Shown: in pieces, positions 1 through 64,000 of the stretch
Position numbering within the stretch: the stretch's first letter is position 1
How the letters are laid out: each line of letters opens with the position of its first letter
From: Sphingomonas sp. Root710
GTDB taxonomy: Bacteria > Pseudomonadota > Alphaproteobacteria > Sphingomonadales > Sphingomonadaceae
Assembly: GCF_001429065.1 (NCBI RefSeq)
Contig: NZ_LMIB01000001.1
Span: 939,933 to 1,003,932 of the forward strand
Reading direction: 5' to 3'
DNA length: 64,000 nt
Position numbers and translations under genes: made by a program
The notes under the pieces: model-generated
What the model saw: the letters and a program-made list of their open reading frames with translations, nothing else
What the model was told of the DNA's origin: nothing
The model's database searches: none

Positions 1-2
1 CG

Positions 3-1028
3 CTGCAGATTCAGGAAGCAGCAGCGCAAAAGATCGAAGTTTCGCGCGAAGAAGTGCAGCAGACCTTCGAGCGCGTCGCCGCCAATTTCAAGAAGACGCC
101 CAAGGAGTTCAGCAAATTCCTCCGCGACCAGGGCGCCTCGGACACCTCGATCAAACGCCAGATCGAGGGCGAGGCCGCATGGCGGCGCGTGCTGAGCCGT
201 CGGGTCGAACCCTTCGTCGCGGTCAGCGAGGAAGAGGTGAACGCGATCATTGCCCGCCTCAACGCCTCCAAGGGCGCCAATGAATATCATGTCGGCGAGA
301 TATTCCTGTCGGCGACGCCGGAAACGATGGGCGAGGCGCAGGCCAATGCCGAACGGATCATCGACCAGATCCGCAAGGGCGCGTCCTTCCCGGCCTATGC
401 CCGCCAATTCTCGGAAGCCTCGACCGCGGCGGTCGGTGGTGACCTCGGCTGGGTCCGTGCGGAACAGCTTCCCGAACAGCTTTCGGCGACGCTGACCCAG
501 CTCAATTCCGGCCAGATCAGCCAGCCCATCGCCGTACCCGGCGGCTATTCGATCATCGTCCTGATCGACAAGCGCCAAGTGCTCGGCACCGACCCGCGTG
601 ACGCGCAGCTGTCGCTGAAGCAGCTGACCATCGCCTTCCCGGCGGGCATGACACAGGCGCAGGCCACGCCGAAAGTGGAGGCCTTCGCGAAGGCGCTGCA
701 GACCATCCAGGGTTGCGGCACCGCCAACGACATCGCGGCCAAGGTGGGCGCCGACGTCGTCCAGAACGACGCGATGAAAATCCGCGACTTGCCCCCGCAG
801 TTGCAGGACGTGATGCTGAATCTTCAGGTCGGCCAGGCGACGCCGCCCTTCGGATCGCTGACCGATGGCGTTCGCGCGCTGGTGCTGTGCGGCCGCGACG
901 ATCCGCCGCCGACCGCCGGCCCGTCATTCGAACAGATCCAGTCACAGATCGAGCAAGAACGCGTGAATCGCCGCGCCCAGCGCTATCTGCGCGACCTTCG
1001 CCGCGACGCGGTGATCGAGTATCGATGA
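3..1028 (+). CDS. surA: SurA-type periplasmic peptidyl-prolyl isomerase/chaperone (5' end outside window)
   Basis: This is the C-terminal part of a SurA chaperone, which helps outer-membrane proteins fold in the periplasm. The reading frame is already open at base 3, so the signal peptide and the start of the N-terminal chaperone domain lie outside the window; the GTG at base 54 is internal. A parvulin rotamase domain is clear (NEYHVGEIFLSATPE through GGDLGWVRAEQLP to GGYSIIVLIDKR). A second, degenerate rotamase-like region follows (LSLKQLTIAFPAG), and the protein ends in a basic tail typical of SurA. It is followed after 4 bases by pdxA and then rsmA. This is the conserved lptD-surA-pdxA-rsmA order of proteobacteria, so lptD is expected just upstream. 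PpiD is the main alternative, but the neighbours argue for SurA. Confidence 0.9.
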   Translation: MQIQEAAAQKIEVSREEVQQTFERVAANFKKTPKEFSKFLRDQGASDTSIKRQIEGEAAWRRVLSRRVEPFVAVSEEEVNAIIARLNASKGANEYHVGEIFLSATPETMGEAQANAERIIDQIRKGASFPAYARQFSEASTAAVGGDLGWVRAEQLPEQLSATLTQLNSGQISQPIAVPGGYSIIVLIDKRQVLGTDPRDAQLSLKQLTIAFPAGMTQAQATPKVEAFAKALQTIQGCGTANDIAAKVGADVVQNDAMKIRDLPPQLQDVMLNLQVGQATPPFGSLTDGVRALVLCGRDDPPPTAGPSFEQIQSQIEQERVNRRAQRYLRDLRRDAVIEYR

Positions 1029-1032
1029 AGCG

Positions 1033-2028
1033 ATGGAGATAAGCCCGCTCGCCATAGCCTTGGGCGACCCCGCCGGAATTGGCCCGGAGATCGTTGCCAA
1101 GGCATGGGACGCGCGTGAGCAGCACGGGCTGTCTCCCTTCTTCGCTGTCGGCGATCAGCGCTCGATCGAGGCGGTCTGGCCTGGGCCGATCCAGCTGATC
1201 AACAGCCCCGACGAAGCGTCCGCATGCTTCGGGCAAGCGCTGCCGCTGATACAGATCGTCGACACCGGCGTGATCATTCCTGGCGAACCCGATCTGGCCG
1301 GCGCGCGTTGCGCGCTCGATTCGCTCGAACTGGCCGCCGGTCTCGCTCGATCGCCGATGGTCGGCGGTCTCGTGACCGCGCCGGTCGCCAAGGCGCAACT
1401 CTATGCGATCGGTTTCGCGCATCCCGGCCAGACAGAGTTCGTCGCCGAGCGCTGCGGGATCGCGGCGTCCAATGCCGTGATGATGCTCGCCGGCCCCAGC
1501 CTGCGGGCCGTTCCGATCACAACCCATATGCCGCTGCGCGATGTCTCCGACTATGTAACCATCGATCTGATTCTGGCAAAGGCGCGTGCGACCGAACGCG
1601 GCCTGGCGAAGAATTTCGGGATCGAGCGGCCGCGCCTCGCCATTGCCGGCTTCAACCCGCATGCCGGCGAACAAGGCGCGATCGGACGCGAGGAGATCGA
1701 GCTGATCATTCCCGCGGTCGAGATTCTGCAGGCCGAAGGGGTCGACATCGTCGGGCCGCTGGCCGCCGACACCATGTTCCATCCCCGCGCTCGCGCCCAA
1801 TATGATTGCGCGCTGTGCCTCTATCATGATCAGGCGCTGATTCCGCTGAAAACGCTGCATTTCGATGAAGGCGTCAACATGACCCTGGGCCTGCCGATCG
1901 TGCGCACCGCGCCCGACCACGGCACCGCCTTCGCCATTGCGGGGCGGAACGAGGCAAATCCCGGCGCGATGATCGCCGCCATCGCGCTCGCCGGCGAAGC
2001 CGCGCGGAACCGCCTCATCCACGCATGA
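1033..2028 (+). CDS. pdxA: 4-hydroxythreonine-4-phosphate dehydrogenase
   Basis: PdxA oxidises 4-phosphooxy-L-threonine with NAD(P) to give the precursor that PdxJ condenses into pyridoxine 5'-phosphate (vitamin B6 synthesis, cytoplasm). The 331 residues match the family length. The N-terminal GDPAGIGPEIVAKAW motif is present. Three metal-binding histidine regions are seen: ITTHMPLRDV, NPHAGEQGAIGREE and the C-terminal LYHDQALIPLKTL. The ATG lies 4 bases after the surA stop. The last four bases (ATGA) are shared with the rsmA start, which implies translational coupling in a surA-pdxA-rsmA operon. Identification is secure. Confidence 0.96.
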   Translation: MEISPLAIALGDPAGIGPEIVAKAWDAREQHGLSPFFAVGDQRSIEAVWPGPIQLINSPDEASACFGQALPLIQIVDTGVIIPGEPDLAGARCALDSLELAAGLARSPMVGGLVTAPVAKAQLYAIGFAHPGQTEFVAERCGIAASNAVMMLAGPSLRAVPITTHMPLRDVSDYVTIDLILAKARATERGLAKNFGIERPRLAIAGFNPHAGEQGAIGREEIELIIPAVEILQAEGVDIVGPLAADTMFHPRARAQYDCALCLYHDQALIPLKTLHFDEGVNMTLGLPIVRTAPDHGTAFAIAGRNEANPGAMIAAIALAGEAARNRLIHA

Positions 2029-2855
2029 GCGGAGCATTGCCGGACCTGCCGCCGCTGCGCGAGGTGATCGCGCGCCACGGCCTCAGCGCCAACAAGGCAC
2101 TTGGCCAGAACTTCCTGCTCGACGGCCAGCTGCTCGACCGGATTGCCCGTGTTCCCGGCGATCTGTCAGGACAAACCGTCTACGAAGTCGGACCGGGTCC
2201 CGGCGGGCTCACCCGTGCCCTGCTCGGCGCCGGTGCGAAGGTCGTCGCTGTCGAGCGCGACGACCGCTGCATGGCCGCGCTCGCGGAACTCAACCAGGCG
2301 TCGGGCGGTCGGCTGCGCGTCATAGCCGCCGATGCGATGAAGATCGACGAACGCGCCGAAGCGGGCGACGGCGCGCATATTGCCTCCAATCTACCCTATA
2401 ATGTCGGTACCGCGCTGTTCGTGCGCTGGATGACGCTCGATGCCTGGCCTCCCTGGTGGCGGTCGCTGACGTTGATGTTCCAGAGGGAAGTCGCCGAACG
2501 GATTGTCGCCAAGCCGGGCACCGCCGCTTATGGGCGGCTCGCGGTGCTGGCACAGTGGCGCGCCAGGCCTGTGATCGCGATGAACGTCCACCGCTCGGCC
2601 TTCGTGCCGCCGCCGAAGGTGATGTCGGCTATCGTCCATGTCGTGCCCGGCGAACAGCCAGAGGGTATTTCGATCGGCATTATCGAGGCCCTCACCGCCG
2701 CCGCCTTCGGCCAGCGGCGCAAGATGCTGCGGCAGAGCCTGAAGGGCGTGAAGGGCGCGGTCGAGACGCTGGCCATCGTCGGGATCGATCCCGAACGGCG
2801 CGCGGAAACGCTGTCCGTCGACGAGTTCGTCGCGCTGGGACGCGCGCTGACCTGA
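2025..2855 (+). CDS. rsmA: 16S rRNA dimethyladenosine transferase (KsgA)
   Basis: RsmA dimethylates two adjacent adenines (A1518/A1519 in E. coli numbering) in helix 45 of 16S rRNA, a late step in 30S maturation. The 276 residues show the family opening KALGQNFLLD, the SAM-binding loop EVGPGPGGLTRALL, the acidic post-I motif VERDDRC and the catalytic NLPYN motif. A C-terminal helical part ends with FGQRRKMLRQSLK, also typical. The start overlaps the pdxA stop (ATGA). The gene ends facing the leftward TPR gene about 40 bases away, and no obvious terminator hairpin lies between them. Confidence 0.96.
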   Translation: MSGALPDLPPLREVIARHGLSANKALGQNFLLDGQLLDRIARVPGDLSGQTVYEVGPGPGGLTRALLGAGAKVVAVERDDRCMAALAELNQASGGRLRVIAADAMKIDERAEAGDGAHIASNLPYNVGTALFVRWMTLDAWPPWWRSLTLMFQREVAERIVAKPGTAAYGRLAVLAQWRARPVIAMNVHRSAFVPPPKVMSAIVHVVPGEQPEGISIGIIEALTAAAFGQRRKMLRQSLKGVKGAVETLAIVGIDPERRAETLSVDEFVALGRALT

Positions 2856-2895
2856 TACCCTTCTGCGCCCGGCGCTGGGTGGATTTCAAGGAATC

Positions 2896-3426
2896 CTATT
2901 TCTGACCGGCGGTGCTCTTTTCCTCGCCCTTCAGCGGGACCTTGTCGCTGTTCTGCGCGGCGACGACGGCGGGCGGCGGGCCCTTGGCGATCGCGGCGGC
3001 CAGCTGGGTCGCCGGGGCGCACTCATTCTTGCACAGCGCCTTGACCCGCGCGAGGTTGGCGCGGGCCCGTTCGACGGCGCCCTTCTGGACCATCGCCTCG
3101 CCTTGCGCCGACAATGCGGTGACGTCGTTCGGCTCGAGCGACAGCGCCTCGAAATACATACGGATCGCCTTGCCGGGCAGCTGCTGCGCCTGGGCGACGC
3201 GGCCCAGCGCGACGAACGCGCCGCGGTTGCGCGGATCGATCGCCAGCGCGGTTTCCAGCGCGTCATTGGCCTCGGCCAGATTGCCGGCCTTCAGCGCGGC
3301 CTGCCCCTGCGCCAGCAGCGCGAGGGATTTGGGGTTGATCTGATCGTCGGCCTTCTGGCCGTTAACCCCGCTCGACACCGCCAACAGGGTCAGCGACAAA
3401 GCAATCGCAACAGGCGAAAAACGCAT
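2896..3426 (-). CDS. Periplasmic/secreted tetratricopeptide-repeat protein
   Basis: This is a small TPR protein with an N-terminal signal sequence ([20 protein letters not shown]), so it is probably exported to the periplasm. At least three TPR helices are readable, for example [39 protein letters not shown] and [16 protein letters not shown]. Two cysteines (ALCKNECAP) follow and could form a disulphide. The start at 3426 was chosen because GGAG sits 6 bases upstream. A longer start at 3465 would overlap rsmB, and the ATG at 3432 has the SD directly abutting it. It is the last gene of the leftward guaB-rsmB run. TPR proteins usually act as scaffolds; the partner is unknown. Confidence 0.8.
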
Positions 3427-3461
3427 CAACATCTCCACAACAGAAGCATGGCGCCCTTCTA

Positions 3462-4631
3462 TCATGCGCGGTGGAACCTGGCGACGAAAAAGCCGTCGGT
3501 GCCGTCATGGGCGGGGCTCAGCAGCTTGCCGGGGCCAAGATAGCGCCCGGCAGTAAAGATATCCCTGTCGGGCGTGAAACCAATGCTGCGCGCCAGGAAA
3601 GCGGCCGCCTGGCCCGCGCCTTCTTCCTCCAGCAGCGAGCAGACGGCATAGACGAGCGCGCCGCCGGGCTTGACCAGATTACCGGCGATATCGAGCAGCC
3701 GCGCCTGTGTTTCGACCAGTTTGGCGAGACGATCGGGCGTTAGCCGCCACCGTGCCTCTGGATTGCGCCGCCATGTGCCGGTGCCCGAACAGGGTGCATC
3801 AACCAGCACGACATCGCAGGATTGCGCGAGGTCGCCGAGCACCGCCGCCTCGCGGCCCGGGTCGAGCAGCAGCGTCTCGATGAAACCCGCATCGACCCGC
3901 TGGGCGCGCGGGGCCAGACGCGACAGCCGCGCGCGGTTGGTGTCGGTAGCGATCAGGCGCCCCTCGCCCGCCATCGCATCGGCCAGCGCCAGCGTCTTGC
4001 CTCCCGCCCCCGCGCACAGATCGAGTACGGTCATGCCGGGGCGTGCGCGGGCCGCCAGTGCGATCAGCTGACTGCCTTCATCCTGTATCTCGATCAGCCC
4101 GTCGAGCCATGGCTGGGTCGCCTCGACCGCGCTGCCCTCGGGCAGGCGCAGGCCATGAGGCACATGCGGCGTCGGGACCGCATCGGGCAACATCGCGGCG
4201 ACGGTATCGCGGTCGGCCTTGCGGCTGTTGACGCGAATGTCGAGCGGCGCCCGTTCGAGCAGGGCGGCATGTTCGGCACGGTCGATCTGCTTGGCGAGCC
4301 AGCGCGGCAACACACCGGATTTGGTCGCGGCCTCCTCGTTGGTGATCGGCGCGGGCGTGTGCGGCGATCCGTCAAATGCCGCCGCGAGTTCCTTATCCTC
4401 ACGCGCCAGACCGACCAGCGCCGCCCGGCCATGTGCGGGCGGATCGCCGGCGCGACGGATCGCGCGATAAACCAGATCGCGGATCGCGCGGCGATCCTTC
4501 GATCCGGCATAGCGCCGCGTTTTGAAATAGCGGGCGATCAGCGTGTCGGCCGCGGCGCCGCCATCCCGCGCGGCAACGATGATCTCGTCGAGCAGCTCTA
4601 TCGCGGCCTGCGCGCGCCCTCCGGGCGTCAT
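3462..4631 (-). CDS. rsmB: RsmB/NOP-family 16S rRNA (cytosine-C5) methyltransferase
   Basis: RsmB methylates C967 of 16S rRNA (E. coli numbering) using SAM. The 389-residue protein has an N-terminal helical NusB-like region (residues 1-90), then a Rossmann methyltransferase core. Visible motifs are motif [10 protein letters not shown] (204-212), the motif IV cysteine in VDAPCSGTG (C281) and the motif VI cysteine in [10 protein letters not shown] (C331). The two-cysteine pattern identifies an m5C methyltransferase of the Sun/RsmB group. Its ATG lies 6 bases after the guaB stop, and the TPR gene follows after about 35 bases, so the three are probably co-transcribed. Another NOP-family substrate cannot be excluded from sequence alone. 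Confidence 0.92.
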
Positions 4632-4637
4632 TACGCC

Positions 4638-7357
<2,720 letters not shown>

Positions 7358-7421
7358 GACACCCGCTCAGAGAAGTTCACGACCGGGCATAGGCTTTTGG
7401 TCTTAATTTTCAGTAGAGCGA

Positions 7422-7868
7422 TCATGGTAAAGATTTGATGTCCGGCGCGACCCGATCGCGCCGCGCGTCGACCGAGAACAGCAGGTCCCGGCTGTAGAAG
7501 CGCAGCGGCCAATCACGCTGTCCTTCGTCGGTTTCCAGCAGACCGTTGACCCGCTCCACCAATGCTCGCGATTCACAGCGCGCGAGCCAGTTGCGGACGC
7601 CCGCGATGAAGCAATGGGTTATCGTGTCGTGGTAACCGCCATGATCATCATTAACCCCGCCAACCGCTTCGTTATAGCCGCTGATGATGGCGCGCATATC
7701 ACGATCCGGATCGATATCCGGACGTTCGGTAACTATCCACAGGCAGGCGGCGAGGTGCGCCTCGTGCGTCCAATCTTCCTTCGGCAGGCTGCGGTCGAGC
7801 AGGCCGCGTCCGATGTGGCGTATGGCATCGTCGTCCGCGAACAGCCGCGGTCCTTCTTCATTGGTCAT
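7422..7868 (-). CDS. Conserved hypothetical protein with THEAH and YHDTIT motifs
   Basis: This is a 148-residue protein of unknown function. Two motifs stand out: EDWTHEAHLAACLWIV and GGYHDTITHCFIAGV. Both are His-containing, helical, and of a kind I associate with an uncharacterised family found in many bacteria. The spaced histidines could bind a metal, but that is inference. The start at 7868 is preferred over the ATG at 7874 because a GGGGGA sequence lies 6 bases upstream. That SD sequence sits beside the pckA terminator, so expression is probably either read-through from pckA or from a very short promoter region. There is no signal peptide or membrane span. Confidence 0.75.
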   Translation of the reverse strand: MTNEEGPRLFADDDAIRHIGRGLLDRSLPKEDWTHEAHLAACLWIVTERPDIDPDRDMRAIISGYNEAVGGVNDDHGGYHDTITHCFIAGVRNWLARCESRALVERVNGLLETDEGQRDWPLRFYSRDLLFSVDARRDRVAPDIKSLP

Positions 7869-7879
7869 CTTCATTCCCC

Positions 7880-7920
7880 CAAAATAGAAGAAGGGCGCCC
7901 CTGCCGAAGCCGGGGCGCCC
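7880..7920 (-). terminator. Rho-independent terminator of pckA
   Basis: The perfect 9-bp stem GGGCGCCCC (7893-7901) / GGGGCGCCC (7912-7920) has a 10-base loop. On the minus strand it is followed by TTCTTCTATTTT. It begins 33 bases after the pckA stop and directly precedes the SD of the next leftward gene. Confidence 0.82.
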
Positions 7921-7953
7921 TCCTGAAAGCCGTGAGGCCTTTCGAGAGTTACA

Positions 7954-9552
<1,599 letters not shown>

Positions 9553-9587
9553 GTTATTCTCCTATTCGGGTGAGCCCCCCGGTTTCG

Positions 9588-9599
9588 GGAGTGCACTCC
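9588..9599. promoter_or_regulatory. Perfect 12-bp palindrome in the pckA 5' leader
   Basis: GGAGTGCACTCC is a perfect dyad 36 bases upstream of the pckA GTG, inside the 250-bp divergent pckA/chvI region. It could be an operator or a small RNA hairpin. No regulator can be assigned from the sequence. Confidence 0.3.
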
Positions 9600-9803
9600 T
9601 AATGTTAGCCCGAGCGGAGCCCCCGACCGCGCGGGAGCTTCCTTCGTGCCTTTATCTTTCCCATCGCGCATAGTTTCAAAGGCGGGGATCGTAAAGGGGT
9701 GCGGAGCAAGGTTGAACGGGCCCGGGGGCTGCGCTAGGCAGGACGCACAATTTTCGGGCCATGGCGTGACGGCCATAATCTAAGCAGGAGGCCTTCCGGT
9801 CCC

Positions 9804-10511
9804 ATGACGCCCACGATCGCGCTGGTCGATGACGATCGCAACATTCTGACTTCCGTATCGATCGCGCTCCAGTCCGAAGGTTTCACCGTACGGGTCTATT
9901 CCGACGGGGAAGCCGCACTGAAAGCGCTGCTGGACAATCCCCCGGACCTTGCGGTGCTCGACATCAAGATGCCGCGCATGGACGGGATGGAGCTGCTGCG
10001 CCGGCTGCGCGAGAAAAGCAGCGTTCCCACCATCTTCCTGACATCTAAGGATGATGAGCTTGACGAGGCGCTCGGCCTGGCGATGGGCGCGGACGACTAT
10101 ATCACCAAGCCGTTTTCGCAGCGTCTGCTGATCGCCCGTATTCGCGCGATCCTGCGGCGCACCGAGGCGCGCGCGCAGAATGACGACCAGCCCGACGCGC
10201 CACCCGCCGAAAAGATCGTGCGCGGGCGTCTGGCGATGGACCCCGCCCGCCACCGCGTACAGTGGAACGGGCAGGACGTGACGCTGACCGTCACCGAATT
10301 CCTGATACTCGAAGCGCTCGCGCAGCGCCCGGGCTTCGTCAAATCGCGCGATCAGCTGATGGACACCGCCTATCAGGACGATGTCTATGTCGACGACCGC
10401 ACGATCGACAGCCACATCAAGCGGCTTCGCCGCAAGTTCCGCCAGGTCGATTCCGACTTCAAGGCGATCGAGACGCTGTACGGTGTGGGATACCGCTTTG
10501 CCGAGGAATGA
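9804..10511 (+). CDS. chvI: ChvI-type response regulator (OmpR/PhoB family)
   Basis: This is a DNA-binding response regulator of the ChvG-ChvI system. In alphaproteobacteria that system senses acid and envelope stress and controls envelope and central carbon genes. The receiver domain covers residues 1-120, with the acidic pocket VDDD, phosphoacceptor D53 in [11 protein letters not shown], and TKPF. A winged-helix domain follows ([11 protein letters not shown] ... [16 protein letters not shown] ... YGVGYRF). An AGGAGG sequence precedes the ATG. The gene is co-oriented and overlapped with its kinase gene. The downstream hprK-rapZ-EIIA-ptsH order is the classic alphaproteobacterial arrangement and supports the ChvI assignment. 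Confidence 0.93.
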
Positions 10512-12087
10512 CAGCGCCCTCGGCACGCCCGAGGCGGCCGCGCGCACATCGCTCACCACCCGGATCCTCGCGGTCAACATCTTCGCGCTGGCCATGCTGG
10601 CGGGAGGCTTCTTCTATCTCGACAGCTATCGCTCGCAGCTAATCGACGCCCGTCTCGACGAGACAGCGACCCAGACGCGGCTGATCGCCGAGGCTTATTC
10701 GGTGACGCCTCCGGCGGGCCGGCCTGCGCTGTTGGCGAAGTTCGGCCTGCTCACCGACACGAGGCTGCGCGTCTATCACTACTCCGATCCCGCCGCGCCG
10801 CCCGCGGAGATCAAACGGGCCTTCGACAGCTGGTCGCTATCGGGTGCGACCTATCAGCTGCGCGACCCCAGCCAGGAAGAATGGCAGAAGCGCGTCGCCC
10901 GCTTTCTCGACCGGTCGATCGATGTCATCGTCGCCGCCGATCGCCCGACCGACTATCACGAGCCCGACGTCGACACCCTCGCCGCCTGGCCGCAGGCGCT
11001 CACGGCGCTGCACGATCGCAACATGGTGACCGCTGTCCAACGCGCGCCTGACCGGACGCCAATGATCATCGCCGCAATCGACGTGCGCGGGACAAACGGC
11101 GGCGGCAACGTCCTGCTGTCGACCGAGAACCAGCGCGACATCACCCGTATCGTTCGCGCCGAACGGCTACGGCTCGGCGTCGTGCTGCTCATCGTCGTGC
11201 TCGTCTCGGTCAGCCTCTCGCTGTTCCTCGCGCGTACCATCGTCCGTCCGTTGCGCCGCCTGGCCCTGGCCGCCCATCGCGTCCGTCTCGGCCGGGCACG
11301 CGAGGTGCAGGTGCCCCGCCTCCCCGAACGCCGTGACGAGATCGGCACGCTGGCGCGCGCGCTGTCCGACATGAGCTTCGCGATCCGCCAGCGGATCGAC
11401 GCGACCGAAGCCTTCGCTGCCGACGTTACCCACGAACTCAAGAACCCCCTCGCCTCGCTGCGCTCGGCCGTCGACAGCCTGGGACTGGTCACCGATCCAG
11501 CGCTCCAGAAGCAACTGATCGACGTCATTCGCGACGATGTCGGCCGGCTCGACCGGCTGATAACCGACATTGCCGAAGCGTCGCGCGTCGACGCCGAACT
11601 GGCGCGCGCGCGCTTCGAGTCTATAGACCTCGGCATCATGATCGAAGGCCTGCTGGCGACGCGCGAAGACCGCGGCCGCAATGGCCAGGTGCGCGTTGCC
11701 TTCGCCCGGCCGCATCGCGGCACGGCGGTCGTGTTCGGCGACGGTTCGCGTCTGACCCGCGTCATCGAGAATCTCGTGGAAAATGCGGTCTCCTTCTCGC
11801 CGCCGGGCGGCCTCGTTCAGGTTGCGGCCACCCGCGATGGCGATGATGTGGTGATCCGGGTGGAGGATGAAGGCCCCGGCGTTCCGCCCGAGGCGCGCGA
11901 GGCGATCTTCAATCGCTTTCACAGCGACCGCCCGGAGAGCGAGGAGTTCGGCCGTCACAGCGGCCTCGGTCTCGCCATCGCAAAGGCTATCGTCGAGGGA
12001 CATCATGGCACGATCATCGCAACTGACCGGGACAATGCTCCCTCAGGCGCGAAATTCGTGATCCGCCTCCCCGCCTGGAGCCGATGA
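10498..12087 (+). CDS. chvG: ChvG-type sensor histidine kinase
   Basis: This membrane histidine kinase partners ChvI. TM1 is near the N-terminus ([19 protein letters not shown]). A periplasmic sensor of about 190 residues follows, then TM2 ([19 protein letters not shown]), a HAMP domain, a HisKA domain with the phospho-accepting His in [16 protein letters not shown] (about residue 312), and an ATPase domain with [23 protein letters not shown] and [10 protein letters not shown]. No ATG start is available. TTG at 10498, with GTGGGA 7 bases upstream, was chosen and overlaps the end of chvI by 14 bases; GTG at 10483 is the alternative. The stop overlaps the hprK start (ATGA). Confidence 0.9.
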
Positions 12088-12533
12088 TGGCCGCCGTCCC
12101 GCTGGCCAGCCCGCTCCATGCCACCAGCGTGATGATCAGCGGACGGGTGCTGCTTCTCACCGGCGGGTCGGGGTGCGGCAAATCCGATCTCGCGCTCCGG
12201 CTGATCGATCGCGGGGCGCTGCTCGTCTCCGACGATTACACCGATCTCTCGACGCGCGACGGCGTTCTTTACGCAAGCCCGCCCGCGCGGATTGCGGGTC
12301 AGATGGAGGTTCGCGGGATCGGGATCGTCGACATGGCCTTTGCCGGCGAAGGGCCGGTGGCGCTGATCCTCGATCTGGACCGCGCGCCCGATCGCATGCC
12401 CGACACCCCCTTGCCCATGACGCCGCTGTGCGGCGTGGACATCCCCGTGATCGCGTTCGCCGCGCTCGAAGCCTCATCGGCGATCAAGGCGGAGCAGGCG
12501 CTGCTTCGTCATGGCCTTGGAGGGACGACATGA
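12084..12533 (+). CDS. hprK: Short-form HPr kinase/phosphorylase
   Basis: HprK phosphorylates HPr on its regulatory serine with ATP and can reverse the reaction, so it tunes the PTS relay. This 149-residue form has only the catalytic domain, as is usual in alphaproteobacteria; the N-terminal domain of the Firmicute enzyme is absent. Visible features are HATSV near the N-terminus, the Walker A loop GGSGCGKS (27-34), LVSDDYTDL, and the family motif EVRGIGIVDM. ATGA overlaps couple it to both chvG upstream and rapZ downstream. Its substrate ptsH lies two genes further on. Confidence 0.93.
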   Translation: MMAAVPLASPLHATSVMISGRVLLLTGGSGCGKSDLALRLIDRGALLVSDDYTDLSTRDGVLYASPPARIAGQMEVRGIGIVDMAFAGEGPVALILDLDRAPDRMPDTPLPMTPLCGVDIPVIAFAALEASSAIKAEQALLRHGLGGTT

Positions 12534-13456
12534 CCAGCAAGCCGGGCCCGCGGCGCATCCTGTTCGTCACCGGCCTGTCGGGCTCGGGCAAGAAGACGGC
12601 GCTCAAGGCGCTGGAGGACATGGGCTGGGAGACCGTCGACAACCTGCCGGTGTCGCTGCTCGACCGCCTCCTCGCCGCCAGCCCGCCCGAGGGCAGCCGG
12701 GACGACGAGCGGCCTCTGGCGCTCGGCATCGACAGCCGCACCCGGGGTTTCGACAGCCGCGAGCTCGTCCGCCGCGCGCAGTCGCTGCGCGACGGTGGGC
12801 GCGACACGTCGATCCTGTTCCTCGATGCGTCGGGTGCGGAGCTTACCCGGCGCTATTCGGAAACCCGCAGCCGGCACCCGATGGCGCAGGACCGCCAGAT
12901 CGAGGATGGCATCACCCTGGAGCGCGAACTGCTCGCGCCGTTACGCGCGGCCGCCGACGACCTGATCGACACGACGGGACGCGCCACCAACGATCTGCAG
13001 GCCCTGTTGCGTGAGCGGTTCGGCGAATCGGCGAACACCGGTATCACCCTGACGGTGATGTCCTTCGCCTTCTCGCGCGGCGTCCCGCGTGAAGCCGACC
13101 TGATGTTCGACATGCGCTTCCTGCGCAATCCGCATTGGGATCCGGCGCTGCGTTCCCTGACCGGGCTGGATCCGGCCGTCGCCGCCTATATCGCCGCCGA
13201 TCCGGCCTATGCCGAGGCTTCGGCGCGGATAAGCGGGCTGATCACGCTGCTGCTGCCGCGCTATGACGCCGAGGGCAAAAACTATATTACGGTCGCGGTG
13301 GGCTGCACCGGCGGCAAGCATCGATCGGTGCATTTCGCCGAAAGCCTAGCAAGCCAGTTGCGCGAGGCGGGATTTTCGCCCACGGTCCGGCACCGCGATT
13401 TGACTCAGGCGAAGTCGAACGCTCGGGAGAGCACCGTGCCAGGCGTAGGATCATGA
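12530..13456 (+). CDS. rapZ: RNase adapter protein RapZ (YvcJ family)
   Basis: This 308-residue nucleotide-binding protein belongs to the RapZ/YvcJ family. In enterobacteria RapZ guides RNase E to the GlmZ sRNA to control amino-sugar synthesis; the role in alphaproteobacteria is less settled. The N-terminal P-loop region reads FVTGLSGSGKKTALKALEDM. The residue after the Walker lysine is Lys instead of the usual Ser/Thr. The C-terminal domain is canonical: SFAFSRGVPREADLMFDMRF, LTGLDP and the signature VGCTGGKHRSV. The start shares ATGA with the hprK stop. Location between hprK and the PTS genes is the standard alphaproteobacterial arrangement. Confidence 0.92.
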   Translation: MTSKPGPRRILFVTGLSGSGKKTALKALEDMGWETVDNLPVSLLDRLLAASPPEGSRDDERPLALGIDSRTRGFDSRELVRRAQSLRDGGRDTSILFLDASGAELTRRYSETRSRHPMAQDRQIEDGITLERELLAPLRAAADDLIDTTGRATNDLQALLRERFGESANTGITLTVMSFAFSRGVPREADLMFDMRFLRNPHWDPALRSLTGLDPAVAAYIAADPAYAEASARISGLITLLLPRYDAEGKNYITVAVGCTGGKHRSVHFAESLASQLREAGFSPTVRHRDLTQAKSNARESTVPGVGS

Positions 13457-13475
13457 CCGTTGGATTGTTAGTCGA

Positions 13476-13883
13476 ATGATCGGATTGGTGCTCGTTACCC
13501 ATGGCCGTCTCGCGGCCGAGTTCGTCACGGCGATGGAGCATGTCGTGGGGCCGCAGACCGCCATAGAGGCGATCTGCATTGGTCCCGACGACGACATGGA
13601 AGGCCGTCGCGCCGATATTGCCCGGGCGGTGAAGGCCGTCGATGACGGTTCGGGAGTGATTCTGCTCACCGACCTGTTCGGCGGCACGCCGTCGAACCTT
13701 GCCATTTCGCTGATGGAGCCGGGCCGGGTCGAGGTGATCGCCGGCATCAACCTGCCGATGCTGATTCGCCTCGAAGGCGCTCGCAAGATGATGAAGATCA
13801 AGGCGGCCGTCGCCGCCGCGCGCGATGCCGGGCGCAAATATATCTCGGTCGCGTCCGAAGTGCTTGGGGAAGCCGCTGCATGA
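13476..13883 (+). CDS. PTS EIIA component of the mannose family (ManX-like)
   Basis: This is a 135-residue stand-alone EIIA-Man domain that accepts phosphate from HPr on His9 (LVLVTHGRLA). The family motif LLTDLFGGTPSNLA is intact. No EIIB, IIC or IID transport subunit lies nearby, so it most likely serves the regulatory PTS that alphaproteobacteria use for signalling to carbon and envelope regulators, not for sugar uptake. The gene ends in an ATGA overlap with ptsH. Confidence 0.93.
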   Translation: MIGLVLVTHGRLAAEFVTAMEHVVGPQTAIEAICIGPDDDMEGRRADIARAVKAVDDGSGVILLTDLFGGTPSNLAISLMEPGRVEVIAGINLPMLIRLEGARKMMKIKAAVAAARDAGRKYISVASEVLGEAAA

Positions 13884-14149
13884 CGTTGCAACGCGAGGTC
13901 CAGATTACGAATATCCGCGGCCTGCACGCCCGGGCGAGCGCAAAGTTCGTCACGATGGCAAGCGCGCATAGCGCGGAGGTCGAAGTGGAGAAGGACGGCT
14001 CGAAGGTCGCCGGAACGTCGATCATGGGCCTGATGATGCTCGGCGCGGCCAAGGGCGACAGCGTGATCATCTCGGCACGGGGCGATGGGGCGGAAAAGGC
14101 GCTCGCGGCGCTGGTCGAACTGATCGAAGGCAAATTCGGCGAAGAATGA
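13880..14149 (+). CDS. ptsH: Phosphocarrier protein HPr
   Basis: HPr (89 residues) relays phosphate from enzyme I to EIIA proteins. The catalytic histidine is His16 in IRGLHARASAKFV. The regulatory serine targeted by HprK is Ser47 in GTSIMGLMMLGAAKGD. Both sites are intact, which agrees with hprK being in the same operon. The start overlaps the EIIA stop. Enzyme I (ptsP/ptsI) is not in the window. A dispersed inverted repeat begins 33 bases after the stop. Confidence 0.95.
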   Translation: MTLQREVQITNIRGLHARASAKFVTMASAHSAEVEVEKDGSKVAGTSIMGLMMLGAAKGDSVIISARGDGAEKALAALVELIEGKFGEE

Positions 14150-14182
14150 GCCGCGCGGTTCACTAAACCGTCGTGCTGAACT

Positions 14183-14271
14183 CGTCATGCTGAACCTGTT
14201 TCAGCATCCACTTATCATCCACACTGTCGGGACTTGTGGCGCGGTGGATCCTGAAACAAGTTCAGGATGAC
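14183..14271. repeat. Dispersed inverted-repeat element, copy A
   Basis: The left arm (14183-14210) begins CGTCATGCTGAACCTGTTTC. The right arm (14245-14271) ends CAAGTTCAGGATGAC. The arms are about 27 bases, inverted, with about four mismatches and a 34-base centre. Copies B, C and D at 44279, 46837 and 56085 share the same architecture. It lies between ptsH and the RNA methyltransferase gene and ends just before that gene's SD. Confidence 0.75.
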
Positions 14272-14288
14272 AGAAAGAGGATAGTTCC

Positions 14289-15107
14289 CTGCCCCGCCAG
14301 ATTACCGCCTTTTCCAATCCGCTGATCAAGCGTGTCCGGTCGCTGCGCGAGAAGCGCCATCGGAAAGACGAAGGGCTGTTCCTGGCCGAGGGGCTGCGCA
14401 TCCTCACCGAGGCGGCCGACAGCGGCGTCCTGCCCGACATGATCTTCTTTGCGAAAGACGGCGCCGATCATCCCTTGACCCGCAGGCTGGTCGAGCAGGT
14501 GGAAGCCAGGGGCGGCGAAGCGATCGAGACCGATCGCGACATTCTGTCCAAGCTCTCTGGCAAGGACAATCCGCAGACCGTGATCGGCGTCTATCGCGAG
14601 TTCGACACCAGCCTCGATCGAATAGACCGCGCGGCCGCCGATATCTGGATCGTTGCGCAATCGCTGCGCGATCCCGGCAATCTGGGCACGATCCTGCGCA
14701 CCGGCGACGCCGTCGGAGCGGGCGGCCTCATCCTGATCGACGACTGCGTCGATCCCTTCTCGGTCGAAGCGGTCCGCGCGACGATGGGGGCACTGTTCAC
14801 CCAGCGGATCGCCATGGCGCGGTGGAGCGACTTTCTCGGCTGGCTGCGCGCCGGCCCCGGGCAGCTTGTTGGCACCAGCCTGAAGGCGACCCACGATTAT
14901 CAGGAACCGCGCTACGCCGCGCCGACCTTCATCCTTGTCGGCAACGAGGCGCAAGGCCTGCCCGCCGATTACGAAGCCGAGTGCGACCTGCTGGTGAAGA
15001 TGCCGATGCTCGGCAAGGCGGACAGCCTGAACGCGGCGGTCGCGACGGCTGTGATGGCCTATGAGGTCCTCAACCAGCGGCGACCCAGGAAGACGTCTGG
15101 CGCATGA
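14289..15107 (+). CDS. TrmH/SpoU-family RNA 2'-O-methyltransferase
   Basis: This is a SPOUT methyltransferase of the RlmB/TrmH class, which 2'-O-methylates rRNA or tRNA. The N-terminal substrate-binding domain reads ITAFSNPLIKRVRSLREK and LFLAEGLRIL. The knotted catalytic domain shows IVAQSLRDPGNLGTILRT, FILVGNEAQGLP and MPMLGKADSLNAAVATAV. The conserved N-terminus runs back past the first ATG (14439) to about 14289, yet no ATG, GTG or TTG occurs there. CTG at 14289 (giving Met/Leu-PRQITAF) has an AGAGGA 7 bases upstream and is proposed as the start; ATT at 14301 is possible. The stop overlaps greB (ATGA). The exact substrate is not evident. Confidence 0.85.
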   Translation: MPRQITAFSNPLIKRVRSLREKRHRKDEGLFLAEGLRILTEAADSGVLPDMIFFAKDGADHPLTRRLVEQVEARGGEAIETDRDILSKLSGKDNPQTVIGVYREFDTSLDRIDRAAADIWIVAQSLRDPGNLGTILRTGDAVGAGGLILIDDCVDPFSVEAVRATMGALFTQRIAMARWSDFLGWLRAGPGQLVGTSLKATHDYQEPRYAAPTFILVGNEAQGLPADYEAECDLLVKMPMLGKADSLNAAVATAVMAYEVLNQRRPRKTSGA

Positions 15108-15592
15108 GCGCGGACCGGCCCAATTACATCACCCCCGCAGGGTTCGCAGCGATGCGGGCGCGCTACGATCATCTGTTCGGCACCGAGCGTCCGGCGTTGG
15201 TCGAGGTGATCAGCTGGGCGGCGGGCAACGGCGACCGTTCGGAAAATGGCGACTATATCTATGGCCGCAAAAAGCTGCGCGAGATCGACCGCGAACTCGG
15301 CCATCTGTCTCGGCGGATGAAGGCGGCGAAGGTGATCGATCCCGTACGGCAGGCCGACCGCAGCCGCGTCTATTTCGGCGCGACCGTGAAAGTGGTCGAC
15401 GAGGATGACCTCGAGCGCGTGGTCACCCTCGTCGGGGAGGATGAGGCAGATGCAGGCCAGGGCCGGATCAGCTGGCGATCGCCGCTCGCCCATGCCCTCA
15501 AAGGTGCACTTGTGGGCGATACGCGACGGGTTCGGCTGCCCGGAGGAGATCGCGAACTCGAAATTCTAGCCATCAGCTATCCCGAGGGCTGA
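15104..15592 (+). CDS. greB: Transcription elongation factor GreB
   Basis: GreB enters the RNA polymerase secondary channel and stimulates cleavage of backtracked transcripts. The 162 residues contain the N-terminal coiled coil with the acidic tip GNGDRSENGDYIYGRKKLRE, then a C-terminal FKBP-like domain (VYFGATVKVV, ISWRSPLAHALKG and EILAISYP). The longer tip and the C-terminal sequence fit GreB better than GreA. It is coupled to the upstream methyltransferase by ATGA. Confidence 0.92.
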   Translation: MSADRPNYITPAGFAAMRARYDHLFGTERPALVEVISWAAGNGDRSENGDYIYGRKKLREIDRELGHLSRRMKAAKVIDPVRQADRSRVYFGATVKVVDEDDLERVVTLVGEDEADAGQGRISWRSPLAHALKGALVGDTRRVRLPGGDRELEILAISYPEG

Positions 15593-15647
15593 TTCGGCCA
15601 AGGCCTGAAATTCGCGCTTTTCCGGGCTGAGTCCCTTTCCGGATCAG

Positions 15648-15679
15648 ACTTTCGCATCATTTCGCCGAACTTTCGCATC
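15648..15679. promoter_or_regulatory. Two direct repeats of ACTTTCGCATC, 21 bp apart
   Basis: The identical 11-mers at 15648-15658 and 15669-15679 have starts spaced exactly 21 bases apart, about two helical turns. They lie 34 bases upstream of the HTH-membrane gene at 15713. The arrangement fits tandem binding sites for a regulator on one DNA face, possibly autoregulation. This is inference. Confidence 0.35.
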
Positions 15680-15712
15680 GACTTGGCCCAGCGAAGCGTT
15701 CATTTTAGGCAC

Positions 15713-16261
15713 ATGGAAAACGAGGCCATCACCAAGTTGACAGCCCGGCAGCGCGATTGCCTGCGCCTCGTCCTCCAACATATGCAGTCCAAGGAAATAG
15801 GCCGCCAGCTGGGGATTTCCCCGATGACGGTCGACAACCACTTCCGTAGCGCGATCCAGACCCTCGGGGTTTCGAACCGCCTCGAAGCTGCGCGCCTCCT
15901 CGAAGCGTACGAGCTCGAGGGTGGCGACAGACCTAGTCAGCGGTTGACTAGTCAACCGGAACCCGTTGTTTCCGGGCTCGAAGCGCCCATCATGACCTCA
16001 CCGGCAATCGTCGGTGACAGGCAGGGGAATGGAGTGAGCGCGCTTCGGGAAGACCAGGTTCCTTACCGGACCTTTCGTGAAACGAGCTTCATAGACTTTC
16101 CGCTTCCCGTCCCAACCAGGAGCAAACCACGCAATGACCTGACCATCGCCCAACGCCTGTTCTGGATCGCGGTACTGATTTTCGGAATGGGACTGGGCGC
16201 CGGCGCGTTACTGTCTGGCTTTGCCACTTTGACGAACATTCTCCTGGCGCTGAAGCGCTAG
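15713..16261 (+). CDS. LuxR-type HTH protein with C-terminal membrane anchor (paralog 1)
   Basis: This 182-residue protein begins with a LuxR/GerE helix-turn-helix (ITKLTARQRDCLRLVL, SKEIGRQLGISPMTVDNHF, LGVSNRLEAARLL; about residues 7-65). A disordered middle follows. It ends in a membrane segment (LFWIAVLIFGMGLGAGALL). There is no receiver or ligand domain. The last 70 residues, FPLPVPTRSKP onward to LLALKR, match the protein at 23582, so the two are paralogs. The start at 15713 was chosen because the HTH begins at once; a longer start at 15683 adds only ten residues. It is likely a membrane-tethered transcription factor. The target is unknown, but the direct repeats just upstream are candidate sites. 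Confidence 0.8.
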   Translation: MENEAITKLTARQRDCLRLVLQHMQSKEIGRQLGISPMTVDNHFRSAIQTLGVSNRLEAARLLEAYELEGGDRPSQRLTSQPEPVVSGLEAPIMTSPAIVGDRQGNGVSALREDQVPYRTFRETSFIDFPLPVPTRSKPRNDLTIAQRLFWIAVLIFGMGLGAGALLSGFATLTNILLALKR

Positions 16262-16312
16262 GGATTTTCCATCAACCCATCGGGGCGCCCGTTCCGGCGC
16301 AAGGGGAGAGCT

Positions 16313-16654
16313 ATGTCTAAGAACCGTGATGACGCAACGCTGCGTGTTTATGCCGCGCTCGAAGAATATGAGCGGGCGCTGGATATGGCCGCCAAGCATG
16401 GCGCGCTGCTCGCAGCCGAACTGCCGCAGGCCCGCCTTGACGGGAACTTTGCCATGGAGGTGGCGCAGGGTGCGTTCACGCACTTTTATAACTCGCTTTC
16501 GACGATCGTCACGGCACGAGGACAGGTCGTAGACGGACATCGCGCGCTGGCTGTGGTGCAGCGCAAGTTTAACCTGCCTGTCGTGGCAGGCGGCGAGAAG
16601 ACACCGCCCGAGAAGCTGATCGAGGCCGGAGCACCATCGCTGCGCGTCGCATAA
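16313..16654 (+). CDS. Conserved hypothetical protein, 113 aa
   Basis: This small, mainly helical, soluble protein has no recognised domain. Readable features are TLRVYAALEEYERALDMAAK near the N-terminus and RGQVVDGHRALAVVQRKF in the middle. The start has a good SD (GGGGAG, 5 bases away). It follows the HTH-membrane gene by about 50 bases in the same direction, so the two may be co-expressed. The repeated-helix composition suggests a four-helix bundle, by analogy only. Confidence 0.65.
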   Translation: MSKNRDDATLRVYAALEEYERALDMAAKHGALLAAELPQARLDGNFAMEVAQGAFTHFYNSLSTIVTARGQVVDGHRALAVVQRKFNLPVVAGGEKTPPEKLIEAGAPSLRVA

Positions 16655-16712
16655 AACTTTTCTTCGGATTGCCTCTTGACGCGCATCGAGCAGCATTCAA
16701 TGCGTTCAAGAG

Positions 16713-17150
16713 GTGATTCGCATAATTCTCTACGGCATCCTCATGTGGGGGGTATGCCTTTACGCATTCCGCCGCGGCGGATGGGCAGAGCGGAGCGCCG
16801 CTGTCGGCATTGTTGTCAACTCCTACATGACGACTGCCGCCACTATGTTTCTCACCTCAAGCGCGACCCGCTACCATCGACTCGAAGTTTCGATCATGCT
16901 TGTCGATCTCGGCTTGCTGCTTGTCCTGCTGTACGTGACAATCCGATCGGACAAATTCTGGCCGCTATGGCTTACAGCCATGCAGAGCTTGGTCGTTCTG
17001 GCACATTTGGCGCCATATGTTCCGCACATGATTCCATGGGGCTACTGGAGAGCTGTAGCCGTGTGGAGCTGGCCGATGTTGGTTGTGCTGGCTTTCGCAA
17101 TTCACCGCCATACTCCTCGAAGGTCGGCGGGATCAGGCTTGTCAGAGTGA
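16713..17150 (+). CDS. Small polytopic membrane protein, tandem paralog 1 of 3
   Basis: This 145-residue protein has about four to five hydrophobic spans: IILYGILMWGVCLYAF, AVGIVVNSYMTTAATMFL, MLVDLGLLLVLLYVTI, a span near AMQSLVVLAHLAPYV, and WSWPMLVVLAFAI. It shares the YAFRRGGW box after TM1, an LEV..MLVD segment, FWPLW..AMQ and the final WSWP box with its two downstream neighbours. The start is GTG; the alignment with the other copies (MIRIILYGILMW / MWRAMVYGVLMW) supports it. Base composition is visibly less GC-rich than the flanking genes. The family is frequent in sphingomonads as I recall, and its function is unknown. Confidence 0.75.
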   Translation: MIRIILYGILMWGVCLYAFRRGGWAERSAAVGIVVNSYMTTAATMFLTSSATRYHRLEVSIMLVDLGLLLVLLYVTIRSDKFWPLWLTAMQSLVVLAHLAPYVPHMIPWGYWRAVAVWSWPMLVVLAFAIHRHTPRRSAGSGLSE

Positions 17151-17201
17151 CTTGTGGACGACCTATCGCGGATCACCATATAGTTGCCTCGCGGAGGAAC
17201 C

Positions 17202-17279
17202 ATGGTCGGCCATCTCGCCCAGCTGCTGTACGGCATGCTGCCTACCACATCCTCCCACCACAGCACGGTATCGCTGTGA
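17202..17279 (+). other. Possible decayed fourth copy of the tandem membrane gene, or a 25-aa peptide
   Basis: Between copies 1 and 2 lies an ATG with a good SD (GGAGG, 4 bases upstream) that opens 25 codons: MVGHLAQLLYGMLP, then TTSSHHSTVSL. The DNA resembles the 3' part of the flanking genes (CAT..GCCC.GCTG....ATGCTGCC, then a CGCTGTG.AG box). That suggests a degraded fragment of a fourth copy. The resemblance is partial and was judged by eye. Confidence 0.3.
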
Positions 17280-17305
17280 AGCCCTTTCGATGATTGGAAA
17301 GTCAT

Positions 17306-17731
17306 ATGTGGAGGGCAATGGTTTACGGCGTGCTGATGTGGATCGTAACGGTCTACGCCTTCCGTCGTGGTGGGTGGACAGAGCGAGCCGCGGCTGCGGC
17401 TATGGTCGTAGATTCCTACGTCAGCGTATTGGTGGTCAGTTCTCCCGAACGCATGTTCCGCCAGGTCGAAGTCAACATGGCTCTGACGGATTTCGGCCTG
17501 TTCGTCCTCCTATGGTGCATTGGCCTCTGGTCGAATAGGTTTTGGCCGCTGTGGCTAGCAGCCATTCAAGGCGTCACCGTGCTGGCGCATGCAGCCCCGC
17601 TGATTCCGAATATGCTGCCTTACACCACGCATAGGGCGGTGGCGCTGTGGAGTTGGCCTCAGTGGTTCATCCTGGCATTCGCCATCCACCGGCATCAACG
17701 AAGGCCATCGATCGCGTCCGATCATCGCTAA
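17306..17731 (+). CDS. Small polytopic membrane protein, tandem paralog 2 of 3
   Basis: This 141-residue paralog of the preceding and following genes has the same box order: MVYGVLMWIVTVYAFRRGGW, a VEVNMALTDFGLF span, FWPLWLAAIQGVTVLAHA, IPNMLPYTTHRAVALWSWP. The start at 17306 has GGAAAG about 5 bases upstream and aligns with the MWR start of copy 3; TTG at 17294 would add four residues. There is no enzyme motif. It has conserved Arg-Arg-Gly-Gly-Trp and His residues but no cysteines in common with copy 1. Function unknown. Confidence 0.75.
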   Translation: MWRAMVYGVLMWIVTVYAFRRGGWTERAAAAAMVVDSYVSVLVVSSPERMFRQVEVNMALTDFGLFVLLWCIGLWSNRFWPLWLAAIQGVTVLAHAAPLIPNMLPYTTHRAVALWSWPQWFILAFAIHRHQRRPSIASDHR

Positions 17732-17796
17732 TTTTGTTGCATATTTGGCACGCGCATTATTGACGGTGGACATTTCGCAAGGCCAAACATCGACAG

Positions 17797-18225
17797 ATGT
17801 GGCGATCGATGTTCTTCGGGATCCTGATGTGGTCTGTCTTCATCTATGCGTTTCGGCGCGGCGGGTGGGAAGAGAAGTTGGCCATAACCGGCGTCACCGT
17901 CTCCGCATATCTCTCAGTGCTTCTGCGAGAACCCAGCGAAGACCCTTTCGGACAGGTCGAGGTACAAGTCCTGTCTGTCGATATAGCATTGCTCGTCATC
18001 TTGCTGATCGTCGCCTTCCCATCCCGGAAATATTGGCCGCTATGGGTCGTGGCGATGCAGGGCATGACACTTCTCGCGCATTTCCTGCCGCTGATGCCGA
18101 ATATGCTGCCATGGACTTACTACAATGCCGAAGCGCTATGGAGCTATCCGACGTTGGTGGTCCTCGCATTTGGTATATATAATCACCATAAAGCCAAAAT
18201 AAGCGCAGGTTTAGCGACGAGCTAG
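17797..18225 (+). CDS. Small polytopic membrane protein, tandem paralog 3 of 3
   Basis: This is the third copy (142 residues): MWRSMFFGILMWSVFIYAF, then RRGGW, VEVQVLSVDIALLVILLI, YWPLWVVAMQGMTLLAHF, MPNMLPWTYYNAEALWSYP. It follows copy 2 after 65 bases. Its SD is weak. Copies 2 and 3 share the MWR start and the PNMLP box, which copy 1 has as PHMIP, so copies 2 and 3 may be the more recent duplicates. The gene runs toward the terminator that also serves leftward lon. Confidence 0.75.
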   Translation: MWRSMFFGILMWSVFIYAFRRGGWEEKLAITGVTVSAYLSVLLREPSEDPFGQVEVQVLSVDIALLVILLIVAFPSRKYWPLWVVAMQGMTLLAHFLPLMPNMLPWTYYNAEALWSYPTLVVLAFGIYNHHKAKISAGLATS

Positions 18226-18238
18226 CTGTGTCCCGGAC

Positions 18239-18266
18239 AAAAAAGGCCGGACGTTTCCGCCCGGCC
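18239..18266 (-). terminator. Rho-independent terminator of lon
   Basis: The hairpin GGCCGG (18245-18250) / CCGGCC (18261-18266) has a 10-base loop. In the leftward direction it is followed by a run of six T. It is 23 bases past the lon stop and separates lon from the convergent membrane-protein genes. Confidence 0.75.
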
Positions 18267-18289
18267 CTCTCATTCTCATCATCGCAAGC

Positions 18290-20692
18290 TCAGTGGCGCA
18301 CCGGCACCTCGCCGCCGTCGGGCGCCGTCGCGCCCTTGATCGTCAGCGCGAGATCGTCGGCCTCGGTCCAGTCGATCGGTGTGACATGGTCGGCCAGCGC
18401 CAGCGCCAGCACTTCGTCGACATGGCTCACCGGCACGATCTTCAGCCCCTCGCGGATATTGGCGGGAATCTCGACGAGATCTTTCTCATTCTCCTTGGGG
18501 ATGAGCACGGTGGTGATGCCGCCCCGCAGGGCCGCGAGCAGCTTCTCCTTGAGCCCGCCGATCGGCAGCACCCGTCCGCGAAGCGTCACCTCACCGGTCA
18601 TCGCCACTTCCTTGCGCACCGGAATGCCGGTCAGTGTCGAGACGATCGCCGTCGTGATCCCGATACCGGCGGATGGCCCGTCCTTTGGCACAGCGCCCTC
18701 GGGCAGGTGGATGTGGATGTCCTTGCGGGCGATCAGGCTCGGCTTGACGCCGTAGGCCGGTGCGCGCGCCTTGACGAAGCTGAACGCCGCCTGGACGCTC
18801 TCCTTCATCACGTCGCCAAGCTTGCCGGTGGTGCTGATCGATCCCTTGCCTGGCACCGTCACCGCCTCGATGGTCAGCAGTTCGCCGCCCACCTCGGTCC
18901 AGGCCAGGCCCGTCACCGCGCCGACCTGATCCTCTTCCTCGCCGATACCGAAACGGTACTTCCGCACGCCGGCGAACTCCGCCAGATTCTCGGGCGTGAT
19001 GACGACCTTGGTCTCCTTGCCCTCGAGGATGCGGCGCAGGCTTTTGCGGGCGAGCTTGGCGATCTCGCGCTCGAGCGTGCGGACACCCGCTTCGCGGGTG
19101 TAATAACGGATCAGGTCGCGCAGGCCCGCGTCGGTCAGCTCGAACTCCTCGGGCTTCAGGCCATGTGCCTCGATCTGCTTGTCGCGCAGATGCTCCTTGG
19201 CAATCTCGACCTTCTCGTCTTCGGTATAGCCCTCGAGCCGGATGATCTCCATGCGGTCGAGTAGCGGCTGCGGCAGGTTCAGGCTGTTCGCGGTGCACAC
19301 GAACATCACGTCCGACAGATCGACATCGATCTCCAGATAATGATCCTGGAACTTGTTGTTCTGCTCCGGATCGAGCACCTCGAGCAGCGCCGAGGCCGGA
19401 TCGCCGCGGAAGTCCTGGCCCAGCTTGTCGATCTCGTCGAGCAGGAACAGCGGGTTCGACGTCCCGGCCTTCTTGAGGTTGGTGACGATCTTGCCCGGTA
19501 GCGAGCCGATATAGGTGCGGCGATGGCCGCGAATCTCGGCCTCGTCGCGCACGCCGCCCAGCGACTGGCGCACGAACTCGCGTCCCGTCGCCTTGGCGAT
19601 CGAGCGGCCGAGCGAGGTCTTGCCGACGCCCGGAGGGCCGACGAGGCACAGGATCGGCCCCTTCAGCTTGTTGGTGCGCGCCTGGACCGCCAGATATTCG
19701 ACGATCCGGTCCTTGACCTTCTCAAGCCCATGATGATCGGCGTCGAGCACCGCCTGCGCGGCCGCGATGTCCTTCTTGAGCTTCGATTTCTTGCCCCAGG
19801 GCAGGCCGAGCAGCACGTCGAGATAATTGCGGACCACCGTGGCTTCGGCCGACATCGGCGCCATGGTACGCAGCTTCTTAAGCTCCGCATTGGCCTTGCC
19901 GCGCGCTTCCTTCGACAGCTTGAGCTTGGCGATCTTGGCAGCGAGTTCGGCCAGCTCGTCGCCGCCCTCTTCGCCTTCGCCATTGCCCAGCTCGCGCTGG
20001 ATCGCCTTGAGCTGCTCGTTGAGATAATATTCGCGCTGGGTCTTCTCCATCTGCCGCTTCACGCGGCTGCGGATCTTCTTCTCGACCTGGAGCACGCCCA
20101 GCTCGCCTTCCATCAGCGCGAACGCCATTTCGAGCCGCTTGGCCGGATCGAGCTCGATCAGCAGCGCCTGCTTGTCGGCAACCTTGATCGAGATATTGGC
20201 GGCAACCGCGTCCGCCAGCTTCGCCGCGTCCTCGATCTGCCCGAGCTGGACCGAAGTCTCGGCCGGCAGTTTCTTGTTGAGGCGCGCATAATTTTCGAAC
20301 TGATCGATCACCGAGCGCATCAGCGCCGAAACTTCGGTGCCCTCAGCCACCGCTTCCTCGATCAGTTCGACCGTCGCGGTCAGATGCGTTTCGTCGCTGC
20401 GCAGCTCTTCCAGCTTTGCGCGCTGCTTACCTTCGACGAGCACGCGAACGGTGCCGTCGGGCAGCTTCAGCAGTTGCAGCACGGTGGCGACGACGCCGAG
20501 GTCGTAGAGCGCGTCGCGGTCGGGATCATCCTCGGCCGGATCGAGCTGGGCGACCAGGAATATCGACTTGTCCGCCGCCATGGCCGATTCGAGCGCCGCC
20601 ACGGACTTCTCGCGGCCGACGAACAGCGGCACGATCATGTGCGGAAAAACAACGATATCGCGCAGCGGCAATACGGGCAGATTCTCAGTCAT
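18290..20692 (-). CDS. lon: ATP-dependent protease La (LonA)
   Basis: Lon is the cytoplasmic AAA+ serine protease that degrades misfolded and regulatory proteins. The 800 residues show the N-terminal LonN domain ([20 protein letters not shown]), a coiled-coil middle, the Walker A loop [15 protein letters not shown] and Walker [10 protein letters not shown], and the C-terminal protease domain with catalytic Ser674 in [10 protein letters not shown] and the downstream lysine in [10 protein letters not shown]. The ATG at 20692 has GGAG 6 bases upstream; a longer frame to 20725 is not Lon-like. Its terminator lies at 18239-18266. Confidence 0.97.
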
Positions 20693-20736
20693 GCAGTCTC
20701 CGATCGGAGCGCCGCGTGGGCGCAACCTTCCACCCC

Positions 20737-20765
20737 TATATGGTCCCCCTATTCTTCAGGATCAA
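20737..20765 (-). promoter_or_regulatory. Candidate sigma70-type promoter of lon
   Basis: On the minus strand TTGATC (20765-20760) and CATATA (20742-20737) are separated by 17 bases, and the -10 box lies 45 bases from the lon ATG. Both boxes match the housekeeping consensus at four or more positions. I did not find a convincing heat-shock (sigma32) promoter by eye. Confidence 0.4.
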
Positions 20766-20827
20766 TGAACGCGGCAGAGAGTTGAGCACCAAGTTGAAAT
20801 TTTGCCCATCTGCGGTAAGCCGCCGCG

Positions 20828-21943
20828 GTGACCTCCAGAGATTCGAACGAAGCCAGCGGGCCGCGCCCGAGCCAGCGCGACGCCAGTATAGACATATTGC
20901 GCGGGCTGGCGCTGATCACCATCACCATCAACCATATCACCGGCTTCACCGATCGCATGCACATGGTCGGCATGCAGTTTCCGACGCTGACGCTGTGGGG
21001 GTTCTCCAGCGCGGCGGAGATTTTCTTCATGCTGTCGGGCTATCTGGTCGGCGCGGTCTATTTCCGCGCGGACCGTGATCCGCCCGTGCTCGATTTCGCC
21101 GGAAAGGTGTGGCGTCGCGCCGGCAAGCTCTATGTCTATAATCTAGTGCTGTTCCTGGTCCTGCTGCCGCTGTGCCTGCTGTCGGGCGATCTTGCCCGCC
21201 TGAGCTTCTACAGCTGGTTCATTCAGGGCGGCCCGGCAACGCTGATCGACTTCCTGATCCTCTATATCCAGCCTTACTGCCTGGAAATCCTCGTCACCTA
21301 TATGGTGCTGCTGGCCACCGCGCCGCTCTTCGCACTGCTGTTGCGTATTCAGCCTTTCGTGGCGCTCGCCATCTCGGTCTCACTCTACTGGTTCGCGCAT
21401 GAACATGCCTGGTTCAACGTCATCGGCGGTTCGCCGGTCGGCGACTGGCATTGGAATTTCAACCCCGCCTCCTGGCAGTTGGTCTTCTTCGGCGCGATGG
21501 CCGCCGGCCGCTATCGCCTCCTCGCCCGGATGGAGCGCCGCGCCGAAGGCGACTGGCGCTGGCTGGTGCTGCCGGCGCTGCTCTTCACCGGGCTTACCGT
21601 TCTTTTCCTCGCACAGGGCTGGTTCTCCTTCCAGGTCGAGTATCAGAGCAAGATACGTATCGGGCCGGTGCGGGTCGTCCACGCGCTGTCGGTCTGCTGG
21701 CTGATCATGAGCATATTGTGGATGTGGCCGCGCCTGCAGCGGCTATGGCCGATGCGGCAATGCGCGGTGATCGGGTCCAATTCGCTCCAGACCTTCGTCG
21801 TCTCGGTCGCGCTCAGCTATGCTGCGGGCTTTATCTGGATCGAAGTCACGCCTTTCCACGCAGCCTATATCGCGCTGTGCATCGCCAGCGTGATCCTGCT
21901 CGGCATCTTCGCCAATGCCTATATGTGGTGGAAAAAGCGTTGA
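20828..21943 (+). CDS. opgC: OpgC-family membrane acyltransferase
   Basis: This 371-residue polytopic protein has about ten spans. It opens RDASIDILRGLALITITINH and continues AEIFFMLSGYLVGAVYF, the hallmarks of OpgC proteins. OpgC is related to acyltransferase-3 enzymes and adds succinyl groups to periplasmic glucans; in sphingomonads the true substrate is not established. No ATG fits, and the GTG at 20828 was chosen because the conserved Arg-Asp-Ile-Leu-Arg-Gly motif begins about 20 residues later. It stands between divergent lon and the DAHP synthase gene. No glucan synthesis genes (opgGH) are in the window. Confidence 0.82.
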   Translation: MTSRDSNEASGPRPSQRDASIDILRGLALITITINHITGFTDRMHMVGMQFPTLTLWGFSSAAEIFFMLSGYLVGAVYFRADRDPPVLDFAGKVWRRAGKLYVYNLVLFLVLLPLCLLSGDLARLSFYSWFIQGGPATLIDFLILYIQPYCLEILVTYMVLLATAPLFALLLRIQPFVALAISVSLYWFAHEHAWFNVIGGSPVGDWHWNFNPASWQLVFFGAMAAGRYRLLARMERRAEGDWRWLVLPALLFTGLTVLFLAQGWFSFQVEYQSKIRIGPVRVVHALSVCWLIMSILWMWPRLQRLWPMRQCAVIGSNSLQTFVVSVALSYAAGFIWIEVTPFHAAYIALCIASVILLGIFANAYMWWKKR

Positions 21944-22042
21944 TTTTTCCTCAGACGCCGGCGCGCGCATCCGCGCGCTTGGCTATGCTCGCATAAGCTC
22001 GGGCGCGCGTTCGGGCTTACGGGCCTGGCAGCCCGGATCCGA

Positions 22043-22058
22043 CGGTTTCCGAAAACCG
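22043..22058 (+). promoter_or_regulatory. Hairpin in the leader of the DAHP synthase gene
   Basis: CGGTTT-CCGA-AAACCG is a perfect 6-bp stem-loop about 90 bases upstream of the aroG start. Its 3' arm shares CCG with a second possible hairpin, CCGCA/TGCGG (22056-22068), so the two are mutually exclusive. This could be an attenuator-like leader, but I see no leader peptide rich in aromatic codons. Confidence 0.25.
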
Positions 22059-22146
22059 CAGCTTGCGGCATCGATAGCCACCCTCCCCTTGCCTTTCGGA
22101 GCACCCGCGCGCATGGGGAGCGCCCTGAAAGGAAGTGGGACTGGAC

Positions 22147-23520
22147 ATGGCGACGAACTGGACGCCCCTTAGCTGGCGCCAACATACAGCGGTGCAGATG
22201 CCGGAATATCCGGACGCTGCGGCTTTGGCCGCGGCCGAAAAGGAACTGTCGAGCTATCCGCCGCTGGTCTTTGCCGGTGAAGCCCGTGAATTGCAGTCGA
22301 CTCTGGCCGAGGTTGCCGCAGGCAAGGCTTTCTTGCTCCAAGGCGGCGATTGCGCCGAGAGCTTCGCCGAATTCCACCCGAACAACATCCGCGACACCTT
22401 CCGCGTGCTGCTGCAGATGGCGGTGGTGATGACCTATGCTTCCAAGCTGCCGATCGTGAAGGTCGGCCGCATGGCGGGGCAGTTCGCCAAACCGCGCTCG
22501 TCGGACACCGAGGAACAGGGCGGCGTCTCGCTGCCCAGCTATCGCGGCGACATCATCAACGACATCGCCTTCGAGCCGGCGGGCCGCGCGCCCGATCCGC
22601 AGCGGATGATCAAGGCCTACAGCCAGTCGGCGGCGACGCTCAACCTGCTCCGCGCCTTCGCGCAGGGCGGCTATGCCAATCTGCACCAGGTCCATGCCTG
22701 GACACTCGACTTCATGAACCGCAGCCCCTGGGCCGCGCAATATGGTGAGATCGCGAGCCGGATCGGCGATGCGCTCGACTTCATGGCTGCCTGCGGGATC
22801 AATCCGGAGACCGTGCCTCAGCTCAAGGGCACGCAATTCTACACCAGCCATGAGGCGCTGCTGCTGCCCTATGAGCAGGCGATGACCCGCGAGGACAGCC
22901 TGACCGGCCAGTGGTACGACACTTCGGCACATATGCTGTGGATCGGCGACCGCACCCGTTTCGAGGGCTCGGCGCATGTCGAGTTCCTGCGCGGCGTCGG
23001 CAATCCGATCGGCCTGAAATGCGGCCCTAGCCTCGAGCCCGACGTACTGCTGCGCTTGCTCGACACGCTCGATCCCGCGCGCCAGCCCGGCCGGATCACG
23101 CTGATCACCCGCTATGGCCACGACAAGATCGAGAAGCATCTGCCGACCCTCGTTCGCGCCGTGAAGCGCGAGGGGCGCCCGGTGGTGTGGTCGTGCGATC
23201 CGATGCACGGCAATGTCGTCAAGGCGGCGAACGGCTACAAGACACGCCCGTTCGACCGGATCCTGGCCGAGGTTCGCGGCTTCTTTGCCGTGCATCGCGC
23301 CGAGGGAACCCATGGCGGCGGCATCCACGCCGAGATGACCGGCCAAAACGTTACCGAATGCACCGGCGGCGCGATGGCGGTCACCGACGAGAATCTCGCC
23401 GATCGCTATCACACCCATTGCGATCCCCGCCTGAACGCGGGCCAGAGCATCGAGCTTGCCTTCCTGCTTGCCGAGATGCTGAACCAGGAAATGAAGGAGC
23501 GCGATCGGGCCGCCGCCTGA
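22147..23520 (+). CDS. aroG: Class II 3-deoxy-7-phosphoheptulonate (DAHP) synthase
   Basis: This enzyme condenses PEP with erythrose-4-phosphate, the first step of the shikimate pathway. The 457 residues belong to the plant-like class II type: [20 protein letters not shown], the metal-cysteine loop [39 protein letters not shown] and the C-terminal [20 protein letters not shown]. The ATG at 22147 was chosen over an upstream GTG that adds only four residues. It is preceded by a leader with several small hairpins. Class II enzymes are usual in alphaproteobacteria and may be called aroG, aroF or aroH in databases. Confidence 0.95.
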
Positions 23521-23581
23521 TCGTGCATCTTCGGCAATAGCCATGGCCTGACCGGCGCAGAGCGGCTAGACTCCTCTTGCC

Positions 23582-24121
23582 ATGTCCGACGACCAGATCG
23601 CCAAGCTTACCGATAGCCAGCGCGCCTATCTGCGCCTCGTTCTCGCGCACCAGTCGTCGAAGCAGATCGCGCAGGCGCTCGGCATTTCGGCGCATACGGT
23701 CGACAAGCGCATCAAGGAAGCCATGCGCATCCTGGGCGTCGGCAGCCGGATCGAGGCCGCCCGCCTTCTGGCCGCATCGGACGCCGGAAAGCTGGGCCGG
23801 GAATTGGGCCCCCAATCGCCGGACCTAGCCGAATCCGGCAGATTCCGGTCACCTCCAACCATTGGGGGTGGCGACGATGATGCTGGAACGACAGGTGCGG
23901 GTGTGGCGCTCCGGGAGGATATCTCGGGCTACAGCACGCCAAGTGACATGCGTGGACTTCCGCTGCCCTTCCCCACACGGGATCGGCCGAGCAACTCCCT
24001 CTCGATCCTGCAGCGTGCAGGATGGATGATCGGATTGATCATCGGGCTCGCCATCGCGACCGGTATCTTGCTGTCCGGCCTGACCGCCCTGTCGACGCTG
24101 CTCATCGCCCTGAAGGGCTGA
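23582..24121 (+). CDS. LuxR-type HTH protein with C-terminal membrane anchor (paralog 2)
   Basis: This is a 179-residue paralog of the gene at 15713. The N-terminal LuxR HTH reads IAKLTDSQRAYLRLVL, SKQIAQALGISAHTVDKRI, LGVGSRIEAARLL. A Gly/Asp-rich linker follows, then the shared segment ALREDISGYST ... PLPFPTRDRPSNSLSILQRA and a final membrane span MIGLIIGLAIATGILLSGL ending LLIALKG. There is no sensory domain. Both paralogs end in an almost identical LLxALK tail. It lies between aroG and radC and is probably a tethered transcription factor of unknown target. Confidence 0.8.
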   Translation: MSDDQIAKLTDSQRAYLRLVLAHQSSKQIAQALGISAHTVDKRIKEAMRILGVGSRIEAARLLAASDAGKLGRELGPQSPDLAESGRFRSPPTIGGGDDDAGTTGAGVALREDISGYSTPSDMRGLPLPFPTRDRPSNSLSILQRAGWMIGLIIGLAIATGILLSGLTALSTLLIALKG

Positions 24122-24216
24122 GGCCTTCAGGGCCGCTGCAGCGCTTTGCCAGCTTTGTCGGCCGGAGATGGGCGGGGCTCCAGAACGTCCATTCCGCCCG
24201 CCCGCTACGCGCGCTG

Positions 24217-24918
24217 ATGCCCGGCAATTTCTGCGTTCGCGACCAGCGCTGGCCCGCGGCGCCCATCGCGCCGTCGGGCGTCGCGGATGGCGACCGCCGC
24301 CTGGCGACCGATGCCCGCCGCGACCGTGAGGTGCTGGGCGAACTCCTCGCGCCCTTGTCGGGGTGCCGCGCCAGGTCGATTGCGGCCGATCTGCTCGACG
24401 CCTTCGGATCGCTGCCTGCGCTGTTGCGGTCGAGCCCGGCGGCGCTGGCCATCCATCTCACCGACGACCCGGGTGTTGCCGATCTGCTGATCGCGGTCCG
24501 CCCGTTGATGCGCGAAACGCTGCGGGCCGAGATGCTCGATAGCCCGATCCTGCCCGACCTGCGTGCGACGCTCGACTATCTGTTCGTGTCGATGGCGCAT
24601 GAAACCGCCGAACAGGTCGTCATGCTCTACCTCGACGCCAAGAATCGCCTTCTGTCCGAAGAGATCGTCACGCGCGGAACGGTCACCCGCGCGGACATCT
24701 TCCCGCGCGAAGTCGTCCGCCGGGCGCTCGATCTCGGCGCGACCGGGCTGATCATGGCGCACAACCATCCATCGGGAGACCCCGCTCCGAGCCGCAGCGA
24801 TCTGGACGCGACCCGCGCGGTCGCCGAGGCGGCCCGTCTGTTCGACATCATCCTTCACGACCATGTCGTGATCGGGCGCAGCGGCCATTGCAGCCTGCGC
24901 GACCAAGGCTATCTCTAG
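24217..24918 (+). CDS. radC: RadC/JAB1-MPN family protein
   Basis: This 233-residue protein has the JAMM metal-binding motif HNHPSGDPAPSRSD (His-x-His-x10-Asp) and the RadC flanks VMLYLDAKNRLLSEEIVTRG and FPREVVRRALDLGATGLIMA. RadC proteins were once linked to DNA repair, but that role has been withdrawn and the true function is unclear. The JAMM fold suggests metallopeptidase or deconjugation activity. The N-terminal helical (UPF0758) part is degenerate. ATG 24217 is the only ATG after the upstream stop region, and it has no good SD. The gene converges with a small leftward ORF. Confidence 0.85.
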   Translation: MPGNFCVRDQRWPAAPIAPSGVADGDRRLATDARRDREVLGELLAPLSGCRARSIAADLLDAFGSLPALLRSSPAALAIHLTDDPGVADLLIAVRPLMRETLRAEMLDSPILPDLRATLDYLFVSMAHETAEQVVMLYLDAKNRLLSEEIVTRGTVTRADIFPREVVRRALDLGATGLIMAHNHPSGDPAPSRSDLDATRAVAEAARLFDIILHDHVVIGRSGHCSLRDQGYL

Positions 24919-24937
24919 GAGCAAAGTCTCGAAAGGC

Positions 24938-25186
24938 TCAGCCCGGTTCGGACATCGCCTTCAACGATCGGGAATCGGCGATGGCCGCGTTCGGGGGCGG
25001 CAAACGCCATGGCCCTTCGAGTCGCGCCTCCACCAGCTGCAATATCGTGTCGAGATTACGGACGGCTTGATCATCGCACCGGCGCACGGCGTCGGAAATC
25101 CGGCCGACGAGAGCGCCGATCGCACCCGTGCCATGAAGGGCTATGAGGAGGTCCGCCTCATCCCGCCAAGCCATATCTGCCTGCAT
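24938..25186 (-). CDS. Small hypothetical protein, 82 aa
   Basis: A short soluble protein opening MAWRDEADLLIALHGTGAIG, with LDTILQLVEARLEGPW near the end. No domain is recognised. It is mainly helical with an acidic N-terminal half. Two ATG codons (25186 and 25174) are possible; the second has AGGCAG about 5 bases upstream. The stop lies 19 bases from the convergent radC stop. Codon use is coding-like, but a short chance reading frame cannot be excluded. Confidence 0.5.
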   Translation of the reverse strand: MQADMAWRDEADLLIALHGTGAIGALVGRISDAVRRCDDQAVRNLDTILQLVEARLEGPWRLPPPNAAIADSRSLKAMSEPG

Positions 25187-25314
25187 GGACCGAACTTAGC
25201 GGCGGCGGTCGAATAGGCCATTGCGTAGTTTCCCGGTACACCGTCCGCCCGCTGGCATGGTGGCGCCTTGACTTGGCCGGGCCCGCCCCATAAGGACGCC
25301 GCTCCGCCTAGCAC

Positions 25315-25390
25315 GGCCCCTTCGTCTAGCGGTCTAGGACGTCGCCCTCTCACGGCGAAAACACGGGTTCGAGTCCCGTAGGGGTCACCA
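25315..25390 (+). tRNA. tRNA-Glu (anticodon CTC)
   Basis: The 76-base cloverleaf includes the encoded CCA. The acceptor arms are GGCCCCT and AGGGGTC, with one G-U pair. The D-arm reads TCGTCTAGCGGTCTAGGA. The anticodon stem is TCGCC/GGCGA with loop CTCTCAC, giving anticodon CTC. The T-arm is ACGGG-TTCGAGT-CCCGT. The sequence closely follows bacterial tRNA-Glu. It is the only tRNA seen in the window. Confidence 0.96.
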
Positions 25391-25512
25391 GCGCTTCCAC
25401 CGCATCGACATACCGCTTCGCCGCGATAGCCCGCGTCGATTGCGGCGCGTCACACAAGCTTCTAGGTTCGACGGCTAATGCGTTCGGCGTCATCGGATTT
25501 GGGAGTGGATAT

Positions 25513-26565
25513 ATGAAGCGCGCGGCGATCATCCTGGGCGTGGCCGGCGTCATACTGGCCGGGTGCAACAGCGGCGGAGGATCGGGCGGGTCGAGCCAAG
25601 CGGCGCGCACGCAGATTCGGGCTGTCGGCTCCTCGACCGTCTATCCCTTCACCACCGCGGTGGCCGAACAATTCGTGCGCAAATTCCCCGCCTTCAAGGC
25701 GCCGGTAATCGAATCCACCGGGACCGGCGCGGGCATGAAGCTGTTCTGCGCCGGGGTAGGCGCGCAGCACCCCGACATCGAAAGCGCCTCGCGCCGGATC
25801 AAGGCGAGCGAGGCCGAGACCTGCCGGAAGAACGGCGTCGACAAGATCATCGAACTCGAGATCGGCATCGACGGCCTCGCACTCGCCGAGAGCAAGGCCG
25901 GGCCGGCGCTCAAACTCACCCAGCAGCAGGTCTACGAGGCGCTGGCCGCCACCCCCTATGGCAAGCCGAACACCGCGAAGACGTGGAAAGACATCGATCC
26001 ATCACTGCCCGCCATCGCAATCCGGGTCTATGGCCCCCCGCCGACCAGCGGCACGCGCGACAGCTTCAACGAACTGATCATGGACAAGGGCTGCAACGCC
26101 AATGCCGAGATGGCGGCGCTCAAGAAGAGCGACGAGGCCCGCCATAAGGAGGTCTGCACCAAGGTCCGGGAGGATGGCGCCTTCGTCGAATCCGGGGAGA
26201 ATGATAACCTGATCGTTCAGAAGCTGATCGCCAATCCCGATGCGATCGGTATCTTCGGCTACAGCTTCCTCGAGGAAAACGCCGCCAAGCTGCGCGGCGT
26301 GTCGCTCGGCGGGGTCGAACCGACTTCCGCCACCATCGCCGACTTCTCCTATCCCGGCGCGCGGCGGATGTACGTCTATGTCAAGCAGGCGCATCTCAAC
26401 GCCATTCCCGGCTTGAAGGAATTCATCGCCGAATATGCGCGCGGATGGGAACCCGGCGCTTATCTATCGCGGCGCGGATTGATTCCCGCACCCGCCGAAA
26501 CTCGGGCCAAGAGCGCGGCCATCGCGAAAGATTTCACCCTGCTCGACCTGTCGACGATCGAGTGA
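25513..26565 (+). CDS. PstS-like phosphate-binding lipoprotein
   Basis: This 350-residue substrate-binding protein is anchored as a lipoprotein (lipobox VILAGC, lipidated Cys18, then a Gly/Ser linker). The family motif IRAVGSSTVYPFTTAVAEQF and the TGTGAGMKLFC loop are those of PstS phosphate-binding proteins, and PPPTSGTRDSFNEL is the second phosphate-contact region. PstS normally feeds the PstCAB ABC importer, but none of those genes is nearby and no clear Pho box is seen upstream. It may belong to a pst operon elsewhere or act as a sensor. A weak hairpin overlaps its stop. Confidence 0.85.
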   Translation: MKRAAIILGVAGVILAGCNSGGGSGGSSQAARTQIRAVGSSTVYPFTTAVAEQFVRKFPAFKAPVIESTGTGAGMKLFCAGVGAQHPDIESASRRIKASEAETCRKNGVDKIIELEIGIDGLALAESKAGPALKLTQQQVYEALAATPYGKPNTAKTWKDIDPSLPAIAIRVYGPPPTSGTRDSFNELIMDKGCNANAEMAALKKSDEARHKEVCTKVREDGAFVESGENDNLIVQKLIANPDAIGIFGYSFLEENAAKLRGVSLGGVEPTSATIADFSYPGARRMYVYVKQAHLNAIPGLKEFIAEYARGWEPGAYLSRRGLIPAPAETRAKSAAIAKDFTLLDLSTIE

Positions 26566-26585
26566 AAGCGAATATCTTTCGCTTT
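26565..26585 (+). terminator. Possible terminator hairpin after the PstS-like gene
   Basis: AAAGCGAA (26565-26572) and TTCGCTTT (26578-26585) form an 8-bp stem with a 5-base loop directly at the stop codon. There is no T-run beyond the TTT inside the stem, so this is only a plausible weak terminator. Confidence 0.4.
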
Positions 26586-26743
26586 ATGGCCGATTAGCGG
26601 AATAATTTTATTACGTCGGCAGGACATATCATTCTAAACTCTGCGCCCCGAAAGAAAACATATCGCGCTTAAGGCTTCACTCGTCCCGCCACATATGTAT
26701 AGCAGCCCGCCAAAGGCCCTATAGGGCGGGCCGAGGGGAGCAT

Positions 26744-31402
<4,659 letters not shown>

Positions 31403-31415
31403 CCGGAGTAAGATA

Positions 31416-32852
31416 ATGGGCAAGGCAACCGGATTTCTCGAAGTCGAGCGCAAGGATCGCGGCTATCTCAAGCCGCAGGACCGGCTGAAGAACTGGAACG
31501 AATTCGTCGTCCCGATGGACGCCCAGCAGCTTCGCGATCAAGCGGCCCGCTGCATGAACTGCGGCATTCCCTTCTGCCACAATGGCTGTCCGGTGAATAA
31601 CATCATTCCGGACTGGAACCATCTGGTCTATGAATCGGATTGGAAGAACGCGCTTGAAGTTCTTCATTCTACGAACAATTTTCCGGAGTTCACCGGTCGC
31701 GTCTGCCCTGCCCCGTGCGAGGCATCCTGCACGCTGAACATCCAGGACAGCCCGGTCACGATCAAGTCGATCGAATGCGCGATCGTCGACAAAGGATGGG
31801 AAGAAGGCTGGATCGTGCCGCAGCTTGCCGCCCGCAAGACCGGCAAGTCGGTCGCGGTCGTCGGCTCGGGCCCCGCTGGCCTCGCCTGCGCGCAGCAACT
31901 GGCCCGCGCGGGCCACAGCGTCACCCTGTTCGAAAAGAACGATCGGATGGGCGGTCTGCTTCGCTACGGCATTCCCGACTTCAAGATGGAGAAGCATCTG
32001 ATCAACCGCCGGTTGGTCCAGATGGAAGCCGAAGGGGTCAGCTATCGCACCAGCACCGAGGTCGGCGTGCAGGTCTCGCTCGACTCGCTGCGCGAGAATT
32101 TCGACGCGGTGGTGTTGTCGGGCGGCGCGGAAAAGGCCCGCCCGCTCGAAATCCCGGGCTTCGAACTGCAGGGCGTCCGCTTCGCCATGGAGTTCCTGAC
32201 TCAACAGAACAAGCGCAACGCCGGCGACGACGAGCTGCGCGCCGCCCCGCGCGGCTCGCTGACCGCCACCGGCAAGCATGTCGTCGTGATCGGCGGCGGC
32301 GACACCGGATCGGACTGCGTCGGCACCTCGAACCGCCAGGGCGCGGCGTCGGTCACACAGCTGGAGATCATGCCCCGGCCGCCGGAAAAGGAAGCCAAGG
32401 CGCTGTCCTGGCCGCACTGGCCGCTCAAGCTGCGCACCTCGTCGAGCCATGAAGAGGGCTGCGAGCGCGACTGGTCGGTCGTCACCAAGCGGGCGATCGG
32501 CAGCAACGGCCAGCTCACCGCGCTCGAATGCGTCCGGGTCGAGTGGATCGACGGCAAGATGCAGGAGATCCCGGGCAGCGAATTCACGCTCCAGGCCGAT
32601 CTCGTCCTGCTGGCGATGGGCTTCGTCGGCCCGAACACGCCCGGCATGATCGAACAGGCCGGGGTCGAGCTCGACGCGCGCGGCAATGTGAGGGCCGACA
32701 CCAACAGCTACGCGACAAGCGAAGACGGCATCTTCGCCTGCGGCGACATGCGTCGCGGCCAGAGCCTGATCGTCTGGGCGATCCGTGAAGGCCGCCAGTG
32801 CGCCCGCGCCGTCGATCTTCACCTGATGGGCGCGACCGACCTGCCGCGCTAA
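31416..32852 (+). CDS. gltD: Glutamate synthase (NADPH) small subunit
   Basis: GltD takes electrons from NADPH through FAD and two 4Fe-4S clusters to GltB. The 478 residues start [18 protein letters not shown]. They carry cysteine motifs [17 protein letters not shown] and CPAPCEASC. An FAD-binding GxGxxG follows ([18 protein letters not shown]), then an NADPH-binding [17 protein letters not shown] and the C-terminal FAD motif [16 protein letters not shown]. The ATG has GGAG 7 bases upstream and lies 13 bases after gltB. Together they form the complete GOGAT operon. Confidence 0.97.
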
Positions 32853-33009
32853 GCAGCCCTTGCCTCCCTTCCCGCGCGCCCTATCTTAGACGCGCGGGCC
32901 GGGCCCCTCTGGCGATCGAAATCGGTCGTGATGTCGGACCGCATCGAGCAATGCTCGGTGCCGCGGGGTCCATCTTCCTCTCGCGCCGGGCGATTGAGGG
33001 AGATTGCAT

Positions 33010-33300
33010 ATGACCCATCCGAACATGATGTGCCCTGTCTGCGCCGTGCCGCTGACGATGAGCGAACGCCAGAATGTCGAGATCGACTATTGCCCGCAAT
33101 GCCGTGGCGTATGGCTCGATCGCGGCGAGTTGGACAAGATCATCGAACGCACGACCGCCGAAAGCGCCCCGCCACCGCCGCCCCAGCCCGAGCCGCGCGG
33201 ACATGGCTACGCCCCCCCGCCACAGCAGCAGGCTTACGGCTACGACCCCCGCTACAAATATAAGCGGAAGAAGTCGTTCCTGGAGGAACTGTTCGACTGA
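33010..33300 (+). CDS. TFIIB-type zinc-ribbon protein
   Basis: This 96-residue protein has an N-terminal zinc ribbon with two CxxC knuckles, MMCPVCAVPL and YCPQCRGVWLDRGELDKI. That is the pattern of the zf-TFIIB family of small bacterial proteins. A Pro/Gln/Tyr-rich low-complexity linker and a basic-acidic tail (YKRKKSFLEELFD) follow. Function unknown. The ATG at 33010 has GGGAG 7 bases upstream. It runs into a bidirectional terminator shared with typA. Confidence 0.85.
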   Translation: MTHPNMMCPVCAVPLTMSERQNVEIDYCPQCRGVWLDRGELDKIIERTTAESAPPPPPQPEPRGHGYAPPPQQQAYGYDPRYKYKRKKSFLEELFD

Positions 33301-33310
33301 GCCCAATATG

Positions 33311-33342
33311 AAAAGGGCGCCGGATCACTCCGGTGCCCTTTT
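33311..33342. terminator. Bidirectional Rho-independent terminator between the zinc-ribbon gene and typA
   Basis: AAAAGGGCGCCGG (33311-33323) and CCGGTGCCCTTTT (33330-33342) form a 13-bp stem with one G-T pair and a 6-base loop. It has A-rich and T-rich ends on both sides. It lies between two convergent stops (33300 and 33350), so it can end transcription in both directions. Confidence 0.88.
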
Positions 33343-33349
33343 CTCTGGC

Positions 33350-35173
33350 TTATGCCGCTGCCTTGGCCCGGCTGGCACGCTTGCGCTCATGCGGGTCGAG
33401 GTGGCGCTTGCGCAGCCGGATCGACTTGGGCGTCACTTCGACGAGCTCATCATCGTCGATATAGGCGATCGCCTGTTCCAGCGTCATCTTCTTAGGCGGA
33501 GTCAGGCGGATCGCATCATCCTTGCCGCCCGAAGCGCGGAAGTTGGTGAGCTGCTTCGCCTTCATCGGGTTGACTTCGAGATCGTCGGTCTTGGCGTTCT
33601 CGCCAACGATCATGCCCTCGTAGAGGGCCTCGCCATGGCCGACGAACAGGATGCCGCGCTCTTCGAGCGGGCCGAGCGCATAGCTGTTCGCTTCGCCCGC
33701 GCCGTTCGAGATCAGCACGCCATTTTTACGGCCTTCGATATTGCCCTTGTACGGGCCGTATTTCTCGAACAGCCGGTTCATGATGCCGGTGCCGCGGGTG
33801 TCCGACAGGAACTCGCCATGATAGCCGATCAGGCCGCGCGACGGAGCGGAGAAGGTGATGCGAGTCTTGCCGCCGCCCGAAGGACGCATATCGGTCATCT
33901 CGGCCTTACGAAGGTTCATCTTCTCGACGACAGTGCCGGAATATTCGTCGTCGACGTCGATCACGACGGTCTCGTACGGCTCTTCCCTGCCGCCCTCTTC
34001 ATTCTCGCGGAACAGGACGCGCGGACGGCTGATACCGAGCTCGAAGCCCTCGCGGCGCATCGTTTCGATCAGAACCCCGAGCTGTAGCTCGCCGCGGCCG
34101 GCGACGTCGAAGCTGTCCTTGCCGGCGCTCTCGGTCACCTTGATCGCAACGTTGGACTCGGCTTCCCGGAACAGGCGGTCGCGGATCATGCGGCTGGTCA
34201 CCTTGGTGCCCTCGCGGCCCGCCATCGGGCTGTCGTTCACTGCAAAGGTCATTGACAGCGTCGGCGGATCGATCGGCTGCGCCTGGATCGGCTCGCTCAC
34301 CGAGATGTCGGCGATCGTGTTGGCGACGGTCGCGACGGTCAGGCCCGCCAGCGAGATGATGTCGCCTGCGTTCGCCTCGTCGACAGGAACGCGATCGAGG
34401 CCGCGGAACGACATGATCTTCGACGCGCGGCCGGTCTCGATGACTTTGCCATCCATATCCAGCGCGTGGATCGGCTGGTTGACCTTGACGGTGCCCGATG
34501 TCACGCGGCCGGTGAGGATGCGGCCGAGGAAGTTGTCGCGATCGAGCAGCGTCACCAGAAAGGTGAAGGGAGCATCGACCGGTACCGACGGCGGCGGCAC
34601 ATGGTCGACGATCTTCTGGAACAACGGGGTCAGCGTGCCGGAACGCGCCTGGGGATCCTCACTGGCATAGCCGTTTCGGCCCGACGCGAAAAGGACCGGA
34701 AAATCGAGCTGCTCGTCGCTGGCTTCGAGGCTGACGAACAGATCGAAAACCTCGTCGAGCACTTCCTGGGTGCGCTCGTCCGGACGGTCGATCTTGTTGA
34801 CGACCACGATCGGGCGCAGGCCCAGCGCCAGCGCCTTGCCGGTCACGAACTTGGTCTGCGGCATCGCGCCTTCGGAGCTGTCGACCAGCAGGATCACGCC
34901 GTCGACCATTGAGAGGATGCGTTCCACCTCGCCGCCGAAATCGGCGTGGCCGGGGGTGTCGACGATGTTGATCCGCGTGCCTTCCCACTCGATCGAGGTC
35001 GGCTTCGCCAGGATGGTGATGCCGCGCTCCTTTTCGAGGTCGTTCGAATCCATCGCGCGCTCCTCGACGCGCTGATTGTCGCGGAAGGTGCCCGACTGGC
35101 GGAAGAGCTGGTCGACGAGCGTGGTCTTGCCGTGATCGACGTGCGCAATGATGGCCACGTTGCGGAGGCTCAT
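33350..35173 (-). CDS. typA: Ribosome-associated GTPase TypA/BipA
   Basis: TypA is an EF-G-like translational GTPase that helps 50S assembly and stress or low-temperature growth. The 607 residues begin [19 protein letters not shown] (P-loop), with the switch [13 protein letters not shown], the G3 motif [14 protein letters not shown] and the G4 motif VVNKIDRPD. Domain II, the EF-G-like domains III and V, and the TypA-specific C-terminal domain ([20 protein letters not shown]) follow. Size and motifs are typical. Its promoter should lie in the 35174-35313 interval. Confidence 0.97.
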
Positions 35174-35561
35174 GGTCTTGGTAATCCTGATTTGAGGAAT
35201 GTGGCGCGCGCATAGCGGAATTGGCGCAATGCAACAAGGGCAGGAACCGGAACAATTCGGCGGATCGGCGATTGAGGAGGTTCCGCCGCGGTGCAGCCCG
35301 GCCGCGAGCGGACAAAAAAAGGGGCCGGTTCGCGAGAACCAGCCCTTAAGTCATTAGGAGAGGATGCCTGAAAGGCCCGTCCCTATTGCGGCGCAGCGGA
35401 CGATTCGACAAATGCTGATGCAACAACGGCAGTTGCAATTTATGCATTCAAGATATTCCGAGTGCATTTTCCGCAGCGAGGGCGCGTTCACCGTATCGCT
35501 TGAATAATGCACCTCATGCCGCCATCTTCAGCGCCAGCAAAGCATGAGGGAGATGCCGGCG
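35174..35561. other. AT-richer 388-bp gap: typA promoter region plus an orphan leftward terminator
   Basis: This is the only stretch over 300 bases without an assigned gene. The left part (35174-35313) should hold the typA promoter. At 35314-35347 there is a leftward terminator with no leftward gene upstream of it. To its right are CCTCTCC, a small hairpin GCCT-TTC-AGGC (minus strand) and a 37-codon leftward ORF (35467 to 35354) whose product would hold seven cysteines (CINCNCRCC near residue 8). A TGCAAC/GTTGCA inverted repeat is at 35419-35437. A small RNA or tiny gene is possible; see findings. Confidence 0.5.
35314..35347 (-). terminator. Orphan leftward Rho-independent terminator
   Basis: On the minus strand, GGGCTGGTTC and GAACCGGCCC form a stem with a 4-base loop and one mismatch, followed by seven T (35320-35314). 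No annotated leftward gene ends here, since telA to the right is rightward. It therefore implies an unannotated leftward transcript. Confidence 0.7.
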
Positions 35562-36752
35562 ATGGCCAGCACGACGACGACCACCGAAGAACCTGGCCTT
35601 GTGCTCGAAGCGCCAGCCCCGGTGAAGGTGCTAGCTCCCGAACGGGCCGCCGGCCTCGTTCCACTGAAGGATGAGCAGCGCAGCCAGCTCGACGAGAAAG
35701 TCGACAGCTTCATCGACGATCTTGTCGCGCAGGACGTCAATAGCCCTGAATTCGGCAAGCGCGTCGACTCGATCAGCAATATGGGCCGCCGAGAGATCGC
35801 CGAGGCGGCGGGCCAGTCCAACCGCTTCCTAGATCGTCCGGTGCGCGCAATCGACGCGGATACGGGCGTCGGGGCAGACCTCGCCCAGTTGCGCCGGACG
35901 ATCGAGGATCTCGATCCCGGCAGCAAGGGCGACCTGTTCACGCGCAAGAAGCTGTTTGGGATCATCCCCTTCGGCAACAAGATGCGTGATTATTTCGATA
36001 GCTATAAGTCGGCGCAAAGCCACATCTCCTCGATCCTGCGCAGCCTGGCCTCTGGCAAGGACGAGCTGATCAAGGACAATGCCGCGATCGACGTCGAGCG
36101 GCAGAATCTCTGGGCGGCGATGGGGCGTCTGGAGCAGATGATCCACCTGTCGAAGACGCTTGACGAACGGCTCGAAGCTAAGGCGCTTGATCTCGACAGC
36201 AGCGATCCTGAAAAGGCGGGCAAGATCCGCGAAACCGCACTCTTTTATGTCCGCCAGCGGACCCAGGACCTGCTCACCCAGATGGCTGTAACGGTGCAGG
36301 GCTATCTGGCGCTTGATCTCGTCAAGAAGAACAATGTCGAGCTGGTGAAGGGCGTCGACCGCGCCTCGACCACCACCGTCGCCGCACTGCGCACAGCCGT
36401 CACCGTCGCGCAGGCGCTGACCAACCAGAAGCTCGTCCTCGACCAGATCACCGCGCTGAACACCACAACCGCAAACATGATCGATTCGACCGGCGAGATG
36501 CTGAAGACCCAGACCGGCGAGATCCACAAGCAGGCCGCTTCCTCAACGATCCCGGTCGAAACCCTGCAGCGCGCCTTCCAGAATATCTACGACACGATGG
36601 ACGCCATCGACCGGTTCAAGATCGAGGCGCTGTCGTCGATGAAGCAGACCGTCGGCACGCTGACCACTGAGGTTGAGAAGTCGAAGGGCTATATCGCCCG
36701 GGCCGAGGGCGCGGCGCAGGGCCAGGCCGAGCCGTTCAAGGCACTCGACTGA
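35562..36752 (+). CDS. TelA-family toxic-anion-resistance protein
   Basis: This 396-residue soluble, strongly helical protein belongs to the TelA/KlaA family. The family is linked to tellurite and other anion or antibiotic tolerance, but its mechanism is unknown. Typical segments are GDLFTRKKLFGIIPFGNKMR, ELIKDNAAIDVERQNLWAAM and LVKKNNVELVKGVDRASTTT. Three in-frame ATGs exist (35544, 35553, 35562). 35562 was chosen because GGGAG lies 9 bases upstream; 35553 has the SD abutting it and 35544 has none. It is coupled to the XpaC-like gene through TGATG, the same gene pairing seen in Firmicutes. Confidence 0.85.
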   Translation: MASTTTTTEEPGLVLEAPAPVKVLAPERAAGLVPLKDEQRSQLDEKVDSFIDDLVAQDVNSPEFGKRVDSISNMGRREIAEAAGQSNRFLDRPVRAIDADTGVGADLAQLRRTIEDLDPGSKGDLFTRKKLFGIIPFGNKMRDYFDSYKSAQSHISSILRSLASGKDELIKDNAAIDVERQNLWAAMGRLEQMIHLSKTLDERLEAKALDLDSSDPEKAGKIRETALFYVRQRTQDLLTQMAVTVQGYLALDLVKKNNVELVKGVDRASTTTVAALRTAVTVAQALTNQKLVLDQITALNTTTANMIDSTGEMLKTQTGEIHKQAASSTIPVETLQRAFQNIYDTMDAIDRFKIEALSSMKQTVGTLTTEVEKSKGYIARAEGAAQGQAEPFKALD

Positions 36753-37468
36753 TGTCCAACAGCCGCGCGACGATGGACCGGGCCGAGGAGATCCTCGAGC
36801 GCGTCCGCGCGCGCACCAGCCCGCGTCAGATCAAGGCGCACCGCAGGCGTGTCGTCGGCTTCTTCCGGCGGCTGAAATACGCCTTCTTCGCGGTGCTCGG
36901 CGTGATGCTGGCGGGCGGGCTGATCGGCAGCTTCGTCACCCCGCTCGGCGTCGGCGGTTTCTTCCTGATGCTGGTGGCGATGCCAATCGTGTTTTTCGGC
37001 ATCCTCGGCTGGCCGCAGGCGCCCGAGCCGACGCCGGAACAGATGGCGAAGAGCGACCTGCCGCTATTGCCGTCGCAGACCGAGCGCTGGCTGGAAGGGC
37101 AGCGCCCCGCCCTGCCCGCACCCGCGCAGCGGCTGGCCGACGAGATCGGCATCAAGCTCGAAGCGATCGGCCCGCAATTCGCTCAGCTCGATCCGCGCGA
37201 GCCAGCGGCCTACGAGTTCCGCAAGCTGATGGCGGAAGAGCTTCCCGAGCTCGTCGAGAACTACAAGCGCGTCCCCGAAGCGATGCGCCGCGAAGCGCGC
37301 AACGGCGGCTCGTCGCCCGACAAGCAACTGGTCGAAGGCCTGCGCGTCGTCGACGAGGAGCTGTTGCGGATGAGCGAGCAGCTGGCCTCGGGCGACCTCA
37401 ACAAGCTGGCCACGCAGGGCCGCTATCTCGAACTCAAATATCGCGGCGAGGACGGCGAGACGCGTTAG
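36752..37468 (+). CDS. XpaC-like membrane-anchored partner of TelA
   Basis: This 238-residue protein has a basic N-terminus, two close membrane spans (YAFFAVLGVMLAGGLIGSFV and GGFFLMLVAMPIVFFGILGW) and a helical cytoplasmic tail. The tail contains LPAPAQRLADEIGIKLEAI and FRKLMAEELPELVENYKRVP, which resemble the XpaC/halogen-hydrolysis family that is found next to TelA in Firmicutes. The family name comes from an indolyl-phosphate phenotype, not a proven enzyme. Start and telA stop overlap by one base (TGATG). Its stop overlaps the convergent btuF-like stop by 4 bases. Confidence 0.75.
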   Translation: MSNSRATMDRAEEILERVRARTSPRQIKAHRRRVVGFFRRLKYAFFAVLGVMLAGGLIGSFVTPLGVGGFFLMLVAMPIVFFGILGWPQAPEPTPEQMAKSDLPLLPSQTERWLEGQRPALPAPAQRLADEIGIKLEAIGPQFAQLDPREPAAYEFRKLMAEELPELVENYKRVPEAMRREARNGGSSPDKQLVEGLRVVDEELLRMSEQLASGDLNKLATQGRYLELKYRGEDGETR

Positions 37469-38298
37469 CGGCGATCCGCGCGCCGAATCCCCGCTGCCAG
37501 CGCCTCGATCGCATCGGGATAGGACGGCCCGCCGCAGGTCGTCAGCGCCTCGGGGATATTGATCCGCCGCGACGCCGGCACGACCCGCGACAGCAGCGGA
37601 TGCTCGAGCATCTCGGTGCCCTTGTCGCGTATCTTGCCGCCATGGTCGGTAATCAGAAAATCGGGCCGCGCCACTGCCATCGCCTCGATTGACAGATAGG
37701 ACAGCATCGGCCGATTGAGTTTGGTGGCAAGATTGACCAGACCCACCCGGCGCATCATCTCGTCGATCAACGTCCCCTGCCCGGTCAGATAGCCGCGCCG
37801 CTGATAATAGGCGGCGATCCGTCCGCGACCCGGTGGTATCCCGATCGCATCGACCCGCCGCCGCATCGCCGCGATCAGCGCCTCGCCCCGTTCGCGATGG
37901 CCGACCAGCGCGGCAACCTGCCGGGTGGTCCGCTCGATGCTCTCGAAGCGATCGTCCCACGGGAGGTCGACGACCGGAACGTTGCGGCTCCTGAGCACCG
38001 CCAGTGCGGCGGGCGTGCCGAAGCCCGAGGTCAGCACCAGATCGGGCTTCAGTGTCAGCATCTCCTCTGCACTGCCCCTGATGCCGGGAAAGGCGCGCGC
38101 CTTTGCCACGCCCCATGACATCGCCGGATCGTGCGAAAAGCGGTTGAGCGCAACGATCTGCCCCGGATCGGCTAGCGCGAGCAGATATTGGTCGGCGCAC
38201 AGGCTGAGCGAAACGATGCGCTTCGGCGCGGCCGTCGCAGGCATGGCCGCCAGTAGCGCGAGGGCCATGCCCAGCCAGCGATGATTTCGGAAGCGCAT
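37465..38298 (-). CDS. Periplasmic binding protein of a BtuF/FecB-type ABC importer
   Basis: This class III metal-chelate binding protein (277 residues) has a signal peptide (GMALALLAAMPATAA) and the family opening RIVSLSLCADQYLLALADP, followed by LTLKPDLVLTSGFGTPAALA and YYQRRGYLTGQGTLIDEMM. It should deliver cobalamin, haem or a siderophore to the permease and ATPase encoded divergently at 38344-40142. The ATG at 38298 gives the signal sequence directly; a longer frame to 38367 would run into the divergent permease gene. Only 45 bases separate the divergent starts. A vitamin B12 role is likely but not proven. Confidence 0.82.
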   Translation of the reverse strand: MRFRNHRWLGMALALLAAMPATAAPKRIVSLSLCADQYLLALADPGQIVALNRFSHDPAMSWGVAKARAFPGIRGSAEEMLTLKPDLVLTSGFGTPAALAVLRSRNVPVVDLPWDDRFESIERTTRQVAALVGHRERGEALIAAMRRRVDAIGIPPGRGRIAAYYQRRGYLTGQGTLIDEMMRRVGLVNLATKLNRPMLSYLSIEAMAVARPDFLITDHGGKIRDKGTEMLEHPLLSRVVPASRRINIPEALTTCGGPSYPDAIEALAAGIRRADRR

Positions 38299-38343
38299 CG
38301 CCTTCTCATTCGAAGATCGCCCGGCTAGGGTCAAGCGAGCGCA

Positions 38344-39348
38344 ATGACCTCCCGTTCCCTCTCCCACCGCTTTTTGCTGATCGCCGGTCTCACCCTGGCT
38401 GCGCTGCTGCTCGGCGTCGCGTCATTGCTGACCGGGCCGACCGTCTTCGGATCGCGAGAGATCGCCGACATATTGGCGGGGGGCGGCGACCCGGTGTTGC
38501 GCGCCGTGATGATCGAACTGCGCCTGCCCCGCGCGTTGCTCGGCCTGCTGGTCGGGGCAATGCTCGGCCTCGGCGGCGCGGTGCTTCAGGGTTATTTGCG
38601 CAATCCGCTCGCCGAACCGTCGGTGCTCGGTACTTCGAACGCCGCAGCGCTGGGCGCGGTGATCGCGCTCTATTTCGGCATCGCCCAGGCCTGGCCGCTC
38701 GGCCTGCCGCTGCTCGCGGTCGCCGGCGCGCTGCTCGGCCTCGCGCCGCTGATGCTGCTCGCGGGCCGCGCCGAAAGCCCGCTGTCACTGATCCTCGCGG
38801 GCATTGCGGTCGGCACGCTGGCGGGGGCGGGCATCAGCCTCGCCCTCAACCTCTCGCCCAATCCTTTCGCGGCGATGGAGATCATGAGCTGGCTGATGGG
38901 ATCGCTCGAGGATCGCAGCTTCAGCCATGTCTGGCTGGCCTTGCCCTGCATCCTGATCGGCGGCGCGCTGCTGCTGTGGGATGCCCGCGCGCTCGACGCG
39001 CTCACTCTGGGCGAGGATGCCGCGCAGACGCTGGGTGTCGATCTGGGCCGCCTGCGCTGGCGAATATTGGCCGGCACCGCGATCGGCGTCGGAGGCGCGG
39101 TGGCGATTTCAGGAGCAATCGGCTTCGTCGGGCTGATTGTGCCGCATCTGCTCCGGCCGCTGACCGATCGCTCGCCCTCGGCGCTGCTGCTGCCTTCTGC
39201 GCTGGGCGGCGCGGCGTTGCTCAGCGCGGCCGATATAGCGGTGCGGCTGATCCCCACCGATAGCGAACTCCGTCTCGGCGTGCTGACCGCGCTGCTCGGC
39301 GTGCCGATCTTCCTCCACCATCTCGTCCGCGAGCGGCGGCTATGGTGA
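38344..39348 (+). CDS. FecCD/BtuC-type ABC transporter permease
   Basis: This 334-residue inner-membrane permease has about ten spans. Family motifs are ELRLPRALLGLLVGAMLGLG, GAVLQGYLRNPLAEPSVLGT, and GAIGFVGLIVPHLLRPLTDR, where the permease contacts the ATPase. It pairs with the divergently encoded binding protein and with the ATPase that starts 7 bases before its stop. The substrate is cobalamin, haem or Fe-siderophore. The upstream region is too short for a cobalamin riboswitch. Confidence 0.9.
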   Translation: MTSRSLSHRFLLIAGLTLAALLLGVASLLTGPTVFGSREIADILAGGGDPVLRAVMIELRLPRALLGLLVGAMLGLGGAVLQGYLRNPLAEPSVLGTSNAAALGAVIALYFGIAQAWPLGLPLLAVAGALLGLAPLMLLAGRAESPLSLILAGIAVGTLAGAGISLALNLSPNPFAAMEIMSWLMGSLEDRSFSHVWLALPCILIGGALLLWDARALDALTLGEDAAQTLGVDLGRLRWRILAGTAIGVGGAVAISGAIGFVGLIVPHLLRPLTDRSPSALLLPSALGGAALLSAADIAVRLIPTDSELRLGVLTALLGVPIFLHHLVRERRLW

Positions 39349-40142
39349 GCCTGTCGATCGAAAGGCTCGACGCGACGCTGGGCGACCGCCAGGTGCTGCA
39401 CGCGATCGACGCACGGATCGAACCCGCCGCGCTCGTCGGCGTGATCGGGCCCAACGGCGCAGGGAAATCGACGCTGGCGCGTGCGATCACAGGGTTGATC
39501 GGACCGACGGCGGGCCGGGTGCTGATCGATGGCGCTCCGGTCGAACGGTTTTCACGCGCGGCGCTCGCGCGGCGGATCGCCTATCTGCCGCAGGGCCAGA
39601 CGGTCCACTGGCCGCTGACTGTCGAGCGGCTTGTGGCGCTCGGGCGCCTGCCTCACCTCGCGCCTTTCTCGGCTCTTGGCATCGAGGATCGCGTGGCGAT
39701 AGACCGGGCCATGGATCGCTCGGAAATCAATGACTTGCGTGGTCGTATCGCCACCGAACTTTCAGGAGGCGAACGAGCCCGCACGCTGATCGCGCGCGCG
39801 CTTGCTGTCGAGGCTCCGGCCCTCATCGTCGACGAACCCCTTGCCGCCCTCGACCCCGGTCATCAGTTGCAAATCATGGAACTGCTCAGGGCCGAAGCCG
39901 CCGCCGGAACGCTGGTCATCGCGGTGCTGCACGACCTCGCCATGGCGGCGCGCTTCTGCGATCGGTTGCTGTTGATCCACGGAGGGCGGCTCATTGCTGA
40001 CGGCGTGCCGTCGGCAGTGCTCACCGCCGAAAATCTCCGCAACTGCTATGATATCCGCGCCTGGACGGGCGCGATCGAGGGTCAGCCGGTGGTGCTGCCG
40101 CTCGCGCGGTCTTCGCCCCCCGGTGCGGCGAAGCCCAGATAG
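39342..40142 (+). CDS. ABC transporter ATPase of a BtuD/FecE-type importer
   Basis: This 266-residue ATPase has Walker A GPNGAGKSTLARAITG, the Q-loop IAYLPQGQT, the ABC signature ELSGGERARTLIARALA, Walker B PALIVDEPLAALD and the H-loop VLHDLAMAARFCD. It completes the importer with the two preceding genes. It overlaps the permease stop by 7 bases, and its last 61 bases overlap the convergent glycosyltransferase gene on the opposite strand, so the C-terminal tail (LPLARSSPPGAAKPR) is encoded antisense to that gene's 3' end. Confidence 0.9.
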   Translation: MVSLSIERLDATLGDRQVLHAIDARIEPAALVGVIGPNGAGKSTLARAITGLIGPTAGRVLIDGAPVERFSRAALARRIAYLPQGQTVHWPLTVERLVALGRLPHLAPFSALGIEDRVAIDRAMDRSEINDLRGRIATELSGGERARTLIARALAVEAPALIVDEPLAALDPGHQLQIMELLRAEAAAGTLVIAVLHDLAMAARFCDRLLLIHGGRLIADGVPSAVLTAENLRNCYDIRAWTGAIEGQPVVLPLARSSPPGAAKPR

Positions 40143-41071
40143 GCGAGCCGCCGGACCTCGCGCCGTCCGCGCACCACCGTCGCAAGGATCAGCCCGCAGA
40201 ACCAGTTGAGGACCGCGAGGATGACCAGCCCCGTTGCCAGCAAGGCGGTGGGCAGACGCGGCACCAGACCGGTCTCGATGTAGGTAATGCCCAGCGGGAT
40301 CGCGAGGACGATCGCCAGCAGGCCGAGCAGGCCGCCGATCGCGCCGAAGAACAGCACCGGCTTTTCGATGCGAAACAGCGTCATGATCGTCCAGAGGATT
40401 CGCCATCCGTCGCGATAGGTCGACAGCTTGGACATCGATCCTTCGGGCCGCGCCCCATATTGGGTGATCACCTCGCCGACCGGCATCTGGAGTTCGAGTG
40501 CATGGATGCTGATCTCGGTTTCGATTTCGAACCCTGCCGATAGCACGGGGAAACTCTTTACAAAACGTCGAGAGAAAACCCGATAACCTGATAATATGTC
40601 AGAAAAAGTTCTTCCAAAGAGGCGCGCCAATATGCCGGTCAGCATCTTGTTTCCGAAGCGATGGCCGCGGCGATAGGCTTCCTCCACCTCGGACTTGCGC
40701 GCGCCGACGACCATGTCGAGCCGCTCGTCGAGCATCATCCGGATCAGCGCGGGCGCGGCCGCTGCGTCATAGGTCGCGTCGCCGTCAGCCATTACATAGA
40801 TGTCGGCCTCGACGTCGGAGAACATCCGGCGGACGACGTTACCCTTGCCCTGCATCCGCTCGGTCCGGACGATCGCACCCGCGGCGCGCGCGACCTCGAC
40901 GGTGCGGTCCTTGCTGTTGTTGTCGAAGACGTAGATCCGCGCCTCGGGCAGCGCCGCGCGGAAGCCCGCGATGGTCGCGCCGATCGCCGCCTCCTCGTTA
41001 TAGCAGGGTAGAATGACGGCGATATCGGCTTGCATGGCGCTGGTGATAGCTTTGCTCCCTCGGCTTGTCAT
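40082..41071 (-). CDS. GT2-family polyprenyl-phosphate-type glycosyltransferase
   Basis: This 329-residue GT-A glycosyltransferase begins IAVILPCYNEEAAIGATIAG and has the metal-binding motif MADGDATYD and EIETEISIHALELQMPVGEV. Two C-terminal spans (FFGAIGGLLGLLAIVLAIPL and TALLATGLVILAVLNWFCGL) resemble GtrB/DPM-type enzymes that load sugar onto a polyprenyl phosphate. The start was chosen from the ATGA overlap with the upstream membrane-protein gene; M at 41035 is possible. The pair probably makes and uses a lipid-linked sugar for cell-envelope glycosylation. The 3' end overlaps btuD-like by 61 bases. Confidence 0.85.
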   Translation of the reverse strand: MTSRGSKAITSAMQADIAVILPCYNEEAAIGATIAGFRAALPEARIYVFDNNSKDRTVEVARAAGAIVRTERMQGKGNVVRRMFSDVEADIYVMADGDATYDAAAAPALIRMMLDERLDMVVGARKSEVEEAYRRGHRFGNKMLTGILARLFGRTFSDILSGYRVFSRRFVKSFPVLSAGFEIETEISIHALELQMPVGEVITQYGARPEGSMSKLSTYRDGWRILWTIMTLFRIEKPVLFFGAIGGLLGLLAIVLAIPLGITYIETGLVPRLPTALLATGLVILAVLNWFCGLILATVVRGRREVRRLAYLGFAAPGGEDRASGSTTG

Positions 41072-42597
41072 CCGGCCGCCGCATCTTCGTTACGATGGCG
41101 TCGCCAGACCAGCGCGGCGATTAGCGCCAGCAACGGCAACAACCATGTGACCCTCGCCTGATAGCGCGGCTGCGGATCCGAAACACCGCCACCCAGCAAG
41201 GCGTTTACCGCCATCGCGATGAGCAGCAACGCCAACCAAAGGGCGATATCTTCCACCCCCTCATGGCCTGTCCGGGCGTCGGTGGCGGCCCAGGCCAGCA
41301 GCAGTACCAACGCGCCCGCAACCACCGTATAGTGGATCACCGCAATCGCCTCTTGGGGCCAAAGATCGCGTCCACCGGGACTGGCGAGCAAGGCCGCGCG
41401 CTCGGCGGGGGGCAGCGACGACCAGCATTGGGGCTTGCCCGCGCATTTATAGTTCCACAGATCGATGTCGAACCTAAGCATCTGCCGCCAGCCATTGCGC
41501 AGGATACGCCCGCCCTGCTCGACCGGATAGGCGGCGAGCACGGCCAGCGCGAAGCGGCTGTCCTCGACCGACAGGGCCCGCCGTGTCGAGGTGTCGGCGA
41601 TCATATAGGCGCCCTTTCCCGGCTCCAGCGACCAAAGGAATTCGCCGACGATCACTTGCTTGCGGTCCCGATAGGCACAGGCGGCGAAACCGGCTTCGGG
41701 ACAATGGCGGCGGAGATAGTCGAGCCCGGTTCCGTCGCCCAGGAAGCGCGCGGTGAGCAGAGGCACGAGCAGCGGCGCGCGCCCGAAGGTCCGTTCGACC
41801 ACCGCGCCGGTTACCATCACCGAGGCGATTCCGGCCAGCGCGACCAGCGAACTGAAGCCGACCAGCGGCGCGAGCCGGCTGCGGCGCAAACCCCGGAACG
41901 ACGCCCAAGCGAACAGCGAGAGCGCCAACGCCGCGATGATGAAGATATGGGTGATGTGCGCAAGCGCGGAGACAAGCATCAGCCCGTACAGCGCCCGGCG
42001 CTCGCCTTTCCGCAATCGCTGGCGATCAATCGCCAGCAGCAGGAAGGCCAGTATCGCGAACGCCGCCAGCAGATCGGGCATCAACAGCGACACGAAGAAG
42101 GGCAGCGACGTGAACAGCGCAAGCCCCGCCACGCTGGCCGCCACGATCGCCGGTCTGGCCAGCCCGAACAACCGCAGCGTTATGCGGATCAACGCATAGG
42201 CCACCATTGCCTGCGCGAGCACGAACAGCCAGAACCGGCTCAGCACATAGCTCAGCCACAGCAGCGCGCCGAAATAAGGAGACCGCCCCGCCATCACGCT
42301 CTCGGTGCCCAGATCGTTGACGTTCGGGCTGACATGCCGGCCCGCATCGGCGGCCTTGCCGCCCGGATCGAGCGAGTGGCGATAGCGCTCGGTCCATTCG
42401 GTGCTGATCCGATGGTCGGAAAAAATATAGGCGGCGCTGTCGGCCGCGCGGATATAGGCGGTGGTGTCCGGAAAGTAGAAGGGCTGGCCGTTCAGGAACG
42501 CGGGCCAGGCCAGAGCAAGCATGCAGACCAGATGGAACAGCAATCGCTGGAACGTCCCCCCCATGGCCCGATCATACTCCACCCTGGTCCGCAGCAT
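41068..42597 (-). CDS. Large polytopic membrane protein, possible GT-C glycosyltransferase
   Basis: This 509-residue protein has about eleven hydrophobic spans and a large periplasmic-type loop near the N-terminus with GQPFYFPDTTAYIRAADSAA. An acidic residue in the first loop and the coupling (ATGA) to a polyprenyl-phosphate glycosyltransferase suggest a GT-C enzyme that transfers the lipid-linked sugar. No family signature confirms this. The start is uncertain: ATG 42597 or, 33 bases later, ATG 42564 (MGGTFQRLLFH). It diverges from the LysR gene. Confidence 0.7.
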   Translation of the reverse strand: MLRTRVEYDRAMGGTFQRLLFHLVCMLALAWPAFLNGQPFYFPDTTAYIRAADSAAYIFSDHRISTEWTERYRHSLDPGGKAADAGRHVSPNVNDLGTESVMAGRSPYFGALLWLSYVLSRFWLFVLAQAMVAYALIRITLRLFGLARPAIVAASVAGLALFTSLPFFVSLLMPDLLAAFAILAFLLLAIDRQRLRKGERRALYGLMLVSALAHITHIFIIAALALSLFAWASFRGLRRSRLAPLVGFSSLVALAGIASVMVTGAVVERTFGRAPLLVPLLTARFLGDGTGLDYLRRHCPEAGFAACAYRDRKQVIVGEFLWSLEPGKGAYMIADTSTRRALSVEDSRFALAVLAAYPVEQGGRILRNGWRQMLRFDIDLWNYKCAGKPQCWSSLPPAERAALLASPGGRDLWPQEAIAVIHYTVVAGALVLLLAWAATDARTGHEGVEDIALWLALLLIAMAVNALLGGGVSDPQPRYQARVTWLLPLLALIAALVWRRHRNEDAAAG

Positions 42598-42646
42598 CCG
42601 GGATTAGCGGTGGCTTTGCAACCGGGGATCGGGCTAGCTGTCCGCG

Positions 42647-43537
42647 ATGAACGAGGATTATGCGCTGTTCGTGGCGATCGTCGAATCCGGCAGCCTGTCG
42701 GCGGCTGGCCGTCGGCTGCGGATTTCGCCCGCCATGGTGTCGAAGCGGCTCGCCCGGCTGGAAGCGCGGCTGGGCTCGACATTGGTCCATCGCACCACGC
42801 GACGGCTGGTGCTGACCGACGTCGGCCAGGGCTTTTACGAGGATGTCCGGCATATATTGGAAGCAACGCGCCTGGCCGAGGCGCGGGTCGCGGGGCGGAT
42901 CGGCCAGCCTGGAGGTCCATTGCGGGTGGCCGCGCCAACATCCTTCGGGCGCATGCACATCGCGCCCTATCTCAAGGATTTCCTCGATCGCTTCCCGCGG
43001 ATCGAGCTGTCGCTCGATCTCGACGATGGCTTCGTCGACCTGCTCGGCGAAAGGATCGACGTGGCGATCCGCATCGCAGCGGAGCCGACCGGATCGCTGA
43101 TCGGCCACCGGCTCGCCGAAAACCACCGCATCCTCTGTGCTGCCCCCGCCTATCTCGCCGAACATGGCGCGCCCGAGACGATCGAGGCGCTGGGGGATCA
43201 TCGGCTGCTGGCAGCGGTTCACCAGCTCCCGTGGCGGCTGGAAGGGCCCGGCGGCCCCATCGCCATCGAGGGCGCGAGCGCGGTCCGCACCAATTCGAGC
43301 GAGGTGGCGCGCGAACTGACGATCGCGGGCCTCGGCATCGCGTTGCGATCGACCTGGGATGTGGGCCCGGCGCTGCGCGATGGCGCACTCGTCCGGATAT
43401 TGCCGGACATCTGCGGCGCGACCGACGTCGCCATCTATGCGGTGCAGCCGCGTGGGGCGGAGAACGCCCCCAATGCGCGGGCCTTCGTCGATCATTTCCG
43501 GGCGATCTTCTCGCCCGTCGCACCCTGGGATAGATGA
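42647..43537 (+). CDS. LysR-family transcriptional regulator
   Basis: This 296-residue LysR regulator has an N-terminal winged HTH (YALFVAIVESGSLSAAGRRL through SKRLARLEARLGSTLVHRTT) and a C-terminal effector domain (PLRVAAPTSFGRMHIAPYL, RIELSLDLDDGFVDLLGERI). The ligand is unknown. LysR proteins often control the divergent neighbour, here the membrane-protein gene about 50 bases away. The stop overlaps the mazG start (ATGA), so mazG is translationally coupled. Confidence 0.92.
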   Translation: MNEDYALFVAIVESGSLSAAGRRLRISPAMVSKRLARLEARLGSTLVHRTTRRLVLTDVGQGFYEDVRHILEATRLAEARVAGRIGQPGGPLRVAAPTSFGRMHIAPYLKDFLDRFPRIELSLDLDDGFVDLLGERIDVAIRIAAEPTGSLIGHRLAENHRILCAAPAYLAEHGAPETIEALGDHRLLAAVHQLPWRLEGPGGPIAIEGASAVRTNSSEVARELTIAGLGIALRSTWDVGPALRDGALVRILPDICGATDVAIYAVQPRGAENAPNARAFVDHFRAIFSPVAPWDR

Positions 43538-44289
43538 GCCCGATGATTGAAGAACTTCGCGACATCATGGCGCGTCTGCGAGATCCGGAGACCGGCTGCC
43601 CCTGGGACGTTCAGCAGGATTTCCGCACTATCGCGCCCTATACGATCGAAGAAGCCTATGAAGTGGCTGACGCGATCGAGCGAGACGACATGGCCGCGCT
43701 GCGCGACGAACTCGGCGACCTCCAGCTTCAGGTCGTCTTCCACGCCCGCATGGCCGAAGAGCTCGGCGCATTCTCACTGAAGGACGTTCTCGACGGGATC
43801 AGCGCCAAGATGATCCGCCGCCACCCGCACGTCTTCGGCGACGGCCCGAGCCCCGGCTGGGAAGAGATCAAGGCCGCCGAACGCGCGGGCAGTGCCGAGG
43901 ACGACAGCGCGCTGGCCGGGGTGGCCTCCGCCCTTCCCGCGTTGCTGCGCGCCGATAAGCTGCAGAAGCGCGCGGCGCGGACCGGCTTCGATTGGCCCGA
44001 CGCGGACGGCGCGTTGGCCAAGGTCGTCGAGGAGATCGACGAGGTCCGCGATGCCGTCTCACCCGAGCATCAGGCCGAGGAGATCGGCGACCTGCTGTTG
44101 GCGGTGGTCAACTGGTCGCGCAAGCTGGGGATCGACCCCGAAGCAGCCCTTCGCGCGGCCAATGCCAAGTTCGAGAAACGCTTTCGCGCGATGGAGGACA
44201 TGGCGGGCGACGCATTTGCCGCACTCTCGCTCGACGAGAAGGAAGCGCTGTGGGTGAAGGCCAAGGCTCTGCAAAAGCCGTCATCCTGA
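43534..44289 (+). CDS. mazG: Nucleoside triphosphate pyrophosphohydrolase MazG
   Basis: MazG hydrolyses (d)NTPs to monophosphates and pyrophosphate, sanitising the nucleotide pool. The 251 residues show two MazG domains: MARLRDPETGCPWDVQQDF with EEAYEVADAIERDD and ELGDLQLQVVFHARMA, then VVEEIDEVRDAVSPEHQAEE with EIGDLLLAVVNWSRKLG. The last codons, Pro-Ser-Ser and the TGA stop, lie inside dispersed repeat copy B, so the repeat now supplies the 3' end. The start overlaps the LysR stop. Confidence 0.95.
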   Translation: MSPMIEELRDIMARLRDPETGCPWDVQQDFRTIAPYTIEEAYEVADAIERDDMAALRDELGDLQLQVVFHARMAEELGAFSLKDVLDGISAKMIRRHPHVFGDGPSPGWEEIKAAERAGSAEDDSALAGVASALPALLRADKLQKRAARTGFDWPDADGALAKVVEEIDEVRDAVSPEHQAEEIGDLLLAVVNWSRKLGIDPEAALRAANAKFEKRFRAMEDMAGDAFAALSLDEKEALWVKAKALQKPSS

Positions 44290-44363
44290 ACTCGTTTCGG
44301 AATACACTCCTCTACACCGAACCCCTGTGGCAGGGCGGATGTCGAAACTGGTTCAGCATGACG
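44279..44363. repeat. Dispersed inverted-repeat element, copy B (overlaps the mazG 3' end)
   Basis: The left arm CGTCATCCTGAACTCGTTTC starts at 44279 and provides the mazG stop codon (TGA 44287-44289). The right arm GTCGAAACTGGTTCAGCATG ends at 44363 with ACG. The arms are inverted and more diverged than in copies A, C and D. It lies between the convergent mazG and LpoA-like genes. Confidence 0.7.
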
Positions 44364-44382
44364 ATTATTTCGGCAGGGAAAC

Positions 44383-45570
44383 TCAATCCTTGCCTTGGAA
44401 GTTGGCGGGTGCGGGCGAGACCGTCTTCACACCCGCCGGGCTGGCCTCGTTCACTTCCAGCGCGCGCTGCGCGACCCCGCTCGCCCCGAAGCGGAAGGCG
44501 CCGTCGACGCCTACGAAGCCGTCCTCGTCGCGCAGCCGATCCGCCGGGAAACGGTCGCCCACCCTCCAGTCGCGCGCGATGCTCACGACCAGCAGCATCG
44601 AGTCGTAGCCGAGGCTCGCGAGCCGGAAGGGCGATTTGCCGAACTGGCGGCGATAGGCCCCGGCCAGCTGGCGATAGCGCGCGTCGGATACGCTGGCGAA
44701 CCATGAGCCGCCGAGCGCCGCTGCGTTCAGCGCCGCCGGCTCCGCCGCCCATAATTCGGTGCCCAATATCCGCGCCTGCGGACTGCTGCTCTTGCGGATC
44801 AGCGGCACCGCGCTGACCGCGAGACGCGCGGTATCGGCGATCAGCACGCCTTCATAGCCCTGGTTGCGGCCCAGTTCGGCGACCGACTTCTCGATCGCCT
44901 TGGCGTTGCGCGTATAGCTCTTCATCGCGACCAGCGTGCCGCCCGCGCCCTCGACGGAGCGGATCATCGCGGTCGATGCGTTGCGGCCATAGACCCCCGC
45001 CGGTACCAGCGCGGCGAAGCGGTGGATACCTTTTCCGCGCGCATAGCGCACCACGCGATCGATCGACTGGGCGGGCGAAAAGCCCATCACGAACACCCCG
45101 TCACCGGCGACGGCGGCGTCGTTGGAAAAGGAAATGACCGGCACCCCCGCCTTGCGCGCGGCGGGCGCGACCGCGGCAGCATCCTCAGACAGCAGCGGAC
45201 CGAGGAACAGGCGGTTGCCGTCGGCCAGCGCGCGCGCGGCTGCGCCGGCGGCACCCGCGCCGGTGTCATAGGTGGTCATCCGCACCGATTTGTTGCCGGT
45301 ATCGATCAAGGCCATCGTCGCGGCATTGGCGATCGACTGGCCGACCGCGCCGTTCGATCCGCTCAGCGGCACCAGCAGCGCGACGCGGTGGCGCGCCTGA
45401 TCCCTGGGCAGGCCATCATCGGCCGGAGCTTCGACCGGCGGTGGTGGGGCCACGGGGCCGGGCTTTCCCTTCGGCACCATCTGGCAGCTCGCCAGCAGCA
45501 CCGACAGGCCAAGCGCCGCCCATTTCCCAAATGCATATCGCGGTTGCCTGTACGCGGGGGCCTCTGCCAT
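44383..45570 (-). CDS. LpoA-like penicillin-binding-protein activator lipoprotein
   Basis: This 395-residue outer-membrane-type lipoprotein has lipobox VLLASC, then a Pro-rich linker (GPVAPPPPVEAPAD). A type-1 periplasmic-binding fold follows (HRVALLVPLSGSNGAVGQSI, LFLGPLLSEDAAAVAPAARK, PVISFSNDAAVAG), as in the C-terminal domain of LpoA. LpoA activates PBP1A in peptidoglycan synthesis; here the N-terminal TPR domain of the enterobacterial form is missing. Divergent rsmI starts only 12 bases away. This matches the E. coli yraL/yraM neighbourhood and supports the assignment. Confidence 0.8.
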   Translation of the reverse strand: MAEAPAYRQPRYAFGKWAALGLSVLLASCQMVPKGKPGPVAPPPPVEAPADDGLPRDQARHRVALLVPLSGSNGAVGQSIANAATMALIDTGNKSVRMTTYDTGAGAAGAAARALADGNRLFLGPLLSEDAAAVAPAARKAGVPVISFSNDAAVAGDGVFVMGFSPAQSIDRVVRYARGKGIHRFAALVPAGVYGRNASTAMIRSVEGAGGTLVAMKSYTRNAKAIEKSVAELGRNQGYEGVLIADTARLAVSAVPLIRKSSSPQARILGTELWAAEPAALNAAALGGSWFASVSDARYRQLAGAYRRQFGKSPFRLASLGYDSMLLVVSIARDWRVGDRFPADRLRDEDGFVGVDGAFRFGASGVAQRALEVNEASPAGVKTVSPAPANFQGKD

Positions 45571-45582
45571 CTATTCTGCCTT

Positions 45583-46464
45583 ATGAATCAAATTGCCGAA
45601 CCAGACGTCGCCGATGCCCTGCCGCCGGAAACGCCGCTTCCCCCGGGCCTGTATATCGTCGCTACGCCAATCGGCAACTTGGGCGATCTTTCGCCGCGCG
45701 CCGCGTCGGTTCTGGCGCGGGCTGAACTGATCGCGGTCGAGGACAGCCGCGTGACCGCCAAGCTGCTCCAGCGCATTGGGACCAAGCGGCCGATGACCCC
45801 CTATCATGATCACAACGCGGATAAGGTGCGCCCCGGCCTGATCGCCCGGATGGCAGCCGCACCGGTCGCGCTCGTCTCCGATGCGGGCACGCCGTTGATC
45901 TCCGATCCGGGCTACAAGCTCGTCCGGGACGCACGCGCGGCCGGAATCGCGGTCACCACCATTCCCGGCCCCTGCGCGGCAGTGGCCGCGCTGACGCTCG
46001 CGGGCCTCCCGACCGACCGCTTTTTCTTTCTCGGCTTCCTGCCCGCAAAGGAAAAGGCGCGACAGGAGGCTATCGCCGAAGTCGCCGCCGTCCGCGCCAC
46101 GCTGATCCTCTATGAGTCGGGCCCTCGCCTCGGCGCGACGCTGAAGGCCTTGTCCGACGGACTGGGCCAACGCGACGCCGCCGTGGTGCGGGAGATCAGC
46201 AAGACCTTCGAGGAAGCCGTGACGGCTCCCCTTGCAGACCTTGCCGCGCGCTATGCCGAAGCCGGGCCGAAGGGTGAAATCGTCGTCATCGTCGGCCCGC
46301 CCGGCCCCGCCCCTGCCGCGACCGAAGCGGATGCGGACGCCCTGCTCCGCGCTGCGCTAACCCATCTACCGGTCGCCAGGGCGGCGGGCGAGGTCGCCAA
46401 GGCCACCGGTCTCAACCGCCGCGACCTCTACACACGGGCGATGGCGATCAAGGACGGCGATTGA
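45583..46464 (+). CDS. rsmI: 16S rRNA (cytidine-2'-O)-methyltransferase RsmI
   Basis: RsmI 2'-O-methylates C1402 of 16S rRNA in the decoding centre. The 293 residues have the SAM-binding loop YIVATPIGNLGDLSPRA, EDSRVTAKLL, PMTPYHDHN, VSDAGTPLISDPGYKL and the second loop PGPCAAVAALTLAGLP. The start is ATG 45583, 12 bases from the divergent LpoA-like start. The stop overlaps the yraN start (TTGA). Confidence 0.96.
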   Translation: MNQIAEPDVADALPPETPLPPGLYIVATPIGNLGDLSPRAASVLARAELIAVEDSRVTAKLLQRIGTKRPMTPYHDHNADKVRPGLIARMAAAPVALVSDAGTPLISDPGYKLVRDARAAGIAVTTIPGPCAAVAALTLAGLPTDRFFFLGFLPAKEKARQEAIAEVAAVRATLILYESGPRLGATLKALSDGLGQRDAAVVREISKTFEEAVTAPLADLAARYAEAGPKGEIVVIVGPPGPAPAATEADADALLRAALTHLPVARAAGEVAKATGLNRRDLYTRAMAIKDGD

Positions 46465-46811
46465 ACCGGCAGGCCGCCGAACGCCAGGGTCGCCACGGCG
46501 AGCGTCTCGCCGCCTGGTGGCTGCGCCTGCAGGGCTGGCGGATCGTCGGCGAGCGGGTCCGCACGAAACGCGGTGAGATCGACCTGATCGCCCGGCGCGG
46601 GAAGGTGCTCGCCTTTGTGGAGGTCAAGACGCGCGGCAATGCCGCGGCACTGGCGCTCGCGATAGACGAGTATCGGCTGCGCCGCGTCGCGGCCGCCGCA
46701 GAGGGACTGATCGCCCGCTATGGCGCGGGGGTCGACGAGATACGGATCGACGTGATGCTGGTGCGGCCGTGGCGGATGCCGGTGCATCTGAAGAATGTCT
46801 GGCATGGGTGA
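46461..46811 (+). CDS. yraN: UPF0102-family endonuclease-like protein (YraN)
   Basis: This 116-residue protein has a restriction-endonuclease-like fold with the catalytic pattern TKRGEIDLIARRGKVLAFVE, then VKTR. The family has Asp and Glu-x-Lys in the right places for a metal nuclease, but its cellular role is unclear. The TTG start overlaps the rsmI TGA stop (TTGA), and AAGGA lies 6-7 bases upstream. The rsmI-yraN pairing is conserved in proteobacteria. Confidence 0.9.
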   Translation: MNRQAAERQGRHGERLAAWWLRLQGWRIVGERVRTKRGEIDLIARRGKVLAFVEVKTRGNAAALALAIDEYRLRRVAAAAEGLIARYGAGVDEIRIDVMLVRPWRMPVHLKNVWHG

Positions 46812-46836
46812 CGCCCGGCTGCCAACTTCGCTCTTT

Positions 46837-46922
46837 CGTCATCCCGGACTTGATCCGGGATCCAGCTTCTTTCTCCAATCTTGGCAAGAAAAGCGGGATC
46901 CCGGATCAAGTCCGGGATGACG
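46837..46922. repeat. Dispersed inverted-repeat element, copy C (near-perfect arms)
   Basis: The left arm CGTCATCCCGGACTTGATCC (46837 on) and the right arm GGATCAAGTCCGGGATGACG (ending 46922) are inverted copies across at least 26 bases. About 31 bases lie between them. Arms end in GGGATCC/GGATCCCG. The near-perfect dyad suggests a recent copy or selection for the hairpin. It lies between yraN and gshB. Confidence 0.8.
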
Positions 46923-46996
46923 ATCGTGGGATGCTAGTCATTGCGCCCTCCCCTCCCAACTCCTAGTTAAGCCGCCGAAACCACCGGAGTCCGTCT

Positions 46997-47944
46997 ATGT
47001 CGCTGAATGTCGCCGTCCAGATGGACCCGCTGGAGACGATCAACATCGCGGGCGATTCGACCTTCGCGGTCATGCTGAGCGCAATCGCACGCGGGCATAA
47101 GCTCTGGCATTATCAGGCGGGCGATCTCTGCTATCGCGACGGGCGCGTGTCCGCCCCAGCGCGGCCGATCAAGCGGCTGCAGCGGGTGAAAGGCGACCAT
47201 TTCGAATATGGCGAGCCGGTGATCCTCGACCTGATCGACGATGTCGACGTCGTGCTGATGCGACAGGATCCCCCCTTCGACCTCGCCTATATCACCGCGA
47301 CGCATCTGCTTGAGCGCATCCAGCCCCATACATTGGTGGTCAACGACCCCGCCTCGGTGCGCAACGCGCCCGAGAAGCTGTTTGTTCTCGATTATGCGCG
47401 CTTCATGCCGCCGACGATGATCACCCGCCGGCTCGAGGACGCCCGCGCCTTCCACGCCGAACATGGCGAGGTGGTGGTCAAACCGCTTTACGGCAATGCC
47501 GGATCGGCGGTGTTCCATGTCGGCCGCAACGACGCCAACCTCGCCGCGCTGACCGAGTTGTTCGGCCAGGTGTGGCGCGAACCTTTCATGGTTCAGGCCT
47601 TTCTTCCCGACGTGTCGAAGGGCGACAAGCGGATCGTCCTGATCGACGGCAAGGTGACTGGCGCGATCAACCGACTGCCCAAAGCGGGCGAGATCCGGTC
47701 GAACCTCGCCGCCGGGGGCCGCGCCGATGCCACCGACCTGTCGGCGCGCGAGATCGAGATTTGCGAGGCGCTCGGCCCCGATCTCGCCGCGCGCGGGCTG
47801 CTGTTCGTCGGGATCGACGTGATTGCCGGGCATCTGACCGAAATCAACGTCACTTCGCCGACCGGCATCGTCGCGATCGACGGATTTAACGGTACCGACA
47901 CGCCCGCGCTGATATGGGACGCCATCGAATCGAAGGTCCGCTGA
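46997..47944 (+). CDS. gshB: Glutathione synthetase
   Basis: GshB joins gamma-glutamylcysteine and glycine with ATP to make glutathione. The 315-residue ATP-grasp enzyme starts VAVQMDPLETINIAGDSTFA, as GshB proteins do. ATP-binding segments VVVKPLYGNAGSAVFHV and PFMVQAFLPDVSKGDKRIVL are present, and it ends with FVGIDVIAGHLTEINVTSPT. The loop KPLYGNAG differs from the E. coli KPLDGMGG but is the alphaproteobacterial pattern as I recall it. GGAG precedes the ATG. Confidence 0.95.
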   Translation: MSLNVAVQMDPLETINIAGDSTFAVMLSAIARGHKLWHYQAGDLCYRDGRVSAPARPIKRLQRVKGDHFEYGEPVILDLIDDVDVVLMRQDPPFDLAYITATHLLERIQPHTLVVNDPASVRNAPEKLFVLDYARFMPPTMITRRLEDARAFHAEHGEVVVKPLYGNAGSAVFHVGRNDANLAALTELFGQVWREPFMVQAFLPDVSKGDKRIVLIDGKVTGAINRLPKAGEIRSNLAAGGRADATDLSAREIEICEALGPDLAARGLLFVGIDVIAGHLTEINVTSPTGIVAIDGFNGTDTPALIWDAIESKVR

Positions 47945-47973
47945 TCGGGCCGTACGGGTAAGCGGAGCGTTTG

Positions 47974-48573
47974 ATGACCGATTGGGTGCAGCAGATGATC
48001 GCCGATGGCGGTTATCTCGGGGTCTTCCTGCTGATGTTCGGCGAGACGATCTTCCCGCCGATCCCGTCCGAAGTGATCATGTCGATGGCGGGGCTGCAGG
48101 CCGCCAAGGGCACGATGGCGCTGATCCCCGCGATCCTGTTCGGCAGCGCGGGCGCGATGCTCGGCAATATCGTCTGGTATCTCGCCGCGCGCTGGCTGGG
48201 CCTCGCCCGGCTCAAGCCGCTGGTCGACCGCTTCGGTCGCTGGTTGACGATGGACTGGGCGGAGGTCGATCGCGGCGAGCGCTGGTTCATGCGGCACGGC
48301 TATCTGTTCGTCTGCGTCGGACGCATGTTGCCCACGGTCCGGTCGCTGATCTCGATCCCCGCCGGGCTGATGCGGATGCGCTTCCTGCCCTTCGTGATCT
48401 GGTCGTCGATCGGCACGATCGGCTGGTCGGCCATGCTGGCGATCGGCGGCTGGGTCCTCGGCACCCGCTTCGCCGAAATGGAAGCCTGGCTCGGCGTCGG
48501 CTCCACCCTGCTGCTGCTCGCGATGGGCGGCTGGTATCTGTGGCGGGTGTTTACCTGGAAGCCGAGCCGATAG
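47974..48573 (+). CDS. DedA-family membrane protein
   Basis: This 199-residue inner-membrane protein of the DedA (SNARE-associated, undecaprenyl/phospholipid flippase-like) family has about four to five spans. Motifs are MFGETIFPPIPSEVIMSMAG, GSAGAMLGNIVWYLAAR and GRMLPTVRSLISIPAGLMRM. Members are proposed to recycle polyprenyl phosphate across the membrane. The ATG at 47974 has GGAG 6 bases upstream; TTG at 47971 is less likely. The stop lies 6 bases from the convergent TonB receptor stop. Confidence 0.9.
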   Translation: MTDWVQQMIADGGYLGVFLLMFGETIFPPIPSEVIMSMAGLQAAKGTMALIPAILFGSAGAMLGNIVWYLAARWLGLARLKPLVDRFGRWLTMDWAEVDRGERWFMRHGYLFVCVGRMLPTVRSLISIPAGLMRMRFLPFVIWSSIGTIGWSAMLAIGGWVLGTRFAEMEAWLGVGSTLLLLAMGGWYLWRVFTWKPSR

Positions 48574-48579
48574 GCGTTC

Positions 48580-51057
48580 CTAGAAACTCAACCGTGCCGA
48601 TGCCGACAGCGTCCGCCCGTTGATCGAACGCGCGCGGACGATGCCGTTGGCGGGGATCGTTCCCTCTTCCGCTTCGGTAAAGCCCTTCACGTCGAACAGG
48701 TTGTTGGCGCTGATCGACAGGATGAGGTCGGCGATCGGCTGGACTGCGACGAAAGCGTTGACCTGGGTGTAGCCCGGCAGTTTCAGGCCGCCATTGTCCT
48801 GTGCATAGCTGCTGCCCGTGCCGATCAGATTGGCGCCGATAGTGAAGAAGGCGTGCTGATATTGCGGTGTCACCGCATAGACCAGCTTCGCCTGGCGGCG
48901 GGGCCGATTGCCTTCATTGGCTGGCGTGATGCGGTCCTTGGTGATCTTCGCCCGGGTCCATGTGCCCGCACCGGTGATGCTGAAGCCGCCGATCTGGTAG
49001 CTGCCTTCGAGTTCGAGGCCATAAGCGCGGTAGCGACGGTCGAGGAAGCGCTGGCTCGTCGCCTCGAAATTCTGCTCGGATGCGAGCGCATGGAACAGGG
49101 TTACGAAAAGGGTCACATAGCGTTCGCGATATTTGAGCCCCGCTTCGGCCTGACGGACGAAATCTACCGCCGCGCTGCGATCGGACAGGCCGCCGTCGCT
49201 GGTGCGCAGCGCCGGGCCAAACAATATCCGGTCGGCATTGGCCCGCCCGCCCCGGCTATAGCGCACGAACGCCGACACCGGCGGCGCGAACCGATAGTTC
49301 ACGCCCGCCGAGTAGGAGAGATAGTCATAGCCATAGCGGACCGGCGCGCTGATCGCAGGGGTCGCGGTGGTGCGGGTTTCGGGAGCGGAGATCACGCCGT
49401 CGCCATCGACGTCGACCGACGATATGGCTGATCCGGTCAGGCCCAATTCGCTGCCGGCGACATGTCCGCGCACCCGGCCCTTGTCCCAGCGCACACTGCC
49501 CGCGAAGGTCCAGCCATCGACGGCGTAGCTGAGCGCCCCGAAGGGCGCGGCGATGCTGTAAGTGACGTCATAATGGCGGCGGCAGCAATTGCCGAAGAAG
49601 CTCGCGCCATAGCCATAGACGCCCTGATCGGTCTGCAGCACGCCCGCGGCGTCACGGATGTCGATCAGCGCCGCCCGGCCGTCGCCACGTATTTCGGACA
49701 CGACACTGGTCCACAGCCAGTCGGTGTCGATGCTCTGCCGGGTCAGAAACAGACCGGCGGTCAGGCTTAGCTTGCCGTCGCCCAGCTGAATATCGCGGAT
49801 CGCGCGCAGATCATTGGTGATATTGTCGAGCTTGTTGAGCTTGGTGTCGAAGATCACCGCCTCAGCCAGCAGGCCATTGCCGTTGAGCGTACCCGGTGTG
49901 GCGATCATGCCGCCCGCATCAGGCCCGGTCGCATAGCTCAGCGTCGCACCCGGCCCTCCCAGCGCGGCGGCGATCGTCGCCGCGTCGCCGACCACCGCGG
50001 GGAACGGCGCAATGAACCGCCCCGATATGTCCGCGTAGCGGAAGCGCTCGTTGATCGTCCAGCCATCGCCCGGCTCGATCCGCGCCTCCAGACCGATCTG
50101 CTTGACCACTGGATGCATGCCGGTGGCGAGATCGTTGGTCTCGGGCTGATTGCGGGGGCCCGGCGTCAGGTGGTTGCGCAGATAGCGCGAGTTCAGCGTG
50201 GCGTCGTTTGCAGAGAAATTGGGAATGCTGCGATAGGTCGGATCGCCATTGCTCCCCGTCACCCGCACCGGGGTCGGCAGGTAGGATGGCGTCTTATCAT
50301 TCAGATATTTAACGTATATTCTTACGAAACCACTGGAGAATTTCCGGGTAAGATTAGCCTTGATCTGCCCGCCGCGATTGGCGTCGTAACCGGTCTTCCG
50401 GGGGCCCTCGCCGCGCCGATAGAAGCCGCCGGCATGCCAGGTCCAATCCTCGCCGATCCGGCCGCCATAATCTGCGTCGACCCGATATTCCTCATAATCA
50501 AGACCACCGCTGACCTGGACGACACCGCCGGTCCGATCACCGGTCTTGGAGATCAGATTGATGACGCCGCCCGGGCTGTTCGACGCGAAGCTCGAGGTCG
50601 TTCCGCCGCGCACCGCCTCGATCCGCTGTACGTTCAGGTCGGCGCGCAGGAAGATATCGGCGTTCGCGAAGGTGATGTCGCCGAACTGGAGGATCGGCAG
50701 GCCGTCTTCCTGAAGCTGGAGATATTTGGACCCGCCCGAGGCAAGCGGCAGGCCACGCACCGAAATATTGGCGTTACCCTCGCCACCAGAGCTTTCCGCA
50801 CGGATGCCCGGAATGTTGCGGAAAATTTCGCCCGCCGATCGCGGCGAGGCGATCTGGATCTGGCCGGGACTCAAGGTGGAGACCGAAAGACTACTGTCGA
50901 GGCGGTTCTGGCTGCGGGGTACGGCGGTGACGATGATCACCTGATCGTCGGTGATCTGGCGCGGCTCGGTCTGCGGAGCCCCGGGCGTCTGCGCCGAGAG
51001 CGGCGCGGCCGCCGTTGACAACAGAATCGCTCCTGTCCGCAAAATCGCTCTCGCCAT
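48580..51057 (-). CDS. TonB-dependent outer-membrane receptor
   Basis: This 825-residue receptor has a signal peptide (LRTGAILLSTAAAPLSAQ), a TonB-box-like stretch near QVIIVTAVPRSQ, and a plug domain (RSAGEIFRNIPGIRAESS, ISVRGLPLASGGSKYLQL, IEAVRGGTTSSFASNSPGGV). The C-terminal beta-barrel ends with the typical aromatic signature (ASARLSF). AAGGGGAT precedes the ATG. It lies just downstream of a LacI regulator in the same direction. This pairing is common in sphingomonads for sugar or aglycone uptake, but no sugar-utilisation gene is present, so the substrate is unknown. Confidence 0.92.
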   Translation of the reverse strand: MARAILRTGAILLSTAAAPLSAQTPGAPQTEPRQITDDQVIIVTAVPRSQNRLDSSLSVSTLSPGQIQIASPRSAGEIFRNIPGIRAESSGGEGNANISVRGLPLASGGSKYLQLQEDGLPILQFGDITFANADIFLRADLNVQRIEAVRGGTTSSFASNSPGGVINLISKTGDRTGGVVQVSGGLDYEEYRVDADYGGRIGEDWTWHAGGFYRRGEGPRKTGYDANRGGQIKANLTRKFSSGFVRIYVKYLNDKTPSYLPTPVRVTGSNGDPTYRSIPNFSANDATLNSRYLRNHLTPGPRNQPETNDLATGMHPVVKQIGLEARIEPGDGWTINERFRYADISGRFIAPFPAVVGDAATIAAALGGPGATLSYATGPDAGGMIATPGTLNGNGLLAEAVIFDTKLNKLDNITNDLRAIRDIQLGDGKLSLTAGLFLTRQSIDTDWLWTSVVSEIRGDGRAALIDIRDAAGVLQTDQGVYGYGASFFGNCCRRHYDVTYSIAAPFGALSYAVDGWTFAGSVRWDKGRVRGHVAGSELGLTGSAISSVDVDGDGVISAPETRTTATPAISAPVRYGYDYLSYSAGVNYRFAPPVSAFVRYSRGGRANADRILFGPALRTSDGGLSDRSAAVDFVRQAEAGLKYRERYVTLFVTLFHALASEQNFEATSQRFLDRRYRAYGLELEGSYQIGGFSITGAGTWTRAKITKDRITPANEGNRPRRQAKLVYAVTPQYQHAFFTIGANLIGTGSSYAQDNGGLKLPGYTQVNAFVAVQPIADLILSISANNLFDVKGFTEAEEGTIPANGIVRARSINGRTLSASARLSF

Positions 51058-51106
51058 CCTTATCCCCTTCAAACGGCACGACGCATGCGCCCCTGACATG
51101 GATTAG

Positions 51107-51119
51107 TTTGCAGTGCGAA
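51107..51119. promoter_or_regulatory. Imperfect dyad upstream of the TonB receptor gene, candidate LacI operator
   Basis: TTTGCAGTGCGAA (51107-51119) is a 13-bp dyad with one mismatch per arm, about 50 bases upstream of the receptor start. It is a plausible operator for the adjacent LacI regulator, but LacI operators usually have a central CG, which this lacks. Confidence 0.3.
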
Positions 51120-51194
51120 GATAAATCGATCGCAATCCATTCGTACGCGGCGACGCGATCCTTTTTGATGGTCAAGTTGCGAGAAAGCCTCGTT

Positions 51195-52211
51195 TTACGG
51201 CGCGGAGGCGCGGACGATCAGCTCGGGCGCCATGATCACCGGCGGGCACAGCTCCCCACTCAGACGGCGGAACAGGCTTTCGACGAGATGCCCGGCACCC
51301 TGCCGGAGATCCTGCCGGACAGTGGTCAGCGCGGGCGCGGTCTGCGCGGCGAGCGGGATATCGTCATAGCCGACCACGGCGACGTCGCCGGGCACGCTCA
51401 GGCCGTGATCCGCGAGCGCGCGGATCGCCGCGATGGCGATGACGTCGGACGCCGCGACGATACCGTCGGGTGCAGGATTGCCGGCGAGATAATCGGCGAT
51501 GGTTGCGTAGGCGCCCTCAGGCGTGAGCGGGGCAGCCGTGACGCCCGCCGGGCCGATGCCCGTTTCCTGATGCGCCGTCAGAAAGCCATCATAACGCGCG
51601 CTGATTTCGGGTACGTCGGCATGACCGGCAAAGAGAATGCGCCGACGCCCGCCATTGATCAGGTGCCTGGTGGCCATCGCGCCGCCGGCGATATTATCGG
51701 TGCCAACCGAGCAATAGCCCTGCCCGTCGCTATGCTGCCCCCACACCACCATCGACTGATAGCCGGACGCCACCCGGCGAAGCGCGGCCTCCTGGTTCGA
51801 CTGACCGATGATGATCACGCCGTCGACCCGGCCCGAGTTGACCAGCGCTTCGAGCCAATCCTGGTCGGCAGGGATCACCCGGGTGAGCATCAGGTCATAG
51901 CCTCGCCCGGTGACGCCATCCGCGATCTGCCCCAGCATCGTGATGAAGAATGGATCGGAGACAAGCTGGCCGACCTCATGGCCGAGCGGAAAGATGATGC
52001 CGATCGCGTTGGTCCGCTTGAGGCGCAGGTTGCGCGCCATCTGGTTGAGCTGGAAACCATGTTCGCGAGCCAGCTCGTTGATCCGGATGCGCGTATCGGC
52101 GCTGATCATCTTGCTGCCCGCGAGCGCGCGGGACACGGTCGAGGCGGAAACGCCCGCGAGGCGGGCGATATCCGAAATGCTGCTGATCGAGCCTTTATCC
52201 CTGTCGGGCAT
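51195..52211 (-). CDS. LacI-family transcriptional regulator
   Basis: This 338-residue regulator has an N-terminal LacI HTH (SSISDIARLAGVSASTVSRA, ALAGSKMISADTRIRINELA) and a periplasmic-binding-like effector domain (AIGIIFPLGHEVGQLVSDPF, VDGVIIIGQSNQEAALRRVA, GIVAASDVIAIAAIRALADH, VVGYDDIPLA). The sugar effector is unknown. It lies immediately upstream of the TonB receptor in the same orientation, which suggests that it controls that gene. Confidence 0.92.
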   Translation of the reverse strand: MPDRDKGSISSISDIARLAGVSASTVSRALAGSKMISADTRIRINELAREHGFQLNQMARNLRLKRTNAIGIIFPLGHEVGQLVSDPFFITMLGQIADGVTGRGYDLMLTRVIPADQDWLEALVNSGRVDGVIIIGQSNQEAALRRVASGYQSMVVWGQHSDGQGYCSVGTDNIAGGAMATRHLINGGRRRILFAGHADVPEISARYDGFLTAHQETGIGPAGVTAAPLTPEGAYATIADYLAGNPAPDGIVAASDVIAIAAIRALADHGLSVPGDVAVVGYDDIPLAAQTAPALTTVRQDLRQGAGHLVESLFRRLSGELCPPVIMAPELIVRASAP

Positions 52212-52266
52212 GGCGCATGCTTCCCTGTTGCCGGCCTGCGCCGGCGCCTGCCCCGCTTCCGGTCAT

Positions 52267-52728
52267 TTAAAAGGCCCGTTCCAGCCTGTCGAGCAAGCTG
52301 AGCGCCGGGCTGACGCCGGACGCGGCCTCAGGGGCCTCGGCCTCGAGCCGCCGAACGCGCGCATAGAGATCCTGGCTGGCGTCTATCAGCGCGATGGCGG
52401 GCGCCGGCAGTCCTTCGACCGACCCGGCGTCGCTCGGTGCGGCGTCCCCAAGGCGGCGGGCAGACGCGGCGGCTTCCTCCGATTCCATCTGCCCCAATTC
52501 GATCGCGCGTTCGGTGAGCAGCCAGGCGAGCACATGCATCAGCCTGGTGGTGATCTTGAGCGATTCGCAGCTCAGCGTGACGCGGGCGACCGGGTCCAGC
52601 CCTTCGCGATCCTCGCGGCCCTGACGGTCGAAATAGGCGCGCGCCTCGTCGGCGAGCACCATGGCTTCGGTGTACAGGCTGTCGACCAGCCTGCCGCGCA
52701 AGCGAATCTCTCTTGGGCCGTCATCCAT
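52267..52728 (-). CDS. DUF1465-family protein
   Basis: This 153-residue helical protein is of the alphaproteobacterial DUF1465 type. Typical segments are LVDSLYTEAMVLADEARAYF and VTLSCESLKITTRLMHVLAW, with LLTERAIELGQ. It has no signal peptide or membrane span and no known function. ATG 52728 starts the conserved region; a longer frame to 52758 adds ten residues. It is unlikely to be regulated together with LacI, but the genes are co-directional. Confidence 0.8.
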   Translation of the reverse strand: MDDGPREIRLRGRLVDSLYTEAMVLADEARAYFDRQGREDREGLDPVARVTLSCESLKITTRLMHVLAWLLTERAIELGQMESEEAAASARRLGDAAPSDAGSVEGLPAPAIALIDASQDLYARVRRLEAEAPEAASGVSPALSLLDRLERAF

Positions 52729-52827
52729 TGCAGCTAGATGCCATAGCCGCCACCGCACAGTAATCTAAAAAATAGGTTAATCCGGCGATATTTAACGCAA
52801 CGTAACGATCCCTGCTGCGGCCTCGGG

Positions 52828-53226
52828 TCAGTCGCCTTCGACACTCTCCGCAAAGTCGGACAGACGGCCGATCATCGTTTGAAGGTCCGCAAGTTGAGCC
52901 CGAAGCGCCTCGGCGCGCTGGCGGCAGCGCTGCGCCATCACCCGGCGCTGAGTCGCCCGGCCATCGCCGAGATCGTAAAGATCGAGCATCTCGCCGATCT
53001 CGTCGAGGCTGAAGCCGACGCTCTTGCCCCGCAAAATCCAAGCAACGCGCGCGCGATCCCGCCGCGAATAAACGCGCGTCACGCCTTCGCGCGCCGGGGC
53101 GATCAGCCCCTCTTCCTCATAGAAACGCAGCGCCCGGGCGCTGATGCCGAACTCGTCCGACAATTCGGAAATACTGAACCTGTCGGCATCGGTCGCCGCC
53201 AGGGGATACGCTATGTCACAGGCCAT
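52828..53226 (-). CDS. MerR-family transcriptional regulator
   Basis: This 132-residue MerR-type regulator has a winged HTH (FSISELSDEFGISARALRFY, EEEGLIAPAREG) and a dimerisation helix (KSVGFSLDEIGEMLDLYDLG). It lacks the cysteine metal-binding residues of MerR or CueR. Its pattern resembles the LiuR group that controls branched-chain amino-acid or fatty-acid catabolism, which is an inference. The ATG at 53226 (GGTGA 6 bases upstream) is chosen; a longer open frame upstream is not MerR-like. It follows hisI by about 95 bases. Confidence 0.85.
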   Translation of the reverse strand: MACDIAYPLAATDADRFSISELSDEFGISARALRFYEEEGLIAPAREGVTRVYSRRDRARVAWILRGKSVGFSLDEIGEMLDLYDLGDGRATQRRVMAQRCRQRAEALRAQLADLQTMIGRLSDFAESVEGD

Positions 53227-53321
53227 GTTCGTCACCAATGCGCTACCGGCATCGAAAGCGACGGAAGTCACCCCTTGCCGCGCATATTCGACCTTATACG
53301 CAATCGATTGACAATTGGACG

Positions 53322-53735
53322 TTAGTCGTAAAGCGACTGTCCCTGATCGGGACGATCCTGGACACGCTCCAGTGCGCCATCGCCATTGTCGATCCGGCGA
53401 TAGAAACAGCTCGCTTCGCCCGTATGACAGGCCGGGCCCGCCGGTTCGCAGCGCAGCCACACCGCATCCTGATCGCAATCGATGCGCGCCTCTACGACGC
53501 GCATGACGTTGCCGCTCGTCTCCCCCTTCTTCCACAGCCGCCCGCGCGACCGCGAGAAGAAGGTCGCCTCGCCGCTCGCCAGCGTCGCCGCCAGCGCCTC
53601 GGCGTTCATGTGCGCGACCATCAGCACGTCGCCCGACCCGTGATCGGTGACGACTGCGGTGATCAGTCCGGCGGCGTCATAGCGCGGGTTCAGCAGGCTG
53701 CCCTGTTCCTGATCCTGTTCGATATCATGGCTCAT
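53322..53735 (-). CDS. hisI: Phosphoribosyl-AMP cyclohydrolase
   Basis: HisI opens the adenine ring of phosphoribosyl-AMP, the third step of histidine synthesis. The 137-residue single-domain form has [20 protein letters not shown], the metal site [11 protein letters not shown] and [14 protein letters not shown]. The HisE activity must be encoded elsewhere. The ATG at 53735 was selected; a longer open frame overlaps the purF upstream region without homology. Confidence 0.95.
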
Positions 53736-53878
53736 GCGCCGGCGATGCGCGAAAGCGCTTCGGCAAGCAAGGGTGTGGATAAATGCGGGTGCACCGCAAA
53801 ATTCATGTGACAGTGGGGCGACAAACCGAAGTCCGCCCCCTATATGCGGCCTCATCAGCCACCGCGATGGGATTCGCG

Positions 53879-55339
53879 ATGCTCACCACGCATCCGTTTG
53901 ACGATGACAAGCTGCGCGAAGAGTGCGGCATTTTCGGTATTTGGGGCGCCGAGACCGCCTCGGCCATGGTGGCATTGGGCCTCCATGCCCTGCAGCACCG
54001 TGGCCAGGAAGCCGCCGGCATCACCAGCTGGGACGGGCATAATTTCCACACCCATCGCGCGATGGGCCATGTCGCGGGCAATTTCGACAAGGACGAGGTG
54101 ATCCGCGGCCTGCCGGGCCAGGTCGCCTGCGGCCATGTCCGCTATTCGACGACGGGCGAGACCTCGCTGCGCAACGTTCAACCCCTGTTTGCCGAACTGT
54201 CGTCGGGCGGCTTCGCGATCGCGCATAACGGCAATATCTCGAATGCGATGAAGCTGCGGCGCGATCTCGTCCGCTCGGGCTCGATCTTCCAGTCGACCAG
54301 CGATACCGAGACGATCATCCATCTCGTCGCGATGTCGAAATACCGCACCCTGCTCGATCGCTTCATCGATGCGCTCAAGCAGGTCGAAGGCGCCTATTCG
54401 CTGATCTGCATGACGCCCGAAGGCATGATCGCCTGCCGCGATCCGCTCGGCATCCGCCCGCTCGTCCTCGGCCGTATCGGCGACGCCTATATCTTCGCAT
54501 CGGAGACGGTCGCGCTCGACGTCGTCGGTGCCACCTTCATCCGTCAGGTCGACCCCGGCGAAATCGTGATCGTGTCGGAAAGCGGTCTGCGGTCGATCCG
54601 GCCTTTCGCCGATCTCCGCGCACGCCCCTGCATCTTCGAGCATGTCTATTTCTCGCGCCCCGATTCGATCGTCGACGGTTCCTCGGTCTACAATGTCCGC
54701 AAGGCGATCGGCGCGCAGCTTGCCATCGAGAGTGGCGTCGAGGCCGACCTTGTCATTCCGGTCCCCGATTCGGGCACCCCGGCGGCAATCGGCTACGCAC
54801 AGGAATCGGGCATACCGTTCGAACTGGGCATCATCCGCTCGCACTATGTCGGGCGCACCTTCATCCAGCCCGGCGATCAGGTCCGTCACCTCGGCGTCAA
54901 GCTGAAGCACAATGCGAACCGGGCGCTGATCGACGGCAAGCGGATCGTGCTGATAGACGATTCGATCGTCCGCGGCACCACCAGCGTCAAGATCCTGCAG
55001 ATGCTGCGCGATGCCGGCGCGCGCGAGGTGCACCTGCGCATCGCCAGCCCGCCGACCCGGCACAGCTGCTTCTACGGCGTCGACACGCCCGAACGCGCCA
55101 AGCTGCTCGCCGCACAGATGAACGTCGCCGAGATGGCGGCCTATATCGGCGCGGATAGCCTGGCCTTCGTTTCGATCAACGGCCTGTACAAGGCGCTGGG
55201 CGAGGATGTCCGCGACGATCGCGCACCGAGCTATTGCGACGCTTGCTTCACCGGGGACTATCCGACCCACCTCACCGATCAGGAAGAGCTGATCCCGACC
55301 GACCAGCTTGCCCTGCACGGCGAGCGCGTCGTCGCCTGA
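53879..55339 (+). CDS. purF: Amidophosphoribosyltransferase
   Basis: PurF makes phosphoribosylamine from PRPP and glutamine, the first committed step of purine synthesis. The 486-residue product has a short propeptide before the nucleophile Cys16 in [12 protein letters not shown], glutaminase motifs ([20 protein letters not shown]) and the PRPP-binding loop [19 protein letters not shown]. The ATG at 53879 has GGGA 6 bases upstream; ATG 53867 would add four residues. An SDR gene follows after 22 bases and is probably co-transcribed. Confidence 0.96.
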
Positions 55340-55361
55340 CGACCAGCGGAAGAACGACATC

Positions 55362-56072
55362 ATGGCAACTCCATTTTCCGGCAAGCTGGCGCTCGTCACC
55401 GGTGCGTCGCGCGGCATCGGCGCGGCGACCGCCGAAGCACTCGCCAAGGCGGGCGCGCACGTCATCCTGACCGCGCGGACGGTGGGCGGGCTGGAAGAAG
55501 TCGAAGAGCGCATCCACGCGGCGGGCGGCAATGCCACGATCGCCCCGCTCGACCTGGCCGAGAATGACAGCATAGCGCGCCTGGCAGAGGCGATCGGCGG
55601 GCGATGGGACGCGCTCGACATCCTGGTGCTCAACGCGGCGATGCTCGGCACCCTGGCCCCGGTAACCGCGATCGACGCCAAGGAGTTCGCCCGGCTGCTG
55701 ACGCTGAACGTCATGGCACAGCAGCAGCTTATCTCGGCGTTTAACCCGCTGCTCCGCGCGTCCGCCGATGCGTCGGTGATCGGCGTGACCAGCTCGGTCG
55801 GCGCGAACGCCCGTCCCTATTGGGGCGCCTATGGCGCGTCGAAGGCCGCGCTCGACAATCTGCTGCTCGCCTATGGCGCCGAAGTCGCCAATATCAGCAA
55901 GGTCAAGGTCGCGATCGTCGACCCTGCCGCCACCGCGACCAAGATGCGTGCGCAGGCCTTCCCTGGTGAGGATGCCGCGACGTTGAAGGGCCCCGAGGTG
56001 GTGGGCGATGCGATCACCCGGCTGATCGCCGACGGCTTCGAGACCGGGACACGGATCCGCGTCGAGGCCTGA
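55362..56072 (+). CDS. Short-chain dehydrogenase/reductase
   Basis: This 236-residue SDR has the NAD(P)-binding motif LALVTGASRGIGAATAEAL, LNAAMLG, the catalytic serine in GVTSSVGANARP and the YGASKAAL (Tyr-x3-Lys) motif. The substrate is unknown. It lies 22 bases after purF, and no clear promoter is seen between them; the purF-SDR pair is common in sphingomonads as I recall. It ends facing cfa, with repeat copy D between. Confidence 0.9.
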   Translation: MATPFSGKLALVTGASRGIGAATAEALAKAGAHVILTARTVGGLEEVEERIHAAGGNATIAPLDLAENDSIARLAEAIGGRWDALDILVLNAAMLGTLAPVTAIDAKEFARLLTLNVMAQQQLISAFNPLLRASADASVIGVTSSVGANARPYWGAYGASKAALDNLLLAYGAEVANISKVKVAIVDPAATATKMRAQAFPGEDAATLKGPEVVGDAITRLIADGFETGTRIRVEA

Positions 56073-56084
56073 GGCCCAAATAAA

Positions 56085-56170
56085 CGTCATGCTGGACTTG
56101 GTTCAGCATCCCGCGTCACAAGAGCGGCGTTGCGGATGATGGGTGAATCCTGAAACAAGTTCAGGATGAC
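56085..56170. repeat. Dispersed inverted-repeat element, copy D
   Basis: The left arm CGTCATGCTGGACTTGGTTC (from 56085) and the right arm GAATCCTGAAACAAGTTCAG (ending 56170 with GATGAC) are inverted. The spacer is about 33 bases. The element lies between the convergent SDR and cfa genes, where it may also act as a transcription-stalling hairpin. Confidence 0.75.
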
Positions 56171-56181
56171 CCTGGTTCAGC

Positions 56182-57456
56182 TTAAGCCTTCACCAAGGTC
56201 ACCTGCGCGACATCGATGCCGCCGCCGTCGAAGCCGCCTTCGCAATACATCAGGTAGAAGCGCCACAGCTTGATGAAGGCTTCGTCGAAGCCCTGCGGCA
56301 GACGGCCGTCAGCGACCGCCTGGTCGAAGCTCACCCGCCAGCGGCGCAGCGTTTCGGCATAGTGATGGCCGAAGCTGTGGACATTTTCCCAGCGCAGCCC
56401 CGCCTTCTCCGCCGCCGCACGAAAACGGCTTTCGGAAATCAGCATGCCGCCCGGAAAGATATAGGTCTGGATGAAATCCGCGTCAGTGCGATAACTTTCG
56501 AAGATAGCGTCATCGACCGAGATATACTGGATCGCGGCGCGCCCGCCGGGCTTCAGCGCCCGGGCGATCGCCTCCATATAGGCGGGCCAATATTTCTCTC
56601 CGACCGCCTCGACCATCTCGACGCTGGCGACCGCGTCGAACTGGCCCGGAACGTCACGATAGTCGCAAATCTCGAAGCGAGCTTTGTCCGACAGCCCCGC
56701 CCTGGCGAGCCTTTCGTCGGCCCACGCCTTCTGCTCGACCGACAGGGTTATGCCGGTGACGTCCGCGCCATAATCCTGCGCGGCGACCTCGGCGAGGCCG
56801 CCCCATCCGCAGCCGATCTCGAGCAGCTTCGATCCGGGCTTGAGATCGAGGCGGTCGAGCAGCGCGGTGATCTTGCGATGTTGCGCTATTTCCAGCGGTT
56901 CGGCCGCACCGATCGGCTCCTCGAACAGCGCCGAGGAATAGCTCATCGTCCGGTCGAGCCACAGCTCGTAGAAATCATTGCCCAGGTCGTAATGGAAGGC
57001 GATGTTCCGGCGGGCGTTGGCGCGGCTGTTGCGGCGGAAGGCGTGCCCGACGAGGTTGAACAGCCGCAGCGGCCCCTGCGCGCGGCCCAGCTCGCCGAGC
57101 GGATGGCGGTTGCGCATGAACAGGTCGAAGATCGGCACCAGATCGGGGCTCGTCCATTCGCCTTCGGCCCAGCTGCGGTACCAGCCCACCGAGCCGGTGG
57201 TGACCAGCCTGACCAGCGGCCGCCAGTTCTTCAGCTCGACGATCGCGACCGGCCCCGGCTTGCGCCCGCCCAGCACGCGATAGGTGCCGTCGGGAAGCGT
57301 GGCCTCGATCGCCCCCTCCTCGAGTCCGCGGTCGATCGTATCGAGCAGGCGCTGGAAACCGGGCGACAGCAGCCGGGCCCACCAGCTCGAACCCGTGGCA
57401 AAGCGGCGATCGGCGCGAAGAAGGTGTTGTCCACGCACGGGTGGCTGGGCATTCAT
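56182..57456 (-). CDS. cfa: Cyclopropane-fatty-acyl-phospholipid synthase
   Basis: Cfa uses SAM to add a methylene bridge to unsaturated phospholipid acyl chains, protecting membranes in stress. The 424 residues begin with the N-terminal lipid-binding domain. The catalytic domain follows with ARRNIAFHYDLGNDFYELWL, the SAM loop LLEIGCGWGGLAEVAAQ, SVEMVEAVGEKYWPAY, and the conserved QTYIFPGGMLISESRF. Its partner-style neighbour is phrB, 105 bases upstream. Whether they are co-transcribed is unclear. Confidence 0.93.
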   Translation of the reverse strand: MNAQPPVRGQHLLRADRRFATGSSWWARLLSPGFQRLLDTIDRGLEEGAIEATLPDGTYRVLGGRKPGPVAIVELKNWRPLVRLVTTGSVGWYRSWAEGEWTSPDLVPIFDLFMRNRHPLGELGRAQGPLRLFNLVGHAFRRNSRANARRNIAFHYDLGNDFYELWLDRTMSYSSALFEEPIGAAEPLEIAQHRKITALLDRLDLKPGSKLLEIGCGWGGLAEVAAQDYGADVTGITLSVEQKAWADERLARAGLSDKARFEICDYRDVPGQFDAVASVEMVEAVGEKYWPAYMEAIARALKPGGRAAIQYISVDDAIFESYRTDADFIQTYIFPGGMLISESRFRAAAEKAGLRWENVHSFGHHYAETLRRWRVSFDQAVADGRLPQGFDEAFIKLWRFYLMYCEGGFDGGGIDVAQVTLVKA

Positions 57457-57561
57457 CTAAGCTGTCCGTCCTATTCCCCAGATCGGCAAGACTTTATGCC
57501 GCATATATCGGGGGATACGGGAGAGAAAGACGCTTTGTTGCACCGGCGGCGAACTATTTCG

Positions 57562-58929
57562 TCAGCGCTTCGATGCGGCGAGCGCCCGCTCCCGGGCCTC
57601 GCGGTGACCAATGATCGGCATTGGATAGCCGGCAGGCGACAGGCCTGCCCCGTGCGGATCGTGGACGGCTTCGCCATCGATGTCGGCAAGCTCTGGAATC
57701 CATTGGCGGATATAGCCGCCGGCATCGAATTTCGGTGACTGGACGAGCGGCGCCATGATCCGGCCAAAGGGGTTGGAGTCGACCCCCGTTCCCGCCACCC
57801 ACTGCCAGTTGACGGCATTGTTGCCATAGTCCGCGTCGACGAGCGTGTCCCAGAACCAGCGTTCCCCGCGCCGCCAGTCGATCAGGAGATGCTTGATCAG
57901 GAAGGAGGCCGCGATCATCCGGACGCGATTGTGCATGAAGCCGGTCGCCCAGAGTTCGCGCATACCGGCGTCGACGATCGGATAGCCGGTTTTCCCGCGA
58001 GTCCATGCAGCGAAGTCGCGATCTGCTGCGGCGCCGCTGCGCCACGGGAAATGATCGAAGGCGTCGCGGCCATTGGCGTCGCCATAATCGGGCAGGATAT
58101 CGACGATGTTCGCGGTGAAATCGCGCCATCCGATCTGCCGCAGCCAGGGCTCCGCCCCTGCCCGCGCCTGCCGCGCGGCGCGATACCACAGCGTCGCCGG
58201 CGAGATTTCGCCGAAATGAAGATGCGGCGACAGGCGAGAGGTGCCGTCGACCGAGGGCCGGTCGCGATCCTCGTCATAATTGCCCAGCACAGACAGGAAA
58301 TCGTCGAGGGCTTCGCGCGCGCCCGCTTCGCCCGGGGTCCAGACATCGAAGTCTTTCGCCCAATCGGGCGCGGAGGGCCGAAGCTTCCAGTCGCCGAGCG
58401 CATCGCTGTCGATCGAGACATGCGGCGCGCTGATCGCGTCAGGCGCGGGCATCGGCCTGCCCGGCGGCATCTGATCCTTCAGCGCGCGCCAATAGGGCGT
58501 GAAGATGCGGTAGCGGCCATGCGCGCCGGTCAGCACCCCGCCCGGTGGCGCGAGCCTGCCGCCGTCATAGAGGCGCAGATCGAAATCATCGCCGACCGAC
58601 CGTTCGGCCGCCTGCCACCATGGCTCATAATGACGCAGCGCATGGATCGTACCCGCGCCGATCGTCTTCGCGACCTTCCCAAGTTCGGTACGGGTATCGC
58701 CGCGGCGCAGGACAAGCCGCCCGCCCTTTTCAGCCAGCATATGCCCGAGCGCAGCGAGGCTGTTATGGAGCCACCAGCGCTGGGCACCGCCGATCGCCCA
58801 ATGGCCGGGCGCCTCGTCGTCGAGGACGTAGAGCCCGATCCAGGGTCTTTCCGCGGTCGCAGCCGCCACCGCGGCCTGATCCGTCAGACGCAGGTCCTGC
58901 CTGAACCAGACGATCGACGGCGCGCTCAA
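57562..58929 (-). CDS. phrB: Class I deoxyribodipyrimidine photolyase
   Basis: PhrB repairs cyclobutane pyrimidine dimers using blue light and FAD. The 455 residues show the N-terminal antenna domain (PSIVWFRQDLRLTDQAAVAA) and the FAD domain motifs GYPIVDAGMRELWATGFMHN, RVRMIAASFLIKHLLIDWR and NAVNWQWVAGTGVDSNPFGR. The start is TTG, overlapping the upstream gene's stop as TTGA, with no strong SD, so translational coupling is likely. Identification of a CPD-type photolyase is firm; a cryptochrome is less likely. Confidence 0.92.
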   Translation of the reverse strand: MSAPSIVWFRQDLRLTDQAAVAAATAERPWIGLYVLDDEAPGHWAIGGAQRWWLHNSLAALGHMLAEKGGRLVLRRGDTRTELGKVAKTIGAGTIHALRHYEPWWQAAERSVGDDFDLRLYDGGRLAPPGGVLTGAHGRYRIFTPYWRALKDQMPPGRPMPAPDAISAPHVSIDSDALGDWKLRPSAPDWAKDFDVWTPGEAGAREALDDFLSVLGNYDEDRDRPSVDGTSRLSPHLHFGEISPATLWYRAARQARAGAEPWLRQIGWRDFTANIVDILPDYGDANGRDAFDHFPWRSGAAADRDFAAWTRGKTGYPIVDAGMRELWATGFMHNRVRMIAASFLIKHLLIDWRRGERWFWDTLVDADYGNNAVNWQWVAGTGVDSNPFGRIMAPLVQSPKFDAGGYIRQWIPELADIDGEAVHDPHGAGLSPAGYPMPIIGHREARERALAASKR

Positions 58930-59378
58930 TGGGCGGGTTCGGGCTTCGAGCTCTGCGGCTTGGCGGGATTGGCGAGATTCTGCAGCAGCGCGACGCGATC
59001 GGGATCGGACAGCGCGCGCAGCAAGGTCATCAACCGATCGTTCTGCCGGGTCCGCAATTCGGTCTGCAAAGCCTCCTCGCGGCGCAATATCGGCTCGAGC
59101 GCCTCGACGTCGATGGTGGGACCGCTGATCATCTTCAGCTTCTCGGAGCGGATCGACAAAATCTCGCTCTGGATCTGTCCAACACGCGGATCGGGCACGC
59201 TCATGATGCGCTGGGCGATCGTCCGGCCCTCGGCCGACAAGGTGATCCGCCGGACTCCCGGGGCCAGCGGCAACGGCGCCGGCTTCGCGGCGGGAGCGGG
59301 CTTGGGCGCAGGCGTCGGGGCGGCGAACGCCACTCCGGGCAATACAGCTGCAATGGCCAGAATCTTGAATCCACGCAT
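58926..59378 (-). CDS. Periplasmic hypothetical protein, Pro/Ala/Lys-rich then helical
   Basis: This 150-residue protein has a signal peptide (FKILAIAAVLPGVAFA), then a Pro/Ala/Lys-rich linker (APTPAPKPAPAAKPAPLPLA) and a helical C-terminal region (VEALEPILRREEALQTELRT, LMTLLRALSDPDRVALLQ). The helix-turn pattern loosely recalls Spy/CpxP-type chaperones, but no LTxxQ motif is seen. ATG 59378 was chosen (GAGG 9 bases upstream); ATG 59387 and TTG 59393 are possible. Its stop is shared with phrB (TTGA) and it follows folE closely, so the three form an operon. Confidence 0.7.
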   Translation of the reverse strand: MRGFKILAIAAVLPGVAFAAPTPAPKPAPAAKPAPLPLAPGVRRITLSAEGRTIAQRIMSVPDPRVGQIQSEILSIRSEKLKMISGPTIDVEALEPILRREEALQTELRTRQNDRLMTLLRALSDPDRVALLQNLANPAKPQSSKPEPAH

Positions 59379-59389
59379 CTTCGACATCC

Positions 59390-60007
59390 TCAACTGCCGA
59401 GTCCCATCAGGCTCAGCACCTCCTTACGGCTCCGCTCGTCATCGCGGAAGACGCCCATCATGCGGCTGGTCGTCATTCCGACGCCCGGCGTGCGCACGCC
59501 GCGCGCCGTCATGCAGGCATGTGTCGCCTGGATCACGACCGCGACGCCGATCGGCTCCAGATGCGTCCAGATGCAGTCGGCGACTTCGGCCGTCAGCCGC
59601 TCCTGGATCTGCAGGCGCCGCGCGAAACCATGGAGCACGCGGGCCAGCTTGGAAATGCCAACCACCCGGTGATTGGGAAGATAGGCGATGTGCGCATGGC
59701 CGATGATCGGCGCCATATGATGTTCGCAATGCGATTGGAACGGAATGTCCTTGAGCAGGACGATCTCGTCATATCCGCCGACTTCTTCGAAGGTCCGGCT
59801 CAGGTGGAGCGAAGGGTCTTCCTCATAGCCGACGCAATATTCCTTCCACGCCCTGCCGACCCGCGCTGGCGTGTCAAGCAGGCCTTCGCGGTCGGGATCG
59901 TCGCCCGACCAGCGGATCAAGGTACGAATCGCATCCTGGACATGCTGGGGAACCGCAATCTTTCCGGTAGCGGATCCGCCGGCGATATCCTCGTCTTCCA
60001 TCGACAT
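59390..60007 (-). CDS. folE: GTP cyclohydrolase I
   Basis: FolE converts GTP to dihydroneopterin triphosphate, the first step of folate synthesis. The 205 residues contain LLDTPARVGRAWKEYCVGYE, the zinc ligands in SHCEHHMAPIIG and THACMTARGV, and the signature LARVLHGFARRLQIQERLT, all intact. The first ATG (60007) is used; a second ATG is two codons downstream. The periplasmic gene and phrB follow. Photolyase needs a folate cofactor in many species, so the folE-phrB linkage may be functional. Confidence 0.95.
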   Translation of the reverse strand: MSMEDEDIAGGSATGKIAVPQHVQDAIRTLIRWSGDDPDREGLLDTPARVGRAWKEYCVGYEEDPSLHLSRTFEEVGGYDEIVLLKDIPFQSHCEHHMAPIIGHAHIAYLPNHRVVGISKLARVLHGFARRLQIQERLTAEVADCIWTHLEPIGVAVVIQATHACMTARGVRTPGVGMTTSRMMGVFRDDERSRKEVLSLMGLGS

Positions 60008-60176
60008 CTCTCAATCTGTCCGATCAATTATCGCGCCTGCGCCGCGACTAACGCATGGGGGATCTTTTTGTAACCTCCTTTTGCCGGCTCCTCGCGACGG
60101 TCTGTGCCCTGCCATTGGCCTGACGCAGGGCAACGTGTAGGCGCAAGATCATCAACGGCGGTAGCGGCGGAGCCAC

Positions 60177-60473
60177 ATGAGCGAAGATTATATCTATGAC
60201 GAAGCGACCGGCGAATGGGTGAGCGCCGCCGAAGCGCAGGCGCCGAGCCCGGCCGCGGGCGTGGAGGTGCGGGACTCGGTCGGCAATCTGCTGGCCGACG
60301 GCGACAGCGTGACGCTGATAAAGGACCTGAAGGTCAAGGGCGCAAACCAGACGCTCAAGCGCGGAACGGTGATCCGCTCGATCCGCCTGACGGGCGACGA
60401 GCAGGAGATCGACTGCCGCTACGAAGGGATCAAGGGGCTGGTGCTGCGCGCGGAGTTCGTCCGCAAACGCTGA
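60177..60473 (+). CDS. PhnA/YjdM-fold protein lacking the zinc ribbon
   Basis: This 98-residue protein matches the C-terminal SH3-like domain of PhnA/YjdM: VRDSVGNLLADGDSVTLIKD, LKVKGANQTLKRGTVIRSIR and EIDCRYEGIKGLVLRAEFVR. The N-terminal zinc ribbon of the E. coli protein is replaced by the short opening MSEDYIYDEATGEWV. Despite the gene name, YjdM proteins are not phosphonoacetate hydrolases. Function is unknown. GGAG lies 6 bases upstream of the ATG. Its stop is one base from the convergent phosphodiesterase stop. Confidence 0.85.
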   Translation: MSEDYIYDEATGEWVSAAEAQAPSPAAGVEVRDSVGNLLADGDSVTLIKDLKVKGANQTLKRGTVIRSIRLTGDEQEIDCRYEGIKGLVLRAEFVRKR

Positions 60474-60474
60474 G

Positions 60475-61344
60475 TCAGGCCGCAGCCGCGCCGGGCTCTA
60501 CCGTGTCATGCTCCTCGGCCAGCGCCTGAACGAGCGGCTGGAGGTTGCGATCGTAGCGCGCGAGCACGTCGGGCGCACCGACCTGGGCATGGTGGGTGAC
60601 GAAGAACTCCCCGGTCCACAGATGCAGCGCGACGCCGGGCGCTTCGGCGACGATCATCGGCCGCTCGTCGGGGGTTGCGGGGTCCATCGGCGCCATTTCC
60701 AGCGCGACCTGCGGCGCGGTCGATGGCGCGACCGCGAGCATGCGGCCATGCCATTGGGTCGTGATCGAGCGATGGATATGGCCGGTGATCATCATGACGT
60801 CGGACCGATCCCCGATCGCCTTGTCGAGCATCACGACCCAGGGTTCGGTGGGATGCGCGGTCATCCACGGAATCCCGGTCTCGATCGGCGGATGGTGGAG
60901 CACGAGCAGCACCGGCTTGCCCGGAACCTCCGCCAGACGGGCGCGCAGCCAGCCCGCGCGCCGACGGCAGAAAGCCCCGCCATGATGGCCGGGATCGAGC
61001 GTGTCGAGCACGATGATCCGAACCTCGGGCTCGTCGATGACATATTGGACGAAGCCGTCCTCCACGGGCAGGTCGGGAAAGACCTGCTTCATAACGGTGC
61101 GGTCGTCATGGTTGCCGACGCAGAGATGGACCGGGAAATCGCAATCGGCGATCAGCCCTTTCAGCCGCTCATAGCTGGCGGCGTCGCCATGGTCGGTCAG
61201 ATCACCGGTTAGGAAAAGCCGGTCCGGCGGCACCGCCAGGCCCTTCACATAATCGATGGCGGAGGCGACGCGACGGAAGTTGAACTCGTCGGGATTGTCG
61301 AGGTCGAACCCGATATGCAGGTCGGTCAATTGCGCGATCAGCAT
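60475..61344 (-). CDS. CpdA-like class III metallophosphoesterase
   Basis: This 289-residue calcineurin-like phosphoesterase has the metal-binding motif order LIAQLTDLHIG, LTGDLTDHG, CVGNHDDRTV, LVLHHPPIETG and ITGHIHRSI. This pattern and length are typical of CpdA, the 3',5'-cyclic AMP phosphodiesterase, although other substrates are possible. AAGGGA lies about 7 bases upstream of the ATG. There is no signal peptide, so it is cytoplasmic. It converges with the PhnA-fold gene, and the cytochrome gene lies 127 bases upstream in the same direction. Confidence 0.85.
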   Translation of the reverse strand: MLIAQLTDLHIGFDLDNPDEFNFRRVASAIDYVKGLAVPPDRLFLTGDLTDHGDAASYERLKGLIADCDFPVHLCVGNHDDRTVMKQVFPDLPVEDGFVQYVIDEPEVRIIVLDTLDPGHHGGAFCRRRAGWLRARLAEVPGKPVLLVLHHPPIETGIPWMTAHPTEPWVVMLDKAIGDRSDVMMITGHIHRSITTQWHGRMLAVAPSTAPQVALEMAPMDPATPDERPMIVAEAPGVALHLWTGEFFVTHHAQVGAPDVLARYDRNLQPLVQALAEEHDTVEPGAAAA

Positions 61345-61471
61345 GACAAGGTCCCTTCACTCCGCCGGCTGGCACCGGCTCAACTCCCAACGCGTCCGCA
61401 CCTCATCATGTGCCAATGCCCGTTGCTGTGATCTCCTACACAGCGAATGTAAAAAGGGGGTAAAGCAGAGG

Positions 61472-63295
61472 TTAAGCGCCGCTGCCGGCCTGTTTGAGCG
61501 CTTTTTCCTCGATATGCTCGATCGCCTTGCCACGCGCGCGGTTGTTGCGGACCATCAGCGGCGCGAACGCCGTCATATGATAGTCGTGGCACATCGCGCA
61601 GGCCGACGGCACTTCCTTCTTGGCGTCCTGCCCGCCATGGCATTCCTGGCACTTGGCCAGCTTCGGCAGGCTGACATCCGACGCGAAGTGAGACTGCTTG
61701 ACTGCATGGCAGCTGCTGCAGCTCTCGGTGTCGTGTGCGGCGTGATCGAACCAGCCCTTCTTCATGTAACGGGTCGTCAGCGCCACCGGCTTGACCGCGA
61801 ACGGCACCGCAGCATTGCCGGTCGGCCGCACGACGTGACAGTCGAAGCAGGCCCCGCCCTTCGAGAAGACCGCGCGGATCGCCTGATCGGCGTTGCCGAT
61901 GTGCATCGCGCTCGTTTGCGCGAAGTCGATCCGCTGGCCCGAGGTCGCGAAGTCGCCCGGACGGCGGCGCTCCATGCCCTGGAACGCGGCGGTGCGCGGC
62001 GCGCCGGCGCGATAGAAGGCGCGGATATCCGCGACCACCTGGGCGGGTTCGCCGTGGCGCAGCGTGCGGACCGTTCCGCCGACCTGATCGAAGGCGAGCG
62101 AGTGACAGGCACCGCAGGCGGTTTCCATCTTCACCGCGGCGAAGCTGTTCCCCGTGGCGTCGCGGGTGTGGCAGTTTGCGCAGTCGAGCGGCGCTCCATA
62201 GCCTTCGCCCTTACCCAGCGTCTTCGCCATCTGCGCGACGCCATTGGTCGCCGACAGGTGGATGTCGTGCGGGAATTTCAACCCGTTGTCTTCCTTAGGG
62301 TTCGCATCGAGCGAGACCCGGCGGAACATCGGCGCGCCGTCCGCTCCGGCGAAACGGATCGTCGGTGCGAACTGCGGGTGCTTTTCGCCAAAGTCCGCGG
62401 TGTCCTTGAGCGCGGTATCGATCCGCTTGCTCATGTCGTTATGGCAATTGGTGCAGAAGCGCTCGTCGGTGACGGGCATCGCGGTCGTGCCCTGATGCTC
62501 GGTATGGCACTCGACGCAGCGGCCCGGCTGGATGCCGAAGAGCCCGCCGACAAACTGCTTGGTGCCGCCGACGATGCCCAGCGACCCTCGCGCCTCGGCG
62601 AGCTTCTTGGGGTCGGCATGGTCGTGGACCTTGGTGTGGCACGCGGCGCAGGCGGTGTCGCGGACCGCCTCGCCAGCCTTCACATGGCAGGCCTGGCAAT
62701 TATTCTCGAGGCTCTTGTGAACCTGCGACAGCTTTCCCGAGGTCCACATTTCATCCGCGTGGAAGGCGACCTTGCGGGTCGCGTCGGTCGGCTGGGTATG
62801 GATCGAGACCAGCGGCCAGATCAGGAAAATGGCGAGGATGATCAGCGCGAGCGCCCATGCAAGCGGGCGTTTGCCGGGCAAGGTGCTTGCAAGCGAGAAG
62901 ACGCGCGCCTCCTCCTTGTCCTCGGAGGCGTTGGAGATCGCACCGACGCGGGCGACGGTGATGACGACCTTGCCCTTTTCATCGCCCTCGCCGGGCTCGA
63001 AGGACAGGGCGTGGCTGCCGATGCGGACGTCGGCGCCCTGCGCCGCGCTGAAGCGTTCATGTTCGGATTGCTTGCCGTCGACCACGAAGGGCATGCCGGC
63101 GGTGGCGACCAGCTCGACATAGCCGCCCGGCGCGGTGCGGACGACGGCATGATTGAGCGCCGCCGCGAGGTCGGGAAGGTGAATGTCGCTCGACGGACTG
63201 CGGCCGATGCTAAGTTCGGCCTTGTCGAAGCTCTTGGGGCGGACGATGTCGCGCCCGTCGGCGGTGCGCGCTACCGTGCGAACGATGAAGCTCAT
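61472..63295 (-). CDS. FHA-domain, membrane-anchored decahaem c-type cytochrome
   Basis: This 607-residue protein has three parts. Residues 1-115 are an FHA domain (ELSIGRSPSSDIHLPD, LNHAVV, GADVRIGSHALSF), which would read phosphothreonine in the cytoplasm. Residues 146-165 form one membrane span (LAWALALIILAIFLIWPLV). Residues 180-580 lie in the periplasm and carry ten CxxCH haem-binding motifs, at C200, C216, C260, C281, C372, C394, C483, C526, C549 and C566. Extra His residues could be distal ligands. Together with the cytochrome-b-like gene 10 bases upstream this looks like an electron-transfer unit. I do not know a named system with this architecture. Confidence 0.9.
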   Translation of the reverse strand: MSFIVRTVARTADGRDIVRPKSFDKAELSIGRSPSSDIHLPDLAAALNHAVVRTAPGGYVELVATAGMPFVVDGKQSEHERFSAAQGADVRIGSHALSFEPGEGDEKGKVVITVARVGAISNASEDKEEARVFSLASTLPGKRPLAWALALIILAIFLIWPLVSIHTQPTDATRKVAFHADEMWTSGKLSQVHKSLENNCQACHVKAGEAVRDTACAACHTKVHDHADPKKLAEARGSLGIVGGTKQFVGGLFGIQPGRCVECHTEHQGTTAMPVTDERFCTNCHNDMSKRIDTALKDTADFGEKHPQFAPTIRFAGADGAPMFRRVSLDANPKEDNGLKFPHDIHLSATNGVAQMAKTLGKGEGYGAPLDCANCHTRDATGNSFAAVKMETACGACHSLAFDQVGGTVRTLRHGEPAQVVADIRAFYRAGAPRTAAFQGMERRRPGDFATSGQRIDFAQTSAMHIGNADQAIRAVFSKGGACFDCHVVRPTGNAAVPFAVKPVALTTRYMKKGWFDHAAHDTESCSSCHAVKQSHFASDVSLPKLAKCQECHGGQDAKKEVPSACAMCHDYHMTAFAPLMVRNNRARGKAIEHIEEKALKQAGSGA

Positions 63296-63305
63296 GTGCG
63301 CGTTC

Positions 63306-64000
63306 TCACCAGTAATAGAAGACGGCGACGATGTGGACGAACAGCGCCGCGATCAGCGCGAAGGTCAGCGGCACATGGATGTACAGCCAAACCTCGAGCA
63401 GCGCTTTGAGGCGCAGATGCTTGCGTATCCGCGACAGCGACGAACGCTTGCGCTCCAGCAGCACTTCGACATGATCGAGCGGATCGGCCTGTGCTTCGCC
63501 GCGCGACGGATGCGCGCGGACCGCGGCGAGCGCCGCGCGCGTGCCGCATTTGCCATAGCGGCCGGTCAGCCGTGCGATGATGCCGCCGCCGAACGGATCG
63601 TCGTGCAACGCCATCTGGACGATCGCGGCGCCCTCGGCGTCGAGCGGCTGCGCCGCCTCGTTGAGCTGACGGTCGAGCATCCGCAGATTGTCGAGCATCT
63701 GCAGCTGGGTGGTCTCACCCCGGTTGGCCGACAGCGCCTGGGGCAGCGAGGCATAGGCCGCGATCCCGAAAATGCCCGATGCAATCACAAGCATCATAAG
63801 GACATAGGCCAGGGTGTGAACATTCCATCCGAGGTCGAAACCCGTATGGAGGGTGGCGATCACGATCAGCGACAGGCCCAGATAGACATGCGCCGACGTC
63901 CAGCTCTTGAGCGACCAGCGGCCCGGCGTGATCTGGCGCTTGCGCACGCCCAGCATCGTCAGCCACAGGATCAGGCCCACCCCGATGGTGCCCGTGACAT
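63306..64000 (-). CDS. Polytopic cytochrome-b-like membrane protein (5' end outside window)
   Basis: This frame runs off the right window edge, so the N-terminus is missing; the GTG at 63980 is internal. At least four spans are visible: GLILWLTMLGV, HVYLGLSLIVIATLHTGF, LAYVLMMLVIASGIFGIAAY and LTFALIAALFVHIVAVFYYW. His in SAHVYLG, LHTGFDLG, HVPL and VHIVAVF could ligate b-type haem. A long hydrophilic loop (about residues 85-195) connects the spans. It ends 10 bases before the decahaem FHA cytochrome start and should be its membrane partner. A ferric-reductase or b561-like role is inference. Confidence 0.75.
   Translation of the reverse strand, partial: VTGTIGVGLILWLTMLGVRKRQITPGRWSLKSWTSAHVYLGLSLIVIATLHTGFDLGWNVHTLAYVLMMLVIASGIFGIAAYASLPQALSANRGETTQLQMLDNLRMLDRQLNEAAQPLDAEGAAIVQMALHDDPFGGGIIARLTGRYGKCGTRAALAAVRAHPSRGEAQADPLDHVEVLLERKRSSLSRIRKHLRLKALLEVWLYIHVPLTFALIAALFVHIVAVFYYW

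Follow-up and report, generated by a model that had tools for sequence, protein, structure and literature searches.

A conserved FHA-decahaem cytochrome of sphingomonads and its possible part in trans-envelope electron transfer

Results

A redox gene row surrounds the FHA-decahaem cytochrome

The window analysed here is a stretch of 64,000 nucleotides from Sphingomonas sp. Root710 (NZ_LMIB01000001.1). Close to its end lies a gene row transcribed in the order flavoprotein (838 aa), cytochrome b, with which the flavoprotein gene has a one-base overlap, FHA-decahaem cytochrome and metallophosphoesterase (Table 1); the flavoprotein gene lies wholly, and the cytochrome b gene partly, past the window edge. 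The row may be co-transcribed. A promoter and terminator scan of 6.7 kb returned one terminator-like site (4.1 in shuffles), located inside a gene on the opposite strand, and two promoter-like sites (1.0 in shuffles).

Table 1. Positions of the FHA-decahaem gene, its parts and associated genes
Feature	Position	Strand	Remarks
FHA-decahaem cytochrome, whole gene, 607 aa	61472..63295	-	strong matches in 39/196 genomes of the order, among them the window's own
FHA-like domain, residues 1-116	62948..63295	-	cytoplasmic by prediction; R32 and H49 kept, A46 and D73 in place of Ser and Asn
Single transmembrane helix, residues 145-163	62807..62863	-	R143 just before it
Decahaem region, residues 200-570	61586..62698	-	ten CxxCH
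Cytochrome b, 292 aa	63306..64000, on to 64184	-	five predicted transmembrane helices, two WX3HX13H, SGxxG; gene end 10 bases upstream of FHA start
Metallophosphoesterase, CpdA/SpdA-like, 289 aa	60475..61344	-	start 127 bases downstream of FHA gene
LVIVD-repeat decahaem cytochrome (1366 aa, ten CxxCH), 643-aa barrel candidate, HbpS-like lipoprotein, c554-like tetrahaem cytochrome	L170:7652-17083		same genome, ~270 kb from the window
Divergent TPR gene (PF23914)	L031:8761-9723		just outside the window, upstream of the row
Flavoprotein-cytochrome b fusion	L166:4850-8206		~1120 aa, near FHA cytochrome
Flavoprotein-cytochrome b fusion	L167:3052-6423		~1120 aa, near FHA cytochrome

We examined the loci of the best 80 of 471 relatives, on which all counts of named loci rest and some of which are cut by contig ends. 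The pairing with the adjacent cytochrome-b-like gene, raised in the first-pass annotation, recurs in 78 of these 80; the phosphodiesterase gene is likewise found in 78, the flavoprotein gene in 77 and a TPR gene in 67. This last gene belongs to the cytochrome c maturation type and possibly encodes a dedicated maturation factor for the row. Two WX3HX13H motifs are present in the cytochrome b of 23 of the 25 loci read (the window's own and 22 of 24 others), with SGxxG in 21 of those 23; at loci L039 and L040, none of the ORFs of 180-450 aa combines the two cytochrome-b motifs. At L166 and L167 the flavoprotein and a five-span cytochrome b are naturally fused, which is strong evidence that both work together.

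The FHA-decahaem protein is a conserved family

The protein is a real conserved family, more interesting as part of a system than as a fusion. An N-terminal FHA domain, a single membrane span and ten CxxCH sites had been read from the sequence at first pass, and each is borne out: the predicted model contains the FHA fold in residues 1-116, with structural and profile matches, there is one transmembrane helix, and the ten haem motifs are accompanied by ten conserved partner histidines. We rejected the idea that the fusion is an annotation accident because homologues read through without stops and only 10 bases separate the gene from its upstream neighbor. Alignments to the relatives begin at query residue 1-3 in 78 of the best 80 of 471 loci, and the other two start at contig ends.

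Conservation was followed in two alignments. A set of 35 homologues, and the 28 of them that form alignment A1, were chosen as ORFs with 9-11 CxxCH; alignment A2 required 9-11 CxxCH, fewer than 760 aa and a GR-type FHA motif, for which 76 of the 80 loci qualified, giving 67 non-redundant sequences, of which 58 were aligned with the window protein (59 rows). The loci left aside were L056 and L059 (contig-end cuts), L120 (FHA-type start, ten CxxCH) and L057 (ORF over the length limit). Candidate distal histidines are residues 193, 226, 267, 306, 343, 346, 414, 518, 521 and 573, the first and last just outside the decahaem region. All ten are kept in 59/59 rows of A2, and in A1 nine are kept in 28/28 and His226 in 26/28; ten conserved histidines outside the haem motifs are as many as bis-histidine ligation of every haem would require. 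R143 is invariant in both alignments, and W147 is invariant in A1 and nearly so in A2. The FHA cytochromes of L166 and L167 carry nine CxxCH and one CX4CH. The model of the whole protein has a mean pLDDT of 64.6 and a pTM of 0.41, with a poor haem part, and its structural matches cover almost only residues 1-109.

Matches to the protein occur in 43 of 196 genomes of the order, 39 of them strong. Among 398 genomes drawn from the phylum, 15 have a match that spans almost the entire profile: eight are of the window's family and seven lie outside the order (G553, G444, G345, G545, G228, G344 and, in two pieces, G196). The profile also picks up other proteins through their FHA domains or haem segments, so that 127 of the 398 genomes are listed. 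Twelve Sphingobium plasmid records contain the FHA cytochrome, and 11 of them are typed non-mobilizable.

The phosphothreonine site of the FHA domain is incomplete

The predicted model, together with structural and profile matches, indicates an 11-strand FHA sandwich. PF16697 (YscD/CdsD-type) matches 28/28 rows at E<=0.1, the best at 4.6e-8; the window protein itself scores 14.3 bits, below the 33.2 cut-off, which the proteins of L162 and L166 exceed. FHA domains bind phosphothreonine through a canonical site of Arg, Ser, His and Asn, and position 47 is usually Arg. Two of the four site residues are replaced in the window protein (Arg32, Ala46, His49, Asp73), and position 47 is P, L or A in 59/59 rows of A2, never Arg. 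Across the same rows Arg and His are found in 59/59, Ser in 2, Thr in 12 and Asn in 13. Part of the invariance of G31-R32 in A2 comes from the selection of its rows by the GR-type motif; free of such a filter, the pair is found in 35/35 homologues and 28/28 rows of A1.

Searches for Hanks-type kinases with PF00069 and PF07714 found nothing in the window's genome (99.99% complete), while the control genomes match in 11 and 9 of 14. PF00069 has no match in 27 of the 39 sphingomonad carriers, and the scanned genes of the FHA row include no kinase. Phosphothreonine control of the FHA-decahaem protein, the first-pass proposal of regulation by Ser/Thr phosphorylation, is thus not supported. PF00069 does match in the 12 other sphingomonad carriers and, outside the order, in six of seven carriers (38 matches in G345; none in G444), so a phosphothreonine role is possible in those.

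Cyclic-nucleotide domains and a phosphodiesterase belong to the row

The flavoprotein, which resembles YpdA and thioredoxin reductases, combines a pyridine-nucleotide flavin domain (Pyr_redox), two cNMP_binding domains (4e-35) and, as a ferredoxin-type tail, a 4Fe-4S dicluster domain. Its Gly-Glu...Arg cNMP motif is retained in 95/95 aligned flavoproteins in domain 1, and in domain 2 Gly and Arg are retained in 95/95 and Glu in 93/95. In the phosphodiesterase, the metal motifs of class III cyclic-nucleotide phosphodiesterases (DxH, GD, GNHD, HH and GHxH) are present in 94/94 aligned proteins; the reference and a number of repeated genomes are among the rows of both sets. This enzyme scores 147.8 bits on NCBIfam SpdA, whose cut-off is 400, and we therefore do not call it SpdA itself. 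The window's genome has two matches to the class III cyclase profile (PF00211).

As a candidate means of control, the row's cyclic-nucleotide domains and phosphodiesterase are better supported than Ser/Thr phosphorylation. We read the FHA domain as a putative phospho-independent dock for the flavoprotein, and a cyclic nucleotide as the likely control, because residues of the phosphothreonine site are replaced, no Hanks-type kinase is matched in the same genome, the cNMP and phosphodiesterase motifs are kept and the class III cyclase profile is matched.

A second multihaem module co-occurs with the row

A second cluster of the same genome encodes the LVIVD-repeat decahaem cytochrome, the 643-aa barrel candidate, the HbpS-like protein, whose lipoprotein-type start was read by eye, and the tetrahaem cytochrome (Table 1). 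With the LVIVD protein as query, 40 of the 196 genomes match, 39 of them strongly, and these are the identical 39 strong carriers of the FHA protein, while 157 of 196 genomes have a strong match to neither (Fisher p 5e-42, kinship ignored). Weak matches were set aside before this comparison (G192, G069, G086 and G106 for the FHA protein, G086 for the LVIVD protein). Among the rows listed, at least five genera include both carriers and non-carriers, so the co-occurrence does not go back to a single inherited event. Outside the order, three of seven carriers also have the LVIVD protein (G553, G444 and G545), with no match in G345, G228, G344 and G196; in G345 the HbpS-like and barrel-candidate genes adjoin the FHA row despite the lack of an LVIVD match.

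The two clusters are physically joined in some genomes. The flanks of the best 80 of 471 loci contain the LVIVD gene in 31, the barrel candidate in 26 and the HbpS-like gene in 19, and several relatives have a big LVIVD multihaem gene just beyond the phosphoesterase. Locus L165 of G545, a distant proteobacterium, was read ORF by ORF and lines up flavoprotein, cytochrome b, FHA-decahaem, HbpS-like, barrel-candidate and LVIVD genes in a single row. Both halves are contiguous, within 16 kb, on plasmid pMSHV of Sphingobium herbicidovorans (L187, NZ_CP020539.1). This 959-kb plasmid is typed conjugative.

The 643-aa barrel candidate ends in Phe, and Phe or Tyr ends 19/19 of the relatives read. In a weak periodicity test it shows 25 amphipathic stretches, compared with 19.5 +- 3.4 in shuffles; it has no Pfam profile match and no solved-structure match (E<=1). 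The LVIVD protein matched no solved structure at E<=0.01. In L038 and L047, its relatives weakly resemble ExtM, a protein from operons for selenite/tellurite reduction, in a short haem segment.

Discussion

A possible trans-envelope electron path

We propose, with a probability of roughly 0.6, that the FHA-decahaem protein is the haem subunit, at the inner membrane and in the periplasm, of a system that transfers electrons across the cell envelope, with an FHA domain that docks independently of phosphothreonine and with tuning by a cyclic nucleotide. Electrons would pass from NAD(P)H to the FAD of the cytoplasmic flavoprotein, on to the di-haem-type cytochrome b in the membrane and then to the ten periplasmic c-haems of the FHA-decahaem protein. 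From there the c554-like tetrahaem cytochrome may carry them to the barrel and LVIVD-decahaem module, presumably located at the outer membrane, and so to a physiological partner. The cytoplasmic FHA domain would lie beside the flavoprotein and dock it without phosphothreonine. The flavoprotein would also bind a cyclic nucleotide, presumably cAMP, which would tune the electron flow and which the row's phosphodiesterase would remove. Against such a conduit stand the distance of about 270 kb between the two clusters in the window's genome, the four carriers outside the order that gave no LVIVD match, the weak periodicity test and missing profile and structure matches of the barrel candidate, the poor haem part of the model, and the judgement of He et al. 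(2017) on similar porin-less clusters (see below). The proposal in its full form is more tentative: an NAD(P)H-driven, cyclic-nucleotide-gated conduit across two membranes in largely aerobic sphingomonads, with a phospho-independent FHA dock and an outer module (LVIVD-propeller decahaem cytochrome, barrel, HbpS-like lipoprotein and c554-like tetrahaem cytochrome) unlike the characterized systems for extracellular electron transfer known to us.

Other readings of the same genes were weighed against this proposal. Were the FHA domain to bind phosphothreonine, a Ser/Thr kinase would couple signaling to a periplasmic haem wire; the kinase matches of some carriers would allow this, but the altered binding site, the residues at position 47, the lack of a kinase among the scanned row genes and the kinase-profile results for the window's genome and for most sphingomonad carriers make it improbable. 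Both modules could instead serve one specific periplasmic or cell-surface reaction, for example with the LVIVD or HbpS-like proteins reducing a single compound, rather than general extracellular electron transfer. The LVIVD, c554-like and HbpS-like domains are not those we know from metal-reducing conduits, which together with the weak ExtM likeness argues for such a reaction; we nonetheless consider it less likely, given a barrel candidate in the same row with its aromatic end in every relative read, and ten plus ten plus four haem motifs.

The direction of flow could also be reversed, with electrons from outside (from metal, humic matter, an electrode or a partner cell) entering through the outer module and reducing NAD(P)+, or feeding quinones through cytochrome b. 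The cytochrome b signature is that of PCC3/PCC4, for which quinone-linked flow from an outside donor has been proposed in the accessible text of He et al. (2017) (PMC5566968), and the part of PMC10734462 available to us lists decahaem 'Forkhead-associated' proteins in 27 of 87 iron-oxidizing Gallionellaceae genomes. In S. lithotrophicus ES-1, by contrast, the accessible text of PMC8788666 reports that both PCC3 clusters are downregulated on Fe(II). A dedicated NAD(P)H-type 4Fe-4S flavoprotein, fused to cytochrome b in L166 and L167, suggests direct cytoplasmic coupling instead, and NAD+ reduction is uphill from most such donors without a proton-motive drive. The named carriers among the best 80 of 471 loci are, moreover, sphingomonads, which to our knowledge are not known for lithotrophy. 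On balance inward flow seems unlikely, and we retain the outward path as the working model.

Sphingomonads are widespread degraders in soil and water and are regarded as aerobic heterotrophs. If the proposed path exists, many of them (39 of 196 genomes sampled from the order) would be able to move electrons to or from their surface under the control of a cyclic nucleotide, through second-messenger domains built into the dehydrogenase of the putative two-membrane path. The RefSeq record of pMSHV annotates the genes piecemeal ('cytochrome c3 family protein', 'hypothetical protein'), and routine annotation thereby hides the system. Carriers such as Sphingobium herbicidovorans MH are in culture, which makes the claim directly testable.

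Relation to known systems

FHA domains of the YscD/CdsD type are thought to dock without phosphothreonine in secretion systems. Compared with YscD/CdsD (CT664, which we take to be CdsD), the periplasmic part here is a decahaem cytochrome and the conserved neighbors are redox genes, and from this context we rejected membership of a type III secretion basal body. GarA and OdhI bind phosphothreonine and regulate 2-oxoglutarate metabolism under kinase control, whereas the phosphothreonine site here is incomplete and the same genome has no Hanks-type kinase match. Like MtrA/MtoA (DmsE family), the protein has ten c-haems that are predicted to be periplasmic; unlike them, it has a membrane anchor and a cytoplasmic domain. 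It has no match to TIGR03508 (DmsE) at E<=1, and its nine NCBIfam matches at E<=1 are all under their cut-offs.

The first-pass annotation knew of no named system with this layout. We too found no name, yet a decahaem 'Forkhead-associated protein' is tabulated in PMC10734462: according to the accessible portion of that paper, Gallionellaceae cluster 403 has ten haem motifs and occurs in the 27 of 87 iron-oxidizer genomes mentioned above (Table 1 of that paper), listed there without further comment. The likeness in FHA name and haem number comes from this listing, not from sequence; the pairing of FHA with ten haems is nevertheless already in print, uncharacterized in the portion available. The terms FHA and forkhead do not occur in the accessible parts of PMC12442390 and PMC8788666, and PMC10734482, considered as a prior report, proved irrelevant, since in its accessible part FHA denotes the FhaB/FhaC haemagglutinin. 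Our searches of open-access literature, supplements set aside, brought up, among the papers listed, no description of the gene row, the cNMP flavoprotein or the link to the LVIVD module.

The closest comparison is with PCC3/PCC4, putative conduits whose inner-membrane proteins have two WX3HX13H motifs as their signature in the accessible text of He et al. (2017) (PMC5566968). Judged by that text, the shared features are a five-span inner-membrane protein with two WX3HX13H and SGxxG, a multihaem periplasmic cytochrome and an extra redox protein. A porin-type candidate, the 643-aa protein, lies in the associated module and is linked to the row by neighborhood and, through the LVIVD gene, by co-occurrence. 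The periplasmic cytochrome here differs in having an FHA domain, a membrane anchor and ten haems, compared with a median of 21 given there for PCC3, and the system further differs in its cNMP-domain flavoprotein and in an outer module with an LVIVD decahaem cytochrome, an HbpS-like lipoprotein and a c554-like tetrahaem cytochrome. The same text also describes further multihaem cytochromes with such a partner, mostly porin-less and judged there 'less likely' to serve extracellular transfer, and some members of the present family may already be in its Supplementary Table 6. We place the system as a variant among putative trans-envelope cytochrome conduits.

At three loci from another family of this order (L043, L044 and L045) we found genes for a flavoprotein and for a cytochrome b that carries the same motifs. 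Two ORFs of L043 contain 21 and 10 haem motifs, the latter cut by the contig end, and L045 has one ORF with 31; the haem genes of L044 were missed by the simple gene caller. From their gene content, these clusters look PCC3-like.
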